DNA of 36,577 nucleotides from Falsigemmobacter faecalis (GTDB lineage: Bacteria; Pseudomonadota; Alphaproteobacteria; Rhodobacterales; Rhodobacteraceae), in the NCBI RefSeq assembly GCF_003863335.1, contig NZ_RRAZ01000034.1, forward strand, positions 1-36,577. The letters run 5' to 3'. Under the pieces are notes generated by a model. The model was not told the origin of the DNA. It was given only the letters and a program-made list of their open reading frames with translations, and ran no database searches. Shown one piece after another: positions 1-36,577 of this stretch (the stretch's first letter is position 1; each line of letters starts with the position of its first letter). The position numbers and the translations under genes were made by a program.

Positions 1-7
1 TCCTGCG

Positions 8-43
8 AAAGGATCACACCATCAAATCGTGAGATCAAACACC
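8..43 (-). repeat. IS481-type terminal inverted repeat at the left edge
   Basis: These 36 bases match, in inverted orientation and with only about six mismatches, the bases at 36085-36120 that precede the IS481-family transposase remnant at the other end of the window. Both copies end in GATCAAACACC when read in this orientation. The simplest reading is that the window begins inside the end of an IS481-like element whose body and transposase (minus strand) lie to the left. No transposase sequence is visible here, so the element itself is not described. Confidence 0.6.
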
Positions 44-291
44 TAAATGAGACCGCGCACCACAAGAACGAGAGAGTGATATGATGGGAGCATCTGCCGT
101 TTTGGATACAGGTGTCTCGCGGGACTGGCTTCATAGCCCCTGTCGGCCAAAGGCCCCTCGGCAGGCCACTAAGCCTTGATCCTGTGCGAGAGGGCGATCA
201 GTTCGACGCTGCAGGTCGGGGTTGAGGGACATTGTTGCATAAATCTATTAGGATTCAGTATTTTACGTGATCATGCTGCGCTGTTGGTATG

Positions 292-720
292 AACTATCCG
301 CCGAGGACCTGCTACAAGACGAGCAACTGGCGTGCTTATAACCCAGGATTGAAGCGCCGAGGTTCACTGCCCCCATGGTTTGATGCGGGCATGAAGTGGG
401 AAGCGAAGCCCTCCGGCCAGAGGCGCGGGCAACAGACCTCCAGCGGTGAGGAGGATCAGCACACAGTCCAAGTATGAGCAGGATAACCATTTGATCCGGG
501 GGATCAAATTCCCTGTAATTGGTTTTGCCGACGATTGGATGCACTGCCTCAAACAGCCCGGTCAGCGGTTCATGGCCAGGGCATTCGACAGGCAGGTTGC
601 AGAAGTCCAAATCCGTGCTCTTCGCAGTCTCTCTCGGACCGATGGCGTTCGACGGCTCAGTCCTAAACGGCTTCACAGCACTCGGCACGCCGACGACCAT
701 CTGTGTTCCATACAGTTGAG
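292..720 (+). pseudogene. IS5-family transposase remnant (copy A)
   Basis: The 5' part (about 307-444) reads TSNWRAYNPGLKRRGSL followed by WFDAGMKWEAKPSG, the typical N-terminus of IS5-family transposases. The 3' part, in another frame, reads MHCLKQPGQRFMARAFDRQ (from about 539) and then VLNGFTALGTP in a third frame, which is the usual C-terminal end. The DDE catalytic core of roughly 180 residues is absent; a 93-base segment (446-538) sits at the junction. The remnant is therefore both deleted and frameshifted. Family assignment rests on these recalled motifs. Confidence 0.75.
446..538 (+). other. Junction segment shared by three transposase remnants (copy A)
   Basis: This 93-base segment begins GTGAGGAGGATC and ends GACGATTGG. 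It contains the interrupted dyad GATCCGGGGGATC (493-505). It occupies the place where the core of the IS5-family transposase has been lost. The same segment is present at 17435-17527 (93 bases, inverted) and in shortened form at 36306-36354 inside an IS481-family remnant. Its origin and role are unknown; it does not translate into anything I recognise. Confidence 0.7.
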
Positions 721-759
721 CGGGTTTAATACTAAAGCCGATTTGCGCAACACCCCCCC

Positions 760-920
760 CTGTGCGTACCAATAGGGGATGGACCGACGAGGAAGCGCAA
801 TCACAGCTTCCCCTGAGCGCATTCATGGAACCGCTGCGTTGCCAACGATCCCAAATCCCTGCCTTCTGTTTATCGGTCAAAAGATACGCTGACGGTATGC
901 AATGGATCACACGCCTTCTC
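760..920 (-). pseudogene. IS30-family transposase N-terminal fragment
   Basis: On the minus strand this stretch reads AYLLTDKQKAGIWDRWQRSG, then SMNALRG and ASSSVHPLLVRTGG. This is the helix-turn-helix beginning of IS30-family transposases (LT-x-x-x-x-x-IW-x-RW followed by S-x-x-x-I-G-R-x-x-x-x-x-SSI). Nothing resembling the catalytic domain follows; the sequence runs directly into the right tip of the IS5-family remnant. It is a truncated relic, probably cut by that insertion. Assignment is by motif only. Confidence 0.5.
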
Positions 921-930
921 TCACTAAAGA

Positions 931-2388
<1,458 letters not shown>

Positions 2389-2424
2389 GGGCCGGGTGCC
2401 TCTGTCAGGCGATGCGCCCGGCCC
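2389..2424 (-). terminator. Hairpin downstream of phosphoglucomutase gene
   Basis: GGGCCGGG (2389-2396) pairs perfectly with CCCGGCCC (2417-2424), and GCCT/AGGC pair within the loop. The hairpin begins 8 bases past the stop codon on the minus strand. There is no U tract, so it may act as an mRNA 3'-end stabiliser or a weak terminator. Confidence 0.45.
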
Positions 2425-2432
2425 GGCATTTC

Positions 2433-4061
2433 TCAGGTCACGACATCCGGAGCCACCCGCCCCGTTATCCCGGAGATCTGTGCAAGGCCTTCGGCGGCAG
2501 CAATGACCGCGGACAGCGCCTCCTGCGGGTCGCGGGCGAAATCGGCGGGGGTGTCGCTGTGCTGCTCCAGATAAAGCCGCAGGGTCGCGCCCTCTGTGCC
2601 GGTGCCCGAGAGGCGCAGCACGAAGCGCGCGCCATTTGCGAAGACCACCCGCAGGCCCTGGTTGCGGCTTTCTGAGCCGTCGACGGGGTCGTGATAGGCG
2701 AAGTCATCAGCCAGGGTCACCTGAGTATTGCCCACCAGGGTGCCGGGCAGGGTGGCCAGGCGGTCGCGCAGCGCCGTCATCACCGCCTCAGCCGAAGCCA
2801 CGGGCAGGGCCTCAAAGTCGTGGCGCGAATAGAAGGTGCGGCCGAACTTCTGCCAGTGATCCTGCATCAGCTCCGCGACACTGCGCCCGGTGGCGGCGAG
2901 GATATTCAGCCACAACAGCACCGCCCAGAGGCCGTCTTTCTCCCGCACATGGTCTGATCCGGTGCCGAAGCTTTCCTCTCCGCAGATCGTCACCCGGCCG
3001 GCATCGAGAAGATTGCCGAAGAACTTCCAGCCGGTCGGCGTCTCATGCGCCTCAATCCCCAGGGCTGCGGCCACGCGGTCCGCCGCCGTTGAGGTCGGCA
3101 TCGAGCGCGCGATCCCTTTCAGGCCGCCCGCATAGCCGGGTGCCAGATGCGCATTGGCGGCCAGCACGGCCAGCGAATCCGAGGGGTTCACATAGATGCC
3201 GCGCCCGACCACCATATTGCGGTCGCCATCGCCATCCGAGGCCGCGCCGAAATCCGGGGCATCGGGGGCCATCAGCTGGCCATAAAGATCGGCAGCCCAG
3301 GTCGGGTTGGGATCGGGATGCATACCGCCGAAATCCGGCAGGGGGGTGCCGTGCATCACGCTGCCCGCAGCCGCCCCGAGGCGGCGCTCAAGGATCTCGG
3401 TCGCATAGGGGCCGGTCACGGCGCACATGGCGTCGAATTTCATCCGGAAGCCGCGCGCGAACATCGCCCGGATGGCGGGGAAATCAAACAGGCTCTCCAT
3501 CAGCGCGGCGTAATCGCTGACCGGATCGACCACTTCCACCGCCATGGCATCGAGGCTGTAAGAGCCATCCTGCGAGAGATCGGGGGCCGGAGTGGCGGTG
3601 ATGTGATAGCCGCTCAGACGCAGGGTCTCGGCATGGATCGCGGCGGTGACGCCTTCGGGGGCCGGACCGCCATTGGCGATGTTATATTTCACCCCGAAAT
3701 CGCCATCCATCCCGCCGGGATTATGGCTCGCCGACAGGATAATCCCGCCATCCGCGCCATGCAGGCGGATCAGATGCGAGGCCGCCGGGGTCGAGAGCAG
3801 CGCATTGCGGCCCACAATCACCCTGGCCACGCCATTGGCGGCGGCCATGCGCAGGATGATCGCGGCCGCCTCCGCGCCGAAGGCGCGGCCGTCGCCGCCG
3901 AGCACCAGGGTTTTGCCCTTTGCGCCGACCGCGCTCAGCGTGGCCTGAACGAAGCATTCCAGATAATGCGGCGCGCTGAACTGCGCGGTCTTTTTGCGCA
4001 GGCCGGAGGTGCCGGGTTTTTGCCCGTCAAAGGGGCCTGCGGTAATGAAAATGCCGGTCAT
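2433..4061 (-). CDS. pgm: Phosphoglucomutase (alpha-D-glucose phosphate-specific)
   Basis: Interconverts glucose 1-phosphate and glucose 6-phosphate, linking glycogen and surface-polysaccharide synthesis to central metabolism; cytosolic. The 542-residue product has full family length. It shows the phosphoserine loop SASHNPGG with the catalytic serine at residue 112, the metal-binding loop DGDGDR near residue 295, the sugar-binding CGEESFG motif, and a C-terminal phosphate-binding domain. It begins MTGIFITAGPFDGQKPGTSG as in other alphaproteobacterial Pgm proteins. The gene lies 57 bases downstream of the WYL regulator on the same strand, so the two may be co-transcribed. Confidence 0.96.
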   Translation of the reverse strand: MTGIFITAGPFDGQKPGTSGLRKKTAQFSAPHYLECFVQATLSAVGAKGKTLVLGGDGRAFGAEAAAIILRMAAANGVARVIVGRNALLSTPAASHLIRLHGADGGIILSASHNPGGMDGDFGVKYNIANGGPAPEGVTAAIHAETLRLSGYHITATPAPDLSQDGSYSLDAMAVEVVDPVSDYAALMESLFDFPAIRAMFARGFRMKFDAMCAVTGPYATEILERRLGAAAGSVMHGTPLPDFGGMHPDPNPTWAADLYGQLMAPDAPDFGAASDGDGDRNMVVGRGIYVNPSDSLAVLAANAHLAPGYAGGLKGIARSMPTSTAADRVAAALGIEAHETPTGWKFFGNLLDAGRVTICGEESFGTGSDHVREKDGLWAVLLWLNILAATGRSVAELMQDHWQKFGRTFYSRHDFEALPVASAEAVMTALRDRLATLPGTLVGNTQVTLADDFAYHDPVDGSESRNQGLRVVFANGARFVLRLSGTGTEGATLRLYLEQHSDTPADFARDPQEALSAVIAAAEGLAQISGITGRVAPDVVT

Positions 4062-4118
4062 GAAATATCCGTTGCTGACAGCAGTGCGAAGGGAGTGTGG
4101 CGAGCGAAGGCGGCAATG

Positions 4119-4823
4119 TCACGGCTCATCGGGAAGCGCCGTTTCTCTTGCGTGGAAATCCGCAAGCTCGCGCCCGGGCTCGCGGGGGAAGGTCTCATCG
4201 GTGCCGGTCAGAGCGACGATGCGGTCGATGCGCAGCGAGCGAAACCCCTCGCGGTGCTCACACCAGGCGGCAAGGGTCCAGACCCGTCCGGTCAGATCCA
4301 TCTCCAGCGGGCGGATGTCCTGATGGCTCTCGGATCCATCGGCCTCGATATAGGTGATGGTGACACGCTCGTGGTTGCGGATCGCATCGCGCAAAAGCGG
4401 CAGATGCACCGGCGCGCGCTCAGAGGCGCGGGCGGAGCTGCCGAAAAGATCATCGTCCTCGGGGTTGCCGGGGGCGGGGGTGACAGAGGCGAATTTGCCC
4501 GCCAGCGAGCGGGCGGCACGGGCCAGCACCGGATCCTCGCCCTGGGCCACCAGCCGCACGCCAAGGCGCAGCGCCTCGATCTCATCGCCGGAGAGGATCA
4601 TCGGGGGCAGGGTGATCGGCGCGCGCAGCACATAGCCAATGCCGCGCTCGCCCTCAACCGGCAGGCCCGAGGCCATGAGGGTCGCCATATCGCGCCAGAT
4701 GGTGCGGGTGGAAACCTGCAGCCGCTCGGCCATCTCTGAGGCACGGTGGAGCCGCCCGTCGCGCAGGATCTGGATCAGATCATAAAGGCGATCCGTCCTG
4801 CGGACGGGTTTCTCCGCGCTCAT
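4119..4823 (-). CDS. WYL-domain transcriptional regulator (YafY/DeoR-type)
   Basis: Predicted DNA-binding regulator of 234 residues. The N-terminal third (about residues 10-65) is a winged helix-turn-helix of the HTH_11 type, with RLQVSTRTIWRDMATLMASG as the recognition region and the wing GERGIGYVLR. The C-terminal part (about 130-200) is a WYL ligand-sensing domain, including TITYIEADG and a region ending in VWTLAAWCEHREGFRSLRID. WYL proteins commonly bind nucleic acids or nucleotides; the ligand here is unknown. The gene sits directly upstream of pgm on the same strand, which makes the pgm locus or its own promoter possible targets. Confidence 0.88.
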   Translation of the reverse strand: MSAEKPVRRTDRLYDLIQILRDGRLHRASEMAERLQVSTRTIWRDMATLMASGLPVEGERGIGYVLRAPITLPPMILSGDEIEALRLGVRLVAQGEDPVLARAARSLAGKFASVTPAPGNPEDDDLFGSSARASERAPVHLPLLRDAIRNHERVTITYIEADGSESHQDIRPLEMDLTGRVWTLAAWCEHREGFRSLRIDRIVALTGTDETFPREPGRELADFHARETALPDEP

Positions 4824-4846
4824 GCCCCGGGCTCCGGTTCAGCGGC

Positions 4847-4963
4847 TCAGAACCAGGTGCCCACGCGGCGCGCGCCGCCCGAGATGTCCTGTCCCACGCC
4901 GTCAATGGTGTTGCAGCCCGCCAGCGTCAAAGCAGCCAGTGCTGCGAAAAGAAATGTTTTCAT
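4847..4963 (-). CDS. Entericidin-like small lipoprotein
   Basis: A 38-residue product beginning MKTFLFAALAALTLAGCNT and ending ISGGARRVGTWF. It has a short basic-hydrophobic signal sequence and a lipobox (LAGC), so Cys17 should be lipidated and the remaining 22 residues anchored in a membrane. The sequence after the cysteine (NTIDGVGQDIS) matches the entericidin A/B family (Pfam Entericidin), whose members are small stress-related lipoproteins. The gene lies between the binding-protein gene and the WYL regulator on the same strand, 23 bases before the regulator's start codon. Confidence 0.85.
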   Translation of the reverse strand: MKTFLFAALAALTLAGCNTIDGVGQDISGGARRVGTWF

Positions 4964-5058
4964 CACTTTGCCTGTGGTTGTCCCCGGCCTTGATGCCGGT
5001 GTTATGGCCGCAGTTTAGCACGCTCAGGTGGCAAAGGTCCAATCCCCTGGCAAGGGGG

Positions 5059-6888
5059 TCAGGGCTTGCGCCACCAGAGATCGGGCAGAAAGCCCGCCGC
5101 ATCGCCGTAAACCGGCAGCCGGTCGGCGGGATAACCAAGGCCGCTGTCATGCGCGAGGCGCGAGCGGTCGGCAAACCACAGCGGGATCACATAGCGGCCC
5201 GCCATCAGCACCCGGTCGAGCGCGCGGACATGCTCGCGAAACGCCTCCGGGGTGACGGCGGTCAGCAGGCCTTCGATCAGCCCGTCAACGGCGGGGCTTT
5301 TGACGCCCGCCACATTGCGGCTGCCGGGCGCATCGGCATTGGCAGCGCCCCAGTAAAGCAGCTGTTCATTGCCGGGGCTGAGGGAATTGGCGCGCAGAAG
5401 CGTGGTCATATCGAAATCAAAATCGCGCAGCCTTGCGGTCATCTGCGCGTCATCCACGGCCTGGATCTGCGCGGTGATGCCCAGACGGCTGAGGCTTCGG
5501 GCCCAGATGGTGGCGGCGGCGCGGATCTCGGCATTGCCCATGGGCAGCAGGATCTCAAAGCGGAAGGGGCTGTTCTCAGCATTGCGCAGCTCTCCGTCCC
5601 GGACCTGCCAGCCTGCCTCTTCGAGAAGCGCCATCGCGCGGCGCAGACCGGCGCGGTTGGCTTCACTGCCGTCGGAGACCGGGAGGCTGAGATCGCTCAG
5701 CACATCACCAGGCAGGCTTTGTGCAAAGGGGGCCAGAAGTGCGGCGGTCGCGGGCGTGGCGGGGCCCTGCGGCATGGCCAGTCCGGAGTTGTAAAACCAC
5801 GAGCCCGCCCGCGGCTCGCTGCCGCCGTTCAGGGTCTGGTTGATGAACTCAAAGCCGAAGCTGTCGAGCAGCGCCTGACGCACCCGCAGATCGGCAAAGA
5901 GCGGGCGGCGGGTGTTGAAGACCAGACCGGTCATCATGGCGGGGCGCTGGTGCGGGATCTCAGATTTCACCACCTGGCCCGAGGTCACGCGGCCAAAGTC
6001 ATAGCCCGAGCGCCAGCGCGCGGCCTGATGCTCGCGGTAGACATCGAGGGCACCGGCCTTGAAGGCCTCAAACATGATGGAGCTGTCGGTGAAATATTCC
6101 ACCCGGATCCGGTCGAGGTTGTGCTGACCGCGCATGACCGGCAGATCCTTCGCCCACCAGTCCGCGCGCTTCTCGAAGGTGATCGAGCGGCCGGGATCGA
6201 CCCTTGCGATACGGTAAGGCCCCGAGCCGAGCGGTGCCGTCATCCCCGAGGCGGTCAGATCGCGCCCCTGCCAGTCCGCCTGGCTGAGCACCGGCCGCAG
6301 CCCCAGGATCAGCGGCAATTCGCGGTCGGGGGCGATAAAGTCAAAGCGGACCGAGCGCGGGCCGGTGATCGTCACCTTTGCCACTTTCTTATGCGCGGTG
6401 AGGTAGCGCGGGTGGGCTTCGGCCAGCGCATGGAAAGACCAGACGACGTCTTCCGGGGTTACCGGGCTGCCATCGGCGAATCGCGCTTCTTCACGCAGAG
6501 TAAATTCTGCGTATGTGCGCGCCTCATCCGTTTTGACTGATTCGGCCAGTAAGCCATAGACGGTAAAGGGCTCATCCCAGGCGCGTGCCATCAGGGTTTC
6601 AACCGTCAGCGGGGTGATCCAGGCTGAGGCTCGCCCCCTCGTTGAAAAAGGGTTCAGAGAATCGAAACCGCCGCTTTCCCCCATGACAAGCGTGCCACCC
6701 TTCGGCGCATCGGGGTTGGCCTGCGGGAGCGCCTTAAAATGCAGGGGAAGCGCGGGTTCGCCGTGCATGGCAAGGCCGTGGACCCCTCGCGCAGAGGCAC
6801 TTTCCTCTGCGAACAAAGGCTGGTAAGCCGCCGTGAACAGAGAGAAAAACGCGGCCAATGCAAGTCGCTTTGGAAATCTGCCCGCCAT
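5059..6888 (-). CDS. Extracellular solute-binding protein family 5 (YejA/DppA-like)
   Basis: Periplasmic binding protein of 609 residues for a peptide- or opine-type ABC importer. Residues 1-27 form a signal peptide (basic start MAGRFPKRL, hydrophobic core, cleavage after LFA). The mature protein starts with a HGLAMHGEPALP segment and DAPKGGTLVMGESGGFDSLNPF, typical of the YejA branch that feeds YejBEF (microcin C and peptide uptake). The start codon is preceded by AAAGGGGCG. No permease or ATPase genes are next to it, so the partner subunits must be elsewhere. The exact ligand cannot be told from sequence. Confidence 0.9.
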   Translation of the reverse strand: MAGRFPKRLALAAFFSLFTAAYQPLFAEESASARGVHGLAMHGEPALPLHFKALPQANPDAPKGGTLVMGESGGFDSLNPFSTRGRASAWITPLTVETLMARAWDEPFTVYGLLAESVKTDEARTYAEFTLREEARFADGSPVTPEDVVWSFHALAEAHPRYLTAHKKVAKVTITGPRSVRFDFIAPDRELPLILGLRPVLSQADWQGRDLTASGMTAPLGSGPYRIARVDPGRSITFEKRADWWAKDLPVMRGQHNLDRIRVEYFTDSSIMFEAFKAGALDVYREHQAARWRSGYDFGRVTSGQVVKSEIPHQRPAMMTGLVFNTRRPLFADLRVRQALLDSFGFEFINQTLNGGSEPRAGSWFYNSGLAMPQGPATPATAALLAPFAQSLPGDVLSDLSLPVSDGSEANRAGLRRAMALLEEAGWQVRDGELRNAENSPFRFEILLPMGNAEIRAAATIWARSLSRLGITAQIQAVDDAQMTARLRDFDFDMTTLLRANSLSPGNEQLLYWGAANADAPGSRNVAGVKSPAVDGLIEGLLTAVTPEAFREHVRALDRVLMAGRYVIPLWFADRSRLAHDSGLGYPADRLPVYGDAAGFLPDLWWRKP

Positions 6889-6967
6889 AATCGCCCCTTT
6901 TCCCTTCGGCTGTCGCAGCCTCTGCGCCCCTGATACCGACCCAAACGCGGCTTCGCAAACTTTTGGG

Positions 6968-6996
6968 TTGGAATCCGTGCGTTTGGAGCGTATATG
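6968..6996 (+). promoter_or_regulatory. Sigma-70-type promoter for candidate small RNA
   Basis: TTGGAA (6968-6973), a 17-base spacer and TATATG (6991-6996) form a reasonable housekeeping promoter. Transcription would begin near 7003, just ahead of two hairpins and a terminator. It lies in the gap between the divergent binding-protein and 3-hydroxybutyrate dehydrogenase genes. Confidence 0.5.
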
Positions 6997-7002
6997 TTAA
7001 GC

Positions 7003-7076
7003 ACTGCTCGATAGGTTTCTTGCCTGTATGAAACCTGCCTCAAGACTGACGCCCGCCTTGTGCGGGCGTTTTTTTA
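7003..7076 (+). ncRNA. Candidate small RNA of about 74 nt
   Basis: Downstream of a sigma-70-like promoter lies a compact unit: a 7-bp hairpin AGGTTTC/GAAACCT (7013-7036, 10-base loop), a single-stranded spacer GCCTCAAGACTG, then a strong intrinsic terminator. No start codon with a ribosome-binding site and no open frame fits inside it. The organisation (promoter, hairpin, unpaired seed-like linker, terminator with U tract) is typical of trans-acting small RNAs. I do not recognise the family. It could instead be the leader of the downstream bdhA gene ended by premature termination. Confidence 0.5.
7049..7075 (+). terminator. Intrinsic terminator of candidate small RNA
   Basis: ACGCCCGC (7049-7056) and GCGGGCGT (7062-7069) form a perfect 8-bp stem with a 5-base loop, followed by six T residues. 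It is a textbook rho-independent terminator, yet no protein gene ends upstream of it on this strand. Confidence 0.88.
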
Positions 7077-7227
7077 TGCCCCGGTGGCGGCGGGGGCTTT
7101 GGCCGCTTTCCGGGGGCGTCGGGGGCCCGGTTTTACCGCCTGATGCGCTGCGGCGGCGGGCGCTTTCCCTCTGGCGGTGCGGGCAGGTCCCGGTATTCTC
7201 TGCGCAAAGAGCAGGAGGAGATCCGGG

Positions 7228-8001
7228 ATGGGACTGCAGGGAAAAACGGCGCTGGTGACGGGATCGACCTCCGGGATCGGGCTTGGGATCGCGCGGGAAC
7301 TGGCGCGGGCCGGGGCGGATCTGGTGCTGAACTCTTTCACCGAGAGCCCCGAAGATCACGCCCTGGCCGCGCGCCTCGCAGAGGAATTCGGGGTTCAGGC
7401 GCGCTACATCCGGGCGGATATGTCGAAAGCAGAGGAGGCGCGGGGCCTTGTCGCGGCTGCCGGGGGCTGCGACATCCTGGTGAATAACGCGGGCATCCAA
7501 TATGTCGCACCCATCGATGAATTTCCGGTCGAGCGGTGGGACAGCATCATCGCGATCAATCTGTCTTCTGCCTTTCACACGACGGCCGCCGCTTTGCCGG
7601 GGATGCGGGCGAAGGGCTGGGGGCGGGTGGTGAATATCTCGTCGGCGCATGGGCTGACGGCCTCGCCCTTTAAATCGGCCTATATCGCCGCCAAACATGG
7701 CATCATCGGATTGTCGAAAACCACCGCGCTGGAATGTGCCGGTCAGGGCATCACCTGCAATGCAATCTGCCCGGGCTATGTGCTGACGCCGATTGTCGAA
7801 AAGCAGATCCCGGAGCAGATGCAGGTGCATGGCATGTCGCGCGAAGAGGTCATCGCAAAGGTGATGCTGGCACGCCAGCCCTCGGGGGAATTTGCCACCG
7901 TGGAGCAGATGGGCGGGACGGCGGCGTTTTTATGCTCAGAGGCGGCGGCGCAGATCACCGGGACCACGATTTCCGTCGATGGTGGCTGGACGGCGCTTTG
8001 A
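7228..8001 (+). CDS. bdhA: 3-hydroxybutyrate dehydrogenase (short-chain dehydrogenase)
   Basis: Oxidises D-3-hydroxybutyrate to acetoacetate with NAD, a step in use of polyhydroxybutyrate reserves; cytosolic. The 257-residue product has the SDR cofactor motif GSTSGIG (residues 12-18), NNAG, the catalytic Ser of NISSAHG and the Tyr/Lys pair in SAYIAAKHG, plus the 3-HB dehydrogenase-like end [15 protein letters not shown]. The start at 7228 was chosen because AGGAGGAG lies 8 bases ahead of it; an upstream in-frame start lacks one. A terminator-bearing small-RNA unit precedes the gene, so it probably has a separate promoter in 7080-7210. Confidence 0.92.
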
Positions 8002-8015
8002 GCGGAGAGGCAGGA

Positions 8016-8085
8016 GAGGGGGCGCTGCCCCCTCGCGGCGCGGTTGCGCCGCTCACCCCCGGAGTATTGTAAAAAAGCCAAAGCG
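8016..8085 (+). repeat. Intergenic hairpin repeat element, copy 1
   Basis: Downstream of bdhA two perfect hairpins follow each other (GAGGGGGC/GCCCCCTC at 8016-8034 and GCGGCGC/GCGCCGC at 8035-8052). They are followed by CCCCCGGAGTATTGTAAAAA and GCCAAAG. The tail GAGTATT-KT-RAAAAARGCCAAAG recurs almost unchanged at 12870-12892 after cimA, again behind a hairpin. It probably serves as a transcript-end element; such hairpin-plus-GAGTATT units are familiar from other Rhodobacteraceae. Confidence 0.65.
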
Positions 8086-8123
8086 CGGGGTAGGCGGCGG
8101 TGATGGCGATGGCGATGGTGGTG

Positions 8124-8138
8124 GTTCATACTTTGTTC
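8124..8138 (+). promoter_or_regulatory. Alphaproteobacterial LexA (SOS) box upstream of uvrA
   Basis: GTTC (8124-8127), seven bases, GTTC (8135-8138) is an exact match to the direct-repeat LexA operator of alphaproteobacteria. It lies 71 bases before the uvrA start codon, where it would cover or adjoin the promoter. This supports DNA-damage induction of uvrA. Confidence 0.85.
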
Positions 8139-8208
8139 ACTTTTCGCGGTTGCGCTGCCGCATTTTGTGCTTATCTCTGGGCGGATCAGAATTCCCGGGG
8201 TGGTGTTG

Positions 8209-11049
8209 ATGGCCGAGCTGAAGTTCATCGAGGTGCGCGGCGCGCGCGAGCATAATCTTAAGGGCATCGATGTTGATATTCCGCGCGACCAGCTGGTGGT
8301 GATCACCGGGCTGTCGGGTTCGGGGAAATCCTCGCTGGCCTTTGACACGATCTATGCCGAGGGGCAGCGGCGCTATGTCGAGAGCCTGAGTGCTTATGCG
8401 CGGCAGTTTCTTGATATGCAGCAAAAGCCCGATGTGGACCGGATTTCGGGTCTGAGCCCGGCGATTTCGATTGAGCAGAAGACCACCTCGAAGAACCCGC
8501 GCTCAACCGTTGGCACGGTGACCGAGATCTATGATTATCTGCGGCTGTTGTTTGCGCGGGTGGGGGTGCCTTACAGCCCCGCCACGGGCCTGCCGATTGA
8601 GGCCATGCAGGTGCAGGATATGGTCGACCGGGTCATGGCGCTGCCGGAGGGCACCCGGGGCTATCTGTTGGCGCCTTTGGTGCGCGACCGCAAGGGCGAG
8701 TTCAAAAAGGAGATCCTGGAGCTGCGCAAGGGCGGCTTTCAGCGGCTGAAGGTCGACGGGCAGTTCTATGAGATCGAGGAGGTGCCGGAGCTGGATAAGA
8801 AGTTCCGGCACAACATCGATGTGGTGGTGGACCGGATCGTGGTGCGGGCGGGCCTCGAGGTGCGGCTGGCGGATTCGATGCGCACGGCGCTTAATCTGGC
8901 GGATGGCATCGCCGTTCTGGAGACCGCGCCTGCGGAGGGCGAGGGCGAGCGGATGGTGTTTTCCGAGAAATTCGCCTGTCCGGTCTCGGGCTTTACCATT
9001 CCGGAGATCGAGCCGCGCCTGTTTTCCTTTAACGCGCCTTTGGGGGCCTGTCCGGTTTGTGATGGTCTGGGGATGGAGCTCTTCTTTGATGAGCGTCTGA
9101 TCGTTCCGGATCAGACCCTGACGCTGCTGAAGGGGGCGATTGTGCCTTGGGCGAAGTCGAAGACGCCCTATTTTGTGCAGACCATTGAGGCTTTGTCGAA
9201 GCATTACGGTTTCGACATGAAGAAGAAATGGAAGGATCTGCCGGAGAAGGTGCAGAAGCTGTTTCTTTTTGGCTCGCAGGGCGAGGAGATCCCGTTTCGC
9301 TATGATGAGGGCGGGCGGATCTATCAGGTCACCCGCAGCTTTGAGGGTGTGATCCCCAATATGGAGCGCCGCTACCGCGAGACCGATTCCGCCTGGTCGC
9401 GCGAAGAGATGGAGCGTTATCAGAACAACCGCGCCTGTGGGGCCTGTGGCGGGCACCGGCTGAAGCCGGAGGCTCTGGCGGTGAAGATCGCGGATCATCA
9501 TGTGGGCCAGGTGGTGGCGAAATCGATCCGCGGCGCGCTGGAGTGGATTGAGGGCGTGCCGGAGACGCTTTCGGTGCAAAAGCATGAGATTGCGCGCGCG
9601 ATTGTGAAGGAAATCCGCGAGCGGCTGGGATTCCTGGTCAATGTGGGTCTCGATTATCTGACGCTGAGCCGAGCCTCGGGGACGCTTTCGGGTGGCGAGA
9701 GTCAGCGGATCCGTCTGGCAAGTCAGATCGGCTCGGGGCTGACGGGGGTGCTTTATGTGCTCGATGAGCCCTCGATCGGGCTGCACCAGCGCGACAATGA
9801 CCGTTTGCTGGAGACGCTGAAGAACCTGCGCGATGCCGGCAATACCGTTCTGGTGGTGGAGCATGACGAAGATGCGATCCGCGAGGCGGATTATGTCTTC
9901 GATATTGGTCCCGGCGCCGGGGTGCATGGCGGCTCTGTCGTGGCCCATGGCACGCCTGCCGAGATCATGGCTAATGAGGCGAGTGTCACCGGGGCCTATC
10001 TGAAAGGCAGCCGCCGCATTGAGGTGCCCAAAGAGCGCCGCAAGGGCAATGGTAAGAAGGTCACCGTTCACAAGGCTTCGGGCAATAACCTGCGCGATGT
10101 GACGGCGGAGTTCCCTTTGGGGAAATTCGTTTGTGTGACCGGGGTTTCGGGCGGCGGCAAATCCACTCTGACCATTGAGACGCTTTATAAAAACGCCGCC
10201 GTGAAGCTGAACCGCGCGCGCGAGACCCCGGCGCCCTGTGAGGCGATCACCGGGTTTGAGCATCTCGATAAGGTCATTGATATTGACCAGCGTCCGATCG
10301 GGCGGACGCCGCGCTCTAACCCTGCGACCTATACCGGGGCGTTTGATCCGATCCGCAACTGGTTTGCCGGGCTGCCGGAGTCGCAGGCGCGGGGCTATAA
10401 GCCGGGGCGGTTTTCGTTCAATATCAAGGGCGGGCGCTGTGAGGCCTGTCAGGGCGACGGCGTCATCAAGATTGAGATGCACTTCCTGGCGGATGTCTAT
10501 GTCACCTGCGAGACCTGCAAGGGACAGCGTTATAACCGCGAGACCCTGGAGGTGAAGTTCAAGGGCAAGAGCATCGCCGATATCCTCGATATGACCTGCG
10601 AGGAGGGGGCAGAGTTCTTCCAGGCGGTGCCGGCGATCCGCGACAAGATGGTGGCGCTGAACCAGGTGGGTCTGGGCTATGCCAAGATCGGCCAGCAGGC
10701 GACCACGCTTTCGGGTGGCGAGGCGCAGCGGGTGAAGCTGGCCAAGGAGTTGTCGCGCCGCTCAACCGGGCGGACGCTTTATATTCTCGATGAGCCGACC
10801 ACGGGTCTGCATTTTGAGGATGTGCGCAAGCTGCTCGATATTCTTCATGCGCTGGTCGATCAGGGCAATACCGTGGTGGTGATTGAGCATAACCTTGATG
10901 TGGTGAAGACCGCGGATTGGGTGATCGACATTGGCCCCGAGGGCGGGGCAGGCGGCGGTATCGTGGTTGGCTCTGGCACGCCGGAGGAGATTGCCGCCAC
11001 GCCGGACAGCCATACAGGTCGCTATCTGGCGCCCCTGCTGGCGCGATGA
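8209..11049 (+). CDS. uvrA: Excinuclease ABC subunit A
   Basis: Damage-recognition ATPase of nucleotide excision repair; dimerises and loads UvrB on lesions. The 946-residue product has two ABC ATPase halves: the first P-loop GLSGSGKSS at residues 34-42 with signature [12 protein letters not shown], the second P-loop GVSGGGKST near 645-653 with signature [15 protein letters not shown]. Zinc-binding cysteine pairs are visible in [24 protein letters not shown] and CETCKGQR. The start [20 protein letters not shown] matches other UvrA proteins; an upstream in-frame ATG at 8167 would add 14 unconserved residues. The SOS box lies upstream and a hairpin follows the stop codon. Confidence 0.98.
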
Positions 11050-11060
11050 ACCGGTTTTCG

Positions 11061-11095
11061 CCCGGCTTTGCGCAGTATTCCTGCGTTGAGCCGGG
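11061..11095 (+). terminator. Hairpin after uvrA
   Basis: CCCGGCT/AGCCGGG (7 bp) encloses a symmetric TTG/TTG internal loop and a second perfect stem CGCAG/CTGCG around the loop TATTC. It starts 11 bases past the uvrA stop. No U tract follows, so termination may be incomplete or rho-assisted. Confidence 0.5.
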
Positions 11096-11147
11096 TCGAT
11101 GCGACATTTTCGGATAGCGCTTCGGGGCTGAGTCCGTTACTCCCTCA

Positions 11148-11195
11148 CCTCTGAGAAGCCAGCCGCCGGGTGCCTGAGGGTCCGGCTGCCAGAGG
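11148..11195 (+). promoter_or_regulatory. Leader hairpin overlapping the cimA ribosome-binding site
   Basis: CCTCTG (11148-11153) pairs with CAGAGG (11190-11195) and CAGCCG (11160-11165) with CGGCTG (11183-11188). The outer stem includes the first half of the AGAGGAGGG ribosome-binding region ahead of the GTG start at 11206. Formation of this hairpin would partly hide the site, so it could modulate cimA translation. No leader peptide or known riboswitch was recognised. Confidence 0.35.
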
Positions 11196-11205
11196 AGGGT
11201 GAGGC

Positions 11206-12825
11206 GTGACGGAGCGGCTCTATCTGTATGACACCACGCTGCGCGACGGGCAGCAGACCCAGGGCGTGCAGTTCTCGGTCGCTGAGAAGATTCAGATTGC
11301 GAAAGCTCTCGATGCGCTTGGCGTGGATTATATTGAGGGTGGCTGGCCGGGGGCCAATCCGACCGACAGCGATTTCTTTCAGGCAAAACCGCAGACCCGG
11401 GCGGTGTTTACCGCCTTTGGCATGACCAAACGGGCGGGCCGCTCGGCGGAGAATGATGATGTGCTGGCGGCGGTAATGAATGCGGGCACGCCGGCGGTCT
11501 GTCTGGTGGGCAAGACCCATGATTTTCATGTGACCACCGCGCTTGGGGTCAGCCTTGAGGACAATCTGGACGCGATCCGCGACTCGGTCGCGCATATGGT
11601 GGCGAAGGGGCGCGAGGCGCTGTTTGATGCCGAGCATTTCTTTGATGGCTGGAAGGCGAACCGCGGCTATGCGCTGGACTGTCTGCGGGCGGCGCAGGCG
11701 GCGGGGGCGCGCTGGATTGTGCTGTGCGACACCAATGGCGGCACGCTTCCGGCCGAGATTTTTGCCATTGTCTCAGAGGTGATTGCGGCGGGGATCCCCG
11801 GCGAGCGCCTGGGCATCCATTGCCATGACGACACCGGCAATGCCGTGGCCTGTTCGCTGGCGGCCGTCGATGCGGGGGCGCGGCAGATCCAGGGCACGCT
11901 GAATGGTCTGGGCGAGCGCTGCGGCAATGCCAGTCTGACCACGCTGATCCCGACGCTTTTGCTGAAAGAGCCTTACCGCAGCCGGTTTGTGACCAATGTG
12001 GCGGCTGAGACGCTGCCGCAGATGGTGCGGATCTCGCGCAGGCTTGATGATATTCTGAACCGGGTGCCGCTGCGTTCTTCGCCCTATGTCGGCTCTTCGG
12101 CCTTTGCCCATAAGGCGGGTCTGCATGCGAGTGCGATCCTGAAGGACCCCGCGACCTATGAGCATATCCCGCCTGAGGCGGTGGGCAATGCGCGGGTGAT
12201 CCCGATGTCGAACCAGGCCGGGCAGTCCAATCTGCGCGCCCGTCTGGCGGAGGCGGGGATTGAGGTGGCGCCGGGGGATCCGCGTCTGTCGCGCATCCTG
12301 GAGGTGGTGAAGGAGCGCGAGGATCAGGGCTATGCCTATGATGGCGCTCAGGCCAGTTTTGAGCTGCTGGCGCGGCGCGAACTGGGGCTTTTGCCGGAGT
12401 TCTTTGAGGTCAAGCGCTACCGCGTGATCGTGGAGCGGCGCAGGAACCGCTATGATGAGATGGTCTCGGTTTCCGAGGCTGTGGTGGTGGTGAAGATCGG
12501 CGGGCGCAAGGTGCTGTCGGTCTCGGAGAGTTTTGACGGCGATTCCGCAGATCGCGGGCCGGTGAATGCGTTGTCGCGGGCGCTTGGCAAGGATCTGGGG
12601 CCCTATCAGGCGAGCATTGATGACATGCGGCTGGTGGATTTTAAGGTGCGGATCACCCAGGGTGGTACCGATGCGATCACCCGGGTGATCATCGACAGCG
12701 AAGACGGCCAGGGCAACCGCTGGTCCACGGTTGGGGTCTCGGCCAACCTGATTGATGCCTCGTTTACGGCGCTTCTGGATGCGATCACCTGGAAGCTGAT
12801 CCGCGACGGCGTGCGCGGGATCTGA
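11206..12825 (+). CDS. cimA: (R)-citramalate synthase
   Basis: Condenses pyruvate with acetyl-CoA to (R)-citramalate, the threonine-independent entry to isoleucine synthesis. The 539-residue product begins with the HMGL-like barrel motif LYDTTLRDGQQTQG, has the metal-binding HCHDDTGNA and the GLGERCGN motif, and ends with a LeuA-type allosteric domain (about residues 395-535). Length and the EGGWPGANPTD segment fit the CimA branch rather than LeuA or homocitrate synthase. The start is GTG, chosen because AGAGGAGGG lies just upstream. A hairpin overlapping that site may regulate translation. Confidence 0.93.
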   Translation: MTERLYLYDTTLRDGQQTQGVQFSVAEKIQIAKALDALGVDYIEGGWPGANPTDSDFFQAKPQTRAVFTAFGMTKRAGRSAENDDVLAAVMNAGTPAVCLVGKTHDFHVTTALGVSLEDNLDAIRDSVAHMVAKGREALFDAEHFFDGWKANRGYALDCLRAAQAAGARWIVLCDTNGGTLPAEIFAIVSEVIAAGIPGERLGIHCHDDTGNAVACSLAAVDAGARQIQGTLNGLGERCGNASLTTLIPTLLLKEPYRSRFVTNVAAETLPQMVRISRRLDDILNRVPLRSSPYVGSSAFAHKAGLHASAILKDPATYEHIPPEAVGNARVIPMSNQAGQSNLRARLAEAGIEVAPGDPRLSRILEVVKEREDQGYAYDGAQASFELLARRELGLLPEFFEVKRYRVIVERRRNRYDEMVSVSEAVVVVKIGGRKVLSVSESFDGDSADRGPVNALSRALGKDLGPYQASIDDMRLVDFKVRITQGGTDAITRVIIDSEDGQGNRWSTVGVSANLIDASFTALLDAITWKLIRDGVRGI

Positions 12826-12832
12826 GGACAGG

Positions 12833-12893
12833 CCGGGGAGGGCTGGCTGCCCTCCCCGGACCCCGCCCGCGAGTATTTTGAAAAAGCCAAAGA
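12833..12893 (+). repeat. Intergenic hairpin repeat element, copy 2
   Basis: A perfect 11-bp hairpin CCGGGGAGGGC/GCCCTCCCCGG (12833-12859) is followed by CCCGCGAGTATTTTGAAAAA and GCCAAAG. The tail is nearly identical to the one at 8061-8082. It starts 7 bases past the cimA stop codon, which supports a role at transcript ends. Confidence 0.65.
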
Positions 12894-12958
12894 CGGCTTG
12901 ACCCTGGCGCGCGCGCATGGTCAGGAGGCGCCCTGATCTGCCAGCGAAGGTGTGCCCG

Positions 12959-13729
12959 ATGAGCCTTTCTCACTGCATTGAGCGCGTGACTGCCCAGGAC
13001 CCCGATCGCCATCTGGTTTTGCAGGGGTTTCCCGAGGCTGTGCAGGCGCGGCTTTATCCGCTTTATGCGCTGAACCTTGAGATCGGCCGCGCCGCCTGGG
13101 TGAGCCGGGAGCCGCTGGTCTGCGAAATGCGGCTGCAGTGGTGGGCGGATGCGCTGGAGCGGCTGGGCGCGGGCGGCGGGGCGAAGGGGCATCCGGTGCT
13201 GGAGGCCTGCGGGTTTCTCTCGGGCGAAGCGGCGCTTTGTGCGCAGATCGCGGGGATTGTTGCGGCGCGCAGCTGGGATGTCTGGTCGGAGCCTTTTGAG
13301 GAGGATGACGCACTTTTTGCGCATCTTGAGGCGACCGGCGGGGCGTTGATGGCGGTGGCGGCGCAGCTTTGCGGTGCGGCGGGAGATCCGGAGCCGGTGC
13401 GGCAGTTCGGCACGGCCTCGGCTCTGGCGTCCTGGTTCAGAGCCGTGCCGGAGCTGGAGGCGCGCGGGCGCTGGCCTTTGCCGGAGGGCAATGAGGCGGC
13501 GGTGCGGCGTCTGGCAGCGCGCGGGACCTCGCTTCTGGCGCAGGCGCGGGCGGCGCGCGGGCAGGTGGCTAAGGCGGCGCTGCCTGCGCTGCTGAGTGGC
13601 TGGCAGACCGATGGCATCCTCGATCTGGTGCGGCGTGAGCCGGGGCGGGTGGCGGCAGGACAGCTGGTGGTGCCCGACTATAAGCGGCGCGGCAGTCTGG
13701 CCTTTCGGGCGCTGACCGGCCGGTGGTAA
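12959..13729 (+). CDS. Squalene/phytoene synthase family protein (NDUFAF6-like)
   Basis: A 256-residue member of the trans-isoprenyl diphosphate synthase superfamily. The segment YPLYALNLEIGRAAW and the motif EMRLQWWADALE match the squalene/phytoene synthase fold in the branch related to mitochondrial NDUFAF6, a complex I assembly factor. Only one acidic motif is visible and the normal paired DxxxD motifs of true phytoene synthases are not intact, and no carotenoid genes are nearby. A role outside carotenoid synthesis is therefore more likely. The start at 12959 (MSLSHCIERV) matches the expected N-terminus. Confidence 0.8.
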   Translation: MSLSHCIERVTAQDPDRHLVLQGFPEAVQARLYPLYALNLEIGRAAWVSREPLVCEMRLQWWADALERLGAGGGAKGHPVLEACGFLSGEAALCAQIAGIVAARSWDVWSEPFEEDDALFAHLEATGGALMAVAAQLCGAAGDPEPVRQFGTASALASWFRAVPELEARGRWPLPEGNEAAVRRLAARGTSLLAQARAARGQVAKAALPALLSGWQTDGILDLVRREPGRVAAGQLVVPDYKRRGSLAFRALTGRW

Positions 13730-13766
13730 AATATTAATCAGTGATCAGGCGTGGGAAGCGGGGCGG

Positions 13767-13795
13767 TTGACAGGCCCCCCGGCTGCTCCCATCTA
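13767..13795 (+). promoter_or_regulatory. Heat-shock (RpoH/sigma-32) type promoter of lon
   Basis: TTGACA (13767-13772), a 15-base spacer and CCCATCTA (13788-13795) fit the RpoH pattern (TTGaaa, 11-16 bases, CCCATnT). It lies 76 bases ahead of the lon start. Lon is a classical heat-shock protease, so the assignment agrees with known biology. A sigma-70 reading is weaker because no TATAAT-like element is suitably placed. Confidence 0.65.
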
Positions 13796-13870
13796 CTGAG
13801 CATACGAGAGGGGGAGACCCGGTTGCCGAATGTCTCGGGACCTGGCCTTCCTGCCAGACAAGGAACGATG

Positions 13871-16279
13871 ATGAGCGAAGTTCTTTCCCCCAGCTATCCG
13901 GTGCTGCCGCTGCGTGACATCGTGGTTTTCCCGCATATGATCGTGCCGCTTTTTGTGGGTCGCGAGAAATCGGTGCGGGCGCTGGAAGAGGTGATGTCGG
14001 AAGACCGGCAGATCCTTTTGTCGTCGCAGATCGACCCCACCGTGGATGACCCGAAAGCCGATGGCATCTACCGTGTGGGTGTGCTTGCCAATGTGCTGCA
14101 ACTCCTGAAGCTGCCCGATGGCACCGTGAAGGTGCTGGTCGAGGGCCGCTCGCGCGTGGCGATCACCGATTTTGTGGAAAACGACGTTTTCTTTGAGGCC
14201 CGCGTGGAGCCGCTGGCAGAGCTTCCGGGTGAGGAAGAGCTGGTCACGGCTCTGGTGCGCACGGTCTCGGAGGAATTTGAGCGCTACGCCAAGATCCGCA
14301 AGAACATCCCCGAAGAAGCGCTGGCCGCTGTCGCTGAGACCCGCGAGAGCGCGCGTCTGGCGGATCTGGTGGCCGGGCATCTGGGCATTCAGGTGGCGCA
14401 GAAGCAGCTGCTGCTGGAGACGCTGGATGTGGCTGAGCGCCTGGAGGCGGTTTACGGCCATATGCAGGGCGAAATGTCCGTGTTGCAGGTCGAGAAGAAG
14501 ATCAAATCCCGCGTCAAATCGCAGATGGAGCGCACCCAGCGTGAATACTATCTGAACGAGCAGATGAAGGCGATCCAGAAGGAACTCGGGGACGGCGAAG
14601 ACGGCCAGAACGAGATCCAGGAGCTTGAGGAGCGCGTGCGCAACACCAAGCTTTCGAAAGAGGCCCGTGAAAAGGTCGATGCCGAGATCAAGAAGCTGAA
14701 GTCGATGAGCCCGATGAGCGCGGAAGCGACCGTCGTGCGCAATTATCTCGACTGGATCCTGGGCGTGCCCTGGGGGGTGAGTTCGCGGATGAAGAAGGAC
14801 CTTGGCAAGGCTGAGGACATTCTGAACGCCGATCACTACGGCCTTGAGAAGGTGAAAGAGCGGATTGTTGAGTATCTGGCGGTGCAGAACCGTTCGCAAA
14901 AGCTCAAAGGTCCGATCCTGTGCCTTGTGGGTCCTCCGGGCGTGGGGAAAACCTCGCTGGGCAAATCGGTGGCCAAAGCCACGGGGCGCGAGTTTATCCG
15001 CATCTCGCTGGGCGGCGTGCGCGACGAGTCTGAGATCCGCGGTCACCGCCGGACTTACATCGGCTCAATGCCCGGTAAGATCATCCAGGCGCTGAAAAAG
15101 GCGAAGACCACCAACCCGCTGATCCTGCTCGATGAAATCGACAAGATGGGCCAGGACTTCCGCGGCGATCCGGCCTCGGCGCTGCTGGAGGTGCTGGATC
15201 CGGAACAAAACTCGACCTTCGTCGATCACTACCTCGAAGTGGAATATGACCTCTCCAACGTCATGTTCCTGACCACTTCGAACAGCTACAACATGCCCGG
15301 GCCGCTGCTGGACCGGATGGAGATCATCTCGCTTTCGGGTTATACCGAGGATGAAAAGCGTGAGATCGCCAAGCGTCACCTGCTGCCCAAGCAGACCACG
15401 GCGCATGGGTTGAAAAAGGCGGAATTCAGCGTCTCGGATGAGAGCCTGAATGATGTCATCCGCTATTACACCCGTGAAGCGGGCGTGCGGAACCTGGAGC
15501 GCGAGATCGCGAAACTGGCCCGTAAGGCCGTGACCGAGATCGTCAAAGGCAAGACCAAAGCCGTGGCGGTGGAGCCTGCGCTTCTGGAAGACATGCTCGG
15601 CGTGAAGAAATTCCGCTATGGCCTGGCCGAGAAGGAAGATCAGGTTGGTGTGGTGACGGGTCTGGCCTGGACTTCGGTGGGCGGGGATCTGCTGCACATT
15701 GAGGCGCTGAAACTGCCGGGCAAGGGTCGCATGAAGACCACCGGGAAACTCGGTGACGTGATGAAGGAATCGATTGAGGCGGCCTCGAGCTATGTTCGCT
15801 CGATCGCGCCGAAGATCGGGGTGAAGCCGACCAAGTTTGACGCGGTCGATATTCACGTTCACGTCCCCGATGGGGCAACCCCGAAGGATGGCCCATCGGC
15901 GGGTCTGGCCATGGTGACCTCGATTGTCTCGGTGCTGACCGGCATTCCGGTGCGCAAAGACATCGCCATGACCGGCGAAGTCTCGCTGCGTGGCAATGCC
16001 ATGGCGATCGGTGGTCTGAAGGAGAAGCTGCTGGCGGCGCTGCGGGGTGGCATTACCACCGTGCTGATCCCGGAAGAAAACGCCCGCGATCTGCCGGAAA
16101 TCCCGGAGAACGTGAAGGCCGGTCTGAAGATCATCCCGGTGACCCATGTCAGTGAGGTGCTGGAACTGGCCCTGCTGCGCAAGCCGGAGCCGATTGAATG
16201 GGACGAGGCGGCGGAAGAAGCCGCAGCCCTCGCCCGGATTGAGGCAGGGCGCGGCGGCGAGACCCGCACAGCGCATTAA
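13871..16279 (+). CDS. lon: ATP-dependent endopeptidase Lon
   Basis: Cytosolic AAA+ serine protease that degrades misfolded and regulatory proteins. The 802-residue product has the LON substrate-binding domain (about 8-200, starting [20 protein letters not shown]), a coiled-coil helical region, the P-loop GPPGVGKTS near 353-361, Walker [10 protein letters not shown], and a C-terminal protease domain with the catalytic Ser676 in DGPSAGLAM and Lys719 in GGLKEKLL. Length matches bacterial LonA. The start at 13871 was preferred over the adjacent ATG at 13868 because of spacing to AAGGA. A heat-shock promoter precedes the gene and an intrinsic terminator follows. Confidence 0.98.
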
Positions 16280-16287
16280 CACTCCTT

Positions 16288-16315
16288 AAAAGCCGCCCCT
16301 CGGGGCGGCTTTTTC
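16288..16315 (+). terminator. Intrinsic terminator of lon
   Basis: AGCCGCCCC (16291-16299) and GGGGCGGCT (16302-16310) form a perfect stem extended by A/T pairs, followed by a T tract. It begins 9 bases after the lon stop codon. Confidence 0.92.
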
Positions 16316-16457
16316 ATCAGGTGTGGGGGCTGTCATAGCCCGCACCTGGAGTTTGTTAACGATTTTTGCTCAATCCGCCCTCATAGTGGCCGGGTGCCTG
16401 ATGAAATCGCTGGCCGCTGGCGCGCTTTTCGCGGCAGGCCTGAACCGGAGAAATGGA

Positions 16458-16754
16458 ATGAGCGACGACGACACCCCGCTGCCTGTCGGGGCAGGGCAGA
16501 AACTGCGTCCCGGTGCCTTTGCCGAGGCCGTGGCCACCCGCAGCGGGATGCGCCGCGCCGACGCGCGGCTGGCCATTGAGGCAGTTTTGGGAGAGCTGGC
16601 AGAGGCCTTTGAACGTGGTGAGGCCTTTGTGCTGCCCGGCCTTGGCGCGGGAAAGATCACCCGCAACAAGAATGGCGGCCTGGTCATTAAACTTCGGCTA
16701 AAGAACGATAAAAATGGCGAACTCCCTCTTGCGCCCCCCGATGTCAGCGGCTAA
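16458..16754 (+). CDS. HU/IHF-family DNA-binding protein
   Basis: A 98-residue nucleoid-associated protein. The stretch KLRPGAFAEAVATRSGMRRA followed by EAVLGELAEAFERGEAFVLPGLG is the helical dimerisation region of HU-like proteins, and ITRNKNGGLVIKLRLKND replaces the usual basic beta arm. The arm is shorter and less conserved than in HupB or IhfA/B, so it is a divergent member. The start at 16458 is preceded by GGAG; a longer upstream frame has no such site. It is followed 12 bases later by tRNA-Val. Confidence 0.82.
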   Translation: MSDDDTPLPVGAGQKLRPGAFAEAVATRSGMRRADARLAIEAVLGELAEAFERGEAFVLPGLGAGKITRNKNGGLVIKLRLKNDKNGELPLAPPDVSG

Positions 16755-16766
16755 ACACCCCTTATC

Positions 16767-16841
16767 GGGCGATTAGCTCAGCGGTAGAGCGCTTCGTTCA
16801 CATCGAAGATGTCAGCGGTTCAAATCCGTTATCGCCCACCA
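16767..16841 (+). tRNA. tRNA-Val (CAC)
   Basis: A complete 75-base cloverleaf: acceptor stem GGGCGAT/ATCGCCC, D stem GCTC/GAGC, anticodon stem CTTCG/CGAAG with loop TTCACAT (anticodon CAC), T arm with TTCAAAT, discriminator A and encoded CCA. It reads GUG valine codons. tRNA genes are common integration targets, and IS debris begins about 400 bases downstream, but no repeated attachment site was found. Confidence 0.96.
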
Positions 16842-16847
16842 GAACAG

Positions 16848-16889
16848 GCCCAGTGAAGTAAGGAAATTCCTTGTTTCATTGGGCTTTTT
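16848..16889 (+). terminator. Terminator of tRNA-Val
   Basis: GCCCAGTGAA pairs with TTTCATTGGGC and AAGGAA pairs inward with TTCCTT to make a long hairpin closed by a T5 tract (16885-16889). It starts 6 bases after the tRNA CCA end. Confidence 0.85.
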
Positions 16890-17240
16890 CCATTCTGATA
16901 TTACAAACGAAAACTGTGACCTGGCTGGTTCACAGCGTTCTCTTCTCAATCGGGACAGCAGATATTTGCCAGGCGGGTCATGCCTGAAGCGCGCCGGGCT
17001 GTGTCGGAAAGTCGGCGTGGAGAGGGTCTCCGGGGTCTGACCGCGCACTGCGTTGAAGTCGCTGCATGGGGGGCTCGCAAGCTGCAGCTTCAAATTGCGC
17101 AGGCGGAACGTAAGCAACCGCTTCTATCCCGTCGGATGCCCTTTGGCCCCTGATCAGATCGCCGTCTCTCACTACCGGCACAGGATTGCGCGGGATGATG
17201 AGCTGCGCAATGACGTGCGGCATTCATACTTCGGCACAGA
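16890..17240. other. No recognisable gene
   Basis: About 350 bases between the tRNA terminator and the inverted IS5-family remnant. Short open frames on both strands lack ribosome-binding sites and family motifs. The stretch has no similarity that I could see to the sequence flanking copy A of the remnant. Confidence 0.45.
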
Positions 17241-17244
17241 CGAT

Positions 17245-17738
17245 CAACTGGTTCAGCTTTATGGAACAGGGATGGTCGTCGGCGTGCCCGGTGCTGTGAC
17301 GCGGTTTTAGGATTGAGCCGTCGAAGGCCCTCGGTCCGCGAGAGGCTGCGAAAAGCACGGATTTGGACTTCTGCGACCTGCCTGTCGAATGCCCTGGCCA
17401 TGAGCCTCTGGCCGGGCTGTTTGAGGCAGTTCATCCAATCGTCGGGCAAACCAATCGCAGGGCATTTGATCCACCGGATCAGAGGCTTATCCTGCTCATA
17501 CCCGGACGGTTTGCGGATCCTCCTCACCGCTGGAGATCTGTTGCAGGCCCCGCTGGCCGGAGGGCCTCGCGTCCCACCCATGCCCGCATCAAGCCATGGG
17601 TCAGTGAACCTCGGCGCTTCAATGCCTGGTTATAAGCACGCCAGTTGCTCGCCTTCCAGCGGGGCCTCGGCGGATAGTTTATACCAACAACGTAGCATGA
17701 TCAGGAAGGGCCCTGAATCCTAAGAGATTTATGCAACG
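17245..17738 (-). mobile_element. IS5-family element, internally deleted (copy B, inverted)
   Basis: Reading on the minus strand from 17738, the tip GTTGCATAAATC (17726-17737) is identical to that of copy A. The transposase remnant is the same: the 5' part with SNWRAYN and LKRRGSL, the 93-base junction segment at 17435-17527, then MNCLKQPGQRLMARAFDRQ. Similarity to copy A stops near 17245, so the right end is lost here. The transposase gene is broken by the same deletion and by frameshifts. Copies A and B are inverted and bracket 16.5 kb of housekeeping genes. Confidence 0.75.
17435..17527 (-). other. Junction segment shared by three transposase remnants (copy B)
   Basis: Equal in length (93 bases) to the segment at 446-538 and alignable without gaps, beginning GTGAGGAGGATC and ending GACGATTGG on the minus strand. 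The central dyad reads GATCCGGTGGATC. It sits at the same deletion point of the IS5-family transposase. Roughly 85 percent of positions agree with copy A by eye. Confidence 0.7.
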
Positions 17739-18000
17739 GCGCCCCGTTGCACCCATAGCTATATGCTCCACAAGAGTGTGATTGGGAATTCAATCTGTCG
17801 ATACAGAGCCGTCGTCAGTGATCCGCGCGCAGCGGCAGGGTAAAAAGCCAAATCTCAGGCGGAGTTATTGCTGAGAGTTCAGAGAGCGGCGACAGCCACC
17901 GGCGAAGGGTTAGCCCAGGGCAGGTCCCTCAAAGCCCCCCGGTGCCGCGCGAGACGGGCCCACTGGAAGGGCGGGCGCATTCGGTCTATCATCGGGATCT

Positions 18001-20619
18001 ATGCCAGACGCCACGACCTTCGCCCGTCACTCTCCCCACCCGGCCTTTCTGGCGCAGGTTCCGCGTCCGACAGATCGTGGCCTGGCGCAGCTTTTGCGCC
18101 ATAAGGCCAGTGGTGCGCGGGTTTTGTGGCTGGAGGCTGAGACCCCTGAGCCGGTCTTTACCATCAGCTTTCCCACACGACCGCAGGATGATCGCGGCGC
18201 CGCGCATGTGCTGGAACATCTGATCTTTCGCGGCTCACGGCGCTACCCGGCGGATCCGCTGTATCCGGCGCTGACGGAGGCCACGATGGGCAGCTTTCTG
18301 AATGCCTCGACGCGGCCTGATTATACAACCTTTCATGCGGCCGCCCCCACCGGTTGCGGGCTTCTGCCAATCCTGCAGGTGGTTCTGGATGCGGTTTTCA
18401 ACCCGAAACTGGACGCTCAGGCCTTTCGGGAGGAGGCCTGGGATCTGCCCGAGGGGGCGATTTCGGCGCGGGGCGTTATCCTGAGTGAGATGCGCGATTA
18501 TATGGCGCATGCCGACAACGCCCTGGCCCTGGGGTTGCGGGCCGCGATCCTCGGTGGCGGGGACGGGGCCTTTAATCAGGGCGGGGATCTGACATGCCTT
18601 TTGCAGTTGACCCTGCAGCAGGTGCAGGATTTTCACCGCGAGAGTTTCAACCCCGGCAATGCCTGGATCACCCTTTATGGGGGTGCGGCGGAGGCTTTGG
18701 CGCAGATCGACAGGGCACTTTGCGAGGCGCGGGAGCGCGGCGGCGAGGTCGCACCGGCGCGGGCAGGGGCGCCGCTGTCGGATGTCACTCTGACCCATGG
18801 CTCTGGTGCCACTCGCTGTGGATATGCCTGGCGGTTGCCACAGGACTGCCCGCCGGAACTCGCGGTTCTGCTCGACAGCCTGCTCATCAGCGGGCCGGAG
18901 GCCGTGTTTCGCAGGTTGCCCGGGCTGATCCCTGGCCCCGCCACAGCCCTGGTGCGCGATATCTCACAGCCCTATCTGACGCTTGCCTTTGCGGATGGCG
19001 AGGACGCGCCCCTGAAACAATGTGTTGGGGACCTGCTGGCCGGGGTGTCGCCCGATGCGGTGGAGGTGGCGTTAAGCCATGCGCTCTTTATCTGGTATGA
19101 GACAGACGTCAGCCCGCGCCGCCCGCTCGGGCTGCAGATTTTTGATCCGCTGATCGCGCCCTGGCTGAATGGCCGCGACCCCTTTGCGCTGCTTGACGCC
19201 GGGGGGAAACTCCGGGCGCTGCGGGACCAGCCCCGTGACGCACAAAGGCTGCTCCAGGGGCTGATCTCGCAGGTATTTGGCCGCGGTGCTCCCGAAAGCT
19301 GCGTGAAACTTCTGCCGCAGGCGGTCGAAGCGGGGCTTTCACCGCCACCGCCCGCAGGGCGGGCCTTGCCGTTTCGACCGTTGCTCCTTTCCGGGGCCCC
19401 GCCTGCGATCCCCGAAGGCCTGCCGGAGCCGGAGGTTGAGACCCGCGGGTCTGTCAGCCTGCTCAGCCCTGAGGAGGACCCGCTCTCCCGGCTGAAGATT
19501 GCCTTTGTGGCTGAGGCGGGCGGCGGCGGGGGACTGGCCTCGCTGGCCACAGGCCTGGCACGCGATCTGACAGCGGAGCGCAGCCTTGCGCGCGTGGCGC
19601 GCGGGGTCGGGGTGTGGGCCGGGGCCTGTGGCGGGCAGGGGGTGTTGTGGCTGCAACTCACCACCCTGCCTGAGGATTTTTCCACCGCCTGTGACGCGCT
19701 GGTGCGGACTCTGAGCCGCGGGTGCCTTGGCGCGCCTGAAGATCCGGGGCCTGCCATGCTGGCGCGGATGATCTCCCGCCCGCAAAGCGTGATCGCGGCG
19801 CGGCTGCGGGCAGGGCTCTCTGCGAACTCGGCGCTGCACGATGCCCTGGCAGGTCCGGGGCTGGTGTTGCAGCCCCGGCGCCCGGCACAGGATCTGCGGC
19901 TTTCGGGGCGGGTGTATCTTGCGGCAAGCGGCACTCGCGGTGCGGCTTTGCAGGGTCTTTCTGAGCGCCTCGCCGCGCTCAGCCACAGCGCTGCGCCTGC
20001 GGTTTGCGGGGGGATGAGCGCGAAGGGGGGGGATGGCTTTGCGCTTCCGGTTCCCTTTCACTGTGTCGGCCTTGGGTTTCGCAGCTCACAACCGGCGGCT
20101 GCGCGTGTGCTGCTGCGGGCGACTGAGGCCGCCTTTCTCTGGCCGGAAATTCGTGGCGCGGGTGGGGCTTACGGGTTGCGAAGCGAGGTGGACTCCGAAG
20201 GAGAGGCAGTGATTTTCACCGCCCGTGATCCGCATCTTCTGCGCAGCCTCGATGTGTTGCGGGCTGCGATGGGGGGGATCCGGGGCCGCCTCTCGCCGGA
20301 TGTGCTGGAGCGTTGCCGCCTTGGGGCTGCGGGGCAGCTGCTGACCCCGTCAGGGCCGCAGGATCTTCTGGAGGAGGTGCTGCGCGCGCAGATCACCGGC
20401 ACCTCATATCGCGCCGCAGCAAAGGCCGAACTGACCCATCTGCGGGCCTTAACGCTGGCAGAGCTGCACCGCGCCGCAGAGGAGACAGAGGCAGCGCTGG
20501 CAGAGGCGCGCCCGGTGATCTTCGGGCCTGAGGCCAGCCTGCGCGCTGCCCTGGCAGAACGCCCGGGGCTGTTTACCCTGCACTCAGATCTGCAATCGCC
20601 AGCGCCAGCGCAGCGCTGA
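18001..20619 (+). CDS. M16C-family zinc metallopeptidase (PreP-like)
   Basis: An 872-residue inverted-zincin peptidase. The zinc site HVLEH is at residues 69-73, with the distal ligand probably Glu163 in SEMRDYM. The region around DPLYPALTEATMGSFLNAST and LDAVFNPKLD matches presequence-protease (PreP/M16C) proteins, which degrade peptides inside a closed chamber. It is slightly shorter than typical PreP. It converges with the PQQ operon: its last 47 bases overlap the end of the S33 hydrolase gene. PqqF and PqqG of other bacteria are M16 proteases that process PqqA, so a role in PQQ formation is a fair inference but general peptide turnover is equally possible. The 260 bases upstream hold no gene. 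Confidence 0.85.
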   Translation: MPDATTFARHSPHPAFLAQVPRPTDRGLAQLLRHKASGARVLWLEAETPEPVFTISFPTRPQDDRGAAHVLEHLIFRGSRRYPADPLYPALTEATMGSFLNASTRPDYTTFHAAAPTGCGLLPILQVVLDAVFNPKLDAQAFREEAWDLPEGAISARGVILSEMRDYMAHADNALALGLRAAILGGGDGAFNQGGDLTCLLQLTLQQVQDFHRESFNPGNAWITLYGGAAEALAQIDRALCEARERGGEVAPARAGAPLSDVTLTHGSGATRCGYAWRLPQDCPPELAVLLDSLLISGPEAVFRRLPGLIPGPATALVRDISQPYLTLAFADGEDAPLKQCVGDLLAGVSPDAVEVALSHALFIWYETDVSPRRPLGLQIFDPLIAPWLNGRDPFALLDAGGKLRALRDQPRDAQRLLQGLISQVFGRGAPESCVKLLPQAVEAGLSPPPPAGRALPFRPLLLSGAPPAIPEGLPEPEVETRGSVSLLSPEEDPLSRLKIAFVAEAGGGGGLASLATGLARDLTAERSLARVARGVGVWAGACGGQGVLWLQLTTLPEDFSTACDALVRTLSRGCLGAPEDPGPAMLARMISRPQSVIAARLRAGLSANSALHDALAGPGLVLQPRRPAQDLRLSGRVYLAASGTRGAALQGLSERLAALSHSAAPAVCGGMSAKGGDGFALPVPFHCVGLGFRSSQPAAARVLLRATEAAFLWPEIRGAGGAYGLRSEVDSEGEAVIFTARDPHLLRSLDVLRAAMGGIRGRLSPDVLERCRLGAAGQLLTPSGPQDLLEEVLRAQITGTSYRAAAKAELTHLRALTLAELHRAAEETEAALAEARPVIFGPEASLRAALAERPGLFTLHSDLQSPAPAQR

Positions 20620-21484
20620 CGCCCGGATCAGAGAGGCTGTGCCCGGCCGCCTCCACCATACGGATCTCGGCCCCCGGCCAGAGCGCCGCAAGCCGCGCCG
20701 TGCCCTCCGGTGGGCAGAGAAGATCAAAACGACTTTGCACCAGAATGCCCGGAAGTCCCGCCAGGCGGGGCGCGTTCTGCAGGATCTGCCCCGGCGAAAG
20801 ATAGCAGTCGTTCAGAAAATAGGAGGCCTCCATGAAGGGCGTGGCGGGCAGCGGCGCATCATCGGGGCGGGTGATCGGCGCCTCAGAGCCGGGGCGAAGC
20901 TCTGACATCGCGCGCTCCATGTCATACCACAGGAAGGCCGCGGGACGGTGGATCTGCGGATCGGGATGCAGGATCTGCTGCCAGATCGCAGTCAGGGGAT
21001 CCTCAGATCCGGCCAGGCTCTGAAAAGCGGTAAAGAGACGGGGATAGAATGTGCAGAGCCGGGTCAGAAACGCCGCCTCCAGCTCTGCCCGGGTGCCGAG
21101 AAACACCGCCCGCAGCGCCAGGCCCGACACAGCGGCGGGATGCGCCTGGGCATAGGCCAGCCCCAGCGTCGCCCCCCAGGAGCCGCCAACGACCAGCCAG
21201 CGGCCCAGGTTGAGATGACGGCGCAAGGCCTCCAGGTCGCCGATCAGATGGGCGGTCGTATTGGCCGCGCGGCTGCGCCGCGGCAGGCTTTGGCCCGCGC
21301 CGCGCTGATCGACAAAGACCACGAAATGGCGCTCGGGGTCAAAAAGGGCGCGTTGACCGGGGTTACAGCCGCTGCCCGGGCCGCCGTGCAAAAAGACCAC
21401 CGGCACACCGCCGGGCTTGCCCCAAAGCACCACATGCAGGCGATGCCCGTCGCCCGCGTCAAAAAAGAAGCTGCGCTCTGACAA
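20573..21484 (-). CDS. S33-family hydrolase, proline iminopeptidase-like
   Basis: Alpha/beta hydrolase of 303 residues that probably removes N-terminal proline or acts on small peptides. It has the oxyanion motif HGGPGSG (33-39), DQRGAGQS, the nucleophile motif GGSWGATL with Ser102, an Asp in SRFDLLCP and the His in EAAGHSL. A TTG start at 21484, four bases after the pqqE stop and with AAGG upstream, gives the expected N-terminus MSERSFFFDAGDGHRLHV; an ATG at 21577 inside pqqE would add unconserved residues. Its place as last gene of the PQQ operon suggests a part in PqqA peptide breakdown. Confidence 0.85.
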   Translation of the reverse strand: MSERSFFFDAGDGHRLHVVLWGKPGGVPVVFLHGGPGSGCNPGQRALFDPERHFVVFVDQRGAGQSLPRRSRAANTTAHLIGDLEALRRHLNLGRWLVVGGSWGATLGLAYAQAHPAAVSGLALRAVFLGTRAELEAAFLTRLCTFYPRLFTAFQSLAGSEDPLTAIWQQILHPDPQIHRPAAFLWYDMERAMSELRPGSEAPITRPDDAPLPATPFMEASYFLNDCYLSPGQILQNAPRLAGLPGILVQSRFDLLCPPEGTARLAALWPGAEIRMVEAAGHSLSDPGVSAALALAIADLSAG

Positions 21485-21488
21485 AGGG

Positions 21489-22661
21489 TTACGCCTTATC
21501 GGTCTCCGGCGTTCCGCCCGAGAAATTGCGGTAGATAAAGCTGTCGCTGCCGCCCGCGGATTCCAGCGCCGCCTCAAAAATCCGCTTGTGATGCGGGGAT
21601 TTCGCGCAGGCGGGATCGGTGTTTCCGGCCTTGCCGGTCAGCGCAAAGGCCTGGCAGCGGCAGCCGCCGAAATCGATCTCTTTGAATTCGCAGGACTGAC
21701 AGGGCTCGGGCATCCAGCCGGTGCCACGATAGGCGTTAAAGGCCTCGGAATTGTCCCAGATCCAGCGGATGGATTTATTGCCGCGCACGGAATCAAACTC
21801 CAGCCCGGTGATGCTTTCCGCCGCATGGCAGGGCAGCACCTTGCCCGCGGGCGAGATATTGAAGAACTGCCGTCCCCAGCCGCCCATGCATTGCTTCGGG
21901 CGCTCGGCATAGTAATCGGGGATCACATAGTCGATCTCCATGATGCCATGAAGCTGGCTGCGCGCGCTTTCGACGATCGCGGTGGCGCGGTCCATCTGCT
22001 CGCGGCTGGGCATCAGCGAGGCGCGGTTTTTCAGCGCCCAGCCGTAATACTGCACATTGGCCACTTCCAGCCGCTGGGCGCGCAGCTGCAGCGCCAGATC
22101 AATGATTTCAGGCAGTTGCGGCAGGTTCTGGCGGTGCATCACCGCATTGACCGTCAGCGGCAAACCCATTTCATGGACCCAGGCCGCCACTTCCAGCTTT
22201 TTGGCATGGCCGTTTTTAAAGCCGCCCACCCGGTCGGCCATGGCGGCATTTGCCCCCTGAACCGAGATCTGCACATGGTTCAGCCCGGCATCCGCCAGGG
22301 CCTGCAGTTTATCGCGCGACAGCATCACCGCCGAGGTGATGAGGTTCGAATAAAGCCCCACATCATGGGCGCGCTGCACCAGCTGCACCAGATCTTTGCG
22401 CACCGTCGGCTCGCCACCCGAGAAGTGGATCTGCAAAACGCCGATCTCGGCCAGCTCGTCGATGACGCGCAGCCATTCTTCGGTCGAAAGTTCCTTGCCC
22501 GAGGCTTCAAGCTCGACCGGGTTCGAGCAATAGGGGCATTGCAGCGGGCAGCGGTGCGTCAGCTCCACCAGCACCGCCAGCGGAATGCCGTAATCTGCCT
22601 TGGCCGTGTCGCCCTTGCGGGTGACCAGGGCGAATTCGTCCTGTGCAAGGATTTCGTCCAT
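21489..22661 (-). CDS. pqqE: PqqA peptide cyclase (radical SAM)
   Basis: Forms the carbon-carbon bond between the conserved Glu and Tyr of PqqA, first step of PQQ synthesis. The 390-residue protein carries the radical SAM cysteine motif CPLQCPYC (Cys38, 42, 45), the GGEPTVR motif that binds SAM, and a C-terminal SPASM domain with the auxiliary cluster cysteines in CHAAESI, CQSCEF, GGCRCQAF and CAKSPHH. It is separated from pqqD by 141 bases, unlike the overlapping genes upstream, and is preceded by AAGGAG. Confidence 0.97.
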   Translation of the reverse strand: MDEILAQDEFALVTRKGDTAKADYGIPLAVLVELTHRCPLQCPYCSNPVELEASGKELSTEEWLRVIDELAEIGVLQIHFSGGEPTVRKDLVQLVQRAHDVGLYSNLITSAVMLSRDKLQALADAGLNHVQISVQGANAAMADRVGGFKNGHAKKLEVAAWVHEMGLPLTVNAVMHRQNLPQLPEIIDLALQLRAQRLEVANVQYYGWALKNRASLMPSREQMDRATAIVESARSQLHGIMEIDYVIPDYYAERPKQCMGGWGRQFFNISPAGKVLPCHAAESITGLEFDSVRGNKSIRWIWDNSEAFNAYRGTGWMPEPCQSCEFKEIDFGGCRCQAFALTGKAGNTDPACAKSPHHKRIFEAALESAGGSDSFIYRNFSGGTPETDKA

Positions 22662-22728
22662 CCTGGTAACTCCTTAACTGTCAAAGCCTGGCCGGGGGCC
22701 TGTGGGGGCGCTCCGGAAGGTCCGTGGT

Positions 22729-22744
22729 GTCAGCCGGGGCTGAC
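22729..22744 (-). other. Short perfect hairpin between pqqD and pqqE
   Basis: GTCAGCC/GGCTGAC form a 7-bp stem with a two-base loop in the 141-base gap. No T tract follows. It may be an RNA processing or stabilising element that sets the ratio of pqqE to the upstream genes. Confidence 0.4.
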
Positions 22745-22802
22745 GTTTAAACATAGCCTTAGGGGCCGGGATTTCCAGGGCTGCAGATCCCGAGGAATCC
22801 GA

Positions 22803-23141
22803 TCAGCCCTCGCTGACGAGGGTCAGAAAGCCGCGATCGGACATATCCTGAAACATCTCAATCGCATCGGCCTCAATCACCGCCGCATCGGCGGCATAGG
22901 TCTGTGCCAGATGGGCGGCGATTTCGGCCACCGTGCGCTGGCCATCGGCTTCCTGCAGCAGGACCACGGCGGTCGGCTCGGGGATCAGCACGCGCTCGGG
23001 CACCAGGATCAGCCAGCGGTCGCGCGCCGGATCATGGCGCAGCACCACATGGCGCGGCAGGCGCGGACGGCTGTCACGGGTGACAACCGCGCGGGTCGGG
23101 GTGACCGAGGGGCGCCAGACGGGGGCCTCTTCGCCACTCAT
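22803..23141 (-). CDS. pqqD: PqqA-binding chaperone
   Basis: A 112-residue peptide chaperone that binds PqqA and presents it to PqqE. The body has the winged-helix RiPP-recognition fold: RHVVLRHDPARDRWLILVPE, then LLQEADGQRTVAEIAAHLAQ and FQDMSDRGFL. About 25 extra residues precede the usual start. Its ATGA start overlaps the pqqC stop by four bases, which indicates translational coupling. Confidence 0.93.
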   Translation of the reverse strand: MSGEEAPVWRPSVTPTRAVVTRDSRPRLPRHVVLRHDPARDRWLILVPERVLIPEPTAVVLLQEADGQRTVAEIAAHLAQTYAADAAVIEADAIEMFQDMSDRGFLTLVSEG

Positions 23142-23917
23142 GCGTCGCGTCCCGGAACAAAGGCACCGGGCGGCACCATGCCGTTCACATAGGCCTGATA
23201 AAGCGCATCCTGCTGCACCCAGAGCACATCGGTCTTGAAGGCCAGGGCATCGCAGACCTGCTGACGCTGCTCAGGGGTTTGGGCATGCTCAAGGCAGTAT
23301 TTCAGCGCAAATTCCGCGTCACGCGTCGCCTGGTTCAGACGACGGCTGAAATAGACCATCACTTCGGGGTTGATGAAGTCATAATGCTTCAGCATGCCCG
23401 CGATGCGTTCGCGGTGGATATTCGGGGCGAAAAGCTCTGTCAGCGAGGAGGCAATCGCCTCCAGCGGAGAGCGGTCGCGGACGAAATGCACATAGGCCTC
23501 AACCGCAAAGCGGGTGGCCGGAAGGATGCCGCGGGTGGATTCGACATAGTCGCGCGACAGCCCCAGACCATCGGTCAGCACCAGCCAGCGCTCAATCCCG
23601 CCCTCATCGCCTTCGATGCCGTCGTGATCCTCAATGCGGTGACGCCATTCCAGACGGGTCGCGCGGTCGCGGAACCGCGACAGCACCACGGCATCTTTAA
23701 TCGGAATGATCGACTGATAGGCAAAGCGGTTCAGCGCCCAGGCCTGGACCTGGCCCTTGTTCAGCTTGCCGCCGTGCAGCAGGTGATGAAAGGGGTGCAG
23801 ACTGTGATAGCGGGTCTCACCGATCCAGCGCAGGCGGCGCTCCATGGCCTCGGGGCTGTCGAGCGGCTCCTGCGGTTCGGGAAGGACCTCCGCCGTGTAA
23901 ATGCCGGTCGCGCTCAT
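23138..23917 (-). CDS. pqqC: Pyrroloquinoline-quinone synthase
   Basis: Cofactor-free oxidase that performs the final ring closure and eight-electron oxidation to PQQ. The 259-residue all-helical protein shows the family segments RYHSLHPFHHLLHGGKLNKG, NRFAYQSIIPIKDA, EAYVHFVRDRSPLEAIASSL and TELFAPNIHRERI, which line the active site. It overlaps pqqB and pqqD by four bases each. Confidence 0.97.
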   Translation of the reverse strand: MSATGIYTAEVLPEPQEPLDSPEAMERRLRWIGETRYHSLHPFHHLLHGGKLNKGQVQAWALNRFAYQSIIPIKDAVVLSRFRDRATRLEWRHRIEDHDGIEGDEGGIERWLVLTDGLGLSRDYVESTRGILPATRFAVEAYVHFVRDRSPLEAIASSLTELFAPNIHRERIAGMLKHYDFINPEVMVYFSRRLNQATRDAEFALKYCLEHAQTPEQRQQVCDALAFKTDVLWVQQDALYQAYVNGMVPPGAFVPGRDA

Positions 23918-24840
23918 GCGGTGAACTCCTGTCCCTTGCGGGGAATGATCCAGCCCGCGGCTTCAACGGAAGCGCGCTCGGGCGAATCCTCCAGCCAGAC
24001 GGGGTTGGAATTGTTGATGTGAACAAAGACCTTACGGGTAATGCCCAGATCACTGAGCAAGGCCATGCTGCCGCCCGGTCCCGACATTGAGACATGCCCC
24101 ATGCTGGCCCCGGTCTTTTGCGCCAGCCCTGCGCGGATCATCTCATCATCGCGCCAGAGCGTGCCGTCAAAGAAGACCAGATCCGCCCCGCGCAGACGCG
24201 CTTCCAGATCGGGCGACATCGCGGCACAGGCGAGGATCACATGCGCCCGCTTGCCGGTCGTGCGATCCGAGAGCGTCAGCCCGATGGTGTCGCCGACGGA
24301 ATGCCCCTCACCTTCCGGGGTGCCTTCGAGATACCAGGCCGCTTTGCCGGGAACCGTGAAGGCCTCCACCACAAGGCCCGAGGGGGTACCATCGGGCAGG
24401 GCAGGCTCAAAGACCTCGCCAAGGGTGATCGGCAGACGCGGCACACGCCCGGGGTTCAACACGTTGAAGACCGAGTTCGAGGCCAGGGTCTCCAGCACAC
24501 GCGGGTGGCCGTAAAGCGCGAAGGGCTGGCCCTCGCGCATCGACAACAGCCCGGTGATCGCGTCGATTTCGCCATTGGTCAGGAACACGCCCGCGATGGG
24601 GCTGTGACGCAGATGGCCTTCGCGCGGATGTAGCTGCGGGGTTGTCAGGATCTGCGCGCGGATATCGGGCGAGGCATTGATCAAAAACCAATGCTGCCCG
24701 TCATCGGCTGAGACCGCGAGCGACACCTGAGTGTCCTGCATCTCTGCGCGTCCCCAAGCCTCTGCGCAGATCGCGCAGCGGCAGTTCCATTGCGGCAAAG
24801 CGCCGCCTGCTGCAGCCCCGAGAACGATGACTTTAAGCAT
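23914..24840 (-). CDS. pqqB: PQQ biosynthesis protein PqqB
   Basis: Metallo-beta-lactamase-fold protein of 308 residues, proposed to hydroxylate the tyrosine-derived ring of the PqqA-derived dipeptide. It begins MLKVIVLGAAAGGALPQWNC and shows C-x-x-C (NCRCAIC), the NGEIDAITGLLSMREGQPF segment and HVSMSGPGGS that are typical of PqqB. It starts 33 bases after pqqA and overlaps pqqC by four bases. Confidence 0.96.
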   Translation of the reverse strand: MLKVIVLGAAAGGALPQWNCRCAICAEAWGRAEMQDTQVSLAVSADDGQHWFLINASPDIRAQILTTPQLHPREGHLRHSPIAGVFLTNGEIDAITGLLSMREGQPFALYGHPRVLETLASNSVFNVLNPGRVPRLPITLGEVFEPALPDGTPSGLVVEAFTVPGKAAWYLEGTPEGEGHSVGDTIGLTLSDRTTGKRAHVILACAAMSPDLEARLRGADLVFFDGTLWRDDEMIRAGLAQKTGASMGHVSMSGPGGSMALLSDLGITRKVFVHINNSNPVWLEDSPERASVEAAGWIIPRKGQEFTA

Positions 24841-24873
24841 TCAGTCGGCCCCGAAGGCTGCAGCACTGCAACA

Positions 24874-24954
24874 TTACTTCTGCTTTGCGCAGGCGTACAT
24901 GTTGATTTCCATGCTGACCGGAACTTCAGCGATCGTCGGTTTGGTCCATGCCAT
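24874..24954 (-). CDS. pqqA: PQQ precursor peptide PqqA
   Basis: The 26-residue ribosomal precursor from which PQQ is built: it begins MAWTKPTIAEVPVSM and continues EINMYACAKQK. Glu16 and Tyr20, the two residues fused to form PQQ, keep the invariant E-x-x-x-Y spacing. The start is preceded by GGAGG in the sequence CGGAGGCTACC. It is the first gene of the operon, 33 bases ahead of pqqB with no terminator between. Confidence 0.95.
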   Translation of the reverse strand: MAWTKPTIAEVPVSMEINMYACAKQK

Positions 24955-25020
24955 GATGGTAGCCTCCGTTGGGCCGCGTTTTCGGCGCGGGGTTGGTGCA
25001 AAGGGTTGCTCTGCCTCAAA

Positions 25021-25049
25021 AAGTTACGCGCTGCGACAAGGTGGCGCAA
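25021..25049 (-). promoter_or_regulatory. Candidate promoter of the pqq operon
   Basis: On the minus strand TTGCGC (25044-25049), a 17-base spacer and TAACTT (25021-25026) suit a sigma-70-type promoter. It lies 66 bases ahead of the pqqA start in the gap behind the LysR gene. Both hexamers are imperfect, so this is a candidate only. Confidence 0.4.
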
Positions 25050-25061
25050 TCTATGGGCAGT

Positions 25062-25077
25062 ATAGACCCGGGCCTAT
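25062..25077. promoter_or_regulatory. 16-base near-palindrome at the LysR gene end, upstream of pqqA promoter
   Basis: ATAGACCCGGGCCTAT is a dyad with seven of eight base pairs matching, centred on CCCGGG. It overlaps the last codons of the LysR gene and lies just upstream of the candidate -35 element of pqqA. It could be an operator for the neighbouring LysR protein or another regulator. Confidence 0.35.
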
Positions 25078-26108
25078 GACCCTGCCGCGCGAACGAAGGG
25101 CGGCTCGGGTTCAATCGCGGGGTGGCTGACGCAGGCTGCGGCGCGCAGCAGCTCATCAAGCACCTCACGGATGGTTTCCTGATGGGCATATTGCGAGGGC
25201 ACAATCGCGATGATCTGCCGCGGCGCGACCGAGACATCATAAAGCCGCACCCCGGCAGTTGAGAGCGAGGCGGGCGCCACGCTCAGCGCCGGGGCAAGGC
25301 AGACGCCCAGGCCCGAGCGCACCATCTCAACGGCCATGTCAAAGCTGCGGCTGCGCCCCACGGTGCGGTTTCCCGGCAGGATCCGGTCAAACCACTGCTG
25401 CTGGCGCTGGCTGTGGATCGAGCCGAAGACAAACTGAATGACCTGCCGGAGCGTCTGATACTGCGCCTCAGAGAGATCCCGGCCCGGATCTGTCACCTGG
25501 CTCAGATCAAGGCTGCGCGGCACCACCAGCACGTTTTTATCGCTCAAAAGCGGCACCTGGGTGAAGCCCGGCGGCAGATCCCCCACGGAATTGGCCGCCA
25601 GAAGCGCGATCCCGATGCGGCGGGCATAGAGCAGCTCCAGGATTTCGCCGGGGCTGCCTTCATGGGTGTCGATGTCAAAGACCGCATGACGCGCGCGGAT
25701 GGCATGCATCGCCGGCGGCACCAGCACCCGCATGGCCGAGGGCAGCCCGCCAATGCGGATCGTCTGCTGCCGGCCCTGGCCGTGATCGGTGATCATATCC
25801 TCCATTTCCTGGACCGCGCGCAGCACATCTTCGGCGTGGCGCAGAAAAGCGGTGCCGAATTCCGTCAGGGTCAGGCTGTTGCCCGAGCGCGTGAAAAGAG
25901 CATTGCCAAGGCTCGCCTCCAGCGAGGACAGCTGCTGCGAGAGCGTGGGCTGCGTCACCTCCAGCATCCGCGCGGCGCGGGTCATGGATCCGGCCCGGGC
26001 CACCGCCCAGAAGACCTGGATCTTGCGCACAGAGATATCGCCGCCGACCCGCAGGCCTGCGGCGCGGGGGGGTCTTTTCACATCATCGCGCTCGGGTATC
26101 TGGCTCAT
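25074..26108 (-). CDS. LysR-family transcriptional regulator
   Basis: A 344-residue regulator. The N-terminal winged helix (about residues 24-85) includes IQVFWAVARAGSMTRAARML followed by TQPTLSQQLSSLE; the remainder is the periplasmic-binding-protein-like effector domain. The start MSQIPERDD at 26108 follows AGGTGAG; an ATG four codons earlier is possible. The gene lies immediately upstream of pqqA on the same strand, and divergent from the ABC operon at 26354. It is well placed to control PQQ synthesis, transport or both. Its effector is unknown. Confidence 0.88.
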   Translation of the reverse strand: MSQIPERDDVKRPPRAAGLRVGGDISVRKIQVFWAVARAGSMTRAARMLEVTQPTLSQQLSSLEASLGNALFTRSGNSLTLTEFGTAFLRHAEDVLRAVQEMEDMITDHGQGRQQTIRIGGLPSAMRVLVPPAMHAIRARHAVFDIDTHEGSPGEILELLYARRIGIALLAANSVGDLPPGFTQVPLLSDKNVLVVPRSLDLSQVTDPGRDLSEAQYQTLRQVIQFVFGSIHSQRQQQWFDRILPGNRTVGRSRSFDMAVEMVRSGLGVCLAPALSVAPASLSTAGVRLYDVSVAPRQIIAIVPSQYAHQETIREVLDELLRAAACVSHPAIEPEPPFVRAAGS

Positions 26109-26353
26109 GCTCACCTGCATCCGGCCCGCAGGGCTCCGGCAAAGGTGCGGAAAAGGCGGGCATCTCAGCTCTCAGCAATAGAAGCCAGGGCGGGTGATTT
26201 CCACCCCCGCATGGGGATGAGGTGGCCGGGCACAGCGGCAGGGGTGCTTTTCCCCGGGCGTTGCCGCCGCTATACCGGGGGCGACAGCCGGGCGGCTGCC
26301 CTGAGGCTTACGGGCCTTTGTCTCCCCGTTTTAAAGGTAATCCCGGAGTTCTG

Positions 26354-27364
26354 ATGACCCTTGCAGCCACGCCCGCCCCCGGGGCCGCCGCCCTGCCGCC
26401 CGCCATTGATGTGCGCGGGCTGACTTTGCGCTACGGCGCGCATGTGGCGCTGGACAACCTGAGCCTGAGCGTGGCCGCGGGCAGCTCTTTTGCGCTGCTC
26501 GGCCCCAATGGCGCGGGCAAAAGCACGCTGATGTCGGTGCTCTCGACGCTGCGCCTGGCGGATGCGGGGGAGGTGCGGGTGGCGGGCCATGACGTGCGCC
26601 GCGCGTCGCGGGCGGTGCGGCAATCCATTGGTATGGTCTTTCAGGACCCCAGCCTGGATGACCGTCTTTCGGCCGAAGAAAACCTTGATTTTCATGGCCG
26701 CGTCTATGGCATGCCGGGCCGCGCGCGGGCCGAGGCGATCGACCGGATGCTGGCGCTGGTTGAGCTGGAGGACTGGCGCGAGGCGGTGGTGCGCAGCTTT
26801 TCCGGCGGCATGAAGCGGCGGCTGGAGATTGCGCGTGCGCTGATGCATGCGCCGAAGATCCTCTTTCTTGATGAGCCGACGGTGGGCCTTGATGCCCAGA
26901 CCCGCAATAAGATCTGGGCCTATCTCGAAGCCGAACGCCGCACGCGCGGCCTGACGCTTTTCACCACCACCCATTACATCGAAGAGGTCGCGGGCGCCGA
27001 TCAGATCTGCATCGTCGACAAGGGCCGCATCATCGCCGAAGGCAGCCCCGAGGCGCTGCGGCGTGAGATGGGCCAGCCCTGGCTGCATGTCACCCCGGCC
27101 TCTGAGGCGGATTACGCGGCGCTGCTGGCGGCCTTTCCCGAGGCGCGGACGCCCTCGCCGGGGGATCTGTCGCTGGCGGTGACCGGAGAGAGCTTCGTGC
27201 CGGATCTTCTGGCGCGTTTTGGCAATCAGCTCAGCGCTTTGCGCTATGAGGCCCCGACGCTGGAGGGGGTTTTCCTCAGCCTGACCGGACGCGCTTTGCG
27301 CGACCGTGCCGATGGCGCGCGCGAGGCGCAGCGCAGCGCCGGGCGGCGGGCAGGGCGGCGATGA
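26354..27364 (+). CDS. ABC exporter-type ATP-binding protein (PQQ dehydrogenase-associated)
   Basis: A 336-residue ATPase of the DrrA/CcmA type, which normally partners an ABC-2 permease. It has the P-loop GPNGAGKST, the Q-loop FQDPSLDDRLSAEENL, the signature FSGGMKRRLEIAR and Walker B ILFLDEPTVGLD. Similar ATPases are found beside PQQ-dependent alcohol dehydrogenases (ped-type loci), where their cargo is not established. The likely permease partner is the fifth gene of this operon (29917-30726), not the adjacent one. Its stop overlaps the next start by four bases. The long C-terminal tail is rich in Arg and Ala. Confidence 0.9.
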   Translation: MTLAATPAPGAAALPPAIDVRGLTLRYGAHVALDNLSLSVAAGSSFALLGPNGAGKSTLMSVLSTLRLADAGEVRVAGHDVRRASRAVRQSIGMVFQDPSLDDRLSAEENLDFHGRVYGMPGRARAEAIDRMLALVELEDWREAVVRSFSGGMKRRLEIARALMHAPKILFLDEPTVGLDAQTRNKIWAYLEAERRTRGLTLFTTTHYIEEVAGADQICIVDKGRIIAEGSPEALRREMGQPWLHVTPASEADYAALLAAFPEARTPSPGDLSLAVTGESFVPDLLARFGNQLSALRYEAPTLEGVFLSLTGRALRDRADGAREAQRSAGRRAGRR

Positions 27365-28107
27365 TCGCACTCGCCCGCCTCGCTGTTCTCATCGCGCTGC
27401 TGGCGCTGTGGCAATTTGCCGCCCTGCGCATGCCGCAGGGGCTTTTTGCCTCTCCGCTGGAGACCCTGGCGGCGGCGGGCGTGATGCTGCGGGAAGGGCG
27501 TCTCTTTGCGGCAACAGCGGAATCGCTTGGCGTCTATCTGACGGGTCTGGGGGCGGCTGCCGTCACGGGGGTGACGATCGGCGTCGCCATGGGGGCGGTG
27601 CCGCTGCTGGGCCGCACGCTGGATCTTTTTGTCAATGCGCTGGCGGCGACGCCACGGGTGGCCTTTGTGCCGCTGATCATCGTGGTTTTAGGCCTTGGGA
27701 TGAGTGCCAAGGTCTTCATCGTCTTCTTAGGCGCGCTGATGCCGATCATTCTGAACACCGCTGCGGGTGTGCGGGCTGCGGACCGCGATCTGATTGAAAT
27801 GGCGCGCTCTTTTGGCACCAGCCGGGCGCGGGTTTTCACCGAGGTGGTGCTGCCGGGTGCGGTGCCCTTTCTTTTGACCGGCCTGCGGATCGGGGCCACC
27901 ATTGGCCTGATCAACACCGTGGTGGCTGAGCTTTACACCGCCGTGACCGGGCTTGGCGGGCTGCTGGCGGTCTATGGCGGCAGCTTTCGGATGGCGGAAT
28001 ATTTCGTGGTGGTGCTGACACTCTCGCTGATCGGGGTCTGCGTCACCGAGGCGCTGCGCCATATTGAGACACGACTGACACGCTGGAAGGGCCAGGGGCA
28101 AAGATGA
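27361..28107 (+). CDS. ABC importer permease (SsuC/TauC-like)
   Basis: A 248-residue inner-membrane permease of the nitrate/sulfonate/taurine class with about six membrane segments. The coupling loop EMARSFGTSRARVFTEVVLP (EAA motif) contacts the ATPase. The partner subunits are the binding protein at 28104 and the ATPase at 29114. Gene junctions on both sides are ATGA overlaps. Confidence 0.9.
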   Translation: MIALARLAVLIALLALWQFAALRMPQGLFASPLETLAAAGVMLREGRLFAATAESLGVYLTGLGAAAVTGVTIGVAMGAVPLLGRTLDLFVNALAATPRVAFVPLIIVVLGLGMSAKVFIVFLGALMPIILNTAAGVRAADRDLIEMARSFGTSRARVFTEVVLPGAVPFLLTGLRIGATIGLINTVVAELYTAVTGLGGLLAVYGGSFRMAEYFVVVLTLSLIGVCVTEALRHIETRLTRWKGQGQR

Positions 28108-29117
28108 AGGCTGTGACACTGAAATCTCTGCTGATCGCGGCGCTGAGCGCGCTGGCGCTCCCGGCGGCGGCGGAGCCGTTCCGGCTGATCATCACCGATA
28201 TGGAGGCACCGCTGGTGCCCAATTCCATCGTCGATATCGCGCTCTCCGAGGGCTATTTCACCCGCGCAGGCGTTGAGGTCGAGTTGATCCGCGTGCAGCA
28301 GACCCCGATGGCGCTGGCGGCCCTGCAGTCGGGCCAGGGCGAGATGGCCAATGTCGCAACGGAAGGTCTGGTGCAACTGGCCGCGCGCGGCAATGACCGC
28401 CTGAGGGCGGTGATGTCGCCCAATAAGGCGCTGCCCTATCTGATCGCGGGTCGGGCGGGGATGACGCTGGAGGGGCTGGCGGGCCAGGCTTTCGGCATCG
28501 GCCGGGTCGGCAGCCTTGATCAGCTGCTGTCGCTGAAGGTTCTGGAGGGGAAGGGCGTGGCGCCCGACAGTCTGCGGCTGGTGGCGCTTGGCCAGCCGGA
28601 TGTGCGCGCCCGCGCTCTCGCGGCGGGGCAGATCGCAGCGACGACCCTGTCGGTCGGGACCTGGGCCGCGCTTCCCGATCATGAGGCGCTGCCGGTTCTG
28701 GTCGCGGTTGACGCTTATTACCAGGCGGCCCCGGTGGTCAGCAAAGTCAACGCGGTCACCACCGAAACGCTGACAGCCCGCCGCGCAGAGGTCGAGGCGG
28801 TGATCACCGCGCTGACCCTGGCGGCGCGGGATATGGCCGCCGATCCCGAGGCCTGGCCCCGCGCCATGGCGAAGCTGCGCCCGGATGTGGCCCCTGAGGT
28901 CCTGGCCGAGCTTGCCCTGGCCTTTCAGACCTCCTGGGCGGTGAATGGCGGGCTTCAGGGACCCGAGCTGCGCCAGACCGCCGACTGGCTTTTCGCGACC
29001 GAGGAGTTTGCCGGGCTGACCCGTCCTGACCCTGCGGCCTGGGCTGAGTTCGGCCCCCTTGATGCCGTGCTGCAAAACATCGGGATTGTCGGGGGCGGCG
29101 ACGGATATGCGCGATGA
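28104..29117 (+). CDS. ABC importer substrate-binding protein (NMT1/SsuA-like)
   Basis: A 337-residue periplasmic protein. Residues 1-23 form a signal peptide (MKAVTLKSLLIAALSALALP, cleavage after AAA). The mature part has the NMT1-type organisation with GYFTRAGVEVELIRVQQTPM and the GQGEMANVATEGLV ligand loop. This family binds sulfonates, nitrate, thiamine precursors or small organic ligands; the substrate here is not deducible. Being inside a PQQ-dehydrogenase-linked operon, uptake of the oxidation product or an amine or alcohol substrate is conceivable. Confidence 0.86.
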   Translation: MKAVTLKSLLIAALSALALPAAAEPFRLIITDMEAPLVPNSIVDIALSEGYFTRAGVEVELIRVQQTPMALAALQSGQGEMANVATEGLVQLAARGNDRLRAVMSPNKALPYLIAGRAGMTLEGLAGQAFGIGRVGSLDQLLSLKVLEGKGVAPDSLRLVALGQPDVRARALAAGQIAATTLSVGTWAALPDHEALPVLVAVDAYYQAAPVVSKVNAVTTETLTARRAEVEAVITALTLAARDMAADPEAWPRAMAKLRPDVAPEVLAELALAFQTSWAVNGGLQGPELRQTADWLFATEEFAGLTRPDPAAWAEFGPLDAVLQNIGIVGGGDGYAR

Positions 29118-29920
29118 CTGACGCCCCTCCGGCCGTTCTGAAAAATGTCTCGCTGCGCTTTCCGGGGGCCGCTTTTGCGGCGCTTGAGGATGTGAGCCTG
29201 GAACTCGCCGCCGGAGAGGTGGTGACGATCCTTGGCCCCTCAGGCTGCGGTAAAACGACACTTCTGCGGCTGATCGCGGGGCTGGTAAAGCCCGACAGCG
29301 GCAGTGTCCGCGTCTTTGGCGCGCCGCCGGTGCCGGGCGCGCGCTCGGCGCTGGTGTTTCAGAACTTCCGCCTGCTGCCCTGGAAAACCGTGGCCGAAAA
29401 TGTGGGCTTTGTGCTGGCAGACCGCCCCGCGCCCGCACGCCGTGCGCGGGTGCAGGAGATGCTGGCCATGGTCGGGCTGTCGCGCTTTGCCGAAAGCTAT
29501 CCGCGTGAGCTTTCGGGCGGTATGCAGCAAAGGGTGGCGCTGGCCCGGGCGCTGGCAGCCGATCCGGACATCCTTTTGATGGATGAGCCCTTCGCGAGCC
29601 TTGATGCGCAGTCGCGCGAGTTGATGCAGGCCGAGATTTCCCGGCTGTCGCGGCAGGGCGCGGGGCGCAGCGTGGTCTTTGTCACCCATAGCGTCGATGA
29701 GGCGCTGGTCCTGGGCGACCGGGTGGTGCTGATGTCGCCGCGTCCGGGGCGGGTTGCGAAATCCCTTGACCTTCCCTTCCGGGGCGGCGCAGAAGCCCGC
29801 CGCAATCACCCCGACTTTTCCCTGTTGCGCGGCGAGCTTTGGGCGGCGCTGCGCGAGATGGTTCTGTCGGACCCGCAGTCGGATTTTCACGGCCGCGGCC
29901 TTGACGAGAGTAATGAATGA
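29114..29920 (+). CDS. ABC importer ATP-binding protein (SsuB/TauB-like)
   Basis: A 268-residue importer ATPase with P-loop GPSGCGKTT, Q-loop VFQNFRLLPWKTVAENV, signature LSGGMQQRVALARAL and Walker B ILLMDEPFASLD followed by the H-loop FVTHSVDEA. The FRLLPWKT stretch is characteristic of the SsuB/TauB group. It energises the permease at 27361. Four-base overlaps join it to its neighbours. Confidence 0.92.
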   Translation: MTDAPPAVLKNVSLRFPGAAFAALEDVSLELAAGEVVTILGPSGCGKTTLLRLIAGLVKPDSGSVRVFGAPPVPGARSALVFQNFRLLPWKTVAENVGFVLADRPAPARRARVQEMLAMVGLSRFAESYPRELSGGMQQRVALARALAADPDILLMDEPFASLDAQSRELMQAEISRLSRQGAGRSVVFVTHSVDEALVLGDRVVLMSPRPGRVAKSLDLPFRGGAEARRNHPDFSLLRGELWAALREMVLSDPQSDFHGRGLDESNE

Positions 29921-30726
29921 CCGAGGTTCTTGCGATCCTGCGCGGCATCCACGGGGTGTGGCTCAGAGAGATCATGCGCGCCACCCGCGACCGGGGCCAG
30001 CTTCTGGGCGGCGTCAGCCGCCCGCTGATCTGGCTGATGATCCTTGGCGTCGGGCTGAATCCCTATTTCCGGGGCGAGGTCTTTGGCGAAGTGAAAATGG
30101 TGCTGCCGTTTAACTATCTGCAGTTTCTGTTTCCTGCCGTGATCGTCCTCAACATCATGTATACCTCGATCCAGTTTGCGGTTTCTGTGATCTGGGACCG
30201 CGAGTTCGGCTTTCTGCGCGAGGTGCTGGTCTCGCCCATGCCCCGCTGGGCGGTGCTTTTGGGCAAGGTCCTCGGCGGGGCTACGGCGGCGACCGGCCAT
30301 GGCACCCTGGTGCTGATCCTGGCGCGCTTTGCCGATGTGACGCTGACCGCGCCGCAGGTCTTTGCGGCCATCGGCTATATGTTTGCGCTGTCTTTTGCGC
30401 TGACCTGTTTTGGAGTGGTGCTGGCGGGTAAGGTACGCAGCTTTGAAGGCTTCGGGGTCTTTTCCAACACCCTCATTCTGCCGATGTATTTCGCCTCGTC
30501 CTCGGTCTTTCCGCTGGATCCCTCGCTGACGCGGACGCAGCTTTCGACGAGCTATCCTGAGTGGCTTTTGTGGCTGATCCGGGTCAATCCGATCACCTAT
30601 GCGGTGGATGCACTGCGCGGAATTCTTATTGGATTTCATCAGTTTCCGGCCATGATCGGCTATGCGCTGGTGGCCGCGGGCTGCGCGGGCTTCTTCGCCT
30701 GGGCGCTGCGGAGCTTTGGAAAATGA
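29917..30726 (+). CDS. ABC-2 type exporter permease (PedC-like)
   Basis: A 269-residue inner-membrane protein with about six membrane segments, of the ABC-2 family found next to PQQ-dependent alcohol dehydrogenases. Features include SRPLIWLMILGVGLNPYF, the segment WDREFGFLREVLVSPMPR that precedes the coupling helix, and NTLILPMYFASSSVFPL with INPITY-like VNPITYAVDALR near the C-terminus. It should pair with the exporter ATPase at 26354. The three importer genes are inserted between the two halves of this exporter. Confidence 0.9.
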   Translation: MTEVLAILRGIHGVWLREIMRATRDRGQLLGGVSRPLIWLMILGVGLNPYFRGEVFGEVKMVLPFNYLQFLFPAVIVLNIMYTSIQFAVSVIWDREFGFLREVLVSPMPRWAVLLGKVLGGATAATGHGTLVLILARFADVTLTAPQVFAAIGYMFALSFALTCFGVVLAGKVRSFEGFGVFSNTLILPMYFASSSVFPLDPSLTRTQLSTSYPEWLLWLIRVNPITYAVDALRGILIGFHQFPAMIGYALVAAGCAGFFAWALRSFGK

Positions 30727-31493
30727 GCGCGCTGGCGAAGGGGTGGCGGCGGCCCTTACGGGACATTTCTCTGCTGGCCGGATTTCTGGCGGCGGTCAGT
30801 TTTCTGCCCGCAGATACCTCTCTCGCCGAGCGTCAGGCCTCGGGGCAGCTGCGCTACTGCGTGGCCGATCAGAACAGCCCTCTGATCCGCGATCCCGCAG
30901 CGGGCGGCCCGGGGCCGGAACTCAGGCTGATGCAGGCTGCCGCCGGGCGTCTGGGTGTTCAGCTTCGTCTGGTTGAGGTGGCCAATATCGGGCGTTCGTT
31001 CAATCCGGCGGACTGGAATCTGACGCGCGCTCAATGTGATGTGCTGGGCGGCGGGCTGGCGGATTCTGCGGCCAATCGCGGATTTATGACGCTGATCCCC
31101 ACCGGACAGCAGATCGCCCTGCGCCGCAGCGGAACAGCTGAAGAGCCGCCGCCTGGCACGAAGGTCGGGGTTTTTGCGGGCACGGCCGGGCTCGACCGGG
31201 TGCGGCTTTCGGGCTTTATGCGCAGCCGCGGCTGGCAGCCGGTTCCGCTGCGCCGTGAGGCGGATCTGCGCGCCTGGATCGCTGGTGGCGCGCCGGCGAT
31301 TTTTCTGTCGCTGACCCCTCTTCCTGAGGGCACAGCGCATCACCCGCTGGCCGCAGAGGCGGGCGAGGTGAGGGATCTGGTTTTTGGCCTCTGGCGCGGG
31401 GATACCACCTTCACGAGGGCCTTCCGCGAAGCGATATCTCAGGGCGGAGACGCGGGGCTGAAACAGCCGCCGCCTCTCCGGGGCATGAATTAG
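30723..31493 (+). CDS. MoxJ-like periplasmic binding protein (family 3)
   Basis: A 256-residue secreted protein with an N-terminal hydrophobic signal segment (about residues 15-35). The start of the mature part, LRYCVADQNSPLI, and the pattern ELRLMQAAAGRLGVQLRLVE match family 3 solute-binding proteins of the MoxJ type found with quinoprotein dehydrogenases. MoxJ/XoxJ proteins are thought to assist cofactor or metal loading of the dehydrogenase rather than transport. It is the last gene of the overlapping operon, and a second such protein is encoded at 34177. Confidence 0.78.
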   Translation: MSALAKGWRRPLRDISLLAGFLAAVSFLPADTSLAERQASGQLRYCVADQNSPLIRDPAAGGPGPELRLMQAAAGRLGVQLRLVEVANIGRSFNPADWNLTRAQCDVLGGGLADSAANRGFMTLIPTGQQIALRRSGTAEEPPPGTKVGVFAGTAGLDRVRLSGFMRSRGWQPVPLRREADLRAWIAGGAPAIFLSLTPLPEGTAHHPLAAEAGEVRDLVFGLWRGDTTFTRAFREAISQGGDAGLKQPPPLRGMN

Positions 31494-31776
31494 CGCGCAT
31501 TCATCCATGCAATGAGTGCATATCGAAGTATACAGCTGCATACCTGCTCTTGCCTTCTGCGCATAAATGTCACATGAGGTGCGGCAGAAGGCGCGGGCTG
31601 TGGCCGCGCCCCGGACTTTGGCACCGGCGTATCTCACAAACAAAGCTTCGGCTTCTCCCGCATGTCTTTTGCGGGCGGATACGGCTGTTTGCGAGGCGGA
31701 TTGTGTGCCGGAGAGACAAGCCCACAGACGGTAAAGACCGGCCTGTCCTGCAGGCCGGGTATAATTGGAGGCTCAG
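31494..31776 (+). promoter_or_regulatory. Control region ahead of the cytochrome/dehydrogenase genes
   Basis: No gene is visible. It contains a perfect 9-bp inverted repeat GCCTTCTGC/GCAGAAGGC (31552-31560 and 31584-31592), then GGCGCGG/CCGCGCC (31590-31610), and a perfect 8-bp hairpin CCGGCCTG/CAGGCCGG (31738-31758) that ends 8 bases before the GGAGG ribosome-binding site. The last is placed like a 5' mRNA stabiliser of a highly expressed transcript. The first pair may be an operator or the end of the upstream operon. No clear -35/-10 pair could be chosen. Confidence 0.45.
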
Positions 31777-32304
31777 GTGCCAGCCATCTCGTTCGGACGG
31801 GGAACCGTCCACGCCATCACCGCCGCTGCTGCAATGACCCTTGCATCGGCCGGCTCGCTTTTCGCCTCGGGCTTCACCGCCGAGCAGGCTGAGGCTGGTA
31901 AGAAAGCCTATATGTCCAGCTGCGCCCAGTGCCACGGCGCGCAACTGGAAGGCCCGGAAGCGCCCGGCCTGTTCGGTCAGGACGTCATGGGCAACTGGGA
32001 CACCGCGGGTGGCCTTTTTGACTTTATCTCGGTCGCGATGCCGCCGGCCGCACCGGGGCAGCTGGGCGAAGACGTCTATCTGCAGATCGTCGCTCACATC
32101 ATGGCTGAGAACGGCGCAACCGCAGGCGAGGCCGCTCTGCAGCTCGCCGCTGCTGCCGATCTGAGCCTCGTGGAGGCCACCAAAGAGGGTGCCGCTGCCA
32201 AAGAAGCCGAGCGCCACGCTGCGCATGGCGGTGAGCCGGTTGAAGTGATTGCAGTGCCGCAGGCTTACACCTGGGGCAAAGAACTGCCGCAGTACAACAA
32301 GTAA
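31777..32304 (+). CDS. Periplasmic cytochrome c, electron acceptor of the PQQ dehydrogenase
   Basis: A 175-residue class I cytochrome c. The signal peptide covers about residues 1-35. Haem attachment is at CAQCH (49-53) and the likely axial methionine is Met88 in VAMPP. The fold then continues with LGEDVYLQIVAHIMAENGA. An unusual Ala/Glu-rich tail of about 45 residues ends WGKELPQYNK. The GTG start at 31777 follows GGAGG by five bases. It lies 48 bases before the dehydrogenase gene, like XoxG/MxaG or cytochrome c550 partners, and should pass electrons from the quinoprotein to the respiratory chain. Codon choice looks highly biased, as in its neighbour. Confidence 0.9.
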   Translation: MPAISFGRGTVHAITAAAAMTLASAGSLFASGFTAEQAEAGKKAYMSSCAQCHGAQLEGPEAPGLFGQDVMGNWDTAGGLFDFISVAMPPAAPGQLGEDVYLQIVAHIMAENGATAGEAALQLAAAADLSLVEATKEGAAAKEAERHAAHGGEPVEVIAVPQAYTWGKELPQYNK

Positions 32305-32313
32305 TCCGGGTTT

Positions 32314-32337
32314 GACGAAGGTGAAGACGCCTTCGTC
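32314..32337 (+). other. Intercistronic hairpin, cytochrome to dehydrogenase
   Basis: GACGAAGG (32314-32321) pairs perfectly with CCTTCGTC (32330-32337) over an 8-base loop, directly ahead of the GGAGATCAAAG ribosome-binding region. No T tract follows, so it likely protects or processes mRNA rather than terminating it. Confidence 0.45.
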
Positions 32338-32352
32338 GTTGGAGATCAAAGA

Positions 32353-34110
32353 ATGAAACTCAGCATCCGCAAACATCTGCTGGCAGCAACCACCGCGCTC
32401 GTCGCTCTGGCGCCTGCCGCCTTCGCAGACAGCGTTCTGGACAAATACACCCCGGTTACGTCGCAAGACCTGCTGAACCCGTCGAAATCCGACTGGATCC
32501 ACTGGCGCGGCGACTACGCGAACACCGGCTTCTCGCATCTTGACCAGATCAACAAAGAGACCGTCAAGGATCTTGAGCTGGCATGGGCCTGGCCGATGGC
32601 GGATGTCGGTATCCAGGAAACCGCACCGCTCGTTCGTGACGGCGTGATGTTCCTGCAGACCTCGAACGGCATCGTCGAAGCGCTTGACGCGCAATCGGGC
32701 GATCTGCTCTGGACCTACCGTCACGTGCTGCCGGAACTGCCGAAGTCGTGGTCCTATCAGGCCAACCAGGCGCGCCGTCAGAAAAACTCGATCGCGCTGG
32801 CCGGTGACAAAGTCATCCTGACCACCCCGGACGCCAAACTGGTCGCTCTCGAAGCCAAAACCGGCAAAGTGGCATGGGAAAAGCAGGCTCTCGACTGGGA
32901 GAAGGGCTATTCCTACACCATCGGTGGTCTGGTTGTTGAAAACACCATCATCACCGCGATCTCGGGTTGCTCGATCGCCGGCACCGCCGGTGGCTGCTAT
33001 ATCATGGCGCATAACCTTGAGAACGGCGAAGAAATCTGGCGCTTCAACACCATCGCTGACCCGAAGAACCCCAAGCAGGGCGACTCGTGGGGCGGTGTGC
33101 CGGAAGAGAACCGCTGGGGCGGTACGCCCTGGGCAACCGGTTCGTATGATCCGGAACTCGGCCTGACCTTCTGGGGCGTTGGTATGCCTGGTCCCTACGC
33201 GGAGCTGATCCGTGGTTCGGGCGACGGCGATGTGCTTTACACCAACGCGACCATCGCGCTGGACGTGAAAACCGGTGAGCTGAAGTGGTACTTCACCCAC
33301 CTGCCGCGCGACAACTGGGACCTCGACGCGCCGTTTGAGCGCATCATGGTTGACCAGGAAATCGACGGCAAGATGCACAAGATGCTGGTCTCGATCCCGG
33401 GCAAAACCGGCGTGGCCTTCGCGCTTGACCGCGAAACCGGCAAATACCTGTGGTCGAAAGAGACCGTGAAACAGAACGTCATCACCAAAGTTGATGCTGA
33501 CGGTACGGTTCACGTGAACGAAGACCTGATCCCGACCGCAGTTGGCCAGCCGGTTCACGCCTGCACCTCGGTTTCGGGTGGTAAACTCTGGCAGGCGGCT
33601 GCCTATTCGCCGCTGACCAAGACCCTCTTTGCGCCGCTCACCGAGGCCTGCAACGACGTGACCCCGACCCAGTCGGAATTCACCGCAGGCAACGCTGTGG
33701 GTTCGGTCAAATTCGGCCCGCGCGTTCTGCCGGAAGGCATCGACAAAGCCGGTCTCTTTGAGGCGCTGTCGATCAACCCGGTGCAGGGTGACCACGTCTG
33801 GCAGAGCCGCCAGCGCGAAACCCCGACCTCGTCGGTTCTCGCGACCGCAGGCGGTCTGGTCTTTGGTGGTGACGCAGCCCGCTACGTCAAAGCTTTCGAT
33901 CAGGAAACCGGTGAAGTGCTGTGGAAACAGCGTCTGAACGCACCGATCGGTGGCTATCCGATGTCCTATGAAATCGACGGCGAGCAGTATCTGGTGGTCC
34001 CCACCGGTTACTCGAACTCGGCCTCCTCGATCTCCTCGGCCTTCCCGGAGACCCCGCTGCCGAACGGCAACGGCAACTCGATCTTCGTGTTCAAACTTCC
34101 GAAGAACTGA
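32353..34110 (+). CDS. PQQ-dependent dehydrogenase (sorbose/sorbosone or PVA-type quinoprotein)
   Basis: Periplasmic eight-bladed quinoprotein of 585 residues. The signal peptide ends near residue 25 (AAFA/DSV). Tryptophan-docking motifs such as ALDAQSGDLLWTYR, LEAKTGKVAWEK and FDQETGEVLWKQRL mark the propeller blades. LPRDNWDLDAPFE holds the presumed catalytic Asp323, with a second acid, Asp325, two residues on. The C-x8-C region (Cys206, Cys215) in place of the usual adjacent Cys-Cys resembles Ketogulonicigenium sorbose/sorbosone dehydrogenases. There is no haem domain, so it needs the cytochrome encoded upstream. Substrate is probably an alcohol, sugar or aldehyde. Strong codon bias suggests high expression. 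Confidence 0.92.
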   Translation: MKLSIRKHLLAATTALVALAPAAFADSVLDKYTPVTSQDLLNPSKSDWIHWRGDYANTGFSHLDQINKETVKDLELAWAWPMADVGIQETAPLVRDGVMFLQTSNGIVEALDAQSGDLLWTYRHVLPELPKSWSYQANQARRQKNSIALAGDKVILTTPDAKLVALEAKTGKVAWEKQALDWEKGYSYTIGGLVVENTIITAISGCSIAGTAGGCYIMAHNLENGEEIWRFNTIADPKNPKQGDSWGGVPEENRWGGTPWATGSYDPELGLTFWGVGMPGPYAELIRGSGDGDVLYTNATIALDVKTGELKWYFTHLPRDNWDLDAPFERIMVDQEIDGKMHKMLVSIPGKTGVAFALDRETGKYLWSKETVKQNVITKVDADGTVHVNEDLIPTAVGQPVHACTSVSGGKLWQAAAYSPLTKTLFAPLTEACNDVTPTQSEFTAGNAVGSVKFGPRVLPEGIDKAGLFEALSINPVQGDHVWQSRQRETPTSSVLATAGGLVFGGDAARYVKAFDQETGEVLWKQRLNAPIGGYPMSYEIDGEQYLVVPTGYSNSASSISSAFPETPLPNGNGNSIFVFKLPKN

Positions 34111-34134
34111 GTTTTCTCAGAGCGTTATCAAAGG

Positions 34135-34154
34135 AAGGGGGCTTCGGCCCCCTT
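34135..34154 (+). terminator. Hairpin between dehydrogenase and XoxJ-like genes
   Basis: AAGGGGGC and GCCCCCTT form an 8-bp stem closed by the very stable TTCG tetraloop, followed by only one or two further T residues. It would act as a partial terminator, leaving the downstream gene at lower expression than the dehydrogenase. Confidence 0.65.
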
Positions 34155-34176
34155 TCGCCATATGTGAGATGTTGCG

Positions 34177-35013
34177 ATGAAAACCTGGATTCTGGCGGGC
34201 CTGACGGGCCTTTTCACGGCCGGTGCGGCGCTGGCGCAAAGCCATGGCGTACCGCCGGCTTTTCTGAAAAACACCCGCCGCATGGAGGGGGACCGTCTGA
34301 GCGTCTGTGCCGATGTCAGCGGCCGCACTCTGGCGTTTGACCGCCGCGTGGCGCAGCTGATCGCCGACAGCCTGTTTCTGGAGATGGATTTTCACGAAGG
34401 CTTTGGCGGCTATCCCACCAGCGGCGACGGCTTCCTTGATGAGCTGCAGATCGCGCTGACCAACAGCTGTGATCTGGTCGTCGGCATGACGGTGCAGGAA
34501 AACTCGCCCTTCCCGGAATGGGCCACGCTGACCCGTCCCTACGTCAGCCTGCCTTATATGATGATGGTGAAAGAGGACTACCAGTCGCTGGGCGATATCC
34601 CCCGGGATCTGAAGCTCGGCACCGCGCTTGGCTCTATGGGAGAGCGGGTGATGATCACCTGGAACCAGCAGCAGCCGAAAAGCGCGCGGTTCACGCGCTT
34701 TCCCTATGCGGATATGCCGCTGATGGCGCGCCGTGTGCTGGACGGCACGATCGCGGGCGGTCTGATCTGGTCACCGGCCTGGGCTGAACTTCTGGCAAAT
34801 CACCCCGAAGCGGCGGATCTGCGGGCGGTGCCCATCTCACCGGTTCCCGCCACGGTCACCCGCATTGGCGCTTTGGTGAAGACCCGCGACACCTTTTTGC
34901 GCGTGCAGATCGACGAGGCCATTGATGCGCTGGTCGCAGACGGATCAATCGCCGGGCTGATGGCAGAGTTCAACTGGCCCGGCACGCCGGGCGACGACAC
35001 CCGGTCCCGCTGA
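34177..35013 (+). CDS. XoxJ/MoxJ-like periplasmic binding protein (family 3)
   Basis: A 278-residue secreted protein with signal peptide MKTWILAGLTGLFTAGAALA. The mature part has LSVCADVSGRTLAFDRRVAQ, DFHEGFGGYP and DLVVGMTVQENSPFPEWATL, followed by the SBP_bac_3-type region LGDIPRDLKLGTALGSMGER. Such proteins accompany PQQ alcohol and methanol dehydrogenases (MoxJ, XoxJ, PedA-like) and are believed to help mature the enzyme. It lies 66 bases after the dehydrogenase gene behind a hairpin that may lower its expression. Confidence 0.85.
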   Translation: MKTWILAGLTGLFTAGAALAQSHGVPPAFLKNTRRMEGDRLSVCADVSGRTLAFDRRVAQLIADSLFLEMDFHEGFGGYPTSGDGFLDELQIALTNSCDLVVGMTVQENSPFPEWATLTRPYVSLPYMMMVKEDYQSLGDIPRDLKLGTALGSMGERVMITWNQQQPKSARFTRFPYADMPLMARRVLDGTIAGGLIWSPAWAELLANHPEAADLRAVPISPVPATVTRIGALVKTRDTFLRVQIDEAIDALVADGSIAGLMAEFNWPGTPGDDTRSR

Positions 35014-35032
35014 GGCCACGACATAAAGTTCG

Positions 35033-35069
35033 GCAGCCGTGCCGGGACAGGGGGTCCCGGCACGGCTGC
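35033..35069. terminator. Bidirectional hairpin between convergent genes
   Basis: GCAGCCGTGCCGGGAC and its perfect complement form a 16-bp stem with a five-base loop (AGGGG). It lies 19 bases past the XoxJ-like stop and 28 bases past the stop of the convergent membrane-protein gene. T tracts are missing on both sides, but position and strength suit a shared terminator. Confidence 0.65.
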
Positions 35070-35097
35070 TCTGCAAAGCCCGGTCCCGCAGTTCCGC

Positions 35098-35700
35098 TTA
35101 CACCAGCCGCAGAGCGTTCAGCAGTGGGCGCAGATCCGGGAACCAGCCAAGGATCAGCAGCACCGCTGCCAGCGAGAGACCAATGCCGGTGCTTTTGCGC
35201 CAGCGCTTTTCAAGATGTGGCAGCACGGTGGGAACGACCGTCCCAAGCCAGAGGCCAGGCAGCGGCAGCAGCCCCAGAACAACCGAATTCACGATCACGA
35301 TCTGCAGCGTATCGATTTCTGCCAGCACCATATAGCCCGGCCCGCGCGGCAAAACCGCATGAAGCGGGCTGCGCAGCAGATCAAGAACCGGCACCAGCGC
35401 CAGCATCACGGCCATCGCCCCGGGAACGGCCAGAACCGGTCCGAACCGGCGCAGACCTTTTGTCGGCGTCACGGGCAGCGGCAGGAACCAGCACGCGCGA
35501 AAAGCGATTGCGAGAAAGATCCCCGACAGCGAGACATGCCGGAACGGACTGGCGCTCAGCCGTCCCGCGTGCCGCGCCGCAGGCTCGCCCAGAAGCCTCA
35601 TGAACACCGCCGTCAGCCCCCCCGCAAGACCGGAGAACAAAAAGGCCGCAACAATCCGGGACAGGATCTCGGCCATGGTCAGATTGTGAAGAAAAACCAC
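35098..35700 (-). CDS. Membrane protein, apparent inactive site-2 protease (M50) homologue
   Basis: A 200-residue protein with about five membrane segments. RLLGEPAARHAGRLSASPF (35-53) followed by RHVSLSGIF and LPLPVTPTKGLRR corresponds to the M50 pattern LGDPTAR-x-x-GRLTLNP, RHIDPVGT and KPVPVNP-x-x-x-R. Where M50 enzymes have the zinc motif HExxH this protein has AGGLTAV (26-32). Where they have NLLPLPPLDG it has LGLLPLPGLWLG, lacking the Asp. It should therefore be non-catalytic. Start is a GTG at 35700 or an ATG at 35676; neither has a strong ribosome-binding site. It converges on the dehydrogenase cluster. Confidence 0.65.
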   Translation of the reverse strand: MVFLHNLTMAEILSRIVAAFLFSGLAGGLTAVFMRLLGEPAARHAGRLSASPFRHVSLSGIFLAIAFRACWFLPLPVTPTKGLRRFGPVLAVPGAMAVMLALVPVLDLLRSPLHAVLPRGPGYMVLAEIDTLQIVIVNSVVLGLLPLPGLWLGTVVPTVLPHLEKRWRKSTGIGLSLAAVLLILGWFPDLRPLLNALRLV

Positions 35701-36084
35701 GGATTACACACTTCCGGCCCGGGATTGGGCAGGGCTGCTCTCTAGCGTTTTTCAGGGGATCTGTCGAGGCAGGGGCAGGGCGCTCCCATCCCACCGCAGT
35801 CGCCTCTGCCCGGCTTCGCACCGATATAAGCGGCGAGGAGAGGCATGGAAATGGGGAAGGCCCAGGCATCCCCAGCCTCCGTCAGGTCGCCCTCCGGACC
35901 TCTCGGCAAGGCGGGCTTTACCAGCCCCTTTGGCCGGAACCCGATGCTGCGCCAGGACTGCTATGCCCCTTCGTGCTCACAAAGCATGCAGCCTGCCTCA
36001 CGCGGGATGCCGTCGCCCTGTCACTCCCACCTTTCAGTTTCGAAACCCGGCTTACACTGAACTCCCGCGGATGCTCTGTGCTTC
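35701..36084. other. No recognisable gene
   Basis: About 380 bases between the membrane-protein gene and the IS481-type remnant. Short frames on both strands lack family motifs. It should include the promoter of the membrane-protein gene near 35720-35790. Beyond that I see no structure. Confidence 0.4.
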
Positions 36085-36140
36085 GGTGTTTGATCCCATG
36101 GTTTGAGGGTGCGATCCTTTGAGGGAATGGAAGGGGCCCC

Positions 36141-36577
36141 ATGGAACAAATTCACCATGGCAGGCCACGACCAGGCAGGCCGTCCGAGCTGCACGACTGA
36201 CGGCTTGCCCGCCGCTGGTCCGGAATGATCGCAGGACGAAGGCCCGCGTGCCATCGGTCCGGGGGCGGGATTGAGTGTTCGCGGAGCTGAGCCGCACCGT
36301 CCGGCGTGAGGAGGATCAGAAAACGATCCGGGGGATCGCTTTCCCGACGATTGGCTCTATCTCTTTGTCGACATTGATAGACCGGGCAAATTCGCGGTGA
36401 CACAATCGGCCGGAAAGGCTGACCGGAAGACGGCCCGGGAGTTCCCCAAACACCTTATCAGGGTCGTGCCGTATTGCATCCATACCGCTCTGACCCAGTG
36501 AGCCCATCGGCGAAAAGAATCCCGTTCGCTGAGGCGCTGATAGTGTAACCGCCCGACGGCATCGATGTGCCATATGT
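36141..36577 (+). pseudogene. IS481-family transposase remnant
   Basis: The start MEQIHHG, then after a one-base shift ATTRQAVRAA, matches the IS481 N-terminus (M-x-Q-x-x-HGSATTTxAVRAAI). From 36346 the sequence DDWLYLFVDIDRPGKFAVTQ followed by KADRKTAREFPKHLIRVVPY and CIHTALT is the start of the catalytic domain (LYLFVAIDR, KADRRTAWEFL, VPYRIHTILTDNG). The section between, several hundred bases in intact relatives, is missing and the 49-base segment 36306-36354 lies at the join. A stop and further frame changes follow near 36530. Confidence 0.72.
36306..36354 (+). other. Junction segment shared by three transposase remnants (copy C, short form)
   Basis: GTGAGGAGGATCAG, then GATCCGGGGGATC and GACGATTGG: a shortened version of the 93-base segments at 446-538 and 17435-17527. 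About 42 of 49 positions match copy A once two gaps are allowed. Here it lies inside an IS481-family, not IS5-family, transposase remnant. Part of it could still be read as IS481 sequence (REEDQKTIRGIAF resembles the EEEAxVVAF region), so a common origin is not proven. Confidence 0.6.

Follow-up and report, generated by a model that had tools for sequence, protein, structure and literature searches.

Why do remnants of different insertion sequence (IS) families carry the same short segment where their transposase cores are missing? This question is raised by the window, that is, the whole 36,577-nucleotide stretch of Falsigemmobacter faecalis contig NZ_RRAZ01000034.1 analyzed here, in which the initial annotation had described three such remnants. 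As judged from the comparison of many copies, the repeated segment is a quasi-palindromic, apparently hairpin-forming DNA insert of ~47 nt (about 47-49), found at many sites inside transposase genes of several unrelated bacterial transposons. We consider it likely that these inserts form a family of short (~47-49 nt) palindromic insertion elements, residing mostly inside IS genes of Rhodobacterales, whose copies recombine, deleting the DNA between them or fusing ISs.

The shared segment and its distribution

The features concerned are listed below. The family names IS5 and IS481 for the fragments are in part our assumption.

289..432, + strand: N-terminal remnant of an IS5-type transposase, matching residues 4-51 of the L091 homologue and grouped with the left flanks of site s1 (blastx, flank cluster)
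446..538, + strand: copy A, a composite of an outer element (446-472 and 523-538) and a nested inner element
473..522, + strand: inner (nested) element of copy A, ends TATGAG...TAATTGG
539..616, + strand: C-terminal remnant of an IS5-type transposase, matching residues 269-294 of the L091 homologue and grouped with the right flanks of site s2 (blastx, flank cluster)
17357..17434, - strand: IS5-type C-terminal remnant adjoining copy B, s2 right flank (blastx, flank cluster)
17435..17527, - strand: copy B, a composite like A, inverted
17451..17500, - strand: inner (nested) element of copy B
36085..36294, + strand: on the left side of copy C, degenerate 5' part of a transposase gene of the IS481 type (blastn)
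36306..36354, + strand: copy C, one simple element of 49 nt
36355..36495, + strand: on the right side of copy C, remnant of an IS481-type transposase, grouped with the right flanks of IS481 site s1 (tblastn, flank cluster)

Elsewhere in the window, ORFs at 21489-24840 and 32353-34110 resemble what we take to be PQQ synthesis genes and a PQQ-dependent alcohol dehydrogenase.

The words by which the initial annotation had bounded the segment were found in place. The left word GTGAGGAGGATC is exact at 446-457 (+), 17516-17527 (-) and 36306-36317 (+), the GATCC-GGG-GGATC dyad lies at 493-505, 17468-17480 (with one mismatch) and 36325-36337, and (C/G)CCGACGATTGG closes all three segments. Within the window alone, the three words with up to 2 mismatches were weakly or not above chance (9 versus 3.5, 6 versus 2.4, and 6 versus 5.7). 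In the whole 4.24-Mb genome, GTGAGGAGGATC with at most 1 mismatch occurred 48 times, compared to once for the reversed control.

A homologue of 313 aa (an ORF in locus L091) aligned with the flanks of copy A over its residues 4-51 and 269-294; therefore, ~217 aa are missing. Those of copy B aligned to residues 7-31 and 269-294 of the same protein. On the right side of copy C, a stretch of 47 aa shares 70% identity with an IS481-like ORF of L198, and the left flank matches DNA ~350 bp further upstream in IS481-type genes. Pfam gave no match on the transposase fragments of the window. The proposed loss of IS5 cores around A and B was thus borne out, as was the position of C between parts of one gene, which we take to be of the IS481 type. 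The statement that all three remnants share one and the same segment was not: C is a single 49-nt element, and the 93 nt of A and B are two nested elements.

A 36-nt pattern of the element was then searched with up to 3 mismatches. It was found at 29 places in this genome, which holds the most copies among the 292 genomes of the order, and in 49 of these 292 Rhodobacterales genomes in total, compared to 0 for the reversed control. Outside Rhodobacterales, only 3 of 380 genomes matched, all at 3 mismatches. The broader GCGGATCAG form was present in 6 of 121 genomes. Among plasmids, 39 records matched segment C at E ≤1, including 27 over at least 80% of the segment. By organism name, 24 of these 27 are from genera that we take to belong to Rhodobacterales, and the other three are one each from Rhizobium, Neorhizobium, and Sphingomonas. 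The remaining 12 records include one Croceicoccus match (76% of the query) and 5 Burkholderia matches (47%), the latter probably due to chance.

Plan, folding, and nesting of the element

The sample comprised 195 loci, with at least 168 copies at no fewer than 150 distinct sites. After stricter removal of related flanks, 85 of the 149 sites with long enough flanks among the matches listed formed a strict set. Alignment of the copies among the matches listed gave the consensus X2-GAG-GAGGATCAG-nnnAnnn-TCC-GGG-GGA-nnnTnnn-CCCG-ACGA-Y2. Its inner stem has 11 bp (core 9-19 with 23-33) around a GGG loop and borders on an internal loop that is asymmetric (GAGGATCA/CCG). Further outward, one G-C pair precedes the tandem mismatch (A.G/G.A), and two more base pairs form an outer stem, which is variable in sequence and keeps its complementarity across copies. 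The 36-nt pattern of the locus set fixes core positions 1-9, 13, 17-25, 29, and 33-36, and copies were retained only with at least 6 of 9 inner pairs. The inner-stem statistics are therefore biased, and the compensatory changes observed at the positions left free by the pattern are partly selected. The outer-stem positions, on the other hand, are absent from all 36-nt patterns, and their statistics are thereby unbiased. At the 85 strict sites among the matches listed, Watson-Crick pairs were counted 81 times at (-1,+2), 65 times at (-4,+5), and 59 times at (-5,+6), with z values of 9.8, 8.2, and 8.7, respectively; at (-6,+7), the same sites showed no covariation (4 pairs, z -1.3). In the same set, -2/+3 is mostly A.G (67/85) and -3/+4 mostly G.A (66/85). 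A mismatch between X and Y was also considered as a mark of hybrid copies and was dropped, as the class TATGAG...ACGATT is itself mismatched at (-4,+5).

Folding was compared with 200 shuffles per copy. Only one of three valid copies stood out, namely L111, for which 4/200 shuffles did at least as well when folded as RNA. Copy C was not better than its shuffles (137/200 at least as good in RNA folding and 61/200 in DNA folding), and neither was composite A in RNA folding (82/200). As a side observation, the left end of the element, TGAGGAGG, reads as a stop codon overlapping a Shine-Dalgarno-like AGGAGG, with no start codon seen by eye at the usual distance after it.

In A and B, the 93 nt are made up of two elements, one within the other, the inner copy sitting in the loop of the outer one; the dyad of both is therefore part of the inner copy. 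In this genome, 13 copies of the inner type were found, of which two (L201 and L210) are without part of the outer element. We recognized at least 11 distinct composites, with six different left flanks by eye, in which the inner copy enters the outer element at the same point. Either the composite may have moved as a unit, or the inner element may repeatedly have entered, or been converted into, the outer one. Gene conversion and repair filler had both been offered as explanations of the shared bases; neither is needed, although conversion is conceivable for the nested form.

Insertion into IS genes and recombination between copies

Both flanks fell on one homologous ORF at 85 of the 150 unique sites among the matches listed. 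At 73 of these, the net extra length was 36-50 bp; the remaining 12, whose net lengths differed from this, were left out. The net insert at the 73 colinear sites was 42 bp (27 sites), 43 bp (22), 45 bp (12), or another length (12), so that 61/73 had 42, 43, or 45 bp; three sites compared with plasmid homologues likewise gave 43, 42, and 45 bp. The orientation was sense at 33 and antisense at 40 of the 73 sites. Because the gene bearing the element is otherwise colinear, the segment itself is no stand-in for a lost core, and this part of the initial annotation's reading had to be given up.

At 54 empty sites resolved at the DNA level, the native bases replaced numbered 5 (25 sites), 4 (17), 2 (8), and 1, 6, or 7 (4), and no target-site duplication was seen. 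In the TATGAG class, the replaced length of 2 probably reflects a longer element. Counted as 38 distinct empty targets, the replaced length was 4 (15), 5 (14), 2 (6), or other (3). Three purines (RRR) stood directly upstream at 22/38 of these targets, compared to 4/38 in each of two control windows. Copying of the 2-nt outer ends from the target was considered and rejected, as X0 matched the native base at 0/53 and Y0 at 10/53 empty sites.

The element would thus be a non-autonomous mobile element, which a putative enzyme acting in trans may insert upon recognizing the folded single strand, in either orientation, in place of mostly 4-5 target bases, and often after a purine run. The junctions, with mostly 4-5 bases replaced and complementary variable ends, would offer a concrete signature for seeking this enzyme.

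The flanking sequences were analyzed by Pfam. Among the best 25 families for 293 flank segments, counted per family and not per site, rve, DDE_Tnp_1, Transposase_mut, IstB_IS21, and HTH_Tnp_1 led, and IS110, IS66, and DDE_3 were also present. Forty of the 85 strict sites were drawn at random: an IS-family match (E <0.01) was obtained for 28, a host gene for 1, and no such match for 11; the segments were chosen by eye, one per site, from the frames of the sites, which favors transposases, and one of the 28 matches (L044) consists of HTH_21 alone. The host gene (L178) is a semialdehyde dehydrogenase. The IS bias may reflect targeting, or only tolerance together with IS multiplication.

Such a bias toward IS genes of unrelated families might also arise if a host or IS patching system, RNA-templated or guided, wrote the insert into transposase genes on purpose and so silenced transposons. 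Many inserts do break the gene: 30/73 net lengths are not multiples of 3, and a stop is found in 24 of the other 43 alignments. However, 19/73 keep an open frame in the alignments, the orientation is unbiased, IS genes are dispensable and multiply by themselves, and a few copies are found in a host gene (L178) or, by eye, in phage-like genes (L168 and L180). We therefore regard deliberate silencing as improbable. In IS21-type transposases (L110, L112, and L092), the insert is in frame with open frames on both sides, and the protein would gain a peptide such as EDQKTIRGIVSP (L110).

The left and right flanks of 199 copies were next clustered separately. Of the left clusters, 12 were paired with two or more right clusters, and of the right clusters, 14 with two or more left clusters; hybrids and split clusters were told apart by eye. 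An IS5-type gene carries the element alone at site s1 in L181 and L212, the latter in this genome, and alone at site s2 in L045, L048, L172, L176, and L195. A, B, and L200 join the s1 left flank to the s2 right flank of this gene, the two sites being ~210 codons apart; among the copies of this genome, no s2 parent was seen. In IS481-type genes, both s1 and s3 are occupied in L023, L204, and L211, by elements of the same orientation at a distance of 486 bp; L017, L030, and L033 are hybrids that combine the left flank of s1 with the right flank of s3. L204 and L211 hold three elements in one stretch (s1, composite, s3), all in the same orientation. Hybrids between genes were also observed: in L037, an IS481 left flank is followed by the right flank of a different transposase gene, and in L021 by a right flank resembling IS5 s1 by eye.

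As far as flanks can tell, this pattern is the one to be expected if direct copies recombine with each other. Two copies in the same orientation, whether at separate sites of a single IS or in different ISs, would recombine as short direct repeats do, and the intervening DNA would be deleted or two ISs fused. Copies A and B, as IS5 s1-left joined to s2-right, are as expected if two direct copies recombined and the core was deleted. For C, the left parent site of the IS481 type was not found in the flank clusters of the 199 copies; the same kind of event probably took place. The suggestion of a small mobile or recombinogenic cassette thus pointed in the right direction, as many sites in several IS families and the reassortment of flanks favor it.

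Alternatively, the IS cores were first lost by ordinary deletion, and the element was later inserted, or used as filler, at the deletion joints. This would agree with the left and right flanks of A, B, and C stemming from distant parts of the genes. Nevertheless, the left and right joints in A and B fall at two insertion sites, each of which is occupied by an element in other copies, and the gene is colinear around the element at 73 sites, which leaves this order of events with little likelihood. If recombination between inserted copies is the correct reading, one class of very short palindromes shapes the death of ISs, since the inserts interrupt IS genes directly and also give rise to internal deletions and to chimeras of unrelated IS families. 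Annotators should therefore be aware that apparently lost cores in IS remnants can be recombination joints.

Mobility and known relatives

Independent sites in several IS families, together with their empty counterparts, argue for past mobility, as far as sequence comparison can do so. Stem identity was 0.80 for the same site in different genomes and 0.683 for different sites of one genome, compared to a background of 0.656. The per-genome mean was 0.593, and 199/200 label shuffles gave a mean at least as high; genome labels were given for 8 multi-copy genomes plus this one, with every other locus counted as its own genome. Comparison of stem sequences within and between genomes therefore gave no sign of recent hopping, and genome-specific bursts were not supported. 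Since copies at the same site are alike and those at different sites are near background, much of today's distribution is likely due to transport within IS lineages.

A more far-reaching reading, which we hold only as a tentative one, is that of a mobile hairpin living as a hyper-parasite in other mobile elements. A putative enzyme would insert it as a folded single strand replacing 4-5 bases, with a mechanistic preference for IS genes beyond their dispensability, with self-nesting, and with decay and fusion of ISs through its action as portable homology.

The closest known relatives are the CGTC-tagged REPs. The passages of Di Nocera et al. 2013 (PMC3733652) that describe them report mostly alphaproteobacterial short palindromes with compensatory stem changes and CGTC at one end, some of them in genes, for which no dedicated transposase was found. 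The same passages give a stem of 8-9 bp starting with AT, a loop of 4-5, a CCA-like tail, and mostly dimers; the repeats are mostly extragenic, and their few associations with transposase genes are fortuitous. Neither Rhodobacter nor Paracoccus nor Roseobacter is named in the main text of that paper. The present element shares with these REPs, as they are portrayed there, the short palindrome, the compensatory changes, the partly intragenic location, and the lack of a transposase found. GACG (complement CGTC) was observed at core 36 to +3 in 54/85 strict and 94/150 unique sites among the matches listed, leaving out the TGTC and CCTC variants of that paper. The element differs in its 11-bp stem (partly fixed by the search pattern), GGG loop, conserved internal loop, and location mostly in IS genes. 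Because stem, loop, and location differ, we place the family among the REP/RPE-like elements as a variant, outside the CGTC-tagged REPs themselves. A search of open-licence PMC articles found no report of an IS-resident family of this kind.

The hairpin with a conserved foot, whose 3' foot complement reads CGTC at 54/85 strict sites as in the REPs of PMC3733652, might suggest a REP moved by a resident RAYT/IS200-type (Y1) transposase. Carriers were 9/30 among genomes with Y1 and 40/262 among the others (tallied by eye; Fisher p 0.066), slightly above expectation, and a weak link to Y1 may therefore exist. However, the Y1_Tnp profile had no match in this genome, which has the highest copy number of the 292, and was absent from 40 of the 49 carriers. 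The GTAG foot typical of GTAG REP/RAYT systems was found in the last 6 left bases at 0/85 strict sites, in contrast to TGAG at 54/85. Movement by a resident Y1 enzyme thus has a poor chance of being correct. The corresponding enzyme question for the CGTC REPs was left open in the account of Di Nocera et al. (PMC3733652).

Two other classes of repeats share features with the element. MITEs are likewise short and multi-copy and can give sites for deletion by recombination; in contrast to them, no target-site duplication was seen here. Rickettsia palindromic elements (RPEs), described in part in PMC3733652, are palindromes inside ORFs, some in frame, so that the protein gains a peptide. Insertion inside ORFs was observed here as well (73/150 unique sites among the matches listed are colinear within one ORF homologue), but many inserts break the gene, and the targets are mostly IS genes.

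A related palindrome is also contained in an Rfam model, RF02604 (Brucella sRNA CI153), whose consensus includes GGaaauCaGuCCACUGGaCuGauuuCUGAUCC; this is complementary to a sequence closely related to the element. PMC9751625 places CI153 between two genes, with a length of 213 nt and detection by RT-PCR, and PMC9029176 counts it with the sRNAs that recur most often across bacterial genomes, which would be expected of a repeat. Of six loci scanned, two matched over the element on the complement strand, L142 (4979-5161) and L138 (2963-3053), the two scores being 27.8 and 23.9 bits. These matches and the compensatory stem changes could speak for a transcribed hairpin kept for regulation. Nevertheless, both scores are far under the cut-off of 137; the loop differs, and the rest of the 214-nt model fits poorly, so that mainly the palindrome fits; and copies lie in either orientation inside decaying genes. 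An RNA function is thus very unlikely. RF02604 may conversely owe many of its genome matches to such palindromes, and annotators should note that this sRNA model contains a related repeat.

Even less plausible is that the insert is skipped in expression, intron-like or by ribosome bypass, so that decorated transposases still work. Some genes do hold two or three inserts between open flanks (L204 and L211), and the third-position share of differences among decorated copies in other genomes equals that of the control (0.54 each, the control being only 20 pairs), compared to 0.42 for own pairs. However, both orientations are about equally common, and indels occur in many decorated pairs (62/97 own pairs and 137/190 others). 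Among flanks with a native frame, 45/356 had a stop in the best alignment. Finally, that the segment is native to one IS family, which the initial annotation had named as the outcome that would overturn its view, found no support and is contradicted by the 54 sites with empty homologous counterparts in several families, leaving it almost no probability.

A few copies lie in or near the end of other genes (L180, L168, L178, and L141), and some of these are a GCGGATCAG...CCGAACG variant. In addition, a flank translation at L077 (2299-2535) holds GEDKQTLRWTVCPTK, which resembles a second, diverged insert near the first.
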